Below are positions 1 through 64,000 of a stretch of 64,000 nucleotides of DNA, in pieces. Numbering within the stretch: position 1 is the first letter of the stretch; every line of letters begins with the position of its first letter. A program made the translations under genes and the position numbers. Origin of the DNA: Solitalea canadensis DSM 3403 (GTDB lineage: Bacteria > Bacteroidota > Bacteroidia > Sphingobacteriales > Sphingobacteriaceae); assembly GCF_000242635.2 (NCBI RefSeq), contig NC_017770.1, positions 868,001 to 932,000 on the forward strand, in the 5' to 3' direction. Under the pieces are notes generated by a model. That model searched no databases. It was not told the DNA's origin and worked only from the letters and a program-made list of their open reading frames with translations.

Positions 1-396
1 TGGGTTGTGAGTTGCGAATTATGGGTTACGTGTTACGGGTTTCGAATTCCTTATTTGATGGATGAATTATTATTTTAATTATTTCTATAATTATTTCAAG
101 TTGTTATTATTTGCATACTCCGTCGGGATACGGGATAAAAGATGGGTAGCAAATGAGATTATAATAAGTGTTTGTGCGCCGTAGGAACAAAATTTCAGTA
201 ACCGTTTAGCCCTTAACAGGGCTATAGGAATGATGGAACAAGTTAATGTTACCGATGTATTGTCCCGGTGGACATTTTATTGAACCTGCAATTTGTCAAT
301 TATTCAACGATAATTCTTCATTATGCAAAGAACTCGTAACCCGTAATTCGCAACTCACAACCCGTAACCCGAAACCCGCAATTCGAAACCCGTAAT
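1..396. repeat. Inverted repeat built of degenerate heptamer words (element A), cut by the window edge
   Basis: The right arm (331-396) reads as consecutive seven-base words of the form RNAAYYC: GTAACCC, GTAATTC, GCAACTC, ACAACCC, GTAACCC, GAAACCC, GCAATTC, GAAACCC. The left arm (1-50) is the reverse complement of the same vocabulary, and about 30 bases (roughly 335-363) pair with it almost perfectly. The rest of the right arm would pair with sequence before the window, so the element is probably truncated here. The arms enclose about 280 bp of AT-rich sequence in which I see no gene. The right arm stops two bases from the stop codon of the minus-strand gene at 399. A 3'-end or terminator role is inference. 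Confidence 0.75.
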
Positions 397-398
397 AT

Positions 399-968
399 TT
401 AAAAAGGAAACCGTTGCCACATCCAGATCGCTGATTGAATAAGGACTGGAACTGAAATCGAATAGGTGATGACTTTGGAACTTAACTTAAGATGGTTTTT
501 GAGGATATAAATAATTACCATAATAGCTGAGATAATGATAATTTGTCCTAACTCCAGGCCTATGTTAAATGGTAACAATGTAGTAAATGCGTTAAATTTC
601 ATACCCAGAAACAGTTCCTTCAATAAACGGGAGAATCCCATTCCATGAACTAATCCAAAGAATCCTGAAAATAAAACTCGATAGTTGTGCAATTTGGGGA
701 TAAACAGGTTTTCGATACAGGTAAATAAAATGGTGAATGCAATCAGAAACTCAATAAATTCTCCATTTACTGCAATAATATCAAGTGCACATAATGCAAG
801 GGTAATAGAATGGGCAATTGTAAAGGAAGTTACAATCCAAAAAATGCGTTTCCAGTCTTTAAAGTTATAAATGGCACAGATAGCAAATAGAAAAAGTATG
901 TGATCATAGCCATGTAAATCAAGAATATGAAAGAAGCCTTGGTTTAGGAAAATATAAAATTGGTCCAT
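399..968 (-). CDS. HupE/UreJ-like integral membrane protein
   Basis: A 189-residue, very hydrophobic protein with about five or six membrane segments. It has the hallmarks of the HupE/UreJ_2 family: HGYDH at residues 19-23, a TIAHS segment after the second helix, GLVHGMGF in the middle, and a Glu-Leu-Gly-Gln helix later. In the family the His/Asp-rich first motif is thought to bind a transition metal (nickel or cobalt), and related proteins accompany hydrogenases or ureases. Neither enzyme is encoded nearby, so the substrate is unknown. Many Bacteroidota carry such orphan copies. It lies 87 bp downstream of glpD on the same strand and could be its distal operon partner. The start is the only good ATG and begins directly with the conserved N-terminal helix. 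Confidence 0.8.
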   Translation of the reverse strand: MDQFYIFLNQGFFHILDLHGYDHILFLFAICAIYNFKDWKRIFWIVTSFTIAHSITLALCALDIIAVNGEFIEFLIAFTILFTCIENLFIPKLHNYRVLFSGFFGLVHGMGFSRLLKELFLGMKFNAFTTLLPFNIGLELGQIIIISAIMVIIYILKNHLKLSSKVITYSISVPVLIQSAIWMWQRFPF

Positions 969-1055
969 CCGGCAAAAATAAATTATTGGGCCAGATTACA
1001 AGTCAGAGTAATTACGGTCAGACCAATTTTATAATTCTACCACAGATTGTTTTTA

Positions 1056-2615
1056 TCAAAGCATATAATTAGATGCCGTTTTGCGAAACGACGCAACCTG
1101 CAGATCAATCCATTCGTTGTTTTTACTCATTTCATTTGCCATAAGATCAGCAACAGTAGCAGCACTTTCAACAGTGGCTTTGGCATCAAGCAGTAAAGCT
1201 CTGGTACGGCGCGCTAATACATCTTCAAGGGTGATGGCCATCTCATTTCTAATAGACCAGATAACCTCTGCTTTTACATAGGGCAAATCAACATGAATGC
1301 GCTCTCCTAACTCCGGATTATCTTTTATTAACAATTTGATGCCATCTGCATCACTACCATAGCAATCCAGCGGATCGGTAATGTCTGTATTTTGTTTCCA
1401 GCCGTGAATTTTCAATGAAGTTGTAATGGAGTTACGGTCCTCTAAACCACAAAACTCACATGCCTTATCAATTACATCTTGTCCCATCCGGCGATAAGTA
1501 GTCCATTTGCCTCCAGTAATAGTTAATAATCCTGATTGAGACACCAAAATAGTATGGTCCCTTGAAAGCGCTGCTGTATTATTGCCATTGCTGTTTTTAA
1601 CTAACGGACGTAATCCTGCAAACACGCTTTTTACATCTTCAATTTTAGGATCTTCATTGAGGTAGCGTGATGCATGTTTTAAGATAAATTCAATTTCCTC
1701 TGGCAGGGCTTTGGGCTCCAACTCAGGGTTTTCAACAGGTGTGTCAGTAGTGCCAACAACCACTTTATTGTGCCATGGAATAGCAAACATTACCCTTCCA
1801 TCGTCTGTATTTGGAACCATGATGGCGCTTTTTCCAGGTAAGAATTTCTTGTCGAAGACTAAGTGAATTCCCTGGCTTGGCGCTACAATCTTTGAAGAAT
1901 CAGGCTCGTCTACTTGCATTAGATGGTCTACAAATACACCCGTTGCATTGATCACTACCTTCGCTTTAATTTCATACTCCTGATGATCAAACTGATCTGT
2001 TGCGAGAACTCCTGCAATCAGGTTATCTTCCTTAATAAATCCTGAAACTTTAAAATAATTAAGAACTGTAGCCTGATGATCAGCTGCTGTTTGTGCCAGA
2101 TTAATAGCTAGTCGAGAGTCATCAAATTGTCCGTCATGATAAATTACCCCACCCTTTAACCCCTCCTGTTCAAGCGTAGGTATATGTTTCAATGTTTCCG
2201 TAACCGAAAGGAATTCCGATGGGCCTAAACCGAGTTTTCCAGCTAAAAGATCATATATTTTTAAGCCAATACCATAAAAGGGGCCCGACCACCAACTGTA
2301 GTTAGGAACAATGAATGAAAGGTTATGCACCAGATGAGGAGCATTTTGTATCAATAACCCGCGTTCTTTTAAGGCTTCCAGTACCAAACTGACATTTCCT
2401 TGTTGTAAATAACGAACACCACCATGAATTAGCTTTGTTGAACGACTGGATGTACCCTTGGCAAAATCTTCTTGTTCTAACAATAGCGTTTTATATCCGC
2501 GAGTTGTAGCTTCAACAGCGGCACCCAGACCGGTTGCACCACCACCAACAATAATAACATCCCATGTTTGTCCTTTCATGGAATTGAGTTCGGCAAGCAT
2601 TTCAGTTCTTTTCAT
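1056..2615 (-). CDS. glpD: Glycerol-3-phosphate dehydrogenase (FAD-dependent, aerobic type)
   Basis: A 519-residue flavoprotein, normal length for the family. It oxidises sn-glycerol 3-phosphate to dihydroxyacetone phosphate and passes electrons to the quinone pool at the inner face of the membrane. The FAD-binding dinucleotide fold is at the N-terminus (GGGATG at residues 24-29). The family signature SSRSTKLIHGG follows at 56-66, and a C-terminal DAO_C-type helical region contains RRTRALLLDA. It is 38 bp downstream of glpK on the same strand, so the pair is almost certainly one transcript and catalyses two consecutive steps of glycerol catabolism. No glpF facilitator or glpR regulator is seen next to it. 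The ATG start leaves a short N-terminal helix before the FAD fold, as usual. Confidence 0.95.
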   Translation of the reverse strand: MKRTEMLAELNSMKGQTWDVIIVGGGATGLGAAVEATTRGYKTLLLEQEDFAKGTSSRSTKLIHGGVRYLQQGNVSLVLEALKERGLLIQNAPHLVHNLSFIVPNYSWWSGPFYGIGLKIYDLLAGKLGLGPSEFLSVTETLKHIPTLEQEGLKGGVIYHDGQFDDSRLAINLAQTAADHQATVLNYFKVSGFIKEDNLIAGVLATDQFDHQEYEIKAKVVINATGVFVDHLMQVDEPDSSKIVAPSQGIHLVFDKKFLPGKSAIMVPNTDDGRVMFAIPWHNKVVVGTTDTPVENPELEPKALPEEIEFILKHASRYLNEDPKIEDVKSVFAGLRPLVKNSNGNNTAALSRDHTILVSQSGLLTITGGKWTTYRRMGQDVIDKACEFCGLEDRNSITTSLKIHGWKQNTDITDPLDCYGSDADGIKLLIKDNPELGERIHVDLPYVKAEVIWSIRNEMAITLEDVLARRTRALLLDAKATVESAATVADLMANEMSKNNEWIDLQVASFRKTASNYML

Positions 2616-2653
2616 ATTATTGATTGATTACACCGATTTGATACCCATTTATT

Positions 2654-4144
2654 TTATTCAGTCCAGGCTAAGGCTGATTTTATGGCTTGTTCCCATCCTT
2701 TTGTTAAATAGTTTACTTCACTCACCTCCATTGTGGGATCAAAACGACGATCTTCTTGCCATAAATCTTTGATCTCATCTATGGAACTCCAATATCCTGT
2801 GGCTAATCCTGCGAGGTAAGCAGCTCCTAATGCGGTGGTTTCTGTAATTTTTGGTCTGATTACCGGAATATGTAATATATCCGACTGAAATTGGAGCAAG
2901 CCATTATTGGCAGTGGCTCCGCCATCAACTCTTAATTCCCTAATTCCAATTCCGGAATCAATATTCATCGCATTTACTACTTCCATTGTTTGATAGGCGA
3001 TACTATCTAATGCTGCACGTGCAATATGTGAAGATGTTGATCCGCGTGTAAGACCAACGATAGTACCACGGGCATCCTGATTCCAGTAGGGGGCACCTAA
3101 TCCTGTAAAGGCCGGAACAATATATACTCCGTCACTGTCTTTTACTTTGGCGGCTAATTCTTCAACTTCTGCTGATTTTTTAATGATTCCTAGCCCATCC
3201 CTAAGCCATTGAATAACTGCACCTGCAACAAAAATGCTTCCTTCAAGTGCATAATTTGTTTGTCCATTAACTTGCCAGGCTATAGTTGTTAATAATTTAT
3301 TTTTTGATTGGATAGGAGTAGTTCCTGTGTTCATCATTAAAAAGCACCCTGTTCCATACGTGTTTTTCACCATTCCGGGTTCTGTACACATTTGTCCGAA
3401 TAGAGCGGCTTGCTGATCGCCCGCAATACCGGCAATAGGTAATGCACAATCAAATAATCGGGGAGTGGTCGATCCGTATACCTCACTTGAAGATTTTACT
3501 TCAGGTAACATACTTTCGGGGATGTTAAATAACTTCAAAAGCTCTTTATCCCAGCTTAACGTATGGATATTAAAAAGCATGGTTCTGGATGCATTGGTAA
3601 CATCAGTAATGTGCATTTTGCCTTTGGTGATATTCCAGATAATCCAGCTGTCAATAGTCCCAAAGGCTAAATCTCCATTTTCTGCTTTTCTGCGAACATC
3701 ATCATCGTTATCAAGTATCCATTTTATTTTAGTTGCTGAAAAGTAAGAATCAATAACTAACCCTGTTTTTTCAGCAATCATTTTCTCTAAGCCTTCTTTT
3801 TTAAGTTGTTCGCAATATGCCGAGGTTCGTCTATCTTGCCAAACGATAGCCTTGTAGGCAGGTTTTCCTGTTTTTCTATCCCATACCACAGTTGTTTCCC
3901 GCTGATTGGTAATCCCGATTGAATTTATCTGTTCAATATCTAATCCTGCATTTACTATGGCTTCTGTGATAACAGCTGCCTGACTCGACCAAATTTCATT
4001 AGCATCATGTTCCACCCAGCCTGGTTTAGGAAAGTATTGTTTAAACTCCTTTTGGCCCACGGAAACTATAGAGCCATTTTTATCAAAAACAATTGCTCTT
4101 GAACTGGTTGTGCCTTGATCGATGGAAAGAATGTATTGTTGCAT
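2654..4144 (-). CDS. glpK: Glycerol kinase
   Basis: A 496-residue FGGY-family kinase that phosphorylates glycerol with ATP in the cytoplasm, giving glycerol 3-phosphate for GlpD. The N-terminal phosphate-binding motif DQGTTSSR lies at residues 9-16. The middle has the [11 protein letters not shown] segment typical of glycerol kinases, and the C-terminal ATPase lobe carries [15 protein letters not shown] followed by [12 protein letters not shown]. The reading frame stays open 69 codons further upstream to 4351. That extension is rejected because family members begin at [11 protein letters not shown]-like sequence, the extra part is low-complexity AT-rich translation, and it would overlap the divergent small gene at 4283. 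Family length is about 495-505, agreeing with this start. First gene of the glpK-glpD unit. Confidence 0.95.
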
Positions 4145-4282
4145 AAAAAGATATTGATAGGTATAGAGGTAAGTTAAAAATATTACCTCGAATGTGCAAA
4201 GTGGATAGATTGTTGTACTGGTTAATGTGTTAATAATGAACTTATTATTGATTTTTTTGTTTTTAAATGAAAGGAGGATGTG

Positions 4283-4507
4283 ATGAAAAGCGTATATGTC
4301 TTTTTTCAATATTTCTTTTTCTGGCTGTTTATTATTGGGCCGGCAATGCAAGTAATTTCTCTTTTTGCCTTAATAGGAGGCATTCATATGGAATGGTTCG
4401 GAATTGTTGGACTCTACGTGTTTGCAGTCGGATTAGGAGGTTTAACCATAACCTTGCTGATAGGTGAGGGATGGTATCCTGAAGAATATAAACCTGATAT
4501 AGGTTAA
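4283..4507 (+). CDS. Small two-helix membrane protein of unknown function
   Basis: A 74-residue protein that is nearly all membrane: a first hydrophobic helix at about residues 5-30 and a second at about 38-62, ending in a short polar tail ([13 protein letters not shown]). I do not recognise a family. A clear Shine-Dalgarno AAGGAGG at 4271-4277 sits five bases before the ATG at 4283, which is unusual in Bacteroidota and supports translation. An in-frame GTG at 4280 is too close to that site. The gene is divergent from glpK, whose corrected start lies 138 bp away, so the two may share a regulatory region. A second reading frame from 4267 overlaps it out of frame and lacks a plausible protein. 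Confidence 0.55.
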
Positions 4508-4701
4508 AAAATTAAAAAAGTTAAAAAAGCAATTAAACCTTTCGGCATGCATAAAGTCTTAGTAGTATAGTTGTTAATAAAACGGTTCTTGTTTTGGATA
4601 GGTAAAACGTTAGATGGGTTGGGATTTGACGTCAAAAGGATCAAAAACCGTAGAAGTTTTCAATAGGTTTGTGTTAGGTTTAGTAATATTTAGTTCGTTG
4701 C

Positions 4702-4736
4702 GCCCCTTGTTTCCAACAACAAGGGGCTGCTTTTTT
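4702..4736 (+). terminator. Rho-independent terminator
   Basis: A ten-base-pair GC-rich stem (GCCCCTTGTT at 4702-4711 with AACAAGGGGC at 4718-4727), a six-base loop, then TGCTTTTTT. It lies 195 bp after the small membrane gene ending at 4507. Either that gene has a long 3' untranslated region or a short non-coding transcript ends here; 4508-4701 otherwise holds only AT-rich sequence with no gene that I can see. Confidence 0.8.
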
Positions 4737-4791
4737 ACTGGGCATTTTATTAGAATTTCTATTTTCGCCACTTAAAACCGAAAACTAAGAA

Positions 4792-5121
4792 ATGAATATT
4801 GAAACATTACAAACAATTTGTTCTGCCTTTCCTAAGGTTACAGAAGATATCAAATGGGGTGATCACTTATGCTTTTTGATAGGGGAGAAAATGTTTTGTG
4901 TAGGTAGTCTAAGTACAAATTTTACTTGTTCTTTCAAAGCATCTGATGAGGACTTTGTCACATTAACCGAACGGCCATCTATTATACCCGCTCCATACAT
5001 GGCCCGCCATAAATGGGTTTTAATCGAAGAACCCTCAGCACTTACTTTACAAGAGTGGGAGTTCTATGTTACCAAGTCCTACCAATTGGTTAAGTCGAAG
5101 CTGCCGAAGAAGTATCAGTAG
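4792..5121 (+). CDS. MmcQ/YjbR family protein
   Basis: A 109-residue protein of the MmcQ/YjbR (DUF419) family, a small CyaY-like alpha/beta fold. Family traits visible here: an N-terminal helix ending before a WGD segment near residue 22, the mid-protein strand pair around MFCVGSL, and the region ending PYMARHKWVLIE, which corresponds to the family's conserved Y-x-x-K/R-H-W motif. Members have been linked to DNA binding from structural work, but no specific cellular role is established. It is monocistronic: a terminator lies just upstream and a word-built inverted repeat (5129-5335) follows the stop by seven bases. A weak -7-like box TATTTTCG at 4760-4767 lies a suitable distance before the ATG. 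Confidence 0.85.
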   Translation: MNIETLQTICSAFPKVTEDIKWGDHLCFLIGEKMFCVGSLSTNFTCSFKASDEDFVTLTERPSIIPAPYMARHKWVLIEEPSALTLQEWEFYVTKSYQLVKSKLPKKYQ

Positions 5122-5128
5122 GTTTTTA

Positions 5129-5335
5129 GTTCATGGATCATAGATCATAGAGGTCCATAGTCGATAGTCCATAGACCATAGTGCTTGTATGATTTTAAAA
5201 GAGGTAACGATTTATGTTTGGCAAAGAGTGAGATTCAAAGAAGCTAATATAGATTATCTAAGAACCATGGTCTATGGACAATGGACTCAAACCATGAACT
5301 ATGATCTATGAACCTCAAGCCATGAACCATCAACT
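5129..5335. repeat. Inverted repeat built of heptamer words (element B) between convergent genes
   Basis: Left arm 5129-5180: GTTCATG, GATCATA, GATCATA, a 3-bp break, GTCCATA, GTCGATA, GTCCATA, GACCATA. Right arm 5266-5335 is the reverse-complement vocabulary in strict seven-base phase: CATGGTC, TATGGAC, AATGGAC, TCAAACC, ATGAACT, ATGATCT, ATGAACC, TCAAGCC, ATGAACC, ATCAACT. The arms can fold over an 85-bp AT-rich centre. The element fills the space between the + gene ending at 5121 and the - gene ending at 5339. A bidirectional terminator or mRNA 3'-protection role is inference. The architecture matches element A (1-396) although the words differ. Confidence 0.8.
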
Positions 5336-5338
5336 AAC

Positions 5339-6055
5339 TTACCTGCTTCGCACTTTCCCGCTGCCGCTGATTGTTTGCGTAATTTGCGGAGAACCGATAT
5401 AAAGTACATTTCCGCTGCCGCTAATATTAACGGTAAGTAAATCGCTGACATTTACTTCGCAATTTCCTGAACCCGAAATTGTGCTCTTTGCATTTCTGCT
5501 TAACAGGCCAAAAGTTTTAATATTTCCTGAACCCGAAATGGTTTGATCTGTGTTAACAGAGTTACCCCATAACTCAATTGTTCCTGAGCCTGAAATATTG
5601 CTTCTTAGATTAGTGGTAACAATATCACCTAAATAAATTGATCCGGAACCACTCACGTTAAGTTTAACCTCCTCATTGTATTCGATCGGTGTGTTTTTAA
5701 TTAAACCGCTTCCGGAGATATCTGCGGACTTGAAATTACTTACAGGGACATAAATATCGATTTTACCATGTTTATACCTTGTGCGATAATCACGGTAATA
5801 AACGCTAAGGGTATTATCTGGCTTTAGTTGAGTTACCAGTTCAGGAGCTATGTTGTCTTCAGCATAAATTCTTACGGTCTTAACACTGTCTTTATGCAGT
5901 ATAATATTGAAATCACCACTGCATTCTACAGCATTTATTTCAGCTAAGGTTCTGGTTTCTGTTATATAATTTCCAGAACCCTCTACTACATCCTTGCAAG
6001 AACCAAGTAAAAAAGCAGCAGATAAAAAAATAAATAAGAGCGAATATGTTTTCAT
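5339..6055 (-). CDS. GIN-domain (DUF2807) lipoprotein
   Basis: A 238-residue predicted lipoprotein. The signal sequence ends in a lipobox with Cys20 (LLGSC when started at the ATG at 6055). The mature part is a single DUF2807 / head-GIN beta-helix-like domain. Seven copies of the turn motif [IV]SGSG are spaced roughly 18-22 residues apart and form the rungs. Such proteins are very common in Bacteroidota and their function is unknown; some are bound to the cell surface. The reading frame could start seven codons earlier at 6076, but only the 6055 start gives a compact lysine-led signal peptide. The stop lies four bases from the inverted repeat 5129-5335, which probably marks its 3' end. Confidence 0.85.
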   Translation of the reverse strand: MKTYSLLFIFLSAAFLLGSCKDVVEGSGNYITETRTLAEINAVECSGDFNIILHKDSVKTVRIYAEDNIAPELVTQLKPDNTLSVYYRDYRTRYKHGKIDIYVPVSNFKSADISGSGLIKNTPIEYNEEVKLNVSGSGSIYLGDIVTTNLRSNISGSGTIELWGNSVNTDQTISGSGNIKTFGLLSRNAKSTISGSGNCEVNVSDLLTVNISGSGNVLYIGSPQITQTISGSGKVRSR

Positions 6056-6279
6056 TGGGTATGTATTTATCCCCAAAAATAGGAAATAATTACAATGGTC
6101 TGTTTTACAGTATTGTAAAGTTTATGTGATGAGAGCATGGAAAAATAACTTTTGTTTAATAGCCGAAACGAAGAAAAAGAAAACTTACAGATTAGTTACT
6201 TAACTATTTTGCATATAAGTTGTTAAATATGAATTTTTTAAGTATATTTCGATATCTAAATTTACTTAAATCGCGTACT

Positions 6280-6513
6280 ATGTCAGTTAAAATTAACCAT
6301 GAGCATCATAGCTCGCTGTATTGGCTGGTTATGATCTTTACCGGTCTCTTTATTTTAGGGATCGCAATTAAAATTTTATCATTTTTCTTTAATGCCAATG
6401 AGGGGATAGGGCTGGCGATCAATAATATTGGTTGGTATCTCTTCTTACCTGGAGCAGTTGGCTTACTGATTATGATGCTTATTCATGCTATTTTCCGTAA
6501 AAATTACGAATAG
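6280..6513 (+). CDS. Small membrane protein, two predicted helices
   Basis: A 77-residue protein starting at the ATG at 6280. After a polar His-rich N-terminus (HEHH near residue 6) come two hydrophobic helices at about 14-34 and 47-70, then a basic tail. It is not a family I recognise. The frame is open further upstream, with an ATG at 6229 and a TTG at 6220. I prefer 6280 because TATATTTC at 6243-6250, with a TTG about 20 bp before it, resembles a Bacteroidota promoter and would start transcription inside the longer version. The strand switches after the GIN lipoprotein, and a bidirectional terminator at 6559 separates it from nrdA. Start uncertain by up to 20 codons. Confidence 0.6.
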   Translation: MSVKINHEHHSSLYWLVMIFTGLFILGIAIKILSFFFNANEGIGLAINNIGWYLFLPGAVGLLIMMLIHAIFRKNYE

Positions 6514-6558
6514 CAATCATTTAATTTTTCAAATCGATACCAAATAATTGTTGCAATA

Positions 6559-6595
6559 AAAAAGTCGTCCAGGTTAAACCGAGACGACTTTTTTT
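6559..6595. terminator. Bidirectional rho-independent terminator
   Basis: Stem AAAAAGTCGTC (6559-6569) pairs with GACGACTTTTT (6583-6593), with A tracts on one side and T tracts on the other, so it can terminate both the + gene ending at 6513 and the - gene nrdA ending at 6616. Confidence 0.85.
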
Positions 6596-6615
6596 AGTTT
6601 TATATTATGGAGTTA

Positions 6616-8982
6616 TTATGCAGAGCAAGTAACACATCCTTCTTCCATCGTACAAACCGGTCCTGTGATTTCTTCTTCCACACCGGTGTGTTGTACCATA
6701 GGTTCTAATTGTTTTTCAGCTTGTTTTTCAACCGTAAACTTAACCGCAGCGTTTGCAGCTTGTGTACGTAAATAGTACATGCCGGTTTTAAGTCCTTTTT
6801 TCCATGCATAGAAATGCATAGAGGTTAGTTTAGCATTGTTAGGACTTTGAACAAACAAATTCAACGACTGGCTCTGACAGGTATATGCACCGCGATCAGC
6901 AGCCATGTCAATTAATGTACGTTGCTTGATTTCCCAAACTGTTTTATACAGCTCTTTAATATGCTGAGGAATTTCTTTGATATCTTGAATTGATCCTTCT
7001 GCAGCAATAATCTTATTTTTCATTTGGCCATCCCACAGATTAAGAGCAACCAAATCTTTTAACAAGTGCTTGTTCACCACGATGAATTCACCGGATAGTA
7101 CACGACGAACATAAATATTTGAAGTGTATGGTTCAAAACATTCGTTGTTACCAAATATCTGTGATGTTGACGCTGTTGGCATCGGTGCAACTAATAAAGA
7201 GTTACGAATACCGTATTTTTTGATTTCTTTTTTCAATCCGTCAAAATCCCAACGTTTGCTAGGGGTAACATTCCACATGTCATATTGAAGGATACCCTTT
7301 GAGGATGGAGAACCTTCATAAGTTTCATATGGTCCATCCACTTTTGCAAGGTCTTTTGATGCAGATAATGCTGCGAAGTAAATGGTTTCGGCAATTTCGC
7401 GGTTCAAACTTTGTGCTTCAGCAGACTCAAAAGGATGGCGTAACATGATGAAAACATCTGCCAAACCTTGAATACCCAAACCAACCGGACGGTGGCGGAG
7501 GTTAGAGTTGCGAGCCTCTTCAACAGGATAGTAGTTGCCGTCTATAATCTTGTTAAGATTAAGCGTTGCCTGGTAAGTTACTTCGTATAATTTTTGGTGA
7601 TCAAACTCACCGTTGATAACAAATTTTGGTAATGAAATAGAAGCCAGGTTACATACTGCAACTTCATCTTCAGCAGTATACTCCATAATTTCAGTACACA
7701 AGTTAGAAGACTTGATTGTACCTAAATTTTGCTGATTCGATTTTTTGTTAGCAGCATCTTTGTAAAGCATGTACGGAGTTCCGGTTTCAATTTGAGAATC
7801 CATAATAGCGAACCAGAGTTCCTGAGCTTTAACCGTTTTACGAGCTTTACCTTCTTTTTCGTAACGCTCATATAATGCCTCAAAATCGTCTCCATAGGTG
7901 TCGTATAAACCAGGAGCTTCGTGCGGACAGAATAAGCTCCACTCACCATTCGATTCAACACGTTTCATGAACAAGTCTGGAATCCATAACGCGTAGAATA
8001 GATCGCGTGCACGTAATTCTTCCTTACCGTGGTTTTTACGTAAGTCTAAGAAGTCAAAAATGTCGGCGTGCCAAGGTTCTAAGTAGATAGCAAAAGCTCC
8101 TTTACGCTTACCACCTCCTTGATCAACGTAACGTGCAGTGTCATTAAATACACGTAACATAGGAACAATACCATTGGACGTTCCATTAGTTCCGCTGATG
8201 TAAGAACCTGTTGCACGAATATTATGGATGCTTAAGCCAATACCACCTGCTGATTGTGAAATTTTGGCAGTTTGTTTTAATGTATCATAAATCCCTTCTA
8301 TGCTATCATCCTTCATTGTTAATAAGAAACAAGACGACATCTGAGGTTTTGGAGTTCCGGCGTTAAATAGGGTAGGAGTTGCATGGGTAAACCATTTTTC
8401 CGACATCAGATTGTAAGTTTTGATAACCGAATCGATGTCTTCTTTATGGATGCCAACAGCCACACGCATATACATGTGTTGAGGACGTTCTGCCACTCGA
8501 CCATTGAGTTTTAACAGATACGAACGTTCAAGCGTTTTAAATCCAAAATAATCAAAAGCAAAATCACGATCGTAAATGATGTTTGAATCTAACGTATCAG
8601 CGTTTTGGCGGATAATTTCAATTACATCATCTGAAAGCAATTGTGCATTTAAGCCTGTTTTTGGATCAATATAATTGTATAGTCGTTCCATGGTTTTTGA
8701 AAACGACTTTTCAGTATTCTTATGTAAGTTAGACACAGCGATACGCGAGGCCAACAATGCGTAGTCAGGGTGTTTAACGGTTAATGAAGCAGCTGTTTCG
8801 GCAGCTAAATTATCAAGTTCAGAAGTTGTTACGCCATCGTACAAACCTTCAATCACTTTTTTAGCTACATCAATAGAATCAACATGGTTACTATCGAGTC
8901 CATAGCTTAATTTTTCTATCCTGGCGGTGATTTTGTCAAATTTCACCGATTCAGTTCTGCCGTCGCGTTTAATTACAAACAT
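6616..8982 (-). CDS. nrdA: Ribonucleoside-diphosphate reductase, alpha (large) subunit
   Basis: A 788-residue class I ribonucleotide reductase large chain. It reduces ribonucleoside diphosphates to deoxyribonucleotides in the cytoplasm together with NrdB. An ATP-cone (allosteric activity site) occupies about residues 1-90. The redox pair is Cys218 (SSCFL) and Cys444 (VCNLAS). The active-site loop NLCTE gives Asn427, Cys429 and Glu431. The radical-relay tyrosines are in GMYYLRT near residue 735, and the shuttle cysteines lie at the extreme C-terminus (Cys777, Cys783, Cys786). All essential residues are present. The order nrdB-nrdA on the minus strand with a 144-bp gap is reversed relative to E. 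coli but common in Bacteroidota. It ends at a bidirectional terminator. Confidence 0.96.
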
Positions 8983-9126
8983 AGTTTAGAGGTTAGAAGC
9001 GTTTTATAGTTTATTGCTTTTGGGTATGAATGCCGTTGTGCTGTTCGGCACTCACTGCAATTGGTTTATTTTTAGCTAATTATTTAGAGCCCACACATTT
9101 TAAGCCCGAGTCAAATGCTCTGCTAA

Positions 9127-10098
9127 TTAAAAGTCCTCATCCAGTGAGAAAATGTTACTGTCTTTATCAGACAGGACACCACTCTTCTGATAATCACCAA
9201 CTCGTTTTTCAAAGAAATTGGTTTTCCCTTGTAATGAAATCATTTCCATGAAGTCGAAAGGGTTAGTTGCATTATAGATTTTTGAATATCCTAAGGCATT
9301 TAACCATCTGTCGGCCACGAATTCTATGTATTGTTGCATTAATTTGGCATTCATGCCGATTAATGCAACAGGTAATGCATCTGTAATAAATTGCTTTTCA
9401 ATTTCTACTGCATCTGTAATTATTTGATGAACACGTTCCTCAGACAATTTGTTGATTAACATACTGTACAATAAGCATGCAAACTCACAGTGAGAACCTT
9501 CATCACGAGAAATAAGCTCATTTGAGAACGTTAGCCCCGGCATTAAGCCTCGTTTTTTCAACCAGAAAATTGAACAGAAAGAACCTGAGAAAAATATACC
9601 CTCAACTGCGGCAAAAGCTACCAGTCGTTCCGCAAAGGTTCCGTTTTCAATCCATCTTAACGCCCACTCAGCTTTTTGCTTAACACAAGGAACGGTTTCA
9701 ATGGCGTTGAACAAACGGTTTTTTTCAGCTGTATCTTTCACATAGGTGTCGATTAACAAAGCATATGTTTCAGAATGGATGTTTTCCATCATGATCTGGA
9801 AACCATAATAACAACGAGCTTCAGGAATCTGAACTTCGCTCATAAAGTTTACAGCAAGGTTTTCGTTCACAATACCATCGCTGGCAGCAAAAAATGCCAA
9901 TACATGTGAAATGAAGTGTCGCTCCCCATCATTAAAATTCTCCCAATCCTTCAAGTCAAGTGAAAGGTCAATTTCTTCAGCCGTCCAGAAACTGGCTTCA
10001 GCCTTTTTATACATCTCCCATATTTCGGGATATTTAATAGGAAGCAATACAAATCGCTCCTTATTTTCTTGTAAAAGTGGCTCTTGAACGTTTTTCAT
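9127..10098 (-). CDS. nrdB: Ribonucleoside-diphosphate reductase, beta (radical-generating) subunit
   Basis: A 323-residue class I ribonucleotide reductase small chain that houses the di-metal centre and supplies the radical used by NrdA. The ligands can be placed by motif: Asp44 (EEIDLS), Glu105 and His108 (ENIHSETY), Glu166 (VEGIFF), Glu200 and His203 (DEGSHCEF). Tyr112 occupies the radical tyrosine position, so this looks like a tyrosyl-radical class Ia/Ib-type protein rather than class Ic. The C-terminus ends in NIFSLDEDF, the acidic tail that docks to the large subunit. First gene of the nrdB-nrdA pair, it is preceded by an unusually long leader (10099-10422). Confidence 0.95.
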
Positions 10099-10422
10099 AT
10101 ATTTTCTACTAAAATTCGTTTATTATCAATTTACTTCGTTAAACCCGACAGTTTTACCGTTCGCCCGGTTGTGACCTGCGTTCGGATAACATTTTTGTTA
10201 TTAATGTCAATTAAAAAACTGGTGGTTTAATTTAACTTGTTGCATGTAGTTAATACCTCTGAAAAGCCCAATTTGTTTTGAATTTTTCAGTGTATCTACG
10301 GTCAGAATTCGGTAGGAATTACTGCCGTGCGACGTACTTTTTTAAGAGTGCCCCGGCTAATCGGCTGATTGTGAGTGCGGATAGCGGGGGGCTTATATAG
10401 CCAAAGAACGAAACCAAAAATA
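10099..10422 (-). promoter_or_regulatory. Long structured leader and promoter of nrdBA
   Basis: On the minus strand a box TATTTTTG (10422-10415) matches the Bacteroidota -7 consensus TAnnTTTG; I see no good -33 TTTG at the usual distance. Transcription from there would give a leader of about 300 nt. Just after the start lies a GC-rich stem in an otherwise AT-rich region (10350-10358 with 10383-10392), whose loop contains the tandem CGGCTAAT/CGGCTGAT. A second hairpin pairs 10259-10265 with 10284-10290. I see no recognisable NrdR-box pair and no cobalamin-riboswitch core. The rest, up to the divergent receiver gene at 10591, is AT-rich with no gene visible. Regulation by RNA structure is inference. 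Confidence 0.4.
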
Positions 10423-10590
10423 ATTAGGAAGTGACCAAAATCAGATTTTCTTTTTCAACAAAATGTTAGGAACATAATGGGCTGTTTTTCAGAAAATTGT
10501 TTTCTGAGATTGTATACAAGGAAACTTTAATTTTTTTTAAAACTATTTTTTAAGTATGAAAGTACTATTAAAGACTTATTTGTTTGAATT

Positions 10591-11055
10591 TCAGGAAAGT
10601 AATTTTTGACGAAGTAAAAACTCCAATTGATCATTTGCCTGTTCCAGATCTTCAGTTAACTGTCGGTTCATTTTTCTAAGCGTATATACTTCAAAAGCTG
10701 TTTCAATATTATGGCGAAGTTCTTCTTCATCCCAGGGTTTGCTAATGTAGCGGTATACTTGCCCTTTATTAATTGCATCAATAACAGCTGAAATATCAGC
10801 ATATCCAGTTAGTAACATTCTGATTGGGTCTGGAAAAGTGTCTATGATGGAGGCTAAAAATTCAATTCCTGTAATTTGGGGCATTCGTTGGTCGGTAATG
10901 AGCACATGAATTTCATTTTGCTCAAGTATTTTACGCCCTTCTTCAGCAGAATCTGCTGTAAATACATTATATAACCGACGAAAACTAGCTTTAAATGCTG
11001 TTAAATTGTGTAATTCGTCATCTATATACAATACATTTATTTGTTCCTGACTCAT
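10591..11055 (-). CDS. Response regulator: receiver domain plus C-terminal coiled coil
   Basis: A 154-residue single-receiver protein. The acidic pair Asp12-Asp13, the phospho-acceptor Asp55 (TDQRMP), Thr83 and Lys106 (SKPW) are all present, so it should be phosphorylatable. A helical tail after residue 120 (LRKMNRQLTEDLEQ region) looks like a coiled coil and carries no DNA-binding or enzymatic domain. It is RpfG-like in the receiver only. It closely resembles the receiver of the hybrid kinase at 15294 (shared YIDDE, DQRMP, GY.D, YRYI.KPW), so the two are paralogues. It is divergent from the operon starting at 11168, 112 bp away, and probably belongs to the same signalling system. The partner kinase is not proven. 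Confidence 0.88.
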   Translation of the reverse strand: MSQEQINVLYIDDELHNLTAFKASFRRLYNVFTADSAEEGRKILEQNEIHVLITDQRMPQITGIEFLASIIDTFPDPIRMLLTGYADISAVIDAINKGQVYRYISKPWDEEELRHNIETAFEVYTLRKMNRQLTEDLEQANDQLEFLLRQKLLS

Positions 11056-11167
11056 AATTATTATTTGTTACTACAAAGATTCGAATATCCTCTATAAAAT
11101 TCTATCTTCGAAAATATTTGCTCTACTTTTACGCCCAACAATTAAACCCCTAACAAAAACCATAACC

Positions 11168-12325
11168 ATGAGCGTTGCTGTGGACTTTTCGCAATTATTG
11201 CGTTACAAAGTTCGTGAATCTAATTCACGAACTAATGATCACGTGCCTGAATTTTTTAGGCTAAATAATGTTCTTGATGCTGAAAAATTCTACCATCTAC
11301 TCCAATTCAACTCAGCTGTAAAGGTTTACGATGAACTTAACAGTCAACTCAAAGAATTGTTGAAGTTAAGAAATGTTGGTCAACAATTTTCTGATCAAGA
11401 CCTGCAACAGTTAGTTAATGAACATTTAAAAAATAGCTCAAGCGACCGTTATGGCGTTTGGGTTTATTATCCCTGGTCCAATAAAGTAGTTCATCTTTTA
11501 GATGAAGAAGAATTTATTGAAGTAAGAACCAGCAGGAACAAACTTAAAATTACCAAAGAAGAACAGGAAACTCTCCATCAAAAAAGAATCGGAATTATCG
11601 GGCTTTCGGTAGGACAATCTGTTGCTTTAACGATAGCTATGGAACGCAGCTGTGGTGAATTACGATTGGCTGATTTTGATGAGTTAGAATTAAGTAATTT
11701 AAACAGAGTAAGAGCAGGTGTAGACCAATTAGGTTTGTCGAAAGTGATTTGTGCGGCAAGGCAAATAGCTGAAATAGATCCTTTTATTAAGGTGAAATGC
11801 TATACACAAGGTGCCTCTGTTGGTAATTTAAATGACTTCATGGGTGATAACTCAGATCAGCTTGATTTGTTGGTCGAAGTCTGTGATAATTTCGAAATGA
11901 AAATCTTATGTCGGTTAGCTGCACGTCAAAAAAAAATTCCGGTGATCATGGAAACTAACGATAGAGGTATGCTTGATATTGAACGTTTTGATATAGAGGC
12001 GAGTAGAAAAATACTTCATGGAACGGTTGAAAATCTAGAAGGAGAGCTTACTGATGTAGCTGCAATACTGAAAAAAATGACACCTCAGGAACGAATGGGC
12101 TACCTTACCAAGATTGTTGGTGTGGAAAACATTTCAGACAGAATGAAACTTTCTTTGGCAAATATGGGTAAAACCCTAAATAGTTGGCCTCAGGTAGCAT
12201 CTTCAGTAGTTGTAGGGGGTGGATTAGTAGTCAACGCTTGCCGAAGAATACTCTTAGGTTCATTTAAGTCATCCGGTCGTTTTTTCGTAGATCTTGATGA
12301 ATTAGTTGCTGATCGACCGGAATAA
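11168..12325 (+). CDS. E1-like (ThiF/MoeB/HesA superfamily) adenylyltransferase
   Basis: A 385-residue protein with an unrecognised N-terminal region of about 135 residues, followed by a ThiF-type Rossmann domain. The nucleotide loop is at residues 142-149 (GIIGLSVG), the second acidic motif ADFDELELSNLNR carries Asp169 and Asp171, and Asp240 in VCDNFEMK matches the catalytic Mg-binding Asp of MoeB/ThiF (TDN motif). The zinc-binding CxxC pairs of classical MoeB/ThiF are not seen. This places it with the atypical group sometimes annotated Rv1355c-like, but without that group's C-terminal nitroreductase part. Such enzymes adenylate a carboxylate, often a protein or peptide C-terminus; the substrate here is unknown. 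No ubiquitin-like partner is encoded nearby. First gene of a five-gene signalling operon. Confidence 0.85.
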   Translation: MSVAVDFSQLLRYKVRESNSRTNDHVPEFFRLNNVLDAEKFYHLLQFNSAVKVYDELNSQLKELLKLRNVGQQFSDQDLQQLVNEHLKNSSSDRYGVWVYYPWSNKVVHLLDEEEFIEVRTSRNKLKITKEEQETLHQKRIGIIGLSVGQSVALTIAMERSCGELRLADFDELELSNLNRVRAGVDQLGLSKVICAARQIAEIDPFIKVKCYTQGASVGNLNDFMGDNSDQLDLLVEVCDNFEMKILCRLAARQKKIPVIMETNDRGMLDIERFDIEASRKILHGTVENLEGELTDVAAILKKMTPQERMGYLTKIVGVENISDRMKLSLANMGKTLNSWPQVASSVVVGGGLVVNACRRILLGSFKSSGRFFVDLDELVADRPE

Positions 12326-12413
12326 ATAGCTTTAGTGAATAATTGAATACAATATTTTTCGCCAGGATGGTTAACATTGTCATGTATCTTTTTATCTTTC
12401 GTCTTTTTGTAAA

Positions 12414-13133
12414 ATGGTCGGTATTAGAGTTTTTCGGGCGGTTGATGATGCAGATGCATGTAAGAAATACATAGAAGGTCATCGTCGCATTCTTGAAATC
12501 CATGGAGTTGTTAAGATTACTTCTTACAGACATGATTGGGTAGACGACCCGCATACCATGGTTATTTTGGTAGAAGAACTGGAAACAGGAAGAGTATTTG
12601 GAGGAGCACGATTGCAATTACGCAGAAGTGGTATTCCATTGCCGATAGAACTGGCGTTGAATAAATACGATCCAAAGATATTAAGCATGGTGAGTGATGC
12701 GGAGCAGAACGGAGGTACATGTGAATTATGTGGATTGTGGAACTCGATGGAAGTTGCAGGGATGGGAATTGGGAGCTATATACTTTCGCGAATCGGAGCC
12801 GCTATATCATCACAATTGCCTGTTACCAGCATATTCGTTTTATGCTCACCTGTAACAGTAAGGATGGGCAGAAGAGTAGGAGCCCTGGTAGAACGTACAT
12901 TGGGAAACAATGGATTGTTCTATTATCCTAAAGATGACCTGATTGCTACTGCCATGGTGCTAAGCGATTGTGATGCGTTGATACATGCGGATGAAAATGA
13001 GCGGGAATTGATTTTTGATCTTAGGCGCAATCCAAAACAAACAAGGGTAGAAAGTGGTCCCAAAGGCCAATTCGAACTTGATTATGATATTTTAATAAGG
13101 GAGCTGAATTATAATTTGAGTGATATAAAATGA
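12414..13133 (+). CDS. GNAT-like N-acyltransferase
   Basis: A 239-residue protein. The central part has GNAT-fold features: a strand ending in GGARLQLR near residues 63-70, then ELCGLWNS (104-111), and an acyl-CoA pyrophosphate loop GMGIG at 116-120 followed by the SYILSRIG helix. The N-terminal segment and overall length recall the larger acyltransferases related to autoinducer synthases and PEP-CTERM-associated acyltransferases more than small N-acetyltransferases, but I cannot assign a subfamily. It is 88 bp after the E1-like gene. Its stop overlaps the ATG of the sensor kinase (ATGA at 13130), implying translational coupling. Acylation of a product or partner of the E1-like enzyme is an attractive but unproven role. 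Confidence 0.7.
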   Translation: MVGIRVFRAVDDADACKKYIEGHRRILEIHGVVKITSYRHDWVDDPHTMVILVEELETGRVFGGARLQLRRSGIPLPIELALNKYDPKILSMVSDAEQNGGTCELCGLWNSMEVAGMGIGSYILSRIGAAISSQLPVTSIFVLCSPVTVRMGRRVGALVERTLGNNGLFYYPKDDLIATAMVLSDCDALIHADENERELIFDLRRNPKQTRVESGPKGQFELDYDILIRELNYNLSDIK

Positions 13134-15313
13134 GATTATTAAAACTGCAACTTTTGCTTTTTATGCTCATCTTACCTGTGCTAAAAACGCAGGCAGCCCT
13201 TCCTTTTACTATTGCGAAACCTGGAAAAGTTTATGCTGTTGGTAAGCAAGTTTGGATCTATGAAGATGCATCCGGAGAGAAAACCATTGAAGACATTAAC
13301 CATGAGTCCCAATTTGTTTTAGGTAAAGATCCAATTCCCAACTTTGGAATTACTTCATCAAATTTTTGGTTACGCTTAGAATTAGTAAATAATACAGGGA
13401 AAGAAGACCTATTATTACTGATCGAGAACCCAATAATTGACGAAGTTGAGTTCTATTATACAGATTCGCAGGGAAATATTCGATCTGATGTTTCTGGAGA
13501 ACACAAAACCTTCGCCTCAAGAACAATTCAACACTCTAATTATATTTTTTCCTTACCGCTGAAAAACAATGAGCGTTCCATCTGCTACCTGAAAATAAAA
13601 AGCAATGACCAGCTTCAATTGCCTTTATTTGTGGGAACAGAAGAAGCTATTTATCAGCGTTTGTTACTTAGAGATCTGCTCTTTGGTATCTATGCAGGCA
13701 TTATCGCTGTAATGATATTGTACAATCTGTTCGTATATCTATCAGTAAAAGATAACAGTTATATATACTACGTATTCTTTATCCTGTTTGTTGGTTTATC
13801 ACAAGCTACATTAGAAGGTTTAGGTTTCCGGTTCTTATGGCCAGGTTCTCCTTGGATGGCCATAAATAGTACGGTGATAATTCCGGCTTTATCCGGCGTT
13901 ACCACCGGATTGTTTATGAAGAGTTTTCTTCAAACAGCACGGTATGCTCCGGTTTTAGATAAGATCATCAATAGTTTTATTGGAGGATATATCATTGCGT
14001 TAATTGCCTGCCTTCTTGGATTTAATCAGTTTGGATTGCAATTGTTGCACGTAGCTGGTGCAGGAGGCTCTTTCTTTGCCTTATATGTAGGATACCGCAT
14101 TCATAAATTGGGTAACAGATCCGGACGTTTTTTCCTGATTGCCAACTCTATTTTCCTGTTGGCCGTTATCGGATTTGTACTCCGGAATGTAAATATCATT
14201 CCTTATAATACATTCACATCGATCATTCTGGAGTTAGGATCGGCTTTACAAGTTATTCTACTTTCTTTTGCGTTGGCAGATAAGATCAATACGCTGAAAG
14301 TAGAAAAGGAACATTCGCAGGCAATGGCCTTACTTGCCTCGCGTGAAAATGAACGATTGATAACAGAGCAGAATATAATGCTCGAAGCAAAAGTATATGA
14401 GCGCACACGTGAGCTTCAATTTACTAATGGCGAATTAATCAATACCCTTCATAAATTAAAGGATACACAATCGCAATTAGTGGAAGCTGAAAAAATGGCT
14501 TCATTAGGACAACTTACAGCCGGCATAGCTCATGAGATCAATAATCCGATCAATTTTGTAAGTTCAAATGTGAAACCTCTCCAAATGGATATTGATGATC
14601 TGTTTGCGGTGATTGCCAAATATGAAGAGCTGGATCTAACGGCAAGTCCGGCAGAAAAGCTGAAAGAAATAGAAAACTTTAAGCGTAAGATCGACCTTGA
14701 ATATGTAGGGGAAGAAATTAAATCATTATTACGAGGCATTGAAGATGGAGCAACACGAACTGCCGAAATAGTAAAAGGACTACGTAATTTCAGTAGATTG
14801 GATGAAAGTGAATTAAAATTAGCGGATATACATACCTGTATTGATTCAACATTGGTAGTATTAAAGCACTCTATTCCTAATGGTGCAAACATTGTACGTG
14901 ATTTTTCATCTGTACCTCAGATTGAGTGTTATCCGGGTAAACTAAATCAGGCATTGCTTAATTTGTTAAATAATGCCTTCCATGCTATTTGTAAGAAAAC
15001 AAACTTTATTGAGCATACCGTTACAATCAGTACATCGTATGTAGATGAAATGGTAATGATTGCTATTTCAGATACAGGCATTGGTATGCCGGAAGAAGTA
15101 AAAGAAAAAATATTTGAACCGTTTTTTACCACCAAAGAGGTAGGAGAAGGAACAGGACTCGGACTATCTATTGTTTATAAAATCATTGAAAAACATCAAG
15201 GGAAAATTGAAGTTTCTTCAGTTCCTGATATTGGGACTACGTTTACGCTGCTCTTGCCAAAACAATTAGAAACCAAACAAAAGATTTTTATCAATGAACT
15301 TGTCCAATCGTAA
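13130..15313 (+). CDS. 7TMR-DISM sensor histidine kinase
   Basis: A 727-residue membrane sensor kinase. Order: signal peptide 1-22; periplasmic 7TMR-DISMED2 beta-sandwich about 35-170, a domain thought to bind carbohydrates or other small ligands; seven membrane helices about 183-395; a coiled coil; a HisKA domain with phospho-acceptor His468 in GIAHEINNP; and an HATPase domain with N-box N611-N615 (NLLNN), G1 DTGIG at 648 and G2 GTGLGLS at 674. The kinase belongs to the HPK4-like class with extra residues between the H-box and N-box. It is complete and coupled to the upstream acyltransferase (4-bp overlap) and to the downstream receiver-kinase (20-bp overlap). This arrangement suggests it senses a ligand connected with the first two genes; that link is inference. 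Confidence 0.92.
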   Translation: MRLLKLQLLLFMLILPVLKTQAALPFTIAKPGKVYAVGKQVWIYEDASGEKTIEDINHESQFVLGKDPIPNFGITSSNFWLRLELVNNTGKEDLLLLIENPIIDEVEFYYTDSQGNIRSDVSGEHKTFASRTIQHSNYIFSLPLKNNERSICYLKIKSNDQLQLPLFVGTEEAIYQRLLLRDLLFGIYAGIIAVMILYNLFVYLSVKDNSYIYYVFFILFVGLSQATLEGLGFRFLWPGSPWMAINSTVIIPALSGVTTGLFMKSFLQTARYAPVLDKIINSFIGGYIIALIACLLGFNQFGLQLLHVAGAGGSFFALYVGYRIHKLGNRSGRFFLIANSIFLLAVIGFVLRNVNIIPYNTFTSIILELGSALQVILLSFALADKINTLKVEKEHSQAMALLASRENERLITEQNIMLEAKVYERTRELQFTNGELINTLHKLKDTQSQLVEAEKMASLGQLTAGIAHEINNPINFVSSNVKPLQMDIDDLFAVIAKYEELDLTASPAEKLKEIENFKRKIDLEYVGEEIKSLLRGIEDGATRTAEIVKGLRNFSRLDESELKLADIHTCIDSTLVVLKHSIPNGANIVRDFSSVPQIECYPGKLNQALLNLLNNAFHAICKKTNFIEHTVTISTSYVDEMVMIAISDTGIGMPEEVKEKIFEPFFTTKEVGEGTGLGLSIVYKIIEKHQGKIEVSSVPDIGTTFTLLLPKQLETKQKIFINELVQS

Positions 15314-16415
15314 TTCAGTCAGGGTATTATATATAGATGACGAGCAAAATAATTTAATCACCTTTAAGGCAGCTTTCAGACGTGAGTTTGAAATTTATAC
15401 AGCTTTATCAGCCAATGAAGGCATAAAGATATTGCAGGAAATCCCTGTTCATGTAATCATTGCCGATCAACGCATGCCGAATTGCACAGGAGTAGAATTC
15501 TTCAGATCGGTAGTTGAAAAATATCCTGATCCGGTACGCATTTTAATAACCGGATACACAGATGCTGAAGCTTTAATAGATGCTATTAATAATGGTCATG
15601 TGTATCGATACATTGCTAAGCCCTGGAATGAAATGGAATTGCGCAATGCTATCTATAATGCTTTTGACGTATTTCAGACCAAGAAACAACTTCAGCAAAA
15701 TATCGAAGATTTACAAAAAGCCAATGATGAGCTGAACCGATTTATATACAGCCTTTCTCATGACCTCCGCTCTCCGTTAATGTCAATTTTGGGTGTAATT
15801 AAATTAGCCAATCTTGAACAATCGGTAAATGACCCTAACGGATATATGGGTATTATTGAGCAGAGTGTAAATAAATTGGATGGCTTTATCCTAAAGGTTA
15901 TTGAGTATTATCAAAACTCACGTGCAGAAGCACTGCCCGAAAGTATCAGCTTTAAGTGCCTGATTAATGATATGCTTGAAAGCTTTAAACCGCAGAATAC
16001 ACAAATTATATATGATACAGAAATTCAACAAGGAGCAGACTTTAAGGGAGACAGTTTCCGCATTTCAGTTATTTTGAATAACCTAATTTCTAATGCGGTT
16101 AAATATCAACGCACAGAAGAAAGAGACCCACGAATCAATATAAAAGTAAAAGTAAATTCAGCTAAAGCATTAATATCTATAAGCGATAACGGAATAGGTA
16201 TTTTGCATGAACACCTTGATCAGATCTTTAAGTTATTTTTCAGAGCTAAAAACACAAAGCGTACTGGAACCGGAATCGGTTTGTATATAGTGAAAGAAGC
16301 GTTAAACAAAATAGGAGGAGATATTGCCGTTCATTCTAAACTTGGAGAAGGAACACAATTCGATATAACAATTCCTAACATGGTGGTGGTGGAGGAGCCT
16401 GTTTTATGCGGGTAA
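15294..16415 (+). CDS. Receiver-histidine kinase hybrid (REC-HisKA-HATPase)
   Basis: A 373-residue soluble protein. The N-terminal receiver (about 8-125) has phospho-acceptor Asp58 in ADQRMP and a KPW lysine. It is followed by a linker helix, a HisKA domain with His156 in SLSHDLRSP, and an HATPase domain with DNGIG, an FKLFFRA F-box and GTGIGLYIV. Because the receiver precedes the kinase, it can take phosphate from the upstream kinase and act as a regulated second kinase. Its start overlaps the preceding gene by 20 bp and its end overlaps the next by 10 bp, so all three are co-translated. The receiver is a paralogue of the divergent receiver at 10591. Confidence 0.92.
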   Translation: MNLSNRNSVRVLYIDDEQNNLITFKAAFRREFEIYTALSANEGIKILQEIPVHVIIADQRMPNCTGVEFFRSVVEKYPDPVRILITGYTDAEALIDAINNGHVYRYIAKPWNEMELRNAIYNAFDVFQTKKQLQQNIEDLQKANDELNRFIYSLSHDLRSPLMSILGVIKLANLEQSVNDPNGYMGIIEQSVNKLDGFILKVIEYYQNSRAEALPESISFKCLINDMLESFKPQNTQIIYDTEIQQGADFKGDSFRISVILNNLISNAVKYQRTEERDPRINIKVKVNSAKALISISDNGIGILHEHLDQIFKLFFRAKNTKRTGTGIGLYIVKEALNKIGGDIAVHSKLGEGTQFDITIPNMVVVEEPVLCG

Positions 16416-16813
16416 TGCTAATAGACGATAGCAAAATTGATTTATTTTTAGGAGAAAAGATGCTTGGATTGAGTGGTGTAAGTAGTGAAATCATTACTTG
16501 CAGTTCCGCATCAGAAGCACTTGACTTTTTTGCAGGAAATATTTCACAACCACAGCTCCTACCTGAGCTTATTTTATTAGATATACATATGCCAGAGATG
16601 GATGGCTTTGACTTTTTGGATGAATTTATCCGTTTTCCGGAGCATATAACTCAAAATACCGGTGTATTGATGCTCACCTCTTCAGTTGATCTTAAAGACT
16701 TAGTGCGTGCAGAAGCAAATCCCCTGGTAATAAAGCTTATTAAGAAACCACTTTATCCTGATTCACTTCACCTTGCATTAGAGAATTATTTTACCGATAA
16801 AGGGGATAGTTAA
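16406..16813 (+). CDS. Single-domain response regulator (CheY-like)
   Basis: A 135-residue receiver without an output domain. Asp7-Asp8, phospho-acceptor Asp59 (LLDIHMPEMDG), a Thr/Ser switch in MLTSS and the KKP lysine are visible. It is most similar to receivers that follow hybrid kinases in Bacteroidota and would be the terminal or shuttle acceptor of the His468-Asp58-His156 chain. The start at 16406 overlaps the kinase gene by 10 bp (ATGCGGGTAATG). Because there is no DNA-binding part, the output must go through a protein partner encoded elsewhere. Last gene of the operon; a short hairpin follows at 16846. Confidence 0.9.
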   Translation: MRVMLIDDSKIDLFLGEKMLGLSGVSSEIITCSSASEALDFFAGNISQPQLLPELILLDIHMPEMDGFDFLDEFIRFPEHITQNTGVLMLTSSVDLKDLVRAEANPLVIKLIKKPLYPDSLHLALENYFTDKGDS

Positions 16814-16845
16814 CCTATAACATCACTTTAAACTACCTCGAAATT

Positions 16846-16865
16846 TTATCCACTTTTGTGGATAA
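16846..16865 (+). terminator. Possible hairpin terminator after the signalling operon
   Basis: TTATCCAC (16846-16853), a TTTT loop and GTGGATAA (16858-16865) form a perfect eight-base-pair hairpin 33 bp after the last stop. It is AT-rich downstream but lacks a proper T run, so termination is uncertain. Confidence 0.35.
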
Positions 16866-17258
16866 TTATACTTGTATACATTTTAATAATAAGAAAGTTG
16901 TTGATGCTGCTTAAAATACAGTTGTTAACATTGATATTTCTAAAATTTTAATTAAATTAACTTTAAGTAAAGTTTAGTTATGATTATGAATATTAGGAAA
17001 TTATTATTTTGTACAATTATGCCTTTCATTTATAATTCCACAACTGAAACTTTTGATTTCTTAACCTCGTATAAAACTATTGAGAAAGTGTCGAATTTAT
17101 CTCTCTAATTGTTTTTCTAAATTTTGTCGACTCTTTGCAAAAAATGATTATTGTGGAAATTAATCCACTATTAGTCAGTTAATTATCAATTAAACTAAAC
17201 AAACATATTATCCGCGCAAGCGGATTAACCAAATCTTTACTGACCTAACTGACACTGC
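16866..17258. other. AT-rich upstream region of the giant gene, with a GNRA-type hairpin
   Basis: No gene is visible in these 393 bp. Near the 3' end, ATCCGC (17210-17215), loop GCAA and GCGGAT (17220-17225) form a six-base-pair hairpin with a GNRA-type tetraloop, 33 bp before the ATG of the 22.7-kb gene. A TTTG at 17123 and TATTGTGG at 17149 are a poor promoter match. The long leader may carry regulatory signals, but I cannot define them. Confidence 0.45.
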
Positions 17259-20200
17259 ATGGAACAAAACTTCTACGCAAAAACATTACGGTTTTTGAAA
17301 CGTGCCGAAAATCCGGGACGCTTTTTATTAATCGCCTTGTTAACATTAGCCGGCATTTTTGGCACAACCCAAAAGGTTGAAGCTCAAATTTGTAGCGGTT
17401 CTCTGGGTCCTCCGGTAGTTACTATCGACTTTGGAACCAGTGCGCCAAATGCAAATTATGGACCGCCATTATCAACTATTTATCCGGCAGTACTTACCAA
17501 TTATACCTATTGGTATCCGAGTATAATTCCTGCACCAAGTAATTATCCCGGAGACTTACACGATGGTAAGTATGGTATTTTACCACGCTTAAATACTACT
17601 ATTTCTCACTCCGATGGGTCATGGCATACGTATCCGAATGACCATACCTATGCGCTAACCGGACAGGCTAATGGTAATATGTATGTCGTTAACGCGGCGT
17701 TGGAAAAGGGTATTTTCTATCAGCAGGAAATCGATCAGTTATGTCCCGGAACTACATATGAGTTCTCGGCTTGGTTCAGTAACATTTTAAAAAATGCTTC
17801 TTGTAACGGTAGTGGTATCAAACCTAATATCAAATTCCAGATTGAAGATAAAAATGGAAATATACTAGGTTCGTATACATCGGGAGATATTCCTTCAACC
17901 AAAAGTAATCCTACCTGGACACAACGAGGATTTTTATTTACAGTTCCTTCGGGAGCTAACACGATTGTTCTGAAAATGATCTCAAATACTAATGGAGGTT
18001 GTGGAAACGACCTTGCCATTGATGATATCACGTTCAGAGCTTGTGGTCCAACAATTGGAATGCAACCTTCTACGGATAAAGTAATCTGTGAAGGAGATAC
18101 TTTTGCATTTTGGGCAGATTTAGGCTCAGGTTATGCAAATCCATATTATGTGTGGGAAAAAAGTGTAGATGGAGGTAACACTTGGTTCGACTATACATCA
18201 CCAAGCACAGATAATAAATTAACATTTACTAACGCTACTGCTACTAATACCGGTAAATACCGCGTTAGAGTAGGTGGTGGTCTTACTGCAGTTTCAAATC
18301 CTAAATGTTATGTTATTTCGGGACCGGTAGATTTGACGGTGAACCCAACTCCAACAGTTAACCTGACTTCGGTTGGTCCATTCTGTATTGGTGATCAAAT
18401 AACACTAACAGCATCTCCATCTAATTCAGTTGGGTATGAATGGTTCAAAGTTGGAAGTGCAACTCCTGTAAAAGCAAAATCATCATCTAATACATATACC
18501 TTCACTGCTACTTCAACAAGTCAGAGTGGAGATTATTACGTAGTTGCTTATAATCAAAAGCAATCGTCGAATAACCCTAATAATTTTGCAGAATGTTCGA
18601 GGAATTCTAGTTCCGTAAAAGTTACCATTAACCCTCCTCCAACACCTGTGATTACTGGGCCTACCAGTATTTGTCAGGGTGATGTAGGTACCTTAACAAT
18701 AGCAGGAGTACCGGGTGCTACTGCTTGGCAATGGTATGAGTGGGATGGACAGAATAGAAGAACCTTAGATGTAACCGGTAAAGGACCAACTTTACAGGTA
18801 AGCGGAGGACAACAAAGCGAGTACTCTGTTCTTGTGACTGATGCAAATGGCTGTAAGGCCGAATCCCCTAAGTTTAAAGTTGTAGGTGGTCAGCCTATTA
18901 AAGGAACTTTCGGTTACGAAGGAGGGATTCCGCTTTGTGAAGGTTCGCTAAGTTCAATCATGACTTTCGTAATTACAGGTAACGGAGTACAGCCTGGATA
19001 TTATGCATGGTATAAAGACGGTGTTATCTATAAAGATGGTCAATGGCCTCCCAATACTAATAAAATCTCAACAGTAATCACTGAACCGGGAAGATACCGT
19101 TTATGGGTAGAAAACTTTAACGGTTGTACCGGTTTTGCAGAAGGTTTCCTTGATGTAATAGTTTATCCTATTCCGGAGCCTGAGATTGTTCAATCTGGTC
19201 CTGGTGAGTTTTGTGGATATGCAGGAGCGGGTGTTACACTAACTGTACCTGGTTCATTCTCTTCGTATCAATGGTATAAAGATGGAGTACTGATAGTCGG
19301 AGCGACTGGTTCTACTTATTTTGCTACGACAAGTGGAAAATATACTGTTTTCGTAAAGTCTAACAACGGTTGTACCGGAGGTTCTGCAGAAAGTACAGTT
19401 ATTGTTAACCCTGTGCCTGTAGTTTCTATTGCACCGGCAGCCGGTCAGTCTCCTACATTCTGTTCAGGAGGTAGTGTTGACCTTGTTGCTACACCAGCTG
19501 GAGCAGTTAACTATAAATGGTACAGAAACGGAACCGAATTAGTATATGATGGTCCGTTAAATACTATACACGTAACTCAGGCTGGAAATTATACTGTAGT
19601 AGTTACTTCAGATAAAACTTGTGAAGGAACCTCAACTCCTTTTGCAGTTACTGAATATGATATTCCAAATCCTGTAGTTACGCCGAACACATCAAGTGTT
19701 TGTGCTGGTACTCCAATTACATTAACAGTAGCACCAACAGTATCAAATGCTGTATATACCTGGTATAAACAAGGTAGTTCAACTGCATTGGGTACAGGAG
19801 CAAGCTATACTGTTAACGAAAGTGTATCGGGTACGTATAATTACTATGTAGTTGCAACTTATTCGGGAGGTTGTTCTGAACAATCAAACAGTGCTACTAT
19901 TACAGTAAATGCATTACCTATTGTGAATATTGGCGGCAGCGGAAGCTATACTGCTTGTGCTCCAGCCTCAGTAACAATTGGATTAACTAGCGGTCAGGCT
20001 GGTGTTACTTATACCTGGACCAAAGATGGAGCTCCATACCCTGCAGGTAATGGATTATACTCTATTTCTGTTAATCAAAGTGGTAGCTATGTATTAAATG
20101 CTGATAATGGTTCTTGTACGGCAAGTTCGTTAACTCAGGTTGTAACAATTTATAACGTTGCTAAGCCAGTAATAACCCCTCCAGCTCCAGTTTGTGATCC

Positions 20201-23200
20201 TCAAACTGTAACATTAAGTATTACTCCTGTTTCAGGATTAACCTATAAATGGTACAAAGTAGGAACTCCTGGTACCGTTCTGTCTACAAGTTCAACTCTT
20301 ACATTAAGTGGAGTAAGTGCAAGTGGTCTGTATACGGTAGAGGCGACAGATGGACGTTGTCCTCAAATTGCAGATCCAGTAACTGTTACGATTAACCCAC
20401 TACCAGATGTAACCATTAACCCAGGACCATTTGTGTTCTGTGAGGGCGGTTCACAAGTATTGTCAGTTCCTTCACAAGCAGGCGCTACTTATCAGTGGAA
20501 ACGTAACGGGGCAAACATTGGAGGTGCTACTTCAAATACTTACACTGCAACCACAACGGGTAACTATACAGTAGAAGTATCATTTGGAACAGGCTGTAGT
20601 GCAACTTCAGCAGCAGCAGTCGTAACTGTAAATCCTAATCCGATTGCAGCAATCACTCCGGCAGGACCGATCACCGTTTGTCAGGGAACTCCAGTAAACT
20701 TGTCAACTCCGGCTCAGGCAGGAGCAAGTTATGCATGGACCAGAAACGGTGCAGCTATCGGCACCAACAGCAATACTTTAGCGGTAACCCAAACCGGTAA
20801 CTACCAGGTAACAGTAACCTTTACTGCAACCGGATGTTTCACCGTATCGAATACTGTAAACGTAACGATCAATGCCCTTCCGGACGTAACCTTAAACGCT
20901 CCGGGTCCATATACTTTCTGTGAAGGTGGTTCACAGGTAATTTCAATTCCGGCGCAAGCAGGAGCAACTTACCAGTGGTACAATGGAGCAACTGCGATTG
21001 CAGGCGCAACCTCAAACAGCTACACTGCTACAACTTCAGGTCAATACAAAGTAGAAGTACAATACCCAGCTAGCACTTGTGCGGCAACTTCAGCAGTAGT
21101 AAATGTAACTGTTAATCCTAACCCGGTAGTAACCGTAACTCCGGCAGGACCATTAGCAGGTTGTACCGGTGATAACTTTGTGTTAACTGCAACTTCATCA
21201 CAAGCAGGTGTAAGCTATCAGTGGTTAAACGGTGGTGCTCCAATAGCAGGTGCTACCACGAACACTTATACTGCAACTGCAGCAGGTAATTACTCAGTAC
21301 GCGTAACCAATACCACTACCGGATGTGTTGGAACATCGAATGTAGTATCGATTACAATCAATCCACTTCCGGATGTAACCATCAACCCAGGACCATTTGT
21401 GTTCTGTGAGGGCGGTTCACAAGTATTGTCAGTTCCAGCACAAGCAGGCGCTACTTACCAGTGGAAACGTAACGGTGGAGATATCCCAACGGCTACTTCA
21501 AATACCTATACAGCAACCACAACTGGTAACTACACGGTAGAGGTATCATTTGGAACAGGCTGTAAAGCAACTTCAGCAGCAGCGGTAGTAACTGTAAATC
21601 CGAATCCGATTGCAGCGATCACTCCGGCAGGACCGATCACCGTTTGTCAGGGAACTCCTGTAAACTTGTCAACTCCGGCTCAGGCAGGAGCAAGTTATGC
21701 ATGGACCAGAAACGGTGCAGCTATCGGCACCAACAGCAATACTTTAGCGGTAACACAAAGCGGCAACTACCAGGTAACAGTAACCTTTACTGCAACCGGA
21801 TGTTTCACCGTATCGAATACTGTAAACGTAACGATCAATGCCCTTCCGGACGTAACCTTAAACGGTCCGGGTCCATATACTTTCTGTGAAGGTGGTTCAC
21901 AGGTAATTTCAATTCCGGCGCAAGCAGGAGCAACTTACCAATGGTACAATGGAGCAACTGCGATTGCAGGCGCAACCTCAAACAGCTACACTGCTACAAC
22001 TTCAGGTCAATACAAAGTAGAAGTACAGTACCCAGCTAGCACTTGTGCGGCAACTTCAGCAGTAGTTAATGTAACAGTTAATCCTAACCCGGTAGCTAAT
22101 GTAACCCCAGCAGGACCATTAGCAGGTTGTACTGGCGATAACTTTGTATTAACTGTAACTTCACAAGCAGGTGTAAACTATCAGTGGTACAATGGAGCTA
22201 CCGCAATTCCTGGAGCTACCTCAAATACCTATACAGCAACAGCAACAGGAAACTATTCAGTGCGTGCAGTTTATGCAGCAACCGGATGTTTCACTGTTTC
22301 AAATGTTGTGGCTATAACGGTAAATCCACTTCCAAACGTAACCATTAACCCAGGACCATTTGTGTTCTGTGAGGGCGGTTCACAAGTATTGTCAGTTCCT
22401 TCACAAGCAGGCGCTACTTATCAGTGGAAACGTAACGGGGCAAACATTGGAGGTGCTACTTCAAATACTTACACTGCAACCACAACGGGTAACTATACAG
22501 TAGAAGTATCATTTGGAACAGGCTGTAGTGCAACTTCAGCAGCAGCAGTCGTAACTGTAAATCCTAATCCGATTGCAGCAATCACTCCGGCAGGACCGAT
22601 CACCGTTTGTCAGGGAACTCCAGTAAACTTGTCAACTCCGGCTCAGGCAGGAGCAAGTTATGCATGGACCAGAAACGGTGCAGCTATCGGCACCAACAGC
22701 AATACTTTAGCGGTAACCCAAACCGGTAACTACCAGGTAAAAGTAACCTTTACTGCAACCGGATGTTTCACCGTATCGAATACTGTAAACGTAACGATCA
22801 ATGCCCTTCCGGACGTAACCTTAAACGCTCCGGGTCCATATACTTTCTGTGAAGGTGGTTCACAGGTAATTTCAATTCCGGCGCAAGCAGGAGCAACTTA
22901 CCAGTGGTACAATGGAGCAACTGCGATTGCAGGCGCAACCTCAAACAGCTACACTGCTACAACTTCAGGTCAATACAAAGTAGAAGTACAGTACCCAGCT
23001 AGCACTTGTGCGGCAACTTCAGCAGTAGTAAATGTAACTGTTAATCCTAACCCGGTAGTAACCGTAACTCCGGCAGGACCATTAGCAGGTTGTACCGGTG
23101 ATAACTTTGTGTTAACTGCAACTTCATCACAAGCAGGTGTAAGCTATCAGTGGTTAAACGGTGGTGCTCCAATAGCAGGTGCTACCACGAACACTTATAC

Positions 23201-26200
23201 TGCAACTGCAGCAGGTAATTACTCAGTACGCGTAACCAATACCACTACCGGATGTGTTGGAACATCGAATGTAGTATCGATTACAATCAATCCACTTCCG
23301 GATGTAACCATCAACCCAGGACCATTTGTGTTCTGTGAGGGCGGTTCACAAGTATTGTCAGTTCCAGCACAAACAGGCGCTACTTACCAGTGGAAACGTA
23401 ACGGTGGAGATATCCCAACGGCTACTTCAAATACCTATACAGCAACCACAACTGGTAACTACACGGTAGAAGTATCATTTGGAACAGGCTGTAAAGCAAC
23501 TTCAGCAGCAGCGGTCGTAACTGTAAATCCGAATCCGATTGCAGCGATCACTCCGGCAGGACCGATCACCGTTTGTCAGGGAACTCCTGTAAACTTGTCA
23601 ACTCCGGCTCAGGCAGGAGCAAGTTATGCATGGACTCGCAACGGAACAGCTATCGGAACCAACAGCAATACTTTAGCAGTAACCCAAACCGGTAACTACC
23701 AGGTAACAGTAACCTTTACTGCAACCGGATGTTTCACCGTATCGAATACTGTAACCGTAACCGTAAACAATAATCCGGATGTAACCTTAAACGGTCCGGG
23801 TCCATATACTTTCTGTGAAGGTGGTTCACAGGTAATTTCAGTTCCTGATCAGTCGGCTTTAGGTGTAACCTATCAATGGTACAACGGAGCGACAGCGATT
23901 GCAGGAGCAACTTCACATAGCTATACAGCAACTACAACAGGTCAGTATAAAGTTGTAGCACAATATCCATCAACAAGCTGTACTGTTACTTCAGGTGTGG
24001 TTAATGTAACAGTTAATCCTAACCCGGTAGCAACAGTAGCTCCTGCTGGTCCATTAGCAGGTTGTACCGGTGATACATTTGTATTAACAGCAACCTCATC
24101 ACAAGCAGGTGTAAGTTATCAGTGGTTAAATGGCGGCGCTCCAATAGCAGGTGCAACCTCGAACACGTATACTGCAACTGCAGCAGGTAATTACTCGGTA
24201 CGCATAACCAATACTACAACAGGTTGTTTAACTACCTCTAATGTAGTATCGATTACGATTAACCCACTTCCAAACGTGGTGATTGCTACAGGACCGTTTG
24301 TGTTCTGTGAAGGCGGCTCACAAGTATTGTCAGTTGCTTCACAAGCCGGGGCTACTTATCAGTGGAAACGTAATGGAGTAAACATTGCAGGTGAAACCAA
24401 TAACACTTATACAGCGACCACAACTGGTAACTACACGGTAGAAGTATCATTTGGAACAGGCTGTAAAGCAACTTCAGCAGCAGCGGTAGTAACTGTAAAT
24501 CCGAATCCGATTGCAGCGATCACTCCGGCAGGACCGATCACCGTTTGTCAGGGAACTCCAGTAAACTTGTCAACTCCGGCTCAGGCAGGAGCAAGTTATG
24601 CATGGACTCGCAACGGAACAGCTATCGGAACCAACAGCAATATTTTAGCAGTAACACAAAGCGGCAACTACCAGGTAACAGTAACCTTTACTGCAACCGG
24701 ATGTTTCACCGTATCGAATACTGTAACCGTAACCGTAAACAATAATCCGGATGTAACCTTAAACGGTCCGGGTCCATATACATTCTGTGATGGCGGTTCA
24801 CAAGTAATTTCAGTTCCTGATCAGTCGGCTTTAGGTGTAACCTATCAATGGTACAACGGAGCGACAGCGATTGCAGGAGCAACTTCACATAGCTATACAG
24901 CAACTACAACAGGTCAGTATAAAGTTGTAGCACAATACCCATCAACAAGCTGTACTGTTACTTCAGGTGTGGTTAACGTAACGGTTAATCCTAACCCGGT
25001 AGCAACAGTAGCTCCTGCTGGTCCATTAGCAGGTTGTACCGGTGATACATTTGTATTAACAGCAACCTCATCACAAGCAGGTGTAAGTTATCAGTGGTTA
25101 AATGGTGGAGCTCCAATTGCAGGTGCAACCTCGAACACGTATACTGCAACTGCAGCAGGTAATTACTCAGTACGCGTAACCAATACTACAACAGGTTGTT
25201 TAACTACCTCTAACGTAGTATCGATTACGATTAACCCACTTCCAAACGTGGTGATTGCTACAGGACCGTTTGTGTTCTGTGAAGGCGGCTCACAAGTATT
25301 GTCAGTTGCTTCACAAGCCGGGGCTACTTATCAGTGGAAACGTAATGGAGTAAACATTGCAGGTGAAACCAATAACACTTATACAGCAACCACAACCGGT
25401 AACTATACTGTTGAAGTAACGTTAGGTACAGGTTGTAAATTAACTTCTGCAGCAGCAGTTGTAACTGTAAACCCTAATCCATTGGCTAATATTACGCCAA
25501 ATGGGCCTACTACTTTCTGTGCTGGTGAATCTGTAACACTTACGGCTCCATTACAGTCAGGGGTAACTTATCAATGGTATAACGGCGCTACTGCAGTAGG
25601 TATTAACAGCAATACGTTATTGGTTACTACAAGTGGTTCTTACACAGTAAGAGTAACTAATAACGCTACTACTTGTTTCGCTGTTTCTGCAGCACAAGTT
25701 GTAACCGTTAATCCAAAACCTGATGCTTCAATTACACCTGGTCCAATCAGCTTCTGTAATCCTGGGTCTGCGCCATTAACTGTTGCATCTCAACCAGGAG
25801 CTACATACCAGTGGTTCAGAGATGGAATTTTAATTCCTGGAGCAACAACTAATTCGTATTCAGCTACTCAATCAGGAGTTTATACTGTTACTGTAAGCTT
25901 TGCTACAGGTTGTAGTACAACTACAGTTAACGGTACAGTTGTTAATGTATTTGACTTCGCTACTCCGGTAGTTGATGCAGTTGGATCGTTAGATTTCTGT
26001 ACTGGTGGTTCAGTAACTTTAAGAGTAAGTCCTACTGTATCAGGTGTTACTTACAGATGGTATATGCAGCCATCAGCAACATCAATTGCTACAGGACCTA
26101 ACTACACAACCAATGTACCAGGTAATTATTATGTAATTGCTACAGATGTAAATGGTTGTACAAAAACTTCAAACATTGTAACGGTAAATCAGAATGCATT

Positions 26201-29200
26201 ACCTGATGTTACCTTAACAAACCCAGGCCCACATGCATTCTGTAAAGGATCAAGTGCAACATTCAGCGTTCCATTAACTGCTGGTTATACTTATCAGTGG
26301 TACAGAAATAATGGTATAGTACCTGGTGCAACTTCAAATGCTTACACTGCAGTTGCTGCAGGTAAATATAAAGTAGTAGTTAAGAGCGATAAAGGATGTA
26401 TCAATACTTCAGCAGAAGTTGATGTAACTGTATTTGATATTCCTGACTTCAATATCTCTACTACAACCACTACTTTCTGTGGTAATGAAACTGCCACATT
26501 AACCATCAATCCATTTACAACTACTCCTGGAGTAAGTTATCAGTGGAGATTAAACGGTGGTGTAATTGCGGGCGCAAATAACCAGACTTATGTAACCAAT
26601 GTTGGTGGTGTTTATGATGTAATTGCAAGCTATCCAACAGGATGTACAGAAACATCTAGAAATCAGATTACATTAAACGTTCTACCTCCGCCAGATGTAA
26701 CGCCAACAACAACCAGCGTTGGATTCTGTGATGGTGGTAATGCAAATATTGGTGTTCCAGCGGCAGCCGGTAACTCTTATGTATGGACGAAAAATGGTGC
26801 TCCATTTGGTTGTAACTGTGCATCAGTAAATGTTACAGAGTCAGGTCAGTACCAAGTAACTGTTACAGCTGCAAATGGTTGTAAAGCTACTTCTGTAATT
26901 ATTAACGTTACTGAGTGGAAAGTTAATAAGCCAAACATTGCTGCTGATGGTCCATTAGCATTCTGTGATGGAGAAGATGTAGTCCTTTCTGTTTCTAATG
27001 TTGAGGCAGGTATAACTTACGAGTGGTTCCGTGGAGCTACTTCTGTAGGCGTAGGTACATCATATACAGCAACAGTAGGTGGTTCATACACTGTAGTTGC
27101 AACTGATTCACACTCATGTACTGCAACATCAGATCCTGTTAACGTAACCGTTTGGCCGTTATCAACAGGAAATATTGGCCCTGTAGGTCCATTCACCATT
27201 TGTCAGAACGATCCGGGACCTGTATTAACAGTAACCAGTTCACAAGTTGGCGATACTTATCAATGGTTATTAAACGGAACTCCAATACCTGGAGCTACCG
27301 GTAATACATATACTGCAAATAAAGACGGTGACTACACAGTATTGATTACAAGTACTCGTGGTTGTTCAAATCTTACTGCAAATACAGTTCACGTAACTGT
27401 AAATCCATTACCAATTCCATTTATTGTGGATGCAGGGAGGAGTATTCTTGACTTCTGTAACCCAGGTAATAGTGTAATTAACTTAAGAGCTGATAAAGCT
27501 TATGCGGATGTTAAATGGTATAAAAACGGAATTCTTGATGGAACCGGAATGACCTATACTATTCCTGCAGGGACTATCGGTACTAACAAATACCATATTG
27601 TTGTTACAGACGCTAATGGTTGTGTTGGTCAGTCAGCTCCAATTGATATTAACACGTTCTTCCCAACATTAATTGTTGACGCTGGTAAAACTGGTTGTGC
27701 TGGTACAGGCGTGAAAATGTCTGTAGTTTCTGCAGCAGTAATCCTTGAATGGCAGTTCTTTAATACGGCTACTTCAACCTGGGATATTGTTGGCACTGGG
27801 CCAAACTTTACAGCATTAGTTAGCGGTACATACAGAGTTAGAGCAAAAGATAATTCAGTTCCAACTCCTTGTGAGGCGTTTTCTGATCAGGTTGATATTA
27901 CAATTGAGAATATTCAGCCAATTATCGCTCCTCCTGCAGTAACCGTAATCTGCGGATCAGCAGGTAATTCAATTGCGCTTACTGAAACTGTTTACGATAA
28001 TACGTATTTGTTCCAGTGGTATAAAGATGGTGCAATAATCTCAGGAGCAACATTCCAAACTTATAATGCTACTGCAACTGGTAGCTATACAGTAAAAGTA
28101 ACCAGCAAATTTGGTTGTGAGGGTACATCAGTAACTCCGGTGAGTATCACTGTTAATCCACTTCCGGTGGCTAATTTTGATCTTCCTGTAAGTACATGTG
28201 CTCCAACAAATGCACAGGTTACATTTGTAAATACAAGTACTGGTACTCCGGCATTATCTTATGTGTGGACAACCTCATTCGGTGCGCCGATTACAACCAC
28301 AGATGCTGTAATTGACTTTACCGGAAGAGCAGCTGGTACTTATGATATTACGTTAACAGTAACAGATGGTAATACTTGTGTTGCTACTGTAACTAAACCA
28401 TTTATTTATAAAGGCAATGTTCCTGTAGCTGCATTTACAGTTCCTGCTACTGAGTGTCAGGATAATACTGTAACGTTTAGCGCAGCAGGTTCATCAGTTA
28501 CGGCTCCTGCAACAAGTATGAGTTATAAGTGGGAAATTCTGGATGCTGCAAATAATCCTGTAGCTATTTCAGTTAGCCCGGTTGTTAATCCAACTGTTCA
28601 GTTCCCTGCAACACCTGGTGTTTCTACAACTTATACTGTTCGTTTAACAGTAACAACAGACTTAGGTTGTTCAGATACCGAAGATCATACCATTACTATT
28701 CACCCTAAACCGGTTGTTGATTTGGTGTTCCCAAGAACAACTGTATGTATTAATGACCCTGCATTCAACTTATCAGGTGGTGTAGAAACTACCGGTTTAG
28801 CTACCGGGTCAGGAGTATATTCAGGTCCTTGTGTGAGTTTGGTAGGGGGTAACTATCAATTTAATCCTGTAATTGCGGGAGTAGGTGATCATGTTATTAC
28901 CTATACCTACACAACTCCTGAAGGATGTGATGATAGTAAAACAGCAATTATCAGAGTTGAACCAACACCGGCTCCTGTAATCACTTCTGTTCCGGTTGCA
29001 GATGCAGCAGGAAACGTTGAAGTATGTAAAGGCGAAGAAGTGGTACTTACAGCTTCGGGTGCCGATACTTACGAGTGGTTCGATGCATCTGGTTCATTAG
29101 GTATTACTGATGCAACACTTACAGTAACCGACGATGGTTCATACTATGTGGTAGGTAGATCAGCAGCAGGCTGTGAAACCCCATCGAATACAATTAATGT

Positions 29201-32200
29201 TATCACTAATCCATTGCCTGTAGCCTTGTTTACACTGCCTGGGGATTGTGTGACTAATACAGGTGCTGTATTTAATGGAAGTGGAAGTAATATTCCTGCT
29301 CCGGGTGTAGGTACAATTACCGGTTATGTTTGGGATTTTGGTGATGGAACGATTACTCCTTCAAGTGCAAGCCCAATCAGCCCGGCTCATAATTATGCTG
29401 CACAAGGACTTTATCAGGTTAAGTTAACCGTAACTACTGATAAAGGCTGTACAGATGATATTACTATTCCATATCAATTTAATGGAAATCAGCCAAGCGC
29501 AAGCTTTACTGTTGCCTCAACTCCAAGCTGTGGAAATGTACCTGTTGTATTTACAAGTACAACTACAGTAGGAGTAGGTAATGTTCAGACTTACGAATGG
29601 AGATTCTATAATAAAGCAACAGGTTTACCAGTTGCAATCAATGCAGGAAATTACGCTACAGTAAATGTAACCTTCCCTGCAGCAGCGGTTCCTGTAACCT
29701 ATGAGGCAGAATTAAAAGTAATTACTGAGTATGGTTGTGAATCTGTATCTCCAAGAACAGATGTTCTGATCAACCCAACACCGGTAGCAACCTTAAGTCT
29801 GTCGACCAACGAGATCTGTGTGGATGGCGGCTTAGTAACGATTACTTCAGCAATCACCAACGGCGTATCAGTAGTAGCACCAAGCTATACTACCAATGCA
29901 CCGGCAGCAGCGATCTTAGGTAACCAGTTTGATCCGGCGGTAGCAGGCGTAGGTACCTGGACGATCACTTACACGCCACAGGCAGATGCAGCCAACGGAA
30001 GCTGTGTGGGCGCAGTGGTAACACAAACCATTATTGTGAACCCGATCCCAACTCCAGCGATCACGGTAGCACCATCGAATGATGTATGTGAGGGAACAGT
30101 AGTAACCTTAACCGCAACAGGAGGAGCAACTTACCAATGGTACAAAAATGGTATTGCATTAACAGGTGAGATCAGCGACAAATTAACACTTAGCACAGTA
30201 GCTGAGTCTGGTACCTATACAGTAATGGTGATCACCGCTAAAGGTTGTGATCAACTGTCAGCACCAGAGGTAATTACGATCTATCCAAACCCGGTAGCAT
30301 CGTTCACCATGCCACAGGGCTGTTCAGTAGCAGGTGATGTATTCACCAGCACGTCAACAGTAGCAGCGCCACATACGCTGACTTATGCATGGGATTTAGG
30401 CGAAGGCTTTACGTCGACGTTACAAAACCCAGCGGTACCGGCTTACACAACAGCAGGACCGAAAACCATTACCTTAACGGTAACTTCATCGGGTAACGGA
30501 TGTACGGCAACGTATAGCGATACCTACCAATATAACGGCACCGTACCAGTGGCAGCGTTCACGGTAGTAAGTCCGGTATGTCAGGGCACAGCGGTACAAT
30601 TGGATGCAAGTGCTTCAACAACAGGTGTAAGCCCGATAGTAGAATACATCTGGAGCTTCTCGCAAGGCGGAACAGTAATCAATACGGTAGCGGCAGGCAA
30701 CAGTGTTAACCCAAGTGTAACGTTCCCAGAGGCATCAACTCCTCAGACGTACGATGTGACCTTACAGGTTAAGACCCAAGGCGGTTGTGTGAGTGCAGCA
30801 GTAACCCACCAGGTGACTGTTAACCCAACGCCGGTAGCAACCTTAAGCCTGTCGACCAACGAGATCTGTGTGGACGGCGGAATGGTAACGATTACCTCGG
30901 CGATTACTAATGGCGTATCAGTAGTAGCACCAAGCTACACCACCAATGCACCGGCAGCAGCGATCGTAGGTAACCAGTTTGATCCGGCAGTAGCAGGGGT
31001 AGGTACCTGGACGATCACTTACACGCCACAGGCAGATGTAGCCAACGGAAGCTGTGTGGGCGCAGTGGTAACACAAACCATTATTGTGAACCCGATCCCA
31101 ACTCCAGCGATCACGGTAGCACCATCGAATGATGTATGTGAGGGAACAGTAGTAACCTTAACCGCAACCGGTGGAACTACTTACCAATGGCGTAAAAACG
31201 GCGTAGACCTGGCAGGAGCAACAGGCTCAACCTTAACGATGAGCACAGTAGCGGAATCAGGCAGCTATACCGTGGTGGCAATGACCGCCAAAGGGTGTGA
31301 CGAAGAGTCAGCACCAGAGGTAATTACGATCTATCCAAACCCGGTAGCATCGTTCACCATGCCACAGGGCTGTTCAGTAGCAGGTGATGTATTCACCAGC
31401 ACGTCAACAGTAGCAGCGCCACATACGCTGACTTATGCATGGGATTTAGGCGAAGGCTTTACGTCGACGTTACAAAACCCAGCGGTACCGGCTTACACAA
31501 CAGCAGGACCGAAAACCATTACCTTAACGGTAACTTCATCGGGTAACGGATGTACGGCAACGTATAGCGATACCTACCAATATAACGGCACCGTACCAGT
31601 GGCAGCGTTCACGGTAGTAAGTCCGGTATGTCAGGGCACAGCGGTACAATTGGATGCAAGCACATCGACAACAGGTGTAAGCCCGATAGTAGAATACATC
31701 TGGAGCTTCTCGCAAGGCGGAACAGTAATCAATACCGTAGCGGCAGGCAACAGTGTTAACCCAAGTGTAACGTTCCCAGAGGCATCAACTCCTCAGACGT
31801 ACGATGTGACCTTACAGGTTAAGACCCAAGGCGGTTGTGTGAGTGCAGCAGTAACCCACCAGGTGACTGTTAACCCAACACCGGTAGCAATCTTAAGCCT
31901 GTCGACCAACGAGATCTGTGTGGACGGCGGAATGGTAACGATTACCTCGGCGATTACTAATGGCGTATCAGTAGTAGCACCAAGCTACACCACCAATGCA
32001 CCGGCAGCAGCGATCGTGGGTAACCAGTTTGATCCGGCAGTAGCAGGGGTAGGTACCTGGACGATCACTTACACGCCACAGGCAGATGTAGCCAACGGAA
32101 GCTGTGTGGGCGCAGTGGTAACACAAACCATTATTGTGAACCCGATCCCAACTCCAGCGATCACGGTAGCACCATCGAATGATGTATGTGAGGGAACAGT

Positions 32201-35200
32201 AGTAACCTTAACCGCAACCGGTGGAACTACTTACCAATGGCGTAAAAACGGCGTAGACCTGGCAGGAGCAACAGGCTCAACCTTAACGATGAGCACAGTA
32301 GCGGAATCAGGCAGCTATACCGTGGTGGCAATGACCGCCAAAGGGTGTGACGAAGAGTCAGCACCAGAGGTAATTACGATCTATCCAAACCCGGTAGCAT
32401 CGTTCACCATGCCACAGGGCTGTTCAGTAGCAGGTGATGTATTCACCAGCACGTCAACAGTAGCAGCGCCACATACGCTGACTTATGCATGGGATTTAGG
32501 CGAAGGCTTTACGTCGACGTTACAAAACCCAGCGGTACCGGCTTACACAACAGCAGGACCGAAAACCATTACCTTAACGGTAACTTCATCGGGTAACGGA
32601 TGTACGGCAACGTATAGCGATACCTACCAATATAACGGCACCGTACCAGTGGCAGCGTTCACGGTAGTAAGTCCGGTATGTCAGGGCACAGCGGTACAAT
32701 TGGATGCAAGTGCTTCAACAACAGGTGTAAGCCCGATAGTAGAATACATCTGGAGCTTCTCGCAAGGCGGAACAGTAATCAATACGGTAGCGGCAGGCAA
32801 CAGTGTTAACCCAAGTGTAACGTTCCCAGAGGCATCAACTCCTCAGACGTACGATGTGACCTTACAGGTTAAGACCCAAGGCGGTTGTGTGAGTGCAGCA
32901 GTAACCCACCAGGTGACTGTTAACCCAACACCGGTAGCAATCTTAAGCCTGTCGACCAACGAGATCTGTGTGGACGGCGGAATGGTAACGATTACCTCGG
33001 CGATTACTAATGGCGTATCAGTAGTAGCACCAAGCTACACCACCAATGCACCGGCAGCAGCGATCGTAGGTAACCAGTTTGATCCGGCAGTAGCAGGGGT
33101 AGGTACCTGGACGATCACTTACACGCCACAGGCAGATGTAGCCAACGGAAGCTGTGTGGGCGCAGTGGTAACACAAACCATTATTGTGAACCCGATCCCA
33201 ACTCCAGCGATCACGGTAGCACCATCGAATGATGTATGTGAGGGAACAGTAGTAACCTTAACCGCAACCGGTGGAACTACTTACCAATGGCGTAAAAACG
33301 GCGTAGACCTGGCAGGAGCAACAGGCTCAACCTTAACGATGAGCACAGTAGCGGAATCAGGCAGCTATACCGTGGTGGCAATGACCGCCAAAGGGTGTGA
33401 CGAAGAGTCAGCACCAGAGGTAATTACGATCTATCCAAACCCGGTAGCATCGTTCACCATGCCACAGGGCTGTTCAGTAGCAGGTGATGTATTCACCAGC
33501 ACGTCAACAGTAGCAGCGCCACATACGCTGACTTATGCATGGGATTTAGGCGAAGGCTTTACGTCGACGTTACAAAACCCAGCGGTACCGGCTTACACAA
33601 CAGCAGGACCGAAAACCATTACCTTAACGGTAACTTCATCGGGTAACGGATGTACGGCAACGTATAGCGATACCTACCAATATAACGGCACCGTACCAGT
33701 GGCAGCGTTCACGGTAGTAAGTCCGGTATGTCAGGGCACAGCGGTACAATTGGATGCAAGCACATCGACAACAGGTGTAAGCCCGATAGTAGAATACATC
33801 TGGAGCTTCTCGCAAGGCGGAACAGTAATCAATACGGTAGCGGCAGGCAACAGTGTTAACCCAAGTGTAACGTTCCCAGAGGCATCAACTCCTCAGACGT
33901 ACGATGTGACCTTACAGGTTAAGACCCAAGGCGGTTGTGTGAGTGCAGCAGTAACCCACCAGGTGACTGTTAACCCAACACCGGTAGCAACCTTAAGCCT
34001 GTCGACCAACGAGATCTGTGTGGACGGCGGAATGGTAACGATTACCTCGGCGATTACTAATGGCGTATCAGTAGTAGCACCAAGCTACACCACCAATGCA
34101 CCGGCAGCAGCGATCGTAGGTAACCAGTTTGATCCGGCAGTAGCAGGGGTAGGTACCTGGACGATCACTTACACGCCACAGGCAGATGTAGCCAACGGAA
34201 GCTGTGTGGGCGCAGTGGTAACACAAACCATTATTGTGAACCCGATCCCAACTCCAGCGATCACGGTAGCACCATCGAATGATGTATGTGAGGGAACAGT
34301 AGTAACCTTAACCGCAACCGGTGGAACTACTTACCAATGGCGTAAAAACGGCGTAGACCTGGCAGGAGCAACAGGCTCAACCTTAACGATGAGCACAGTA
34401 GCGGAATCAGGCAGCTATACCGTGGTGGCAATGACCGCCAAAGGGTGTGACGAAGAGTCAGCACCAGAGGTAATTACGATCTATCCAAACCCGGTAGCAT
34501 CGTTCACCATGCCACAGGGCTGTTCAGTAGCAGGTGATGTATTCACCAGCACGTCAACAGTAGCAGCGCCACATACGCTGACTTATGCATGGGATTTAGG
34601 CGAAGGCTTTACGTCGACGTTACAAAACCCAGCGGTACCGGCTTACACAACAGCAGGACCGAAAACCATTACCTTAACGGTAACTTCATCGGGTAACGGA
34701 TGTACGGCAACGTATAGCGATACCTACCAATATAACGGCACCGTACCAGTGGCAGCGTTCACGGTAGTAAGTCCGGTATGTCAGGGCACAGCGGTACAAT
34801 TGGATGCAAGCACATCGACAACAGGTGTAAGCCCGATAGTAGAATACATCTGGAGCTTCTCGCAAGGCGGAACAGTAATCAATACGGTAGCGGCAGGCAA
34901 CAGTGTTAACCCAAGTGTAACGTTCCCAGAGGCATCAACTCCTCAGACGTACGATGTGACCTTACAGGTTAAGACCCAAGGCGGTTGTGTGAGTGCAGCA
35001 GTAACCCACCAGGTGACTGTTAACCCAACACCGGTAGCAACCTTAAGTCTGTCGACCAACGAGATCTGTGTGGACGGCGGAATGGTAACGATTACCTCGG
35101 CGATTACTAATGGCGTATCAGTAGTAGCACCAAGCTACACCACCAATGCACCGGCAGCAGCGATCGTAGGTAACCAGTTTGATCCGGCAGTAGCAGGGGT

Positions 35201-38200
35201 AGGTACCTGGACGATCACTTACACGCCACAGGCAGATGTAGCCAACGGAAGCTGTGTGGGCGCAGTGGTAACACAAACCATTATTGTGAACCCGATCCCA
35301 ACTCCAGCGATCACGGTAGCACCATCGAATGATGTATGTGAGGGAACAGTAGTAACCTTAACCGCAACCGGTGGAACTACTTACCAATGGCGTAAAAACG
35401 GCGTAGACCTGGCAGGAGCAACAGGCTCAACCTTAACGATGAGCACAGTAGCGGAATCAGGCAGCTATACCGTGGTGGCAATGACCGCCAAAGGGTGTGA
35501 CGAAGAGTCAGCACCAGAGGTAATTACGATCTATCCAAACCCGGTAGCATCGTTCACCATGCCACAGGGCTGTTCAGTAGCAGGTGATGTATTCACCAGC
35601 ACGTCAACAGTAGCAGCGCCACATACGCTGACTTATGCATGGGATTTAGGCGAAGGCTTTACGTCGACGTTACAAAACCCAGCGGTACCGGCTTACACAA
35701 CAGCAGGACCGAAAACCATTACCTTAACGGTAACTTCATCGGGTAACGGATGTACGGCAACGTATAGCGATACCTACCAATATAACGGCACCGTACCAGT
35801 GGCAGCGTTCACGGTAGTAAGTCCGGTATGTCAGGGCACAGCGGTACAATTGGATGCAAGTGCTTCAACAGCTGGAATAGGTACGATTAATGATTATCGC
35901 TTCGAGGTGTTCGATGCTGGTGTAGTGATAAGAACAGTTAACGGAACGAATCCGGTTCAGCAAATTACGTTACCAGTTGTGTCAACAAGTAAGACATATC
36001 AGGTACAGTTAACAGTGACAACTGTTGGAGGTTGTGCAAATGCTTCAGCGTTACAAAATGTAACCGTTAACCCAATGCCGGAGGCAACTGTTGATGTGAA
36101 AGAACCTAATGTTTGTGCTGCGGCAGGTAAAACTGTTGATTTAACAAACTGGGTGGAAGTTTCAAATGGTGTTGCTTCGACAATTACATACAGCGGAACA
36201 GGTGTGGCAGGAAACACATTTGATCCAAATGCAGCTGGTGTGTCAATTGGTGTTAACACGATCAGTTATACAGTTACAGCTACAGACGGCGGATGTACTT
36301 TAACAGGCACATTTGATATCAATGTTCGTCCGTTGCCTGTAGTAACACTTGCAAGCAATGCAACTGCAACTTGTGAGGATGGATCGGTTACATTAACTGC
36401 TTCAGTAGCCGCAGGAACTACAATAACCAGCTACAACTGGTACAGAGACGGAGTAATTATTCAAGGTGAAAACTCAACTACATTATTAACTAATGTTGGA
36501 GGAAATTACACTGTAGAAGCTATTTCAAACTATGGCTGTACTTCAATCGCTTCAACTGCGGTTAATATTCAAATTAATCCAGTTCCGGTTGCGAAGTTCG
36601 ATGCACCAAGTACATGTGCTTCTGCAGCAGGAACAGTATTCGATGCTTCAGCAAGTACAATTACAAGCCCAGGAACTATCGCAAGATATATCTGGAACTT
36701 CGGAGATGGTACACCTGTAGTAACAGTAACCACTCCAACAGTAACACATGCGTACAGTACTGTAGGTCAATTTAATGTTAGCTTAACGGTTGAAAGTGGA
36801 CAAACACCAAGCTGTTCTGCTTCAACAACTCAACAGTATACTTTTGTAGGCTCGAGTCCGGTAGTTGATTTCAATATTGTTAACAATGCAATTTGTGATC
36901 AGGATTCAATTCACTTACAAAGTACTGCAACTGTTGTGGTAGGAAGCATCAAAACGTATGATTGGCAGTTCTTTGAAAATGGTAAACGTATCGGAACTAT
37001 TACTAAGAATCTTCCTGATGTATATGCTACATTCCCTAAGGATTCTGTCGACAGAAACTATGAGGTGAAGTTAGTGGTAACAACTGTAGGAGGATGTGTT
37101 GATAGCTCTGCATTGAAACCATTTACAATTAAAGCGTTGCCAAAACTGGTTTTAGATATTGTGGATAGAGATGTTTGTTTACAGCCAGGTGTGGTTACCA
37201 TTAACGTAACACCAGCAACAGGCGGTGTATTAACAGGAACTGGTATCATAGCAGGTACTAACCAGTTTGATCCAATGGTTGCAGGATTAGGTAAACATGC
37301 AATTACGTTTGCTTATACAAATCCGGTTTCAGGATGTTCAAGAACAATTACTGATACCATCGCAGTTTGGGCATTACCTACACCAATTATTACTGCCAGT
37401 GGCAATGATATTTGTAAAGGAGACACTGTGACGCTTAGTACGCAGCCTGCATCAAGTTATAAATGGTATCAGGATGGTACTATAATAGCAGGTGCTACAG
37501 AATCTACGTTAAAAGTATTCAATGCTGGAACGCATAACTATACTGTAGAAGTAGAAAACGAGTTTGGTTGTTCAGGTACTGCTTCAACTCCGGTTACCAT
37601 CAATATCTGGTCTAAACCAATTGTTGACTTTGATTTGCCAGACAGCTGTTTAACAGACACAACTGTATTTGTAAATAAATCAACAAGTCCAGATGGCAGC
37701 CCAATGAACTACTTCTGGTCATTTGAAGATGATCTGGATAAAACTTCAGATGTGTACTCAACTGATAAAGACGGTAAGCACTTCTATATGTCTACAGGAC
37801 CTAAGAAAGTTAAATTGATCGTGACAACTGACAATGGTTGTGTAGACAGCTTAACTAAAGTGTTTAACGTTAAAGGTGATGTTCCTGTAGTTAATTGGTA
37901 CTTAAAAGGTCGTGCTTCTGTTTGTGCGGGTGATAGCGTGACATTAAGAGATACATCAAAAGCTCGTTTAGGATATGCATATGATTACAAATGGAGATTC
38001 TTTGACGGACCAATGGAAATTGATCTTAAACAAGAAGCTCGCAATGAGATCACTGTATTTGTTCCTGAGATCTATGCAGGTAAAACACTAAGTGCAGAAT
38101 TAACGGTAACACCAATTTATGGTTGTCCGGCATCATATACAGGAACGTTTGTAGTTTACAAAAAACCAACTGTATCGTTTAAATTACCGGTAGATACTAT

Positions 38201-39935
38201 GTGTGTGAATGATGCACCACTGCCTCTTAATACTGGAACACCAGTTGGCGGAGTATATACAATCAACACAGGAAAAGGTATCTATAAAGATGTATTCTAT
38301 CCGGATACAGCAGGTGCAGGTGAACACATAATTACTTACACATTCACTGATCCGGTAACTAAATGTTACACAGCAATAAGTGACACTATTAATGTATTTG
38401 ATAATCCATTAGCAGAGGTTGAATTAACAACTCAGGATTCGGTTTGTACAGGTGATATTGTTAAACTTACAGCTAAAGGTATAGGTAAAACTTACCAATG
38501 GTTCAGAAACAATGTGTTGATCGCTGGAGCAACAGCTTCAACTTATGACGCAAATTCATCAGGTTACTACCAGGTTCGTATCATTAATGATGCGGGTTGT
38601 GAAGATAAATCTGACTCTGTACAAGTAAGAATTTGGGATCGTCCGGTTGCATTATTTGACATGCCTTCAAGCTGTATGGAAGATGCAATTCAATTTAACA
38701 ATACAAGTTCAATTGCAGACGGAACTACGTTAACTTACTTGTGGAACTTTGGAGATGGTGCAGGTTCAACTTCAACTCAAATGAACCCAAGCTATACCTT
38801 CAAAACACCGGGATGGAAACACATTACATTAACCGTAACGTCAATCCATGGTTGTGACTCAACGTTTGCTCGTGATGTAATGATTAGCGGAATGCCGACA
38901 GCTGATTTTGTGATCAATGCACCTCAACCTTATTGTGTGAAAGATGCATTAGTATTTGAAGATAAGTCGACAGTGAAAATTGGTAAGATTACCAGCTGGC
39001 AATGGAAAGTGTTTGATGCAACAGGTACTCGTGTGGCAATCAGCACTCCAACGAACACTTCGACGATTACATTTAATCCTCCGGTAGCTACAGTTGATGT
39101 AAACTACACTGTTCGATTAATTGTGAAATCAGGAAATACTTGTATTGATTCATTAGATAAAGTGTTCACTGTAAAACCAAGTCCGGATGCTAATCTGGCA
39201 CCACTAGATCCGGTATGTTTTGATGTACCTTCAGTAACATTAAACGGAGGAACTCCGCCAAGCGGAACTGGAATTGGATCAGGTGAGTATAGCGGAATAG
39301 GTGTTAAGAACGGAGCGTTCTACCCTCAAAAAGCTGGACCAGGTTTACATACCATAACCTACACCTTTACAGCGGCTAACTTCTGTAAAGACACTGCTCA
39401 ACAGCAGATCAGAGTTTACCAATCACCGGTTATCGATTGTATGGACTTTGAAGTGAAAAAAGGTCAGAGCGTTAAACTGGATATTAAGTTATTATCAAAT
39501 GAAAGTGATAGCTATACCTATAGATGGGAACCAGCTGCAGGATTAGATGATCCTAACAGCTTAACTCCAACGGTAATAGCAGCTGATGCAGATAAAACTT
39601 ACAGATTAATTGTTACAAACAAAGAAGGCTGTATCAGTACATGTAATGTCCATGTTAATGTATTGCCAGACCTTAACATTCCGGATGTAATTACACCGAA
39701 TGGTGATGGTAAAAATGATAAGTGGGAAATTCCTGGAATTGAGAAATACCCAGATGTAGAAGTATATGTATTTAACCGTTATGGTGATAAGATCTTCTCA
39801 TCGAAAGGATATGTTGAACAATGGGATGGTACAAGAGACGGTAAACCTGTTCCGGCAGCAACTTACTACTATGTGATCAAACCGAATAAAGATCAACTAA
39901 AACCTCGTGCAGGAGCAATAACGATTATTTATTAA
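17259..39935 (+). CDS. Giant T9SS-secreted Ig-like/PKD repeat protein (7,558 residues)
   Basis: One uninterrupted frame of 22.7 kb, predicted near 0.75-0.8 MDa. Order: a long signal peptide (about 1-43, ending VEAQ); an N-terminal jelly-roll-like domain about 44-262 (starts VVTIDFGT, ends DDITFRAC) typical of Bacteroidota surface proteins; dozens of 75-85-residue Ig-like domains, each with a paired Cys in FC.GG and .GC; PKD-type domains (DFGDG, NFGDG) from about residue 3,640; and a type-B T9SS C-terminal domain from about residue 7,473 (ITPNGDGKNDKW, FNRYGDKIF, WDGTRDG). Function is likely an adhesin or a very long cell-surface fibre; the CTD means export through T9SS and surface attachment or release. 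Thr, Val, Ala and Asn dominate. Two internal arrays (20390-25474 and 29772-35870) are nearly identical at DNA level and indicate recent expansion. Terminator at 39959. Confidence 0.93.
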   Translation: MEQNFYAKTLRFLKRAENPGRFLLIALLTLAGIFGTTQKVEAQICSGSLGPPVVTIDFGTSAPNANYGPPLSTIYPAVLTNYTYWYPSIIPAPSNYPGDLHDGKYGILPRLNTTISHSDGSWHTYPNDHTYALTGQANGNMYVVNAALEKGIFYQQEIDQLCPGTTYEFSAWFSNILKNASCNGSGIKPNIKFQIEDKNGNILGSYTSGDIPSTKSNPTWTQRGFLFTVPSGANTIVLKMISNTNGGCGNDLAIDDITFRACGPTIGMQPSTDKVICEGDTFAFWADLGSGYANPYYVWEKSVDGGNTWFDYTSPSTDNKLTFTNATATNTGKYRVRVGGGLTAVSNPKCYVISGPVDLTVNPTPTVNLTSVGPFCIGDQITLTASPSNSVGYEWFKVGSATPVKAKSSSNTYTFTATSTSQSGDYYVVAYNQKQSSNNPNNFAECSRNSSSVKVTINPPPTPVITGPTSICQGDVGTLTIAGVPGATAWQWYEWDGQNRRTLDVTGKGPTLQVSGGQQSEYSVLVTDANGCKAESPKFKVVGGQPIKGTFGYEGGIPLCEGSLSSIMTFVITGNGVQPGYYAWYKDGVIYKDGQWPPNTNKISTVITEPGRYRLWVENFNGCTGFAEGFLDVIVYPIPEPEIVQSGPGEFCGYAGAGVTLTVPGSFSSYQWYKDGVLIVGATGSTYFATTSGKYTVFVKSNNGCTGGSAESTVIVNPVPVVSIAPAAGQSPTFCSGGSVDLVATPAGAVNYKWYRNGTELVYDGPLNTIHVTQAGNYTVVVTSDKTCEGTSTPFAVTEYDIPNPVVTPNTSSVCAGTPITLTVAPTVSNAVYTWYKQGSSTALGTGASYTVNESVSGTYNYYVVATYSGGCSEQSNSATITVNALPIVNIGGSGSYTACAPASVTIGLTSGQAGVTYTWTKDGAPYPAGNGLYSISVNQSGSYVLNADNGSCTASSLTQVVTIYNVAKPVITPPAPVCDPQTVTLSITPVSGLTYKWYKVGTPGTVLSTSSTLTLSGVSASGLYTVEATDGRCPQIADPVTVTINPLPDVTINPGPFVFCEGGSQVLSVPSQAGATYQWKRNGANIGGATSNTYTATTTGNYTVEVSFGTGCSATSAAAVVTVNPNPIAAITPAGPITVCQGTPVNLSTPAQAGASYAWTRNGAAIGTNSNTLAVTQTGNYQVTVTFTATGCFTVSNTVNVTINALPDVTLNAPGPYTFCEGGSQVISIPAQAGATYQWYNGATAIAGATSNSYTATTSGQYKVEVQYPASTCAATSAVVNVTVNPNPVVTVTPAGPLAGCTGDNFVLTATSSQAGVSYQWLNGGAPIAGATTNTYTATAAGNYSVRVTNTTTGCVGTSNVVSITINPLPDVTINPGPFVFCEGGSQVLSVPAQAGATYQWKRNGGDIPTATSNTYTATTTGNYTVEVSFGTGCKATSAAAVVTVNPNPIAAITPAGPITVCQGTPVNLSTPAQAGASYAWTRNGAAIGTNSNTLAVTQSGNYQVTVTFTATGCFTVSNTVNVTINALPDVTLNGPGPYTFCEGGSQVISIPAQAGATYQWYNGATAIAGATSNSYTATTSGQYKVEVQYPASTCAATSAVVNVTVNPNPVANVTPAGPLAGCTGDNFVLTVTSQAGVNYQWYNGATAIPGATSNTYTATATGNYSVRAVYAATGCFTVSNVVAITVNPLPNVTINPGPFVFCEGGSQVLSVPSQAGATYQWKRNGANIGGATSNTYTATTTGNYTVEVSFGTGCSATSAAAVVTVNPNPIAAITPAGPITVCQGTPVNLSTPAQAGASYAWTRNGAAIGTNSNTLAVTQTGNYQVKVTFTATGCFTVSNTVNVTINALPDVTLNAPGPYTFCEGGSQVISIPAQAGATYQWYNGATAIAGATSNSYTATTSGQYKVEVQYPASTCAATSAVVNVTVNPNPVVTVTPAGPLAGCTGDNFVLTATSSQAGVSYQWLNGGAPIAGATTNTYTATAAGNYSVRVTNTTTGCVGTSNVVSITINPLPDVTINPGPFVFCEGGSQVLSVPAQTGATYQWKRNGGDIPTATSNTYTATTTGNYTVEVSFGTGCKATSAAAVVTVNPNPIAAITPAGPITVCQGTPVNLSTPAQAGASYAWTRNGTAIGTNSNTLAVTQTGNYQVTVTFTATGCFTVSNTVTVTVNNNPDVTLNGPGPYTFCEGGSQVISVPDQSALGVTYQWYNGATAIAGATSHSYTATTTGQYKVVAQYPSTSCTVTSGVVNVTVNPNPVATVAPAGPLAGCTGDTFVLTATSSQAGVSYQWLNGGAPIAGATSNTYTATAAGNYSVRITNTTTGCLTTSNVVSITINPLPNVVIATGPFVFCEGGSQVLSVASQAGATYQWKRNGVNIAGETNNTYTATTTGNYTVEVSFGTGCKATSAAAVVTVNPNPIAAITPAGPITVCQGTPVNLSTPAQAGASYAWTRNGTAIGTNSNILAVTQSGNYQVTVTFTATGCFTVSNTVTVTVNNNPDVTLNGPGPYTFCDGGSQVISVPDQSALGVTYQWYNGATAIAGATSHSYTATTTGQYKVVAQYPSTSCTVTSGVVNVTVNPNPVATVAPAGPLAGCTGDTFVLTATSSQAGVSYQWLNGGAPIAGATSNTYTATAAGNYSVRVTNTTTGCLTTSNVVSITINPLPNVVIATGPFVFCEGGSQVLSVASQAGATYQWKRNGVNIAGETNNTYTATTTGNYTVEVTLGTGCKLTSAAAVVTVNPNPLANITPNGPTTFCAGESVTLTAPLQSGVTYQWYNGATAVGINSNTLLVTTSGSYTVRVTNNATTCFAVSAAQVVTVNPKPDASITPGPISFCNPGSAPLTVASQPGATYQWFRDGILIPGATTNSYSATQSGVYTVTVSFATGCSTTTVNGTVVNVFDFATPVVDAVGSLDFCTGGSVTLRVSPTVSGVTYRWYMQPSATSIATGPNYTTNVPGNYYVIATDVNGCTKTSNIVTVNQNALPDVTLTNPGPHAFCKGSSATFSVPLTAGYTYQWYRNNGIVPGATSNAYTAVAAGKYKVVVKSDKGCINTSAEVDVTVFDIPDFNISTTTTTFCGNETATLTINPFTTTPGVSYQWRLNGGVIAGANNQTYVTNVGGVYDVIASYPTGCTETSRNQITLNVLPPPDVTPTTTSVGFCDGGNANIGVPAAAGNSYVWTKNGAPFGCNCASVNVTESGQYQVTVTAANGCKATSVIINVTEWKVNKPNIAADGPLAFCDGEDVVLSVSNVEAGITYEWFRGATSVGVGTSYTATVGGSYTVVATDSHSCTATSDPVNVTVWPLSTGNIGPVGPFTICQNDPGPVLTVTSSQVGDTYQWLLNGTPIPGATGNTYTANKDGDYTVLITSTRGCSNLTANTVHVTVNPLPIPFIVDAGRSILDFCNPGNSVINLRADKAYADVKWYKNGILDGTGMTYTIPAGTIGTNKYHIVVTDANGCVGQSAPIDINTFFPTLIVDAGKTGCAGTGVKMSVVSAAVILEWQFFNTATSTWDIVGTGPNFTALVSGTYRVRAKDNSVPTPCEAFSDQVDITIENIQPIIAPPAVTVICGSAGNSIALTETVYDNTYLFQWYKDGAIISGATFQTYNATATGSYTVKVTSKFGCEGTSVTPVSITVNPLPVANFDLPVSTCAPTNAQVTFVNTSTGTPALSYVWTTSFGAPITTTDAVIDFTGRAAGTYDITLTVTDGNTCVATVTKPFIYKGNVPVAAFTVPATECQDNTVTFSAAGSSVTAPATSMSYKWEILDAANNPVAISVSPVVNPTVQFPATPGVSTTYTVRLTVTTDLGCSDTEDHTITIHPKPVVDLVFPRTTVCINDPAFNLSGGVETTGLATGSGVYSGPCVSLVGGNYQFNPVIAGVGDHVITYTYTTPEGCDDSKTAIIRVEPTPAPVITSVPVADAAGNVEVCKGEEVVLTASGADTYEWFDASGSLGITDATLTVTDDGSYYVVGRSAAGCETPSNTINVITNPLPVALFTLPGDCVTNTGAVFNGSGSNIPAPGVGTITGYVWDFGDGTITPSSASPISPAHNYAAQGLYQVKLTVTTDKGCTDDITIPYQFNGNQPSASFTVASTPSCGNVPVVFTSTTTVGVGNVQTYEWRFYNKATGLPVAINAGNYATVNVTFPAAAVPVTYEAELKVITEYGCESVSPRTDVLINPTPVATLSLSTNEICVDGGLVTITSAITNGVSVVAPSYTTNAPAAAILGNQFDPAVAGVGTWTITYTPQADAANGSCVGAVVTQTIIVNPIPTPAITVAPSNDVCEGTVVTLTATGGATYQWYKNGIALTGEISDKLTLSTVAESGTYTVMVITAKGCDQLSAPEVITIYPNPVASFTMPQGCSVAGDVFTSTSTVAAPHTLTYAWDLGEGFTSTLQNPAVPAYTTAGPKTITLTVTSSGNGCTATYSDTYQYNGTVPVAAFTVVSPVCQGTAVQLDASASTTGVSPIVEYIWSFSQGGTVINTVAAGNSVNPSVTFPEASTPQTYDVTLQVKTQGGCVSAAVTHQVTVNPTPVATLSLSTNEICVDGGMVTITSAITNGVSVVAPSYTTNAPAAAIVGNQFDPAVAGVGTWTITYTPQADVANGSCVGAVVTQTIIVNPIPTPAITVAPSNDVCEGTVVTLTATGGTTYQWRKNGVDLAGATGSTLTMSTVAESGSYTVVAMTAKGCDEESAPEVITIYPNPVASFTMPQGCSVAGDVFTSTSTVAAPHTLTYAWDLGEGFTSTLQNPAVPAYTTAGPKTITLTVTSSGNGCTATYSDTYQYNGTVPVAAFTVVSPVCQGTAVQLDASTSTTGVSPIVEYIWSFSQGGTVINTVAAGNSVNPSVTFPEASTPQTYDVTLQVKTQGGCVSAAVTHQVTVNPTPVAILSLSTNEICVDGGMVTITSAITNGVSVVAPSYTTNAPAAAIVGNQFDPAVAGVGTWTITYTPQADVANGSCVGAVVTQTIIVNPIPTPAITVAPSNDVCEGTVVTLTATGGTTYQWRKNGVDLAGATGSTLTMSTVAESGSYTVVAMTAKGCDEESAPEVITIYPNPVASFTMPQGCSVAGDVFTSTSTVAAPHTLTYAWDLGEGFTSTLQNPAVPAYTTAGPKTITLTVTSSGNGCTATYSDTYQYNGTVPVAAFTVVSPVCQGTAVQLDASASTTGVSPIVEYIWSFSQGGTVINTVAAGNSVNPSVTFPEASTPQTYDVTLQVKTQGGCVSAAVTHQVTVNPTPVAILSLSTNEICVDGGMVTITSAITNGVSVVAPSYTTNAPAAAIVGNQFDPAVAGVGTWTITYTPQADVANGSCVGAVVTQTIIVNPIPTPAITVAPSNDVCEGTVVTLTATGGTTYQWRKNGVDLAGATGSTLTMSTVAESGSYTVVAMTAKGCDEESAPEVITIYPNPVASFTMPQGCSVAGDVFTSTSTVAAPHTLTYAWDLGEGFTSTLQNPAVPAYTTAGPKTITLTVTSSGNGCTATYSDTYQYNGTVPVAAFTVVSPVCQGTAVQLDASTSTTGVSPIVEYIWSFSQGGTVINTVAAGNSVNPSVTFPEASTPQTYDVTLQVKTQGGCVSAAVTHQVTVNPTPVATLSLSTNEICVDGGMVTITSAITNGVSVVAPSYTTNAPAAAIVGNQFDPAVAGVGTWTITYTPQADVANGSCVGAVVTQTIIVNPIPTPAITVAPSNDVCEGTVVTLTATGGTTYQWRKNGVDLAGATGSTLTMSTVAESGSYTVVAMTAKGCDEESAPEVITIYPNPVASFTMPQGCSVAGDVFTSTSTVAAPHTLTYAWDLGEGFTSTLQNPAVPAYTTAGPKTITLTVTSSGNGCTATYSDTYQYNGTVPVAAFTVVSPVCQGTAVQLDASTSTTGVSPIVEYIWSFSQGGTVINTVAAGNSVNPSVTFPEASTPQTYDVTLQVKTQGGCVSAAVTHQVTVNPTPVATLSLSTNEICVDGGMVTITSAITNGVSVVAPSYTTNAPAAAIVGNQFDPAVAGVGTWTITYTPQADVANGSCVGAVVTQTIIVNPIPTPAITVAPSNDVCEGTVVTLTATGGTTYQWRKNGVDLAGATGSTLTMSTVAESGSYTVVAMTAKGCDEESAPEVITIYPNPVASFTMPQGCSVAGDVFTSTSTVAAPHTLTYAWDLGEGFTSTLQNPAVPAYTTAGPKTITLTVTSSGNGCTATYSDTYQYNGTVPVAAFTVVSPVCQGTAVQLDASASTAGIGTINDYRFEVFDAGVVIRTVNGTNPVQQITLPVVSTSKTYQVQLTVTTVGGCANASALQNVTVNPMPEATVDVKEPNVCAAAGKTVDLTNWVEVSNGVASTITYSGTGVAGNTFDPNAAGVSIGVNTISYTVTATDGGCTLTGTFDINVRPLPVVTLASNATATCEDGSVTLTASVAAGTTITSYNWYRDGVIIQGENSTTLLTNVGGNYTVEAISNYGCTSIASTAVNIQINPVPVAKFDAPSTCASAAGTVFDASASTITSPGTIARYIWNFGDGTPVVTVTTPTVTHAYSTVGQFNVSLTVESGQTPSCSASTTQQYTFVGSSPVVDFNIVNNAICDQDSIHLQSTATVVVGSIKTYDWQFFENGKRIGTITKNLPDVYATFPKDSVDRNYEVKLVVTTVGGCVDSSALKPFTIKALPKLVLDIVDRDVCLQPGVVTINVTPATGGVLTGTGIIAGTNQFDPMVAGLGKHAITFAYTNPVSGCSRTITDTIAVWALPTPIITASGNDICKGDTVTLSTQPASSYKWYQDGTIIAGATESTLKVFNAGTHNYTVEVENEFGCSGTASTPVTINIWSKPIVDFDLPDSCLTDTTVFVNKSTSPDGSPMNYFWSFEDDLDKTSDVYSTDKDGKHFYMSTGPKKVKLIVTTDNGCVDSLTKVFNVKGDVPVVNWYLKGRASVCAGDSVTLRDTSKARLGYAYDYKWRFFDGPMEIDLKQEARNEITVFVPEIYAGKTLSAELTVTPIYGCPASYTGTFVVYKKPTVSFKLPVDTMCVNDAPLPLNTGTPVGGVYTINTGKGIYKDVFYPDTAGAGEHIITYTFTDPVTKCYTAISDTINVFDNPLAEVELTTQDSVCTGDIVKLTAKGIGKTYQWFRNNVLIAGATASTYDANSSGYYQVRIINDAGCEDKSDSVQVRIWDRPVALFDMPSSCMEDAIQFNNTSSIADGTTLTYLWNFGDGAGSTSTQMNPSYTFKTPGWKHITLTVTSIHGCDSTFARDVMISGMPTADFVINAPQPYCVKDALVFEDKSTVKIGKITSWQWKVFDATGTRVAISTPTNTSTITFNPPVATVDVNYTVRLIVKSGNTCIDSLDKVFTVKPSPDANLAPLDPVCFDVPSVTLNGGTPPSGTGIGSGEYSGIGVKNGAFYPQKAGPGLHTITYTFTAANFCKDTAQQQIRVYQSPVIDCMDFEVKKGQSVKLDIKLLSNESDSYTYRWEPAAGLDDPNSLTPTVIAADADKTYRLIVTNKEGCISTCNVHVNVLPDLNIPDVITPNGDGKNDKWEIPGIEKYPDVEVYVFNRYGDKIFSSKGYVEQWDGTRDGKPVPAATYYYVIKPNKDQLKPRAGAITIIY
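20390..25474 (+). repeat. In-frame tandem repeat array, ~966-bp units of four Ig-like domains
   Basis: The landmark TGAGGGCGGT/TGAAGGCGGC recurs at 20441, 21407, 22370, 23336, 24308 and 25280, giving periods of 966, 963, 966, 972 and 972 bp (321-324 codons). That makes five full units and one partial. Each unit encodes four Ig-like domains. Units 1 and 3 share long identical blocks, units 2 and 4 share theirs in the first half, and units 5 and 6 resemble each other, so the array grew by duplication of multi-unit blocks. The second half of unit 4 is like unit 5, which points to recombination between units. Confidence 0.9.
29772..35870 (+). repeat. In-frame tandem repeat array, 1,050-bp units (5.8 copies, nearly identical)
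   Basis: The landmark GAGATCTGTG is at 29811, 30861, 31911, 32961, 34011 and 35061: exactly 1,050 bp (350 residues) each time. Each unit encodes several Ig/PKD-type domains. Unit 1 differs from the others in one block (KNGIALTG instead of KNGVDLAG), while units 2-6 are almost identical. The last unit breaks off at 35870, where the sequence changes to a unique PKD region. Single-site variants (VATLS/VAILS, DASAS/DASTS) are shuffled among units. Base use here is visibly more GC-rich than in the flanks. Confidence 0.93.
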
Positions 39936-39958
39936 TTATCCTATATTGTTTTGATACT

Positions 39959-39997
39959 GAAGCCTTCCCGATTTAATCGGGAAGGCTTCTTTTTTTA
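39959..39997 (+). terminator. Strong rho-independent terminator of the giant gene
   Basis: A fourteen-base-pair stem GAAGCCTTCCCGAT (39959-39972) pairs with ATCGGGAAGGCTTC (39976-39989), followed by a run of T. It lies 24 bp after the stop. Confidence 0.93.
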
Positions 39998-40056
39998 TTA
40001 TTAGTTAACTATTATTCTCTAACGGTGTTAAACAATATGAAAATTGATCTATCCTT

Positions 40057-40087
40057 TTTGTAATAAATTTTTAAATTTTACTATTTG
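40057..40087 (+). promoter_or_regulatory. Candidate Bacteroidota-type promoter
   Basis: TTTG (40057-40060), exactly 19 bp, then ACTATTTG (40080-40087) resembles TTTG-N19-TAnnTTTG with the TA of the -7 box replaced by AC. It lies 18 bp before the ATG at 40105 and after the terminator of the giant gene, so it would start the second cargo gene independently. Confidence 0.4.
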
Positions 40088-40104
40088 TCAATAACTTGTT
40101 AGTT

Positions 40105-43100
40105 ATGATGCGTTCGCTTCCATATTTACTTTTATTGCTCTCATTTTTCATTTCTTTTTCAGCACTGTCACAAGCACCAAATATTTTATGGGGAGAAGGA
40201 GAAGGAGGTGCAGGGCTTGATAAGGGAAATGCTGTAATTGCTGATAAAGATGGAAATTCATATGTATGCGGAGCATTCAGTGGTACTGTTGTAATTGGTA
40301 CTACAACCCTCATTTCAAAAGGAGCAACGGATATATACATCGTTAAGTACGGTCCGAATGGTAATGTTATCTGGGCAAAATCATACGGTTCAGCTGCAGA
40401 CGATGAAGCAAAATCAATTGCAGCCGACAGTCAGGGCAATATCTTTATTGCTGGTTTAATAGGCGGTGCCGTGAATTTTGATGAAAAAACTGTTCCCTAT
40501 AATCAGGGTACAGATCTGTTCATCGCTTCTTTTAACCCTGGCGGTCAAAATTTAACAGCTTTTGCAGCAGGTGGAAGTGGTGTTGATATGGCAAATTCAA
40601 TTGTTGTAGATAATAGTAACAACATCTATCTCACCGGTACTTTTTCAAATAGTGTAAATTTCAATTTTGATAATTCCGGAACTCCTGTTCAGGCTATAGG
40701 CAAATTGGATGCATTTGCTGCTAAATATAGCAGCTCAGGAAAATTAATTTGGGTTAAAAATATAAGTGAGAATAGTGCAAACGCAATTGGAAATTCAATA
40801 ACCGTCGACTCGGATGGTAGTGTTTATATTGCTGGTTCTGTAGATCTTGATGCCTCACAGGTTCCAATGACTTATTTTACAAAACCACCAGCCAATAATG
40901 GCAAAGATGTGTTTGCAGCTAAGTATGATAGTGGTGGAAATTTTCAATGGGCTTTTAATTTTGGAAGTACGGCAGTTGATGACGCTACGGGTGTTTATGC
41001 AGGGAGTGATAACTCCATTTACTTAGCAGGTTTTTTTAGTAGTACAGTTGATTTCGATCCTTCTGCTGCAACAAACACTTTGACGGCTACAGGAATAAAT
41101 GATGGCTTTATTTCAAAATTTGATAAAAACGGAAATTACAATTGGGCAAGGGATATTGGAGGTGATTCTCAAAGTCAGACATTTCTCAATTCATTAACGT
41201 TGGATGAGAATAACAATCTATATATAACAGGAGGATTTAGGGGAACGGTTGATTTTGACCCGTCTGCTTCCACAGCGAACGGGACAAGTATTGGACTTGG
41301 ATTGGATATTTTTACAGCCAGATACGATGCAAATGGAAATTATACCTGGCATACATTGTTAAATGGAGATGGTTTTAATGATGAAGGTAAAGGGTTATTT
41401 GTTAAGGCAGGAAAAATACATTTAGCCGCTACTTTCGGAAGTTTAAATGGAACCACATCAAGTACCCTTTATTTGGATGTCGCTCATTGTAAAAGTGTTA
41501 AAAGCAATAATAGGTTAGATGGTTTCGTGGCTGTTTATACATCAGAACAAACGGCAGCTACGGATATTTTATCTTTCACACTGCCTCAGCAAATAGAACC
41601 TGCAGTTATTAACAGTACAGATCATACAATAACAATTAAAGTTCAGCCCGGTACGGATGTTACTAAGCTTACACCAAGTATCATTGTTCCCAATTGTTCA
41701 ACTATCAATCCTACTTCCGGCGCGACAAGAGATTTTACCAATCCTGCAGTTTATCGTGTAACTGATCCTCGAATTGCAAATACCTTTGCCGATTGGACCA
41801 TCACGGTTATTTCAGGTCCAGTTTGCGGAACTGTAGCAATTAAAGTGGATAACATCACATCAATAACACCTAATGATATTAACTCCTGCGAAGGAGAAAA
41901 TTTAACCTTAAGTTCCATACTTACCGGTTCAGGAATTTCAACTCCGCTTTATACTTGGCAATTTAGTGCTGATAACACTACATGGACTACAATAGGCGCT
42001 AATGCCACCACATTAGCATTAAACAATGTTCAACTTGCAAACAGCGGATATTATAAATTAACCGTAAGCGGAACACTTCCGGATAATACTTCTTGTTCAA
42101 TTGTGTCGCAAGTCATAAAGATCACCATCAGTATTAAGCCAGTTATTGCAGCCGATAATAATAAAACTATTTTATGTCCTGGCGAAGCAACCACACTAAG
42201 AATAAGCAATGGCGCAAAAGGAAAAAGGTACCGCTGGTTTATAGATGGAGGATCTATTGAAATACCAAACTCACCAGATTTTATAACCATTAATGAGCCA
42301 GGTAGTTATTTGGTTAGAATTGAAAATGACGGTTGCAGCTTACAGTCGGAACCAATTGTTGTTATTGCTGCGCCTTTACCCACAGCTCTATTCACATACG
42401 CAATTGATTGTACAACACCGGCAACAGTAAGTTTTACAAATACAAGTTCAATAACCGATGGATCCATCTTAAGCTATTCCTGGGATTTTGGCGATGGAAC
42501 TCCGGCTGTAAGTGATGTAAATCCTGTACATACGTACACATCGGCAGGAAGTAAAAAGGTGATATTGACAGTAACCTCTTCTAACGGTTGTGCACAACAG
42601 GTTTATTCGTTAGATATAGTTATTGCAGGTGCTAATAATTTACAAGCACAGATTATAGCGACACAGGGACCTTTTTGCGTGGGTAATGAAATTACATTTA
42701 ACGATGCATCAACCAAAGACTTTGGGGTTGTTGCTTATCGCCAATGGAAAGTTAATAACGCTATTCAAACGGAAACAGGCCCAACATTTAAGTTTACTCC
42801 GCTAACCAGTGGTGATTATACAATAAGTATGTCTGTAGGATACAATGCTACCTGCGGTGCTATATCAACAGCTACAGCACCACTAATTGCAGTAAAACCA
42901 AATGCAATTTCAGCTTTTTCAACAAGCATCAATTGCATTACTCCTGCAACGGTTGCATTTACAAATACAAGTTCAATTGACGATGGTTCTACACTTACCT
43001 ATACCTGGGATTTTGGAGATGGAACTCCTGCGTTGATCACCACGAATAAGGTTATACCATCGCATACCTATACTTCCGAAGGAAACAAAACAATTACGCT

Positions 43101-45252
43101 TTCGGTAGCTGCTGCAAATTCTTCAGGTTGTTCACCTTCAGTAGTTACTCATGATGTAACAATCGTGGGCGCCGACAATTTGCAAGCGGTTATTTCGATT
43201 GAAAACCCTAGTTCTACGTATTGTGCTGGCAACGAAGTAGTTTTCAGGGATGCTTCTACACATGATTTTGGAACTATTAATTATCGCCAGTGGACAGTTA
43301 ATGGGGTTATCCAGACGGAGACAGGCGATCAGTTGAAGTTAACACCTAATCAAAATGGAAGTTATAATGTAGATTTAGAGGTAGGATATACTTCCGCATG
43401 TCCGGTTACTGCGAGTACAACTATTCAAGTAAATCCTAGTCCGGTTGCTTTGTTCACCACAACCATCGACTGTTCAACACCTGCCACTGTTGCTTTTGAT
43501 AATCAGAGTTCGATTTCAGACAATTCATCGCTCACCTATACCTGGAACTTTGGAGACGGAACGGTGTTGACAACTGCGGATAAAGTAATACCAGCACATA
43601 CGTATACATCTGCTGGTGTTAAAACAGTAACACTTTCGGTGGCTGGAGCTTCCGGTTGTGTGCCTTCAGCTGTATCTCAGGACGTGACTATTGTTGGAGC
43701 GAATAATTTGCAGGCAGCTATTTCGATTGAAAATCCTACTTCTGCGTATTGTGTTAGCAGAGAAATAGTTTTTAGAGATGTTTCTACTCGTGATTTTGGA
43801 GCCATTAACTACCGCCAATGGATTATCAATGGTGTGGTTCAAACAGAAACAGGAGATCAGTTGCATTTAAATCCAAATCAAAGCGGCAGTTACCAGGTGG
43901 ATTTAGCTGTTGGATATACTTCTGCATGTCCTGTTACAACAAGTACAACCATTCAGGTTAATCCTAATCCTGTCGCCTTATTTAGCACAACTGTCAATTG
44001 TTCAACACCTTCCACAGTTGCTTTTGATAATCAAAGTTCAATTTCAGATAATTCACCGTTGACATATGCCTGGGATTTTGGTGATGGTGCAACTTTGATA
44101 ACGACTGATAAAAATACTCCAGCACATACCTATAGCTCATTGGGTGAAAAAATAATTTCACTGATTGTTACTGCCGATAATAGTAATTGTAACTCCATAA
44201 AATATGAGCAGAAAGTGACTATTTCGGGTTCAAATAATTTAACGCCTCAAATTACACCAATAAGTAGTGGCCCTTACTGCGTTGATGCATCGCTAAGTTT
44301 TAAAGATGATTCGAAAGTAGATTTTGGAACGTTGAATTATCGTAAATGGGAGATTAATGGAGTGGAACAGACCGAGAAGGGAGATGTATTAACATTTACC
44401 CCAATAGTTTCGCAAGATTATGTAGTAAGACTTACAGTAGGATTTTCTGAAGATTGCCCTGCTACACCTGTTGAGTACTCATTTTCGGTAAATGCTAAAC
44501 CAACCGTCTCTCTTGCATCTTTTTCAACTGTTTGTGAAAATGATCCCGATGTCACATTAACTGGAGGGTCACCAGCCAATGGCGACGGAGGTACAGGATA
44601 TTATACAATTGATGGAGGAACTCAACAGGTTACTGTTTTCTCGCCCCAGAAGGCCGGAGTAGGGGTGCATACCATAAAGTATACTTTTATAAACGGCACA
44701 ACAGGGTGTGAAAATTCGGCTGAACAAACTATAACAGTAGGGGAGATTCCTGCAATTAATTGCAAGGATTATTCGGCTATACTTGGAATCGATTTGCCAT
44801 TAAAAGTTGAATTAAGTTCTCAGGGAACCGATAATTATACTTACAGTTGGTCTCCAACTACAGGTCTTAGTGATCCAACGATTGCTAATCCTGTGTTAAC
44901 TCCTAGTACCAATGTTCAATACACAGTTACAGTAGCCAACGGTAGTTGCACATCTTCTTGCGTAATCAACATAACAGTGCTGCCTAATGTGCAAATTCCT
45001 AATGTGTTTACCCCTAATGGAGATGGAATGAACGATAATTGGGTAATAGCGGGTATCGAAGACTATCCTGGTATGGAAGTGTACATTTATGATCGTTATG
45101 GCTCTAAATTATACTATACAAAGGGCTACAGTAAACCATGGGATGGATTATACAATGGAAAGAACTTACCTGCGGGTACCTATTACTATGTATTTAAACC
45201 TAATCAGCATCAATTGTCATCCTTCTCAGGGGCTGTCACCATTATGTATTAA
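40105..45252 (+). CDS. T9SS-secreted beta-propeller/PKD protein
   Basis: A 1,715-residue exported protein. Order: signal peptide about 1-23; SBBP-type beta-propeller repeats to about residue 470 (repeating SIVVDNSNNIYLTG-like strands with DA.AAKY/FISKFD segments); a DUF5018-like cadherin/Ig-like region about 480-560; an Ig-like pair to about 760; at least four PKD domains (DFGDGTP, NFGDGT, DFGDGA) alternating with a second repeated module containing YRQW; and a type-B T9SS C-terminal domain in the last 85 residues (FTPNGDGMNDNW, YDRYGSKLY). The frame also opens at TTG 40096, but ATG 40105 (or 40108) gives a standard signal peptide. It shares CTD type and PKD style with the giant upstream protein but not its amplified arrays. 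Likely a surface adhesin or scaffold. Confidence 0.9.
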   Translation: MMRSLPYLLLLLSFFISFSALSQAPNILWGEGEGGAGLDKGNAVIADKDGNSYVCGAFSGTVVIGTTTLISKGATDIYIVKYGPNGNVIWAKSYGSAADDEAKSIAADSQGNIFIAGLIGGAVNFDEKTVPYNQGTDLFIASFNPGGQNLTAFAAGGSGVDMANSIVVDNSNNIYLTGTFSNSVNFNFDNSGTPVQAIGKLDAFAAKYSSSGKLIWVKNISENSANAIGNSITVDSDGSVYIAGSVDLDASQVPMTYFTKPPANNGKDVFAAKYDSGGNFQWAFNFGSTAVDDATGVYAGSDNSIYLAGFFSSTVDFDPSAATNTLTATGINDGFISKFDKNGNYNWARDIGGDSQSQTFLNSLTLDENNNLYITGGFRGTVDFDPSASTANGTSIGLGLDIFTARYDANGNYTWHTLLNGDGFNDEGKGLFVKAGKIHLAATFGSLNGTTSSTLYLDVAHCKSVKSNNRLDGFVAVYTSEQTAATDILSFTLPQQIEPAVINSTDHTITIKVQPGTDVTKLTPSIIVPNCSTINPTSGATRDFTNPAVYRVTDPRIANTFADWTITVISGPVCGTVAIKVDNITSITPNDINSCEGENLTLSSILTGSGISTPLYTWQFSADNTTWTTIGANATTLALNNVQLANSGYYKLTVSGTLPDNTSCSIVSQVIKITISIKPVIAADNNKTILCPGEATTLRISNGAKGKRYRWFIDGGSIEIPNSPDFITINEPGSYLVRIENDGCSLQSEPIVVIAAPLPTALFTYAIDCTTPATVSFTNTSSITDGSILSYSWDFGDGTPAVSDVNPVHTYTSAGSKKVILTVTSSNGCAQQVYSLDIVIAGANNLQAQIIATQGPFCVGNEITFNDASTKDFGVVAYRQWKVNNAIQTETGPTFKFTPLTSGDYTISMSVGYNATCGAISTATAPLIAVKPNAISAFSTSINCITPATVAFTNTSSIDDGSTLTYTWDFGDGTPALITTNKVIPSHTYTSEGNKTITLSVAAANSSGCSPSVVTHDVTIVGADNLQAVISIENPSSTYCAGNEVVFRDASTHDFGTINYRQWTVNGVIQTETGDQLKLTPNQNGSYNVDLEVGYTSACPVTASTTIQVNPSPVALFTTTIDCSTPATVAFDNQSSISDNSSLTYTWNFGDGTVLTTADKVIPAHTYTSAGVKTVTLSVAGASGCVPSAVSQDVTIVGANNLQAAISIENPTSAYCVSREIVFRDVSTRDFGAINYRQWIINGVVQTETGDQLHLNPNQSGSYQVDLAVGYTSACPVTTSTTIQVNPNPVALFSTTVNCSTPSTVAFDNQSSISDNSPLTYAWDFGDGATLITTDKNTPAHTYSSLGEKIISLIVTADNSNCNSIKYEQKVTISGSNNLTPQITPISSGPYCVDASLSFKDDSKVDFGTLNYRKWEINGVEQTEKGDVLTFTPIVSQDYVVRLTVGFSEDCPATPVEYSFSVNAKPTVSLASFSTVCENDPDVTLTGGSPANGDGGTGYYTIDGGTQQVTVFSPQKAGVGVHTIKYTFINGTTGCENSAEQTITVGEIPAINCKDYSAILGIDLPLKVELSSQGTDNYTYSWSPTTGLSDPTIANPVLTPSTNVQYTVTVANGSCTSSCVINITVLPNVQIPNVFTPNGDGMNDNWVIAGIEDYPGMEVYIYDRYGSKLYYTKGYSKPWDGLYNGKNLPAGTYYYVFKPNQHQLSSFSGAVTIMY

Positions 45253-45275
45253 CTATTATGATTGACTAATAGTAC

Positions 45276-45324
45276 ACGCAAAGACACAAAGACTAAGAGT
45301 ACTTAGCGTCTTTGTGTCTTTGCG
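45276..45324. repeat. Word-built palindrome (element C), likely bidirectional terminator
   Basis: CGCAAAGACACAAAGAC (45277-45293) pairs perfectly with 45308-45324, and the stem extends inward with CTAAG/CTTAG, leaving a four-base loop. The arm is made of similar octamers (ACGCAAAG, ACACAAAG, ACTAAGAG). It fills the 81-bp gap between the + gene ending at 45252 and the - gene ending at 45334. CGCAAAGAC-type words occur in intergenic repeats of many bacteria. Confidence 0.85.
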
Positions 45325-45333
45325 GTTAAAAAA

Positions 45334-45954
45334 TTATAAATACGGTGCAAGTACCTCCGAAAGGGGCTCTCCTGGGGCGACCAACCTTGTTTTTAATCCT
45401 AATTTTGCCGCAGTAGCCAAATGTTGAGGACTATCATCAATAAATAATGTTTCCTCAGGGATTAATCCATGGTTTTCGAGAACTACATTAAAGATTTCAG
45501 CGTCAGGCTTACGTAATTTCATAAAATGAGAATAATAATCTTTCTCAAAATATCCCGACATATCATCAATATTCCATTTCTCTTTTAGATAGTTGATAAT
45601 CCAGGCATAATGGATTTCGTTATTATTACTCAATAGAAATGAACGGTATTTCTCTTTAATCTTGAGCAAAAGATCAAGGTTTCCATCATCAATACCGATT
45701 AAAAGGGAGTTCCATGCCTCAATAATTTGCTCAGAAGTAGCTTGTGGAGCAAACTTTTGAATGGCATTAACAAACTCTTCGGCAGAAATTTCACCTCTAT
45801 CCAATTGATCGAAGAAATCTTCTTGTGCTTTATGTCCATAAATCTCATCAACGTTTGTCAAACCAAGTTTCTTGAAAGCTTGGCTAGTACGCTCAAAATC
45901 AATAGCAAAGATCACATTGCCGTAATCAAAAATTATATTTTTAATATTTTTCAC
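45334..45954 (-). CDS. HAD-superfamily hydrolase (subfamily IA, YihX-like)
   Basis: A 206-residue HAD phosphatase-like protein. Motif I is DYGNV with nucleophile Asp10; the usual second Asp of DxD is replaced by Gly-Asn, as in the YihX/epoxide-hydrolase-N group. Motif II is Ser109 (LLSNN), motif III Lys149 (LRKPD), and motif IV Asp173-Asp174 (FIDDSP). A helical cap lies between about residues 15 and 90. Proteins like this often dephosphorylate sugar phosphates or nucleotides such as alpha-glucose 1-phosphate; the substrate here is unknown. Monocistronic: the palindrome 45276-45324 closes its 3' side and the tRNA promoter lies upstream on the other strand. Confidence 0.9.
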   Translation of the reverse strand: MKNIKNIIFDYGNVIFAIDFERTSQAFKKLGLTNVDEIYGHKAQEDFFDQLDRGEISAEEFVNAIQKFAPQATSEQIIEAWNSLLIGIDDGNLDLLLKIKEKYRSFLLSNNNEIHYAWIINYLKEKWNIDDMSGYFEKDYYSHFMKLRKPDAEIFNVVLENHGLIPEETLFIDDSPQHLATAAKLGLKTRLVAPGEPLSEVLAPYL

Positions 45955-45972
45955 TTAAATGGGAGTTAATTT

Positions 45973-46004
45973 CTTGTGAATTCGGCTGCAATTTTACATA
46001 TTTG
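45973..46004 (+). promoter_or_regulatory. Candidate promoter of the CAU tRNA gene
   Basis: CTTG (45973-45976), 20 bp, then CATATTTG (45997-46004) is one base off the -7 consensus TAnnTTTG. Transcription would start around 46011, about 17 nt before the tRNA. Confidence 0.4.
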
Positions 46005-46027
46005 CGCTCGATTTGAGAAACAAATCA

Positions 46028-46101
46028 GGACCCTTAGCTCAGTTGGTTAGAGTAGGAGACTCATAATCTTTTGGTCCGGGGTTCGAGCCCCCGAGGGTCC
46101 A
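46028..46101 (+). tRNA. tRNA with anticodon CAU (elongator Met, or Ile2)
   Basis: A full cloverleaf can be drawn: acceptor GGACCCT pairs with AGGGTCC; the D-arm is GCTC/GAGT; the anticodon stem GGAGA/TCTTT contains G-U pairs around the loop CTCATAA; the T-arm is CGGGG-TTCGAGC-CCCCG. The anticodon CAT is at 46062-46064. It is not an initiator: position 1 pairs with 72 and the anticodon stem lacks three G-C pairs. Without identity analysis I cannot separate elongator Met from lysidine-modified Ile2. CCA is not encoded. A relic integrase follows 155 bp downstream. Confidence 0.93.
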
Positions 46102-46110
46102 CGGAAAAGA

Positions 46111-46142
46111 AAGCTTAATCTTAATTGATTAGGCTTTTTTTA
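46111..46142 (+). terminator. Terminator of the tRNA transcript
   Basis: AAGCTTAATC (46111-46120) pairs with GATTAGGCTT (46127-46136, one G-U pair) and is followed by a run of seven to nine T. Confidence 0.85.
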
Positions 46143-46223
46143 TTTCGACACCACAGAAATACTGGTTTATCTCGTTAGCAATTTGTTATTTGTAGGTGCA
46201 TTTTACTGCATTTATTATGCAAA

Positions 46224-46244
46224 TGTTGACGAATTGTTGACGAA
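46224..46244 (+). repeat. Two direct repeats TGTTGACGAA beside the integrase relic
   Basis: TGTTGACGAA occurs at 46224-46233 and 46235-46244 (11-bp spacing), between the tRNA and the relic integrase reading frame. Short direct repeats next to an int gene resemble arm-type integrase binding sites; that reading is inference. Confidence 0.4.
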
Positions 46245-46256
46245 AAAAACTACCCT

Positions 46257-46529
46257 GTGCCTGCCTTTAAACCTATCGCATAAGACAAAAGAAGGACGGA
46301 ACATACAACGTTAAAATTCGGATTACTCATAACAGAACTGTTAGGAGAATTCCAACTTATGTTTATTCAAGTTCATTAGATTTACCCCGGACTCTTAAAA
46401 TTAAAAATTAGGGCATTCTAGACCTATTTGAAACCCCATAAATTACAGGACATTATAAAAAATAATTTTTCCGTCGGCTTTATGGATTTACAAAGGTTTG
46501 AGCATCTTATTAAGGATTATAAAATTTGA
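46257..46529 (+). pseudogene. Relic of a tyrosine recombinase (integrase) N-terminal region
   Basis: Not an open frame, but translation across frames recovers the start of a Bacteroidota phage/element integrase: PAFKPIA at 46260-46280, then after a frameshift KKDGTYNVKIRITHNR and onward to LKIKN ending near 46410 at a stop. ILDL follows in the same frame beyond that stop, and MDLQRFEHLIKDYK appears in another frame at 46474-46526. This order (arm DNA-binding domain, then the start of the SAM-like core-binding domain) matches family integrases. The catalytic R-H-R-Y half is absent. It lies directly downstream of a tRNA gene in the same orientation, the usual place for an integrated element. 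Confidence 0.75.
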
Positions 46530-47184
46530 CTCAAAAACTAAGGAGTAAAATTTCATCTTATTTTCATACTTAGTCTAGATATTAAAGATTGGTTTGGTTT
46601 AATTGTTTGAAGGCCCGGTTCCCCGCTGGGCTATTCAATTTTTTGTACTTTTTACAGTTTTTTAGATCTAATATTGCTCAAAACAGTTTTGTGCCTAACA
46701 ACACAACAATGCTGAATCAATAACTAAAATCTACTGACCTGTTGAACCTGATGGTGCAATGCCTAAATGTATTTGTCTTTAAACGTTGTGCATTCCGAAA
46801 ACGATGTCATGCCATTAGGTACAATACAGTAGCCTGTTCGAGAATGAATTGTGTCCATATATTCGCATTTAATCACAGATCCAATGTGCCTCAGGATGAC
46901 ACACGGTTGATCGGTTTTTATCCTATGAAAGAATGTTCCAAGGGAACAAAAGATCGGTAGCCATAGCACGTCCGAAAAGAGATTGTACTGTTAGGTACAA
47001 AACATTAACGGTTCAGTTATCATATAAAACATACCTCCATTTTTGAATTAAATTTCCTGAATTGATACATTTTGAGGGTTAAAAAGAGTTTGAAATGAAT
47101 ATAATGTTTTTATTGTAAGCTATTATGATTAAATTGGATTAAGAAAACCCAAGTTTAACTATGTTTAGCATAAAGTAAGCTACT
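46530..47184. other. Non-coding or degraded stretch after the integrase relic
   Basis: About 650 bp in which I see no convincing gene. Two short frames on opposite strands overlap at 46742-46969; neither resembles a known protein or has a credible start region. A weak inverted repeat GCCC/GGGC near 46613-46633 is followed by T-rich sequence. The area is consistent with remains of the element whose integrase lies at 46257. Confidence 0.5.
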
Positions 47185-47715
47185 ATGAAAATTATTAAAC
47201 AATTTTTGCTCAGCTTATTCCTGATAATAATCTGTAACGTGACTATTAAGGCACAAGGATTTGGAGTCAGAGGAGGGTATAATTTTGCTAAAGTCACGGG
47301 GGGAGACTTGCCTGATAAAAGCAGCAATAATGGATTTTACGTTGGAGTTTTCTATGAAACACCCATTATAAAAAAACTACTTTATGTGGTACCAGAATTG
47401 CAATATTCAAAACAAGGATTTGGAGATGTTAGTCTTGATTATATCAATGTTCCAATACTCGCAAAAGTATATATATTAAAAATTATAAGCCTGGAATTAG
47501 GCCCGCAATTTGGTTTCAAAGTGGGTGATAGTGGATCATCAAGTGAAAATTATAGCTACAGTAGTTTCGATCCAGCTATTGCCGCAGGATTGTCTATTAA
47601 TTTACCTTTTAGAATTTCTGTCAACGGACGCTATATAAGCAGTTTTAACGAAGTCGTAGAGGGTAGTGATTCTAAAAATATGGTTTTTCAGGCTGGTTTA
47701 GTAGTTAGATTTTGA
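47185..47715 (+). CDS. PorT-like outer-membrane beta-barrel protein
   Basis: A 176-residue protein with a signal peptide ending at about residue 23 (TIKAQ). Alternating hydrophobic strands are typical of small eight-stranded barrels of the Bacteroidota OMP_b-brl_2 / PorT family: FGVRGGYNFAKV near the start, PELQYSKQGFG and INVPILAKVY in the middle, and a terminal strand ending in VRF with the C-terminal aromatic residue expected for BAM-dependent insertion. Function unknown. It is flanked by a decayed region upstream and a bidirectional terminator at 47885. It may be cargo of, or simply downstream from, the element remnants. Confidence 0.85.
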   Translation: MKIIKQFLLSLFLIIICNVTIKAQGFGVRGGYNFAKVTGGDLPDKSSNNGFYVGVFYETPIIKKLLYVVPELQYSKQGFGDVSLDYINVPILAKVYILKIISLELGPQFGFKVGDSGSSSENYSYSSFDPAIAAGLSINLPFRISVNGRYISSFNEVVEGSDSKNMVFQAGLVVRF

Positions 47716-47884
47716 TAAGTAATGTTATTAACACACCTTATTCTGATCAACTATTGAAAAGCACCTTGTTATCACGCTTACTCAACCAAAATGTTTTTTT
47801 TCATTATTGAAACATTTGTTTGCAACTATGAATGTGTAGGTGTTCGATGATTTAAGATAAAAATCAAAATGCCTGATACAAACG

Positions 47885-47916
47885 AAAAGGAAACGATTCA
47901 TAATCGTTTCCTTTTT
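47885..47916. terminator. Bidirectional terminator
   Basis: AAAAGGAAACGATT (47885-47898) and AATCGTTTCCTTTT (47902-47915) form a perfect 14-bp stem with a three-base loop, lying between convergent genes (47715 + and 47954 -). Confidence 0.9.
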
Positions 47917-47953
47917 GCGTTATTAGACCTCACTATCCTTAAATCAGATACTA

Positions 47954-49603
47954 TTAATTAGGTATCCATGATCGTCCGTCTAAACCCCAGGATGGTGAGA
48001 TCGGAATTCCCAACCATGTTAGTGCCGAATAAGCGTAATCGACCATATGTGGTACCTGGTTTGCCCTATAGCATTCTAATGTAGCGTTTGAGTTTGATCG
48101 GTTAAAAGTACCAGCCATTGTCATGTTTCGTGCAAATGGACTGCTGTCAACCAATGTGCTACCACTCTCGTTTGTACCTTTCCAGTAGCCTATCAATTTC
48201 GAATAATTTGGATGAGTAGTTGTAACTGATAAACCTGAGTTATTGACAATGGTAGCTGAATCCAAAGCTGCATTCCATACACGAACTTCACTAATTTGAC
48301 CGTTTACGAAGTTTGAATAACCCAGAGTGCCATCTTGTCCAATCACCAACGGTAGGCCAGAATTGATATTGCCTATATTTGACATATTTACAGCTCCCAG
48401 ATACATTCCATCCTGATAAGCCTTCATTGTTCCGGTGCGCGAAAAAGTTACGGCGAGGTGATGCCATTTGCCATCATTTATTGGATAGCCTCCTTCAAAA
48501 TCAATCCGATTACTACCATCCCCAACATTTACTTTCCATGAGTTTCCTTTTGCAGCAAATATAAAACCTTTATTGTTACCCGAGTCCCAATCTTTGTTTG
48601 ATACAATTGCCGGATCTCCAGCAAAACCTGTGGTTTTAATGCGACATTCAATCGTAAAATCCTGATTACTGCCAAAGTCATATGCGGTGTTAGAAACAGA
48701 AGCATAAATTTGTTCTGAAGAGTAGTTAACTACATCAGCATTAATGGTCGACTGAGATTGTAATGTTTTTGCCTCAATTTTATTAGATACAAAGTTTTTA
48801 TTGTGGTAGATAGAAAAGATATTTCTGTCTTCGTAATTCTCTCCAGTATGATTTGTTCCCGACCCGCCATGATCCGGAGATACAATAATTAACCAATCCT
48901 CATTTGCATAATTAGGACGATTACGTAAGGCTGCTAATATTTCTCCAATATATCCATCGGTTGTATTAATAGCGCTTACATATTGAGGAACAGAAGAACT
49001 AAATCCATATGTATGACCAGCATGATCAACATCGTCAAATTGCATAAACAATATATCCGGGTTGTCAGTAGATAATGCCTTAACTACTTCATTCTTTACT
49101 TCCAGGTCTGTGTTTACGTTTCGCTTCACATCGATACCATTCATGATGTAATCGTTAATGGGTGTCCAATGAACAATTGACATGGTTCTATAAGCGGAGT
49201 TGTAAGTCTCTGTACGTTTTAAGAAGCATGGGTAATTCGTAAAATCATGTTGAATTGTAAAATCATTACCAGTAATGCCATGTTTTAAATGTGTCACTCC
49301 TGTTAATAATGTTGACCATCCATTACCACTCCACGATGGAGCTAAAGTTAAAGCATCCAGACTATAAACAGCGTTGTTTAAAAGGCTTTTGATGTTGGAA
49401 GTATTTGATGACATCATTACATCCTGTCGACATCCATCAATACCTATAATTAGGATCTTCTTGTTGTTTTGAAATGGTGTTTCTTTTTTGGGTTCAGGCT
49501 CATTCTCAGGACTTGAGTGGCATGAAATACATAGCATAGAAAATAAACCGAGCGTTAAAATTGCTGTCAAAGTAAAATTTGTTTTTCGTCTTAAAAAATG
49601 CAT
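47954..49603 (-). CDS. Alkaline-phosphatase-superfamily phosphodiesterase with an inserted LamG domain
   Basis: A 549-residue exported protein. The N-terminal hydrophobic signal ends near Cys28 (CISC), a possible but atypical lipobox. The catalytic fold starts at about 47: Asp56 (IGIDGC), a loop SWSGNGWSTLLTG at 90-102 where the nucleophile Ser/Thr should be, Asp191/Asp193/His194/His197 (DDVDHAGHTYG), and Asp244-His245 (SPDHGG). These match the metal ligands of nucleotide pyrophosphatase/phosphodiesterase-type enzymes. About residues 300-500 form a LamG/concanavalin-like domain (FTIECRIKT, GKWHHLAVTF, ISEVRVWNAAL). The last 40 residues (VPHMVDYAYSALTWLGI ... LDGRSW) look like the closing part of the phosphodiesterase fold, so the lectin-like domain seems inserted rather than appended. 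Substrate unknown. Confidence 0.85.
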   Translation of the reverse strand: MHFLRRKTNFTLTAILTLGLFSMLCISCHSSPENEPEPKKETPFQNNKKILIIGIDGCRQDVMMSSNTSNIKSLLNNAVYSLDALTLAPSWSGNGWSTLLTGVTHLKHGITGNDFTIQHDFTNYPCFLKRTETYNSAYRTMSIVHWTPINDYIMNGIDVKRNVNTDLEVKNEVVKALSTDNPDILFMQFDDVDHAGHTYGFSSSVPQYVSAINTTDGYIGEILAALRNRPNYANEDWLIIVSPDHGGSGTNHTGENYEDRNIFSIYHNKNFVSNKIEAKTLQSQSTINADVVNYSSEQIYASVSNTAYDFGSNQDFTIECRIKTTGFAGDPAIVSNKDWDSGNNKGFIFAAKGNSWKVNVGDGSNRIDFEGGYPINDGKWHHLAVTFSRTGTMKAYQDGMYLGAVNMSNIGNINSGLPLVIGQDGTLGYSNFVNGQISEVRVWNAALDSATIVNNSGLSVTTTHPNYSKLIGYWKGTNESGSTLVDSSPFARNMTMAGTFNRSNSNATLECYRANQVPHMVDYAYSALTWLGIPISPSWGLDGRSWIPN

Positions 49604-49985
49604 AATAATAAATTAAACAGGTAAAAATTTAGATGTTTTTTAACTCGGCTAATGTATGGAGATAACAATTTGTCATGTACTACTACATGAGTTTCACTTT
49701 TTAATAGATAGGATGTGAATGCTTGTAAAACAATTGTTTACTGTAAGTAATTATGGACTTAAAAATCAAAAATGTGTGTAGATGATGTAGTGTAGATTTA
49801 TTAATGCTTCAGTCTAAATAGGAAAAGTGGGAATAGTGATGTAAGTTGAATATTTTTTTGTTGATTAATTTTATAAATAGTTCTTTTATAGCAGTGTGTA
49901 GTATTTACTTAAACTATGTGTATACAATAGTTTTTATAGGGTTAACTATCGTTAACTGACCATAAATCAATTGAAATCCTAAATC
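49604..49985. other. AT-rich intergenic region, no gene seen
   Basis: About 380 bp with high A+T and no convincing reading frame. It holds the promoter region of the phosphodiesterase gene at 49603 on the minus strand, which I cannot define precisely, and a short direct repeat GTTAACTATC/GTTAACTGAC near 49941-49960. Confidence 0.5.
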
Positions 49986-50017
49986 AAAAAACGCTCAAAA
50001 TGGTTTGAACGCTTTTT
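49986..50017 (-). terminator. Terminator downstream of the truncated stress-protein gene
   Basis: Read on the minus strand, AAAAAGCGTTCAAA and TTTGAGCGTTTTTT pair over 14 bp (two G-U pairs) around a CCAT loop and run into T. It lies 18 bp after the stop at 50035. Confidence 0.75.
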
Positions 50018-50034
50018 GATTTAGAGCTTTTTAG

Positions 50035-50496
50035 CTACCTCATCGGAATGGATAATAACGGAATATTATTTCCAGATGCCATAGCACGGGTTTTACTTCG
50101 GTGCATTAATGAATCCCAAAATCCATGTTTTTGCGGAACCATCACAAGAAGGTCAGTTGATGTGTCTAACACCTCTTGCTTGATCGCTTTTATAACCTCC
50201 GTTGACTCAATATTTCGGTAATAATAGATGACGTCTGTTGTAATCGTATCAAAATTATACATATCGGCCTTTTCCTTAATTGCTTCAGCCTTTTCCATCA
50301 CATTAAAAATTTCTACTGTAGCACCAAAAGTAGAGGCAAGTGACATGATTCCCTCTAAAGCTTTATTGGGCATTCCGTTGGCAGTGTCACAAGCAAAAAG
50401 AATATGCTTGATGCCTTGATATTTTACTTCCAATGGAATGGACAGGATAGGTATTTTTAATTTGTGTATTGCAGATGTGGTGGTATTACCCAAAAG
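50035..50496 (-). pseudogene. Truncated universal stress protein (second USP domain only)
   Basis: The frame matches the C-terminal 153 residues of the intact two-domain universal stress protein at 53885, starting at LLGNTTTSA and ending LLSIPMR. At DNA level, 50041-50496 and 53888-54343 are 456-bp segments of the same length that differ at only scattered positions. Similarity stops abruptly at 50496, where an IS3-family transposase fragment begins on the opposite strand. The first USP domain and its ATP-binding start are missing. An in-frame TTG or ATG inside the IS sequence could still start translation of the remnant, but the gene is best regarded as broken. It keeps its own terminator (49986). 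Confidence 0.88.
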
Positions 50497-50782
50497 CATT
50501 AGAATGGACAATGGACCTGAATTTATTTCTAAAAAATTAGATGATTGGAGTAAGGAAAATAAGGTAACCTTAGTATTTATTCAGCCAGGACAACCGACAC
50601 AAAATGCCTTTATCGAAAGATGTAATGGAAGTATACGAAGGGAGCTATTAAATGCCTATGTGTTTAAAACCTTGAATGAAGTTCGGACAATGGCAGAAGA
50701 ATGGATGTATGATTACAATTTTCAGCTCCCTCATCAGGCGTTAAACTTTAAAACTCCGATGGATTTATTGGAGGAAACTTGA
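50497..50782 (+). mobile_element. IS3-family transposase fragment (C-terminal DDE part)
   Basis: The last 94 codons of an OrfB-type transposase with an rve integrase core. The second catalytic Asp is in RMDNGPEF (50507) and the Glu in FIERCNG, exactly 35 residues apart, as in the DD(35)E of IS3-family (IS407-like) enzymes. QPGQPTQNA and the final PHQALNFKTPMDLLEE are family landmarks. The first catalytic Asp, OrfA and the left terminal repeat are missing, cut where the truncated USP gene begins. The right end of the element is probably within the next 40 bp, but I cannot identify the inverted repeat. A + strand frame from 50438 fuses this fragment to antisense USP sequence and is not a real gene. 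Confidence 0.88.
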
Positions 50783-50865
50783 AAACTCTACTTCTAAAAG
50801 GTCCTAAATTTGAGAGGGGATCAGGGAAGCTTACAAAACTGAAAACGAATTAACCATTTGAGTGT

Positions 50866-51073
50866 ATGCCGATAATTGTGAATTTAGATGTGATGATGGC
50901 GAAAAGAAAAATGTCTTTGAATGAACTATCTGAAAAAGGTTGATCTAACATTATCGAATCTTTCGATTTTAAAAACAGGTAAAGCGAAAGCCATACGCTT
51001 TAGTACACTTGAAGCAATTTGTAAAGCGTTGGATTGTCAACCTGCTGATTTACTAGAATATTCTAAGGAATAA
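50866..51073 (+). pseudogene. YozG-like XRE-family HTH regulator, frameshifted
   Basis: A 68-codon gene broken by one extra base. From ATG 50866 the frame gives MPIIVNLDVMMAKRKMSLNE and continues to LSEK, then meets TGA at 50941. Skipping one G at about 50938 restores VDLTLSNLSILKTGKAKAIR and the standard ending EAICKALDCQPADLLEY to TAA at 51071-51073. Order and spacing match the small Cro/CI-like regulators of the YozG type that often accompany a DUF2975 membrane protein; no such partner is present. The shift follows GAAAAAGG, so a homopolymer error is possible, as are true inactivation or a +1 frameshift. It lies just downstream of the IS fragment in a decayed area. Confidence 0.82.
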
Positions 51074-51079
51074 TATTAA

Positions 51080-51120
51080 AAAGAGTGCTGAGCTTATAAA
51101 AGGTTCAGCACTCTTTATTT
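51080..51120. terminator. Terminator, probably bidirectional
   Basis: AAAGAGTGCTGA (51080-51091) pairs with TCAGCACTCTTT (51105-51116), followed by TATTTTT. It lies just after the HTH gene and before the 3' end of the minus-strand gene at 51157. Confidence 0.85.
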
Positions 51121-51156
51121 TTATAATTACCAATTAAAAGTCTTTTTGACTGTACT

Positions 51157-51744
51157 TTACTTTCTTTTTTTGTTAAAGAAACCAAAACCCAAACCACCTG
51201 ATAATTTAGGAAAGTAGTAAGCTTCTTCACCTTGTTGTATTAAAGTAACACCCAAACCAATTTTTGTAAAGCCAACGATTTTGCTTTTTATTGGACGTAC
51301 CCAATCAATACCTGTATCACCAACTGATGCGTCTGTCTTTATCAGATTGTTTTTATCCCATATTGCACCAAAGTTTGCATAGAAACTAAACCAGTTAGGC
51401 TGGTCTTCAATATTTAACAATTTATTTAAACGGTAGCTAATACCAGCTGAAATATAAGACGCTGATAAATCAGGGGATTTAATATTATCAACTTTCTTGC
51501 CTGACATACTAAAACCGCTATATTGCACCGTTAAGGCAAAGTTTTTCGATAGTGGCACACCAACTACTAAGTCAAGATTACCACCTAACTTATTAGTACT
51601 ACTAACTCTACCAGTCGGAATTGTTAATCCAGGTGTTAGGCCAATATAAATCTTTTTGTCCATGTAATCATTGATTTGACCAAAGACAGATGGTGAAAAG
51701 AAAAGGAGAATAAATAAAAAACAGCTTAATTTATTGCGTAACAT
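51157..51744 (-). CDS. Predicted outer-membrane beta-barrel protein
   Basis: A 195-residue protein with a signal peptide ending about residue 23 (VFGQ). Barrel-like alternating strands follow: IYIGLTPGLTIP, NLDLVVGVPL, FALTVQYSGF, ISAGISYRL, FSFYANFGAIW and GGLGFGF. It lacks the usual final aromatic residue because the sequence continues with NKKRK. I recognise no named family. It starts 36 bp after the lipoprotein gene ending at 51781 on the same strand, so the two are probably co-transcribed and may form an envelope pair. Function unknown. Confidence 0.7.
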   Translation of the reverse strand: MLRNKLSCFLFILLFFSPSVFGQINDYMDKKIYIGLTPGLTIPTGRVSSTNKLGGNLDLVVGVPLSKNFALTVQYSGFSMSGKKVDNIKSPDLSASYISAGISYRLNKLLNIEDQPNWFSFYANFGAIWDKNNLIKTDASVGDTGIDWVRPIKSKIVGFTKIGLGVTLIQQGEEAYYFPKLSGGLGFGFFNKKRK

Positions 51745-51780
51745 TCTGTATAAAATATGTTAAACTTTCTTTACTGGCTT

Positions 51781-52779
51781 TTACCACCACGAATTTATCC
51801 AAGGTATAATTCTTTGTGTAAAATATAAGTATCCCCCAAAGCCAGCTACTGCAGTATAAAAATAAGTACCACCAGTACTGCTAAAACCAACTGCACCAGT
51901 AACAATTGCAACAGTAATGGCAACTCCAATTACAACCTTGGCAACAGTCTTTATCACATTACCTAACCAGTTAAATAAACCTTCAGTTATTTTATTACCG
52001 CCATCTTCATTGGCTTGAATTAGTGCCAACCCAATTGTTAAATCAAGACTTGATAACAGGTAATTAGCTTTGCCATATAATGCATTCTTTTGGTCATGTG
52101 ATAACGTCTTATTATCATCAATTGAATTTTTGAAATCAGCTACAGTTGACCGGAGACTTTTATCTGTGTTAAAGGCTAAACCTGAAGCATCGAAAGCTTG
52201 TTGAGGTCCGGTACTTTCACCAGCTGTTTTGCTTTCCTGGTATTTCAACAATTCGCTTTGCATGACTTCTTTAGCGTCCGTTGTAATGTCTGTGATAAGC
52301 TGATTCCTAAATGCAGTAGTCTCATTTACAACTTCGCCTTGATCTAATTGCAGCGTTTTAACTTGATCATCAAAGGTAGAAAACACTTCATTAATCAATC
52401 GATCGGCTGATTTTTCTGTAATCGTTTCCGGAAGATCAACAGGCTTTAAGCTCGGGGCTACATTTATTTCAGCTTGTAATTTAGCAAGTGTTTCATTAAA
52501 CGCATTAACATCTTCTTGCCCTTCGGTTTCACCAATAAAAGAAACCATTTCGTTCTTAACAACAGCTAATATATCGGTTGTATTTTCACTGTTAACTTGA
52601 TAGAACGAGCCATTTACCGTTGTAGGACTCAGTTTGTTTTTAATACGACTGAACAAAACTTCGCTTTCCTTCAGGTAAGTACCCTTATCAACCTTTGTTA
52701 TTAACATGGTAGATTCTTCTTTTTTACACGAGGTAAATACGGTAATTAAAATTGCCGCTAACATAAAATTGCGTTTCAT
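51781..52779 (-). CDS. Hypothetical lipoprotein with a C-terminal hydrophobic segment
   Basis: A 332-residue protein started at ATG 52779; a TTG four codons upstream is less likely. The signal ends in a lipobox (VFTSC), predicting a lipid-anchored Cys. The middle 200 residues are mostly helical and rich in Glu, Asp, Asn and Thr with no recognisable domain. Near the C-terminus come a glycine/valine-rich hydrophobic stretch (VVIGVAITVAIVTGAVG) and a second one (FYTAVAGFGGYLYF), ending in WINSWW. A lipoprotein with a terminal membrane hairpin is unusual. It is first in a two-gene unit with the barrel protein at 51157. I do not recognise the family. Confidence 0.65.
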   Translation of the reverse strand: MKRNFMLAAILITVFTSCKKEESTMLITKVDKGTYLKESEVLFSRIKNKLSPTTVNGSFYQVNSENTTDILAVVKNEMVSFIGETEGQEDVNAFNETLAKLQAEINVAPSLKPVDLPETITEKSADRLINEVFSTFDDQVKTLQLDQGEVVNETTAFRNQLITDITTDAKEVMQSELLKYQESKTAGESTGPQQAFDASGLAFNTDKSLRSTVADFKNSIDDNKTLSHDQKNALYGKANYLLSSLDLTIGLALIQANEDGGNKITEGLFNWLGNVIKTVAKVVIGVAITVAIVTGAVGFSSTGGTYFYTAVAGFGGYLYFTQRIIPWINSWW

Positions 52780-53150
52780 AAAATAGAACAAATGTGATGG
52801 TTGTCATTAAAATTTTTCATTTGCAGTAAGGTATCTGCAATTAGTGCGCACTAAGGGATGAAGCTATAGGAAAAGAAAAGAAAATTGTTGCTCGTAAATA
52901 GCTTATTTTAGTCGAATTTGTTTCACTAAAAAACACTACCTAAGTAGCCCTGTAATACGTTAAAAGTTTTCAGCTAGTCGAAAATATTATTTCATAACCT
53001 GTATTGATTTAAAAGGCTTTTGGGATGAGGTGATAAAAAATCGGTAAGGATTATAATTTTTGAAAAAAATAATCATTCCTTTAAAGCTTGGTTATAATTA
53101 CTTTCGGTAATCAAAGTCGTTACAATAGATATTTAAAAGCTAATCACAAC
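52780..53150. other. Divergent intergenic region, no gene seen
   Basis: AT-rich 371 bp between divergent genes. A small hairpin TTGCAG/CTGCAA lies around 52822-52842. The frame of the downstream gene extends back to a TTG at 53088, but that part looks like non-coding translation. No clear promoter match. Confidence 0.5.
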
Positions 53151-53810
53151 ATGGACCAACTAAAACTAACCGGGGGAGCAAGAATTGGTTTTGCAAAAGC
53201 ATCATGGCCCTTAGTAACCTTAATAGTTAATAAGGATCAAATGGAATTAAATGCTTCGATAATTGGGAATCTCGTTTTCCGGCCTGCCGACATTATTTCA
53301 ATCGAAACTTATAGCCAGTTTCCGATAATAGGGCAGGGTATAAAGATCAATCATCGAGTTGAAAATTATAATCAAAAGGTAATTTTCTGGACATTTAATA
53401 ATCCGTCAGTGGTAATTAATCAGATAAAGCAAACCGGATTTTTAAATAATGTAAGTGATAAAATTACTGCTAATGATCAATTAATAATTGATCAACAAAG
53501 ATCAGGTGGTTTTCCAATAAAAATGCCGGTAGTTGTCATTGCAATAGTTCTTTGGAATATTTTATTCCTATCAGATATTGTTAAATCTTTCACTTCCGGC
53601 AAAGGAGGCTTCCCATTGAGTAATGGTGCTTTAACTGCTGTAGGATTATTATTTACAACATCCATTCTTACCTTAATATCTGAAGACTTTAGTAGATTAA
53701 TTTTGAAAGAAGGCCGGACAATAAAGGATATCAGATCATCCCTTTATTTGATAATTTTTATAAGCGGTTTTCTGTTTATTGGATTCTTGTTAACCAAAAG
53801 TCTTGGCTAA
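53151..53810 (+). CDS. Hypothetical membrane protein with an N-terminal PH-like region
   Basis: A 219-residue protein starting at ATG 53151 (MDQLKLTGG). The first 120 residues are soluble, beta-rich and reminiscent of bacterial PH-like modules (short strands such as LVTLIVNKDQMELN, NLVFRPADIISIE and GIKINH). Three hydrophobic helices follow at about 122-143, 157-178 and 196-215. Similar proteins of unknown role occur in many Bacteroidota. It stands alone on the plus strand, converging on the universal stress protein gene, with a shared terminator at 53825. The PH-like call is by feel for the pattern, not by a firm motif. Confidence 0.65.
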   Translation: MDQLKLTGGARIGFAKASWPLVTLIVNKDQMELNASIIGNLVFRPADIISIETYSQFPIIGQGIKINHRVENYNQKVIFWTFNNPSVVINQIKQTGFLNNVSDKITANDQLIIDQQRSGGFPIKMPVVVIAIVLWNILFLSDIVKSFTSGKGGFPLSNGALTAVGLLFTTSILTLISEDFSRLILKEGRTIKDIRSSLYLIIFISGFLFIGFLLTKSLG

Positions 53811-53824
53811 TTATATTAAAGCAA

Positions 53825-53851
53825 ACAAGCCATCTTTTTCGGATGGCTTGT
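53825..53851. terminator. Bidirectional hairpin terminator
   Basis: ACAAGCCATC (53825-53834) pairs with GATGGCTTGT (53842-53851) between convergent genes ending at 53810 (+) and 53885 (-). T runs are weak on both sides. Confidence 0.65.
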
Positions 53852-53884
53852 AAATTAAAGAGCTTTTAGTTTGATATAAATAGT

Positions 53885-54694
53885 TTACATCGGAATAGAT
53901 AACAAAGGAATATTATTTCCAGATGCCATAGCACGGGTTTTACTTCGGTGCATTAATGAATCCCAAAATCCATGTTTTTGCGGAACCATCACAAGAAGGT
54001 CAGTTGATGTGTCTAACACCTCTTGCTTGATCGCTTTTATCACCTCTGTTGACTCAATATTTCGGTAATAATAGATAACGTCTTTTGTAATGGTATCAAA
54101 ATCATACAGATCGGCCTTTTCTTTAATTGCATCAGCCTTTTCCATCACATTAAAAATTTCTACTGTCGCACCACATGTAGAGGCAAATGACATGATTCCC
54201 TCTAAAGCTTTATTGGGCATTCCGTTGGCAGTGTCACAAGCAAAAAGAATATGCTTGATGCCTTGATATTTTACTTCCAATGGAATGGACAGGATAGGTA
54301 TTTTTAGTTTGTGTATTGCAGATGTGGTGGTATTACCCAAAAGGTCTTGTTCGAATGATTTTTTTGCCATACCCATAACCAACAAATCTGCATCGTATAT
54401 CTCAATGCAACGGTTAATTTCCTCATAAAAGTCACCCGTAGCAAAATGCGGTATTGTTTGTATGTGGTGAGTTTTATTAAGGTTGGCCATGAGCGCTTCT
54501 AATCTGCCACGTTTTATTGCAAGTAAATCCTGCATGGTGATAGTTGATGCTCTTGCGTTTAAGGCATGAATGGAAAGATTGTACAAAGAGAATATTATTA
54601 ATTCATACCCTTGCTTCTTTGCAATATTGATCGCATATAACGTTGCGTTCTCGGCTTCAGCAGAAAAATCTGTGGCTACAATTATTCGTTTCAT
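53885..54694 (-). CDS. Universal stress protein, two tandem USP domains
   Basis: A 269-residue cytoplasmic protein started at ATG 54694 (MKRIIVATDFS); an ATG six codons upstream is possible. Domain 1 covers about 1-140 with the N-terminal strand and Asp9 of the USP fold and the LLVMGMAKKS...LLGNTT segment; its G-2x-G-9x-G ATP loop is imperfect. Domain 2 covers about 148-269 (IKHILFACDTAN, LLVMVPQKHG) and is more divergent. Such tandem proteins are common stress or stationary-phase factors in Bacteroidota. A truncated near-identical copy of the second domain lies 3.8 kb away at 50035, so the gene was duplicated. The intact copy is likely the functional one. Confidence 0.88.
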   Translation of the reverse strand: MKRIIVATDFSAEAENATLYAINIAKKQGYELIIFSLYNLSIHALNARASTITMQDLLAIKRGRLEALMANLNKTHHIQTIPHFATGDFYEEINRCIEIYDADLLVMGMAKKSFEQDLLGNTTTSAIHKLKIPILSIPLEVKYQGIKHILFACDTANGMPNKALEGIMSFASTCGATVEIFNVMEKADAIKEKADLYDFDTITKDVIYYYRNIESTEVIKAIKQEVLDTSTDLLVMVPQKHGFWDSLMHRSKTRAMASGNNIPLLSIPM

Positions 54695-54923
54695 ATTGAT
54701 TAAAAATAACATTAAACATTGCCTTCTATAGCCCAGTGCAAAATTTCATGAATATTTCATAGGGTATAATGTCAATTCCTTTGACCTTTAAGATAGAATA
54801 TTGCCCGTTGGATTTTTATGTCGAAAATCATTTTTCCATTGATAAATACTACAGAAACAACTTTCAGAACGGTTGCAAACAAAGTATATTGTGGTTGAAC
54901 TCTCTTTAATCAACTAAATCAAT

Positions 54924-55118
54924 ATGACTAATAATTCAGCGGAGCCATTAAAAGATGGCGATCAATGCACAGTTATTGTAGGCACACATAAAGGAAAATC
55001 TGGTACAGTAAGAGATTTAAATACTAGTAAAACCGGCCACCTGACAATTACGGTGGTACAAGAAAATGGTGTTCGGTTTAAAACGCTTGCGAAAAATGTA
55101 GTGGTTCAAAAAGAGTGA
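54924..55118 (+). CDS. Small KOW-motif protein
   Basis: A 64-residue acidic-to-neutral protein that is essentially one KOW module: KDGDQCTVIVGTHKGKSGTV at about residues 10-29 matches the glycine-centred KOW turn of NusG, RfaH and ribosomal L24-type proteins, followed by strands LTITVV and VRFKTLAKNVVV. KOW modules bind RNA or protein. Stand-alone copies of this size occur in Bacteroidota, and no function is assigned. It is monocistronic between the divergent universal stress protein and the methyltransferase gene at 55238. The ATG follows an A-rich stretch. Confidence 0.8.
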   Translation: MTNNSAEPLKDGDQCTVIVGTHKGKSGTVRDLNTSKTGHLTITVVQENGVRFKTLAKNVVVQKE

Positions 55119-55237
55119 TTATTGTAAGCTTTTTGTATTAATCTTTTTGTTGGGTTATGTATTTGAAAATTAGAATATTAAATGATATAAATAAGTCGTT
55201 TATATTTTTTAATTTGATAGTATAAAACTGAAGCACT

Positions 55238-56050
55238 ATGAATCCTAACAAAGCATTATGGGAAAAGGGTGATTTCACCAAGATAGCAGAAACCATGCGG
55301 GAAAGTGGAGAGGCACTTGTCTCTAAACTAGGAATCACAAAAGATCTCAATATTCTAGATCTTGGCTGTGGCGATGGTACCACAGCAATACCTGAAGCAA
55401 AGCTTGGAGCAAATGTTTTAGGTGTTGATATAGCAAGTAATCTTGTTGAAGCCGGAAACATTCGGGCAAAAACTGCGGGCCTCACCAATTGCACTTTCCA
55501 GGAAGGGGACGCGACGGATTTACAAGATTTAAAAGATGAAACTTTTGATCTTTCTGTTAGTTTCTTTGGTGCAATGTTCGCACCCAAGCCATTTGATGTA
55601 GCCAAAGAAATGGTACGCGTTACACGTCCTGGTGGAAGAATCGTTATGGGAAACTGGATACCTGGTGATCCTACTCTTGTAGCACAAATACTAAAGATAA
55701 GCTCAGCGTATACACCCCCGCCTCCAGAGGGCTTCATTAGTCCTATGTTATGGGGGGTAGAGGATCATGTAACAGAACGTTTTGGAAACGCCGGTATTGC
55801 AAAAGAAAACATATCCTTTACTAAAGATACTTTTACATTTAATGCCTCTTATGCACCGTCAGAGTTCGTAAAAACCTTCAAAAATTATTACGGACCTACT
55901 ATGAATGCTTTTGAAGCAGCCGAAAAAAATGGAAAGGCGATGGACTTGCAGCATGAATTAGAAGAACTGTTTAACAGTCAAAATAAAAGTGCAGACAAGA
56001 ACGCCACTTCTATACCTGCTACTTTTTTAAGAGTGACTGTAATTCGCTGA
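55238..56050 (+). CDS. Class I SAM-dependent methyltransferase
   Basis: A 270-residue Rossmann-fold methyltransferase of the UbiE/Methyltransf_11 type. SAM motif I is LDLGCGDGTT with Asp41 and Gly43/45/47; motif II has Asp at the end of VLGVDIA; motif III lies around QEGDATDL; the post-motif PGGRIVMGNW is typical. The C-terminal 100 residues (SYAPSEFVKTFKNYYG) form a substrate cap. Related Bacteroidota proteins are annotated only as methyltransferases, so the acceptor is unknown. It stands alone. A long reading frame on the opposite strand across this gene is a shadow. Confidence 0.88.
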   Translation: MNPNKALWEKGDFTKIAETMRESGEALVSKLGITKDLNILDLGCGDGTTAIPEAKLGANVLGVDIASNLVEAGNIRAKTAGLTNCTFQEGDATDLQDLKDETFDLSVSFFGAMFAPKPFDVAKEMVRVTRPGGRIVMGNWIPGDPTLVAQILKISSAYTPPPPEGFISPMLWGVEDHVTERFGNAGIAKENISFTKDTFTFNASYAPSEFVKTFKNYYGPTMNAFEAAEKNGKAMDLQHELEELFNSQNKSADKNATSIPATFLRVTVIR

Positions 56051-56428
56051 ATGTAAATTTTCTAAGTAAAATAGTTCGACATCTTAAATAAATTGATGCC
56101 GAGGCGGCGTTTGTGCATTTGTGAGATGAACGTCATAACAAGTCAATAATCACGAGATTTAATTATTTGGCGTGATTTGGCCGCTATACCTCTGGCTGAA
56201 AATCAGCTGATTATTCCCTTTACAAGGTGATATGTCCAAACAAACCATTGCCGAGGTGATCGTTAATTCGTAGTTTCGTTCCATAATAGCTTTTGATTAC
56301 GTTGGATAGAAATGATAAAGATCACCAAAATCATTCCTACAGTTCTATCCTGGTAGTGTCATACACAAATAAAATGAACAAAATGTGTGGACTGATTTTG
56401 ACTGAATACTAATAATAAAAGAACGATT
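56051..56428. other. Intergenic region, no gene seen
   Basis: 378 bp of mixed composition. A 13-codon frame at 56232 has some resemblance to the start of thiamine-diphosphate enzymes but is too short to call. I see no RNA gene or clear promoter. Confidence 0.45.
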
Positions 56429-56770
56429 ATGTCTGAAGAGATGAAACCTTGTCCACAATGTGGATCACCTTATGGATACTTTTTAAGTGAAGAATTATAT
56501 GCCTGCCCTGAATGTGGTCATGAATGGAATCCGGCAGAAGTGATTGACGAAGGCAAGTTGGTAGTAAAAGATTCGAACGGAAACTTATTGCAGGATGGAG
56601 ATTCGGTTATTGTAATCAAGAACTTACCTGTTAAAGGAGCATCGGGGCCAATAAAGGCTGGAACCAAAGTGAAAAATATTCGCTTAAAAGAAGGCGACCA
56701 TAACATTGATTGCAAAATTGATGGATTTGGTGCTATGGCATTAAAATCCGAATTTGTAAGAAAAGCTTAA
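56429..56770 (+). CDS. yjdM: PhnA/YjdM family zinc-ribbon protein
   Basis: A 113-residue protein of the PhnA (now YjdM) family. The N-terminal zinc ribbon is intact: Cys8, Cys11, Cys26 and Cys29 (CPQC ... CPEC). The C-terminal PhnA domain has [21 protein letters not shown] and the final [14 protein letters not shown] that define the family. Despite the old name, these proteins are not needed for phosphonate use, and their role remains unclear. It is monocistronic, with a long inverted repeat (56795-56859) just after the stop that probably forms its 3' end. Confidence 0.93.
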
Positions 56771-56794
56771 AAAAAGCACTAAAATACCCCCAGA

Positions 56795-56859
56795 ATAGGA
56801 ACAAGGAACCCATTTTTGTACCTTATAAAAGGTGAACTTTAATGGTTCTTTGTTCCTAT
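56795..56859. repeat. Nested inverted repeat after yjdM
   Basis: The outer arms ATAGGAACAAGGAACC (56795-56810) and GGTTCTTTGTTCCTAT (56844-56859) pair over 16 positions with one mismatch. Inside is a second hairpin ACCTT/AAGGT around 56820-56833, giving a two-level stem. No T run follows, so a 3'-end protective structure or DNA-level palindrome is as likely as a terminator. Confidence 0.7.
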
Positions 56860-57043
56860 AAATTCAAGAAGTATTATACCTCTCCCTATCTCTTTATAGA
56901 AATCCACCTGATTTCCTACCTTCTAAATTGTTCCGACAAAAACATTTTTATGCTTCATAAAGCGGTTCGTTAAATAGTAAGTAAAAATGTACTTTGTTAG
57001 GCATAAGATTAAAAATCAATCCAAATAACTACAAACATAAAAT

Positions 57044-57415
57044 ATGAAATTAGGCGCTTTTTCAGTAAGTCTGAATGTCAAGGACATTCAGGTATCAAAA
57101 AAATTCTATGAAAATTTTGGATTTACCATCTTTGCCGGAAGCGAGGAAATGAATTATCTTATCATGAAAAATGGAGATACACTTATAGGGCTTTTTCATG
57201 GCATGTTTGAAAATAATATTTTAACATTTAATCCGGGATGGGATCAAAACGCCAATTTAATGGAGTCGTTTGACGATGTACGTGAAATCCAGCGCCAATT
57301 GAAAAGTAAAGGCATAAAATTAGAAAATGAAACGGATGAAAAAGGCTCTGGTCCGGGAAGCTTTATGGTGTTAGACCCAGATGGCAATGCAATACTGCTG
57401 GATCAACACGTGTAA
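57044..57415 (+). CDS. VOC (glyoxalase/bleomycin-resistance fold) family protein
   Basis: A 123-residue single-domain VOC protein with two beta-alpha-beta-beta-beta halves. The first half starts FSVSLNVKDIQVSKKFYENFGF. The second ends with FMVLDPDGNAILLDQH, the usual closing motif with a potential metal-binding acidic/His pair. Family members include glyoxalase I, dioxygenases and antibiotic-binding proteins; nothing here points to a specific substrate. It sits alone, followed by a strong hairpin at 57426. Confidence 0.88.
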   Translation: MKLGAFSVSLNVKDIQVSKKFYENFGFTIFAGSEEMNYLIMKNGDTLIGLFHGMFENNILTFNPGWDQNANLMESFDDVREIQRQLKSKGIKLENETDEKGSGPGSFMVLDPDGNAILLDQHV

Positions 57416-57425
57416 TGCTTCTGAT

Positions 57426-57475
57426 AAACATTGACAAATCATTAATTGTTATTGATTTGTCAATGTTTAAGTTTT
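57426..57475 (+). terminator. Terminator after the VOC gene
   Basis: AAACATTGACAAATCA (57426-57441) and TGATTTGTCAATGTTT (57453-57468) form a perfect 16-bp stem with an 11-base loop, followed by AAGTTTTT. It starts 11 bp after the stop. Confidence 0.85.
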
Positions 57476-57663
57476 TAAAATACGTCGACTTTCATTTCCT
57501 CAAAATGCTTATATTGTATCATTCCTTGAGATATTAAGCATATACCTTCATCCTCAACGTCATTTCCACCGCATATACCTGTATCCAGTTCAATTAGTAA
57601 AAACTACGGATTTTTTTTGGATGTTAATGTAATTTAGGAGATTAGGTTTTTAATGAAACGATT

Positions 57664-58044
57664 ATGGCACAGGAGTTTATGTTTTATATACGGAATTCTG
57701 GAGATGCGAAGGCTGCATTAAGCGATGATGAACATTTGAAGTTCATAAAACAATGCGAAGTATATATCGGACAGCTAAAGTCAGAAGGTAAGCTTGTTGC
57801 TGCACAGCCGATTATAAGAGAAGGAGTTGTAATTCGTAAAGTTAATAATGAATGGACTGAAGAATCGATCGATCCGACAAAAGAAGTCCAGGTGGGTTAT
57901 TACCATATTATTGCGGATAGCATGAGCGAAGCTGTTGAAATCGCGAAACGTAATCCTGAGTTTGAATACGTTTCATCAGCAAGTATTGAGATCAGACCTG
58001 TTAAAACAAAAGAAGAGCAAACGGATTTTGAATATCCTAAATAG
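57664..58044 (+). CDS. YCII-related (YciI-like) protein
   Basis: A 126-residue protein of the YCII/DGPF fold: the strand MFYIRN, a long helix around HLKFIKQCEVYIGQLKSEGKLV, then AAQPIIREGVVIR and a closing YYHIIADSMSEAVEIAKRNP, all in family order. YCII domains are ferredoxin-like dimers, sometimes enzymatic, more often of unknown role; related single-domain proteins are frequent in Bacteroidota. The polar C-terminal extension (TKEEQTDFEYPK) is unremarkable. Monocistronic, with AT-rich non-coding gaps on both sides. Confidence 0.8.
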   Translation: MAQEFMFYIRNSGDAKAALSDDEHLKFIKQCEVYIGQLKSEGKLVAAQPIIREGVVIRKVNNEWTEESIDPTKEVQVGYYHIIADSMSEAVEIAKRNPEFEYVSSASIEIRPVKTKEEQTDFEYPK

Positions 58045-58256
58045 AATATGCATTTAGCGTTATCTTCATCTTAATCTCTCCGGCTTTAAGCTGCTGAGAG
58101 CTACTACTTAACTATTTTTCCTTATCCTCCATTTTTCTAGATAGCTAGCTAAAAAAGAGTTGGTGCTTATCTGCAAACATATAGTAACCATAAGCTCCAA
58201 AATGATATATTGCAGTTCCGCTCTCACAACTTTAGTGACTATTCAATAACCATTTT

Positions 58257-59051
58257 ATGCTATTAAAAGGAAAAACAGTTTTAATCACAGGAGGAGCTTC
58301 AGGTATAGGTAAATTAATGGGTGAAATAGCCTTGCAAAAAGGAGCGAAGCTGATCATTTGGGACATCAACAAAGAAAAGATTGACGAAACAATAAGCGAA
58401 TATTCTTCAATTGGTGATACGAGCGGATATGTTGTCGACGTAACCAATATTAAACAAGTTGATGAAATGGCTGCCATGATGAAACGTACTCATGGAGCAG
58501 TTGATGTTTTAATCAATAATGCCGGTATAGTTGTAGGTAAATACTTTCATGAGCATACAACAACCGATATTTCCAGAACCATGGATTTAAATGCCAATGC
58601 CCCAATGTTCACCACACTTGCATTTCTACCGGATATGCTAACTCGCAATTCCGGACATATATGTAATATCGCATCTTCTGCCGGATTAATTTCCAATCCA
58701 AAAATGTCTGTTTATGCCGCCAGCAAATGGTCGTTAATAGGCTGGTCCGACAGTTTACGTCTTGAAATGAAACAACTAAAGAAAAATATAGGCGTAACTA
58801 CCGTAACCCCTTATTACATTAATACCGGAATGTTTGATGGAGTTCGTTCAGTTATTCCTTTGCTGAAGCCTGAAAAAGCAGCCAATAAAATCATCAAAGC
58901 CATTGAAAATAACCGGATTTTCCTAAGCATGCCTTGGAGCGTTCGTTTTGTGCGCTTTTTTCAAGGATTGTTACCTATTTGGTTTTTCGATTGGTTTGTT
59001 GGGAAAGTAATGGGTATTTATTCAACTATGGAGCATTTTAAGGGAAGGTAA
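58257..59051 (+). CDS. Short-chain dehydrogenase/reductase with a C-terminal hydrophobic tail
   Basis: A 264-residue classical SDR. The cofactor loop TGGASGIG is at 11-18, NNAG at 87-90, and the catalytic Ser140, Tyr153 and Lys157 (YAASK) are in the standard spacing. A basic/acidic cofactor selector is not decisive, but Asp36 after the second strand suggests NAD(H). The C-terminal 50 residues are hydrophobic and aromatic (FVRFFQGLLPIWFFDWFVGK), as in membrane-associated SDR16C-like enzymes that act on lipids or retinoid-like substrates; the substrate here is unknown. It lies 27 bp before the next gene on the same strand and probably starts a small operon. Confidence 0.9.
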   Translation: MLLKGKTVLITGGASGIGKLMGEIALQKGAKLIIWDINKEKIDETISEYSSIGDTSGYVVDVTNIKQVDEMAAMMKRTHGAVDVLINNAGIVVGKYFHEHTTTDISRTMDLNANAPMFTTLAFLPDMLTRNSGHICNIASSAGLISNPKMSVYAASKWSLIGWSDSLRLEMKQLKKNIGVTTVTPYYINTGMFDGVRSVIPLLKPEKAANKIIKAIENNRIFLSMPWSVRFVRFFQGLLPIWFFDWFVGKVMGIYSTMEHFKGR

Positions 59052-59078
59052 ATCAAAATAATCAGATCCTTTCAAATT

Positions 59079-59441
59079 ATGCAACCGATAACTACAACAG
59101 ATATAAAAGAAGTTCTTTTACAGACGTTGCCTGCACAAAATGATTTTTCTGAAACAGATTATTCCGAATTGCTTGGAGAGTTACTTTATTTAGGAGTAAC
59201 GACTAAGCTGGCATTGTTAGATATTATTGTTAAACATCGGGAAACTCTACTGGAAATTGATGCAGAACCCTTGGATGAAGAGCACATTAGATGGTATAGT
59301 GCAGATTATGGAGAAGAGTATGTAAATGCGAGAGTAGAGAATGGGTATTGGTTTTCGTTTCAGGCTTTATTACGAATAGCTTTGGAATTAGAATTTGGTG
59401 AACGATACCAGGAATATGCAAATAAAAGAGATGGGATTTAG
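59079..59441 (+). CDS. Hypothetical protein, all-helical
   Basis: A 120-residue protein with no family I recognise. It is acidic and predicted mostly helical, with a conserved-looking run of leucines around 50-70 and WYSADYGEEYVN at about 90. There is no signal peptide or membrane segment. It starts 27 bp after the SDR gene and its 3' end overlaps the next gene, so it is part of a run of plus-strand genes at 58257-60585. Codon use is like its neighbours. Confidence 0.65.
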   Translation: MQPITTTDIKEVLLQTLPAQNDFSETDYSELLGELLYLGVTTKLALLDIIVKHRETLLEIDAEPLDEEHIRWYSADYGEEYVNARVENGYWFSFQALLRIALELEFGERYQEYANKRDGI

Positions 59442-59934
59442 TAGTAAGTATTTGAGGTGTTTTAAAGTATTTGGTTGGATAATTATCTCGTCTTTTTTGG
59501 CTTGCTCTAATGAGCAGAACAACTCATATGAACTTAAATTGATTAATCAATTTAATAAGCTCACATTACGGCATGATGATGATAACTGTGGGGAGTGGGG
59601 AGGAAATATAGAAACAATAATAATTTATAGAAAGACTGAAGATGGAGATCTACTTGCCGATTATTTGAAATTAGTGAAATACTGTGAGAAACCAGATTCA
59701 ATAAGTCGGATATTGGCTAAAAACCAAGTAGTAATTACTAATAAAGAACAGAAATTAGTCCTGGAAAGTATTCACCAATTAATAAATGAGAAACTACAAC
59801 GAATGGACGTTCCACCTTCTTTTGGTTATTATAACGAAGTTTCCTTAAGTGGCTCTGCTTTAGAGGTTAAAGATATTCCTTCAATTAAATGGACGAAATT
59901 TGAAGAACTTCGCGAATCTATTTTAAAAAGATAA
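59416..59934 (+). CDS. Hypothetical lipoprotein
   Basis: A 172-residue predicted lipoprotein. A Lys/Arg-rich start is followed by a hydrophobic segment and a lipobox (FLACS). The mature part has a polar region with DDDNCGEWGGN and a helical C-terminus; no domain recognised. The start is uncertain: ATG 59416 overlaps the upstream gene by 26 bp, ATG 59431 by 11 bp, and both give a usable signal peptide. It is followed 15 bp later by the methyltransferase at 59950, consistent with one transcript. Confidence 0.65.
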   Translation: MQIKEMGFSSKYLRCFKVFGWIIISSFLACSNEQNNSYELKLINQFNKLTLRHDDDNCGEWGGNIETIIIYRKTEDGDLLADYLKLVKYCEKPDSISRILAKNQVVITNKEQKLVLESIHQLINEKLQRMDVPPSFGYYNEVSLSGSALEVKDIPSIKWTKFEELRESILKR

Positions 59935-59949
59935 TAAATTAACTATCCA

Positions 59950-60585
59950 ATGAACGATCCCTATCAACAAACTTTTCAAACCTGGAATAAAGTAGCCTCG
60001 CTCTATCAGGAGAACTTCATGGATCTTGATCTTTACAATGATACTTATGATAGATTCTGTAAGCTCATTGAGAAAGAAGGAGCTAAGGTGTTTGAAATAG
60101 GCTGTGGTCCGGGAAATGTGACAAAGTATCTTTTGGCCAAGCGTCCAGATTTGTATGTCGAAGGTATCGATATAGCTCCAAATATGATTGAATTGGCTAA
60201 AAAGAACAATCCAACAGCTAACTTTCAAGTGATGGATTGCAGGGAAATCGATAGGCTTACAGATATGTTTGATGCAATTATGTGTGGCTTCTGTATGCCT
60301 TATCTATCGAAGGAAGACTGTGCGAAATTAATTAAGGATTGCTCAAATTTATTAAACCCCGGTGGTGTTTTATATTTCAGTGTAATAGAAGATGAGTACA
60401 GTAAATCAGGCTGCGAAACCAATAGCCTTGGCGACAAAATGTACATCTATTATCATGAAGTGCCTTATTTGCAGGATTATCTGAAAGAGAATAGTTTTGA
60501 TCAAATTGAAATAGAGCGTAAGGAATATGTTAAAGCAGGAGAACTCCATTCAATTCATATGATCTTTATTGCGAAGAAGAAATAG
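59950..60585 (+). CDS. Class I SAM-dependent methyltransferase
   Basis: A 211-residue Methyltransf_25-like enzyme. Motif I FEIGCGPGN has Glu49, Gly51, Gly53 and Gly55; motif II ends in EGIDIAPNMIE; then come DCREIDRL and the later motif LLNPGGVLYFSV. It has no extra domain. Small enzymes of this type methylate diverse small molecules, and the acceptor cannot be told. It is the last gene of the plus-strand run, 15 bp after the lipoprotein gene. It is not closely similar to the other methyltransferase at 55238. Confidence 0.88.
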   Translation: MNDPYQQTFQTWNKVASLYQENFMDLDLYNDTYDRFCKLIEKEGAKVFEIGCGPGNVTKYLLAKRPDLYVEGIDIAPNMIELAKKNNPTANFQVMDCREIDRLTDMFDAIMCGFCMPYLSKEDCAKLIKDCSNLLNPGGVLYFSVIEDEYSKSGCETNSLGDKMYIYYHEVPYLQDYLKENSFDQIEIERKEYVKAGELHSIHMIFIAKKK

Positions 60586-60621
60586 CGGATGCTGATAAAA
60601 AGTTAATAAAGAGGTTCATTG

Positions 60622-60641
60622 CCGTCAGTTTTAACTGATGG
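60622..60641. terminator. Small hairpin between convergent genes
   Basis: CCGTCAGTT (60622-60630) can pair with AACTGATGG (60633-60641); the inner pairs must open to give a loop. It lies between the + gene ending at 60585 and the - gene ending at 60692, but no T run follows. Confidence 0.3.
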
Positions 60642-60691
60642 AGATGAATAAATGAACAGGATGAAAATACTAATTAACTTTTGACTTAACT

Positions 60692-63600
60692 TTACCCTTC
60701 CTTCTTCAAATTGCCTATAAACTGCGACGGACTAATCCCAAACTGTTTCTGAAAATCCCTTGAAAAGTTAGACGACAACGTATACCCGATTAAATCCGCC
60801 ACTTCATTGATCTTGTAATTTCCTTCAGCCAATAATTCTGCACCTTTTTTCAAACGAGTTAGGTTAATCAGCTCGTTGGGGGTAAGGTCGGATAAGGCTT
60901 TGATCTTGCGGTACAACGTAGGTTTACTCATGTTCATCATTCTCGACAAGGTTTCCACATCTAAATCCATGTCGGTTATATGCTGATAAATAACCTGGTT
61001 TAATTGGTCAATAAAGGCTTTGTCAGCTTTCGAAAAGGAAATTCCCTTTACATGCGATAGAGGAGAGCGCGAAAAATAATCTTTAATAATGGTACGATTC
61101 ATCAACAAATTATTCATTTGCGCAACTAAATGGTCGAGTGAAAATGGCTTTTCAATATAAGCGTCGGCCCCAACCTCCAAGCCTTCAATTTTTGAGTTTA
61201 GCGAATTTTTGGCCGTTAATAAGACAATTGGAATATGGCTGAATTGCAGATCAGATTTTAAATGACGACATAATTCAATACCATCCATCAATGGCATCAT
61301 AATATCTGAAATAACCAATTGCACGTTTTCTTTTTGCAACACATCAATCGCCTCCAAACCATTTAACGCATGAACAATATTATAATCGGTTGAAAGCTCC
61401 TTTGAAAGGTAATTCAAAATCTCCACGTTATCCTCCACAATCAATATCAGCGATTTTGATTTATCCATTTCCTTGTTCGCAGCCGGTTCTACAATACTCT
61501 CCGTTTTATCTTCATAATTTCGCAAATTGATTTCGGTTTCCTGGTGGATAGGCAGCGAAAGCAAAAACGTATTGGTATCGTTGGAGGTGTGTTTTAACCC
61601 AAGCTTTCCATTATGCAACTCGGCAAGTGATTTGGCCAGTGATAAGCCAATTCCGGTTCCTGCTTCTTTGTCGGTTTCTTTAATGCGGAAAAACGGCTCG
61701 AATATCTTTTCACCCAATTCATTCGGAATAATAAAACCGTCGTTAATCACTTCAATATGGAATAACAGATCTTCACTGCTAAATGCCAGCAACTTTACCA
61801 AAACCTTTTGTGAAGAATACTTTATGGCATTATTGATCAAATTGCTGATAATTTTGCGTAAAGCCTCATTATCCGTGTAAGCGTGAAGCACAATACGTGG
61901 CATTTCCAATTTATAGTGTAATTGTTTTTGCTCAGCCACTGGTCTGAATTGCTCAAAGACCTCATTCAGTAAGTTATTAATGTTGTTGTCTGTAAAACTT
62001 AGGCTGAAATTGTTGGCTTCAGCTTTACGAAAATCCAACAGTTGATTGGTCAGATCAATCAGGCGGTTAGTGTTTTTATTCATCATCTCAAGACTTTCAT
62101 TAATTTCTCCATCATCAATTTTTTGTGCGATCAATTTATCCAAAGGCATTTTTATCAATGTTAATGGAGTACGGATCTCATGTGTAACATTGGTAAAGAA
62201 ATCAATTTTTGCATTGTAAATTTCGCGCTCCTTATTGATTTCCAATGCCGCTATCTGGCGTTTACTTTTCTCGCTAATGGCCAGGTAATAATACCTGAAA
62301 ATCGTGAAAATAACAGCACCTATAATAATTGCATAGATCAGATAGGCCCAAATTGTAGCCCAGAAAGGCGGCAATATGTTAATTTTTAAAGTAGCTTCCT
62401 TCTTATTCCAGATGCCTTCACTGTTCGACCCTTTTACCTTGAAAGTGTAATTTCCGGGTGGAAGTTTGGTGAAGTAAATCTTCCGGTTGTTTTTTAGGTC
62501 CACCCAGTTTTTATCTAAACCTTCCAGCTTATATTGATAAGCATTCATTTCTGGGATGATAAAGCTCAAGGCAGCCACATCAATACTGATATTTGATTGA
62601 TCATAAGGCAACGTAATGGAAGTAAGGTAAATTTGCGATTGTTTTAAAGGCGAATTCGTTGGGTTGATCGTTACTTCATTATTATTAACCTGAATACCGG
62701 TAATGTAAATAGGAGGGACATAGCTGTTGCGTATAAAATCTGAAGGATTAAAGCTGATCAGGCCTTTAACCGTTCCAAAAAATAGCGTTCCATCGTCATT
62801 TTTTAATGCCGAATTATAATTGAATTGTTCAGTTGGTAATCCGTTAGGTGTATGATAAATAGTAAACGTTTCCGTTTTGGGGTTAAAACGACATAAACCT
62901 TTTGAGGTGCTGATCCATAGTAATCCGCTGTTATCTTCCAACACCTTGAAAACCTGATTAACCGATAACCCGTTCTCCACTGTATAGTTCTTGGTTTTTC
63001 CGGTTGATGGCTCATAATGGATCAAACCACCTTCTGTACAAAACCAAAATGTTCCGTTACTATCCTGGTACAACGAGTTCACATAGTTATTAAAGAGCTT
63101 TACTTTATGGGGTTCATAAGTCTTTTCGCCATTTGACTTCGTTGCAATCTTGCAGAAGTAAACGCCATTCCCGTAACTGCTTATCCAAAGTGTTCCATTT
63201 TTTTCTTCATAGATCGATTGGATAGGGAAGTCGAAAAAGGGAATAGCTGAAAAATTATCGGCGCCTCGGTTATACTTAAACAGACCACTCCACGTGCCTA
63301 CCAAAATATCCTTATCAGCAGTTCTGTAAAGCGTCACGATGAAATTGCTTCTGAAAGATTTTCCATCCAAGGCGGCATTATAGTGTTTAATTACCTTGTT
63401 TGTTTTCAAATCCATTACATCTAAACCGTGCTCATAAGTTCCGATCCACAATTTATCATCATCAGCCACCAATCCATGAAGATTATGATAAGATATGCTA
63501 CCTGGTTTTTTATCCGGAAGAAAACTTTTTACCTCTCCGGTTTTGAGGTCCATGCGGTTTAAACCTGCATCTTCGGTACCGATCCAAAGTTTTCCATAGT

Positions 63601-64000
63601 TATCTTTACAAATCTCATGGACAATATTGCCGCTCAGGGTGTTCTTACCTGGTTCAGGAAAGTATTTTTGAAAATTGTTAAATTGTTTCGAATAATAATT
63701 GATCCCTCCAAAATAGGTTCCTACCCAAATGCCACCTTCTTTATCCCGATTAATAGCCGAGATCACATTATCGGTAATAGAATAGGGGTTGCTGAACTCT
63801 TTAGCCACATAACGATAGTTGCCCGTTTTTAGATTGTAAATACATAACCCTGCTTCAGTGCCAAGCCAGTATTCATCGGCAGCCTGCTTAAATATGGTAT
63901 GTACATGAATATCCGTTTTACCATGATTCGGAAAAAGATTGCGAAGCTGCTGCGTTCTGTAATTAAAATGTAAAGCTTGGTTCATCGTTCCTATCAACAG
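60692..64000 (-). CDS. Hybrid two-component system regulator (propeller-Y_Y_Y-HisKA-HATPase-REC-AraC), N-terminus outside the window
   Basis: About 1,100 residues are visible; the frame is open to the window edge, and full-length members have around 1,300-1,400, so the signal peptide and first propeller blades are missing. Order on the minus strand: two-component propeller repeats (GKLWIGTEDAGLNR, GTLWISSYGNGVY type) to about 62720; a Y_Y_Y domain about 62650-62400; one membrane helix about 62365-62290; HisKA with His at 62180-62182 (VTHEIRTP); HATPase about 61900-61550; a receiver with Asp at 61304-61306 (SDIMMPLMDG); and an AraC-type HTH about 60990-60700. This architecture defines Bacteroidota HTCS regulators that sense glycans in the periplasm and switch on polysaccharide-utilisation loci. 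No SusC/SusD pair is in this window, so its target lies beyond the edge or elsewhere. Confidence 0.95.
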   Translation of the reverse strand: MLIGTMNQALHFNYRTQQLRNLFPNHGKTDIHVHTIFKQAADEYWLGTEAGLCIYNLKTGNYRYVAKEFSNPYSITDNVISAINRDKEGGIWVGTYFGGINYYSKQFNNFQKYFPEPGKNTLSGNIVHEICKDNYGKLWIGTEDAGLNRMDLKTGEVKSFLPDKKPGSISYHNLHGLVADDDKLWIGTYEHGLDVMDLKTNKVIKHYNAALDGKSFRSNFIVTLYRTADKDILVGTWSGLFKYNRGADNFSAIPFFDFPIQSIYEEKNGTLWISSYGNGVYFCKIATKSNGEKTYEPHKVKLFNNYVNSLYQDSNGTFWFCTEGGLIHYEPSTGKTKNYTVENGLSVNQVFKVLEDNSGLLWISTSKGLCRFNPKTETFTIYHTPNGLPTEQFNYNSALKNDDGTLFFGTVKGLISFNPSDFIRNSYVPPIYITGIQVNNNEVTINPTNSPLKQSQIYLTSITLPYDQSNISIDVAALSFIIPEMNAYQYKLEGLDKNWVDLKNNRKIYFTKLPPGNYTFKVKGSNSEGIWNKKEATLKINILPPFWATIWAYLIYAIIIGAVIFTIFRYYYLAISEKSKRQIAALEINKEREIYNAKIDFFTNVTHEIRTPLTLIKMPLDKLIAQKIDDGEINESLEMMNKNTNRLIDLTNQLLDFRKAEANNFSLSFTDNNINNLLNEVFEQFRPVAEQKQLHYKLEMPRIVLHAYTDNEALRKIISNLINNAIKYSSQKVLVKLLAFSSEDLLFHIEVINDGFIIPNELGEKIFEPFFRIKETDKEAGTGIGLSLAKSLAELHNGKLGLKHTSNDTNTFLLSLPIHQETEINLRNYEDKTESIVEPAANKEMDKSKSLILIVEDNVEILNYLSKELSTDYNIVHALNGLEAIDVLQKENVQLVISDIMMPLMDGIELCRHLKSDLQFSHIPIVLLTAKNSLNSKIEGLEVGADAYIEKPFSLDHLVAQMNNLLMNRTIIKDYFSRSPLSHVKGISFSKADKAFIDQLNQVIYQHITDMDLDVETLSRMMNMSKPTLYRKIKALSDLTPNELINLTRLKKGAELLAEGNYKINEVADLIGYTLSSNFSRDFQKQFGISPSQFIGNLKKEG

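Follow-up and report, generated by a model that had tools for sequence, protein, structure and literature searches.

Two kinds of described system stand closest to the locus discussed here: the pathways to N-acyl oxazolones, and the phcBSRQ locus of Ralstonia. Among the former are TrzAS, TyzACB and OxzAB, the last from Pseudoalteromonas rubra and reportedly described by de Rond in 2021, as papers citing that work have it. TrzS makes N-acyl oxazolones; it acts in the tryptazolone pathway of Mycobacterium and Rhodococcus, and its Asp217 is essential for cyclisation (PMC12856293). The R540A variant of TrzS, or oxygen limitation, delivers a cyclised, saturated compound (PMC12856293), implying that the cyclase can work without desaturation. 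In Actinomycetota, the tryptazolones are cell-associated, and acyl-amino acids (acyl-tryptophans) are found in the medium (PMC12856293). The main text of that paper notes c-di-GMP genes beside trzAS, and does not use the words "kinase" or "two-component" (PMC12856293). In phcBSRQ, the synthase PhcB is a methyltransferase that delivers 3-hydroxy fatty acid methyl esters (PMC8578825, PMC6989110).

The window, which is the whole 64,000-nucleotide stretch of Solitalea canadensis DNA that was analysed, carries an operon that resembles both. Its five plus-strand reading frames lie at positions 11168-16813 (Table 1), exactly where a sequence-only reading had placed them, and the overlaps of 4, 20 and 10 bp between the last four genes were confirmed from the coordinates. 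The gap between the ThiF and acyltransferase genes is 88 bp. Overlooked in that reading was a divergent REC gene that begins 112 bp upstream of the ThiF gene; over 143 residues, its product and the REC part of the REC-HK protein are 54.5% identical.

Table 1. Features of the operon and its divergent neighbour, in window positions.
Feature	Position	Strand	Basis
Divergent single-domain REC protein, 154 aa, Asp55, without output domain	10591..11055	-	Pfam Response_reg E 8e-19; PhcQ-like position
Divergent intergenic stretch, 112 bp, putative site of both promoters	11056..11167	.	Coordinates
ThiF-like ATP-dependent cyclase (predicted), 385 aa	11168..12325	+	Pfam ThiF; NF005901 match
N-acyltransferase of FeeM / AHL-synthase fold, 239 aa, predicted N-acyl amino acid synthase	12414..13133	+	AlphaFold2, Foldseek
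7TMR-DISM sensor histidine kinase, 727 aa, His468, predicted receptor of product	13130..15313	+	Pfam
Soluble REC-HK relay protein, 373 aa, Asp58, His156, PhcR-like layout	15294..16415	+	Pfam, residues
Single-domain REC protein, 135 aa, Asp59, operon end, without output domain	16406..16813	+	Pfam Response_reg E 1.8e-11, residue

In Pfam, the sensor kinase is composed of 7TMR-DISMED2, 7TMR-DISM_7TM, HisKA and HATPase_c, and the REC-HK protein of Response_reg, HisKA and HATPase_c. A residue check found His468, Asp58, His156, Asp59 and the Asp240 of the ThiF-like protein at the positions that the sequence-only reading had named. Pfam finds no output domain within the operon, and no target is visible at the locus.

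We propose that this operon joins an autoinducer synthase to its own receptor relay, in a layout like that of Phc, and put the probability at roughly 60%. Genes, conserved linkage, homology and fold are the observed foundation of this proposal.

The homology begins with the ThiF-like protein, which matches the model NF005901 ("Rv1355c family") with an E-value of 1.6e-132 and 443.2 bits, over model positions 4-340 of 722. The score lies below the curated cut-off of 476 bits because half of the model is unmatched, only the N-terminal half being present. By its sequence, the protein is a relative of the cyclase (N-terminal) half of TrzS, in the group of small-molecule cyclases, and its predicted reaction turns an N-acyl amino acid into a 5(4H)-oxazolone by ring closure. 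Asp240, part of a CDN motif, is invariant in 57 of 57 aligned relatives; we equate it with Asp217 of TrzS. As in TrzAS, an N-acyltransferase gene adjoins a ThiF-type cyclase gene of the same NCBIfam family, and the catalytic aspartate is kept (PMC12856293).

The sequence-only reading had seen here an E1-like enzyme that might modify proteins. Either the ThiF-like protein would then adenylate some peptide or protein, or a relay protein would be acylated by the acyltransferase, and the relay would be tuned in this way. Membership in the ThiF superfamily is, of course, compatible with this, as are a match to UBA5 (E 1.5e-7) and weak, partial matches to the PADLOC E1-E2 models (the strongest, at 41.4 bits, spans residues 60-260). 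NF005901, however, is ahead by an order of magnitude in bits and places the protein with a small-molecule cyclase. None of its six cysteines (162, 195, 211, 239, 248, 358) forms a CxxC zinc pair of the MoeB/ThiF/E1 type, and Pfam assigns neither the operon proteins nor the divergent REC to a ubiquitin-like, E2 or peptidase family. The missing zinc pairs and ubiquitin-like partner, both correctly noted at the outset, are what one expects of a protein that groups with TrzS. An E1 or defence role was rejected because the PADLOC matches are weak and partial, and protein modification in general is now very improbable. Of the roles first offered for the two enzymes, making the signal has become the best reading.

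TrzS is fused to an FDO desaturase (PMC12856293), whereas the window cyclase is unfused. A search of the Solitalea canadensis genome with an FDO model gave no match and no full-length FDO; FDO was likewise not found in 15 of 15 FDO-less genomes searched in this way, while the control search gave matches in 8 of 8 fused genomes. A misannotated FDO remnant behind the ThiF gene was also considered, and ruled out; the next start is only 88 bp away, and the genome is without FDO.

The acyltransferase is less easily placed. It has no Pfam match at E <= 0.1, and comparison with the PDB by sequence, single or profile, gave nothing significant; across 49 members of its family, Pfam reports Acetyltransf_1 in 6 (best E 0.0037). 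For the window protein, the original label "GNAT-like" rests on the predicted fold. The AlphaFold2 model (pLDDT 92.5) retrieves AHL synthases at ranks 1-5 in Foldseek, and its best VIA match is FeeM (Z 16.9, rmsd 3.0 over 176); identity to the FeeM and AHL-synthase structures is 10-15% in structure alignments. Ordinary GNATs are close behind (Z 15.8 for 1xeb), so that fold alone leaves the substrate unfixed. The nearest structures reported for TyzA are the same, FeeM and AHL synthases (PMC10404671). The protein is predicted to be an N-acyl amino acid synthase.

Under the proposal, the acyltransferase would acylate an amino acid with a fatty acyl group. The ThiF-like enzyme, using ATP, would adenylate the carboxylate of this N-acyl amino acid and close the oxazolone (azlactone) ring. 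The product would be a neutral lipid that resembles a lactone and can be compared with an acyl-homoserine lactone; it is predicted to be saturated in a genome without FDO, and desaturated in FDO-fused relatives. We infer that it reaches the membrane or the medium, and is read by the 7TMR-DISM kinase as its ligand. His468 would then hand phosphate on to the receiver domains of REC-HK and of the single-REC proteins, one of these divergently encoded, and from them it would reach an output presumably outside the locus.

The signal might, of course, be something else: an open-chain N-acyl amino acid, or a product of the acyl-adenylate other than an oxazolone, if a ThiF enzyme without FDO forms, for example, an amide or an ester. 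The consistent absence of FDO from the FDO-less genomes is compatible with this. So is the finding of acyl-tryptophans in the medium (PMC12856293), which suggests that secretion could concern the open-chain form. A SAM methyltransferase takes the position of ThiF in 4 genomes, so that it may be the capping of the acid, more than the ring, that counts. Against this, fused and FDO-less ThiF proteins have invariant residues in common in the 57-sequence alignment, and TrzS itself cyclises when desaturation fails (PMC12856293). An open-chain or otherwise uncyclised signal is accordingly rather improbable.

The linkage of enzymes to sensor was examined across 198 genomes drawn from the class, searched by models for ThiF and acyltransferase. 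The first was found in 34 genomes, the second in 36, and both in 32, where about 6 (34 x 36 / 198) would be expected; in 30 of the 32 the two genes are close by on the same contig, the other two pairs being split by contig ends. A 7TMR-DISM kinase lies on the same strand, at most 1.22 kb from the acyltransferase gene, in 35 of 35 fetched loci. The adjacency is anything but rare, and the link between enzymes and kinase, as first suggested, is not accidental. A same-strand REC protein longer than 300 aa is present at 29 of these 35 loci. A script counted the divergent single-REC gene at 30; two of the five misses (L122, L135) are split contigs whose other pieces (L123, L136) carry one, a third (L103) hides it in a longer ORF, and none was found at L105 and L110.

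The sensor model has a match in 36 of 36 acyltransferase genomes, and its best 35 matches are all operon kinases; the exception in ranking is G160, whose operon kinase is outscored by 7 non-operon matches. Of 44 non-operon matches, 20 near-paralogs were fetched (the 18 best and two from Solitalea canadensis), some at loci truncated where a contig ends (L168 spans 3.5 kb), and none of the 20 has the enzymes beside it. Models A1-A3 were built from a second set, genome_contigs, that includes some of the same species, making E-values and ranks partly circular; the linkage counts are independent of model rank. That set, biased because its 66 loci were found by patterns from the window protein, holds 49 loci with the acyltransferase, 48 of these with the kinase.

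Operons can, of course, persist by descent, and the linkage might be an inherited relic, with the genes not functionally coupled; the two samples even share some species (at L071 and L098, for example, the ThiF is identical). ThiF distances, however, do not track those of RpoB (r -0.09). On the ThiF tree, linkage is kept throughout 7 gene-order changes and 8 FDO changes, a count from 92 of 100 rows (L078, L081, L084, L085, L093, L094, L095 and L136 were dropped, because some FDO-less labels came from contigs ending early). The linkage also outlasts the exchange of ThiF for a methyltransferase in 4 genomes. Since the family is also paired with unrelated sensors in other phyla, a mere relic is scarcely credible. 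Beyond RpoB, partial correlations are 0.45 for ThiF and sensor, 0.33 for acyltransferase and sensor, and 0.54 for ThiF and the kinase core (29-30 genomes), each with 0 of 2000 permutations, in Mantel tests that overstate significance for related sequences. Further, Q225 is found in 100% of operon sensors and 35% of the 20 near-paralogs, with several more signature residues in the 7TM part; these suggest a putative ligand-binding region.

Regulators are frequent inside biosynthetic loci, and 7TMR-DISMED2 is usually thought to bind carbohydrates. The relay might, then, sense some other cue, with the oxazolone a metabolite that serves in defence or in the envelope, and with the kinase as its local regulator rather than its receptor. 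The description of stieleriacines, which are dehydro-N-acyl tyrosines, as antimicrobial (PMC12856293) fits such a role. A local regulator is nevertheless less easily reconciled with operon proteins and a divergent REC in which Pfam finds no DNA-binding domain, or with enzymes that co-vary with the sensor beyond RpoB. Three different kinase types, moreover, pair with this cyclase family, a pattern more simply explained with the product as ligand. This alternative is unlikely, while deserving to be taken seriously.

Those pairings come from other phyla. Related ThiF genes lie near a sensor kinase of another type in 21 of 25 cases in a Patescibacteria class and in 9 of 14 in Myxococcota, counts that include one centre genome each (G229, G232) picked for carrying the gene. 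Of the Patescibacteria misses, L228 is in fact followed in the same orientation, at a distance of about 8 kb, by FDO and a 7TM kinase (L265), and the other three (L239, L247, L250) are at contig ends. A patescibacterial protein beside ThiF (L094:9113-10189, with 4 relatives) has no Pfam family and shows no recognisable kinship to the acyltransferase of the window (hhalign probability 0.4%), so that no protein is assigned to the acylation step of those loci. It weighs against the proposal that no kinase adjoins ThiF-FDO at G223/L133, L046, L067, four Polyangium loci, three actinobacterial loci, L251, L252 or L260-L262.

A wider view, for which the odds fall somewhat short of even, is that oxazolones and close variants are a general class of autoinducer, read across phyla by membrane histidine kinases: 7TMR-DISM in Bacteroidota, HisKA_7TM in Patescibacteria, hybrid kinases in Myxococcota. 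Modular changes of enzyme (desaturase lost or kept, cyclase replaced by methyltransferase) would alter the signal, the receptor diverging in step. Patescibacteria of under about 1 Mb would then send and read such signals, possibly toward their hosts.

An enzyme pair that many bacteria keep beside a membrane sensor suggests a message that is both sent and read. If so, the known autoinducers would gain a chemical class that is read by a kinase receptor, and the very small Patescibacteria would gain a possible means of chemical communication. To our knowledge, few quorum signals are known in Bacteroidota; here, a conserved receptor-type kinase beside synthase genes makes the role of oxazolones directly testable, with a named receptor and in Bacteroidota that are not pathogens.

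How, then, does the locus compare with what is known? The nearest solved folds of its acyltransferase are FeeM and the LuxI-type AHL synthases; ring closure here would be the task of a separate ThiF enzyme. The pathway proposed shares N-acylation and ATP-dependent cyclisation with TyzACB (which makes C12:0-tyrazolone) and OxzAB, whose acyltransferases have the FeeM/BjaI fold (PMC10404671). Their third step is desaturation and their desaturase is present, unlike in the window genome, and no kinase relay is described for them in that account (PMC10404671). The relay finds its likeness in phcBSRQ, which has the same order of synthase, membrane histidine kinase, soluble REC-HK without DNA-binding domain, and single REC, and whose signal is a neutral acyl compound, as the window product is proposed to be (PMC8578825, PMC6989110). 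The window has an acyltransferase and ThiF cyclase in place of PhcB, and its sensor is a 7TMR-DISM kinase, unlike that of Phc; the likeness is one of layout. In four relatives, a methyltransferase does stand in for ThiF. As the sequence-only reading held, no system with this five-gene composition is described in the literature searched, though both halves have relatives on record, one in the N-acyl oxazolone pathways and the other in the phcBSRQ layout.

The window's operon, part of a complete 5.2-Mb genome, is read here as a synthase combined with its receptor, a reading to which we give a probability of about 0.6. The five co-directional genes proposed by the sequence-only reading are indeed there, in content and direction as described, and the last four do overlap one another by 4, 20 and 10 bp. 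A sixth gene had been overlooked. This is a divergent single REC that shares 54.5% identity with the receiver domain of the REC-HK protein across 143 residues, and it belongs to the operon system. Two loci of the same genus equal the loci labelled Solitalea agri and S. longa in their ThiF and acyltransferase scores, so that the genus is probably Solitalea. Among the operons at L102, L127 and L129, and at L103 and L107, several carry a PAS domain between the receiver and kinase parts of the REC-HK protein, and some have a kinase part of the HisKA_3 type.

Are the enzymes truly linked to the kinase, as had been claimed? Among 198 genomes evenly drawn from the window's class, the ThiF model (E <= 1e-20) matches 34 and the acyltransferase model (E <= 1e-5) 36; the two occur together in 32, against ~6 expected from the product of the two frequencies. 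The two ThiF-only genomes are G087, whose locus L134 is broken off by a contig end, and G223, with a lone gene for ThiF fused to FDO, the desaturase half of TrzS. All 35 acyltransferase loci besides the window's were fetched, and every one has a 7TMR-DISM kinase on the same strand, at most 1.22 kb away; the linkage is conserved. A script found a longer same-strand REC protein at 29 of these loci and a divergent single REC at 30. The sensor model (E <= 1e-60) matches 72 of the 198 genomes, namely all 36 with the acyltransferase and 36 others. The top 35 of its 80 matches are operon kinases, and the 36th operon kinase (genome G160) ranks behind seven other matches. Beside the 20 non-operon kinases examined, of 44, there was no acyltransferase, ThiF, FDO or methyltransferase.

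The linkage has been kept through change. With RpoB distance removed, ThiF, acyltransferase, sensor and kinase-core distances correlate (partial r 0.33-0.54, 29-30 genomes; 0 of 2000 permutations for each), and ThiF distance does not follow RpoB distance (r -0.09). The value for the sensor and its own kinase core is 0.47, so covariation between enzymes and kinase is about as strong as that between the two halves of the kinase. The order of ThiF and acyltransferase switches at least 7 times on the ThiF tree (79 rows). Four of the 36 acyltransferase genomes, from two genera in two families, lack ThiF, and have a gene of ~255 aa between acyltransferase and kinase; both of the two that were scanned encode a SAM methyltransferase. 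Closing a ring on the acid group of an N-acyl amino acid and methylating that group would be two ways to the same result, a neutral lipid able to diffuse.

What, then, do the two enzymes make? For the ThiF protein the match is to NCBIfam NF005901, "Rv1355c family" (E 1.6e-132, positions 4-340 of 722). It scores 443 bits, short of the 476-bit cut-off, since the window's protein has no counterpart to the second half of the model. According to PMC12856293, TrzS, a member of this family, and the acyltransferase TrzA give N-acyl tryptazolones, Asp217 of TrzS is required for cyclisation, and cyclisation comes before desaturation. Asp240 of the window's protein does not vary in any of the 57 aligned relatives (Actinomadura and Patescibacteria included) and appears from its motif to be the counterpart of Asp217. 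The predicted structure of the acyltransferase is closest to FeeM (Z 16.9), with LasI and BjaI at Z 15.5 and ordinary GNATs at up to Z 15.8; FeeM and BjaI are likewise the nearest structures reported for TyzA in PMC10404671.

The synthase-plus-receptor reading is least secure on what chemical form the signal takes. Model A5, which covers the FDO half, matched nothing at full length in the window's genome or in 14 others with a short ThiF, giving across them two matches only, of 26 and 34 positions; it matched 8 of 8 control genomes with fused ThiF-FDO proteins. Both forms occur within one operon type (of the 49 acyltransferase loci in the genome_contigs set, which is biased toward the window protein's patterns, 28 have the fused and 21 the short form), and the form switches at least 8 times on a ThiF tree of 92 rows. 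With no FDO in the window's genome, the product is therefore probably a saturated oxazolone, or else the activated acid is put to another use.

The association extends to other phyla. In the Patescibacteria class around genome G229, the ThiF model (E <= 1e-40) matches 25 of 285 genomes, with FDO inside the fetched stretch in 22 and a co-oriented kinase 5 bp to 4.4 kb away in 21. Pfam assigns two kinases to HisKA_7TM, and all 21 match the N-terminal 7TM region of these two. Three of the other four loci are at contig ends; the fourth has both FDO and such a kinase ~8 kb on. The 25 genomes hold 82 HisKA matches, or ~3 each, which makes chance a poor explanation for a kinase beside ThiF. In Myxococcota around genome G232, ThiF occurs in 14 of 282 genomes and abuts or overlaps a kinase in 9, a hybrid HK-REC-HK in all three scanned. 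One cyclase family is thus found with three types of kinase. Counter-examples are four loci of Polyangium, three of actinobacteria and, besides these, L046, L067, L133, L251, L252 (a 4.5-kb contig) and L260-L262.

Features of the operon, its surroundings and related loci (L numbers denote fetched loci; 11168-16813 is the span of the five operon genes together)
Location	Strand	Feature	Remark
11168-16813	(+)	ThiF-family protein	gene 1 of 5
11168-16813	(+)	protein without Pfam match	gene 2 of 5
11168-16813	(+)	7TMR-DISM histidine kinase	gene 3 of 5
11168-16813	(+)	REC-HK protein	gene 4 of 5
11168-16813	(+)	single-REC protein	gene 5 of 5
10591-11055	(-)	single REC	divergent
17259-39935	(+)	one ORF, 7558 aa, directly downstream of operon	looks like a candidate giant secreted adhesin (long near-identical repeats, Ig/PKD-like text)
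6616-8982, 9127-10098	(-)	putative large-chain and small-chain ribonucleotide reductase genes	upstream of divergent REC; read by eye
L231:8760-10346	(+)	aromatic amino acid lyase, PF00221, E 6.2e-135	Patescibacteria oxazolone-type cluster; hints at an aromatic building block produced on site
L095:633-2063		~500-aa protein adjoining ThiF, no Pfam match at E <= 0.01	recurs, as related proteins, at many of the loci L228-L246 (Patescibacteria); by eye like a PaaK-type adenylate-forming ligase, may load the acyl group
L094:9113-10189, L227:4976-6073, L235:5643-6620, L239:7190-8476, L249:6865-7920		conserved family, ~330-430 aa, adjoining ThiF/FDO	five Patescibacteria loci; L094 copy scanned, no Pfam match
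L229:3185-3934	(-)	SAM methyltransferase between kinase and ligase genes	one Patescibacteria cluster; recalls the ThiF-to-methyltransferase swap of Bacteroidota loci
L255:11035-12960, L257:10307-11875	(-)	523-642 aa genes, no Pfam match, adjoining hybrid kinase and ThiF-FDO	two Myxococcota; ORFs of similar size in the same place at L253, L254 and L258

We know of no kinase receptor for the predicted signal class. The operon is not reported in the searchable literature on Rv1355c, oxazolones, 7TMR-DISM and quorum sensing, and the words "kinase" and "two-component" are absent from the main text of the oxazolone and N-acyl tyrosine papers examined. That oxazolones might be signals is an idea already present in PMC12856293; what is new here is the link of a kinase to oxazolone-type synthases.

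It had been suggested that the enzymes make, modify or conjugate the signal. Of these, making it is retained, and modification and conjugation are dropped. The operon enzymes would acylate, then cyclise; the lipid product would leave the cell and bind the 7TMR-DISM sensor, and a phosphorelay through the REC-HK protein and single RECs would reach an output encoded elsewhere. The single RECs might serve as relay, sink or feedback on synthesis, as proposed for PhcQ. On balance, the operon is rather probably a kind of synthase-kinase autoinducer system. The nearest published layout is phcBSRQ (PMC8578825, PMC6989110), which comprises the synthase PhcB, the sensor kinase PhcS, the protein PhcR, which combines a receiver with a kinase and lacks a DNA-binding domain, and the receiver-only PhcQ. 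The likeness is one of gene layout, not of membership.
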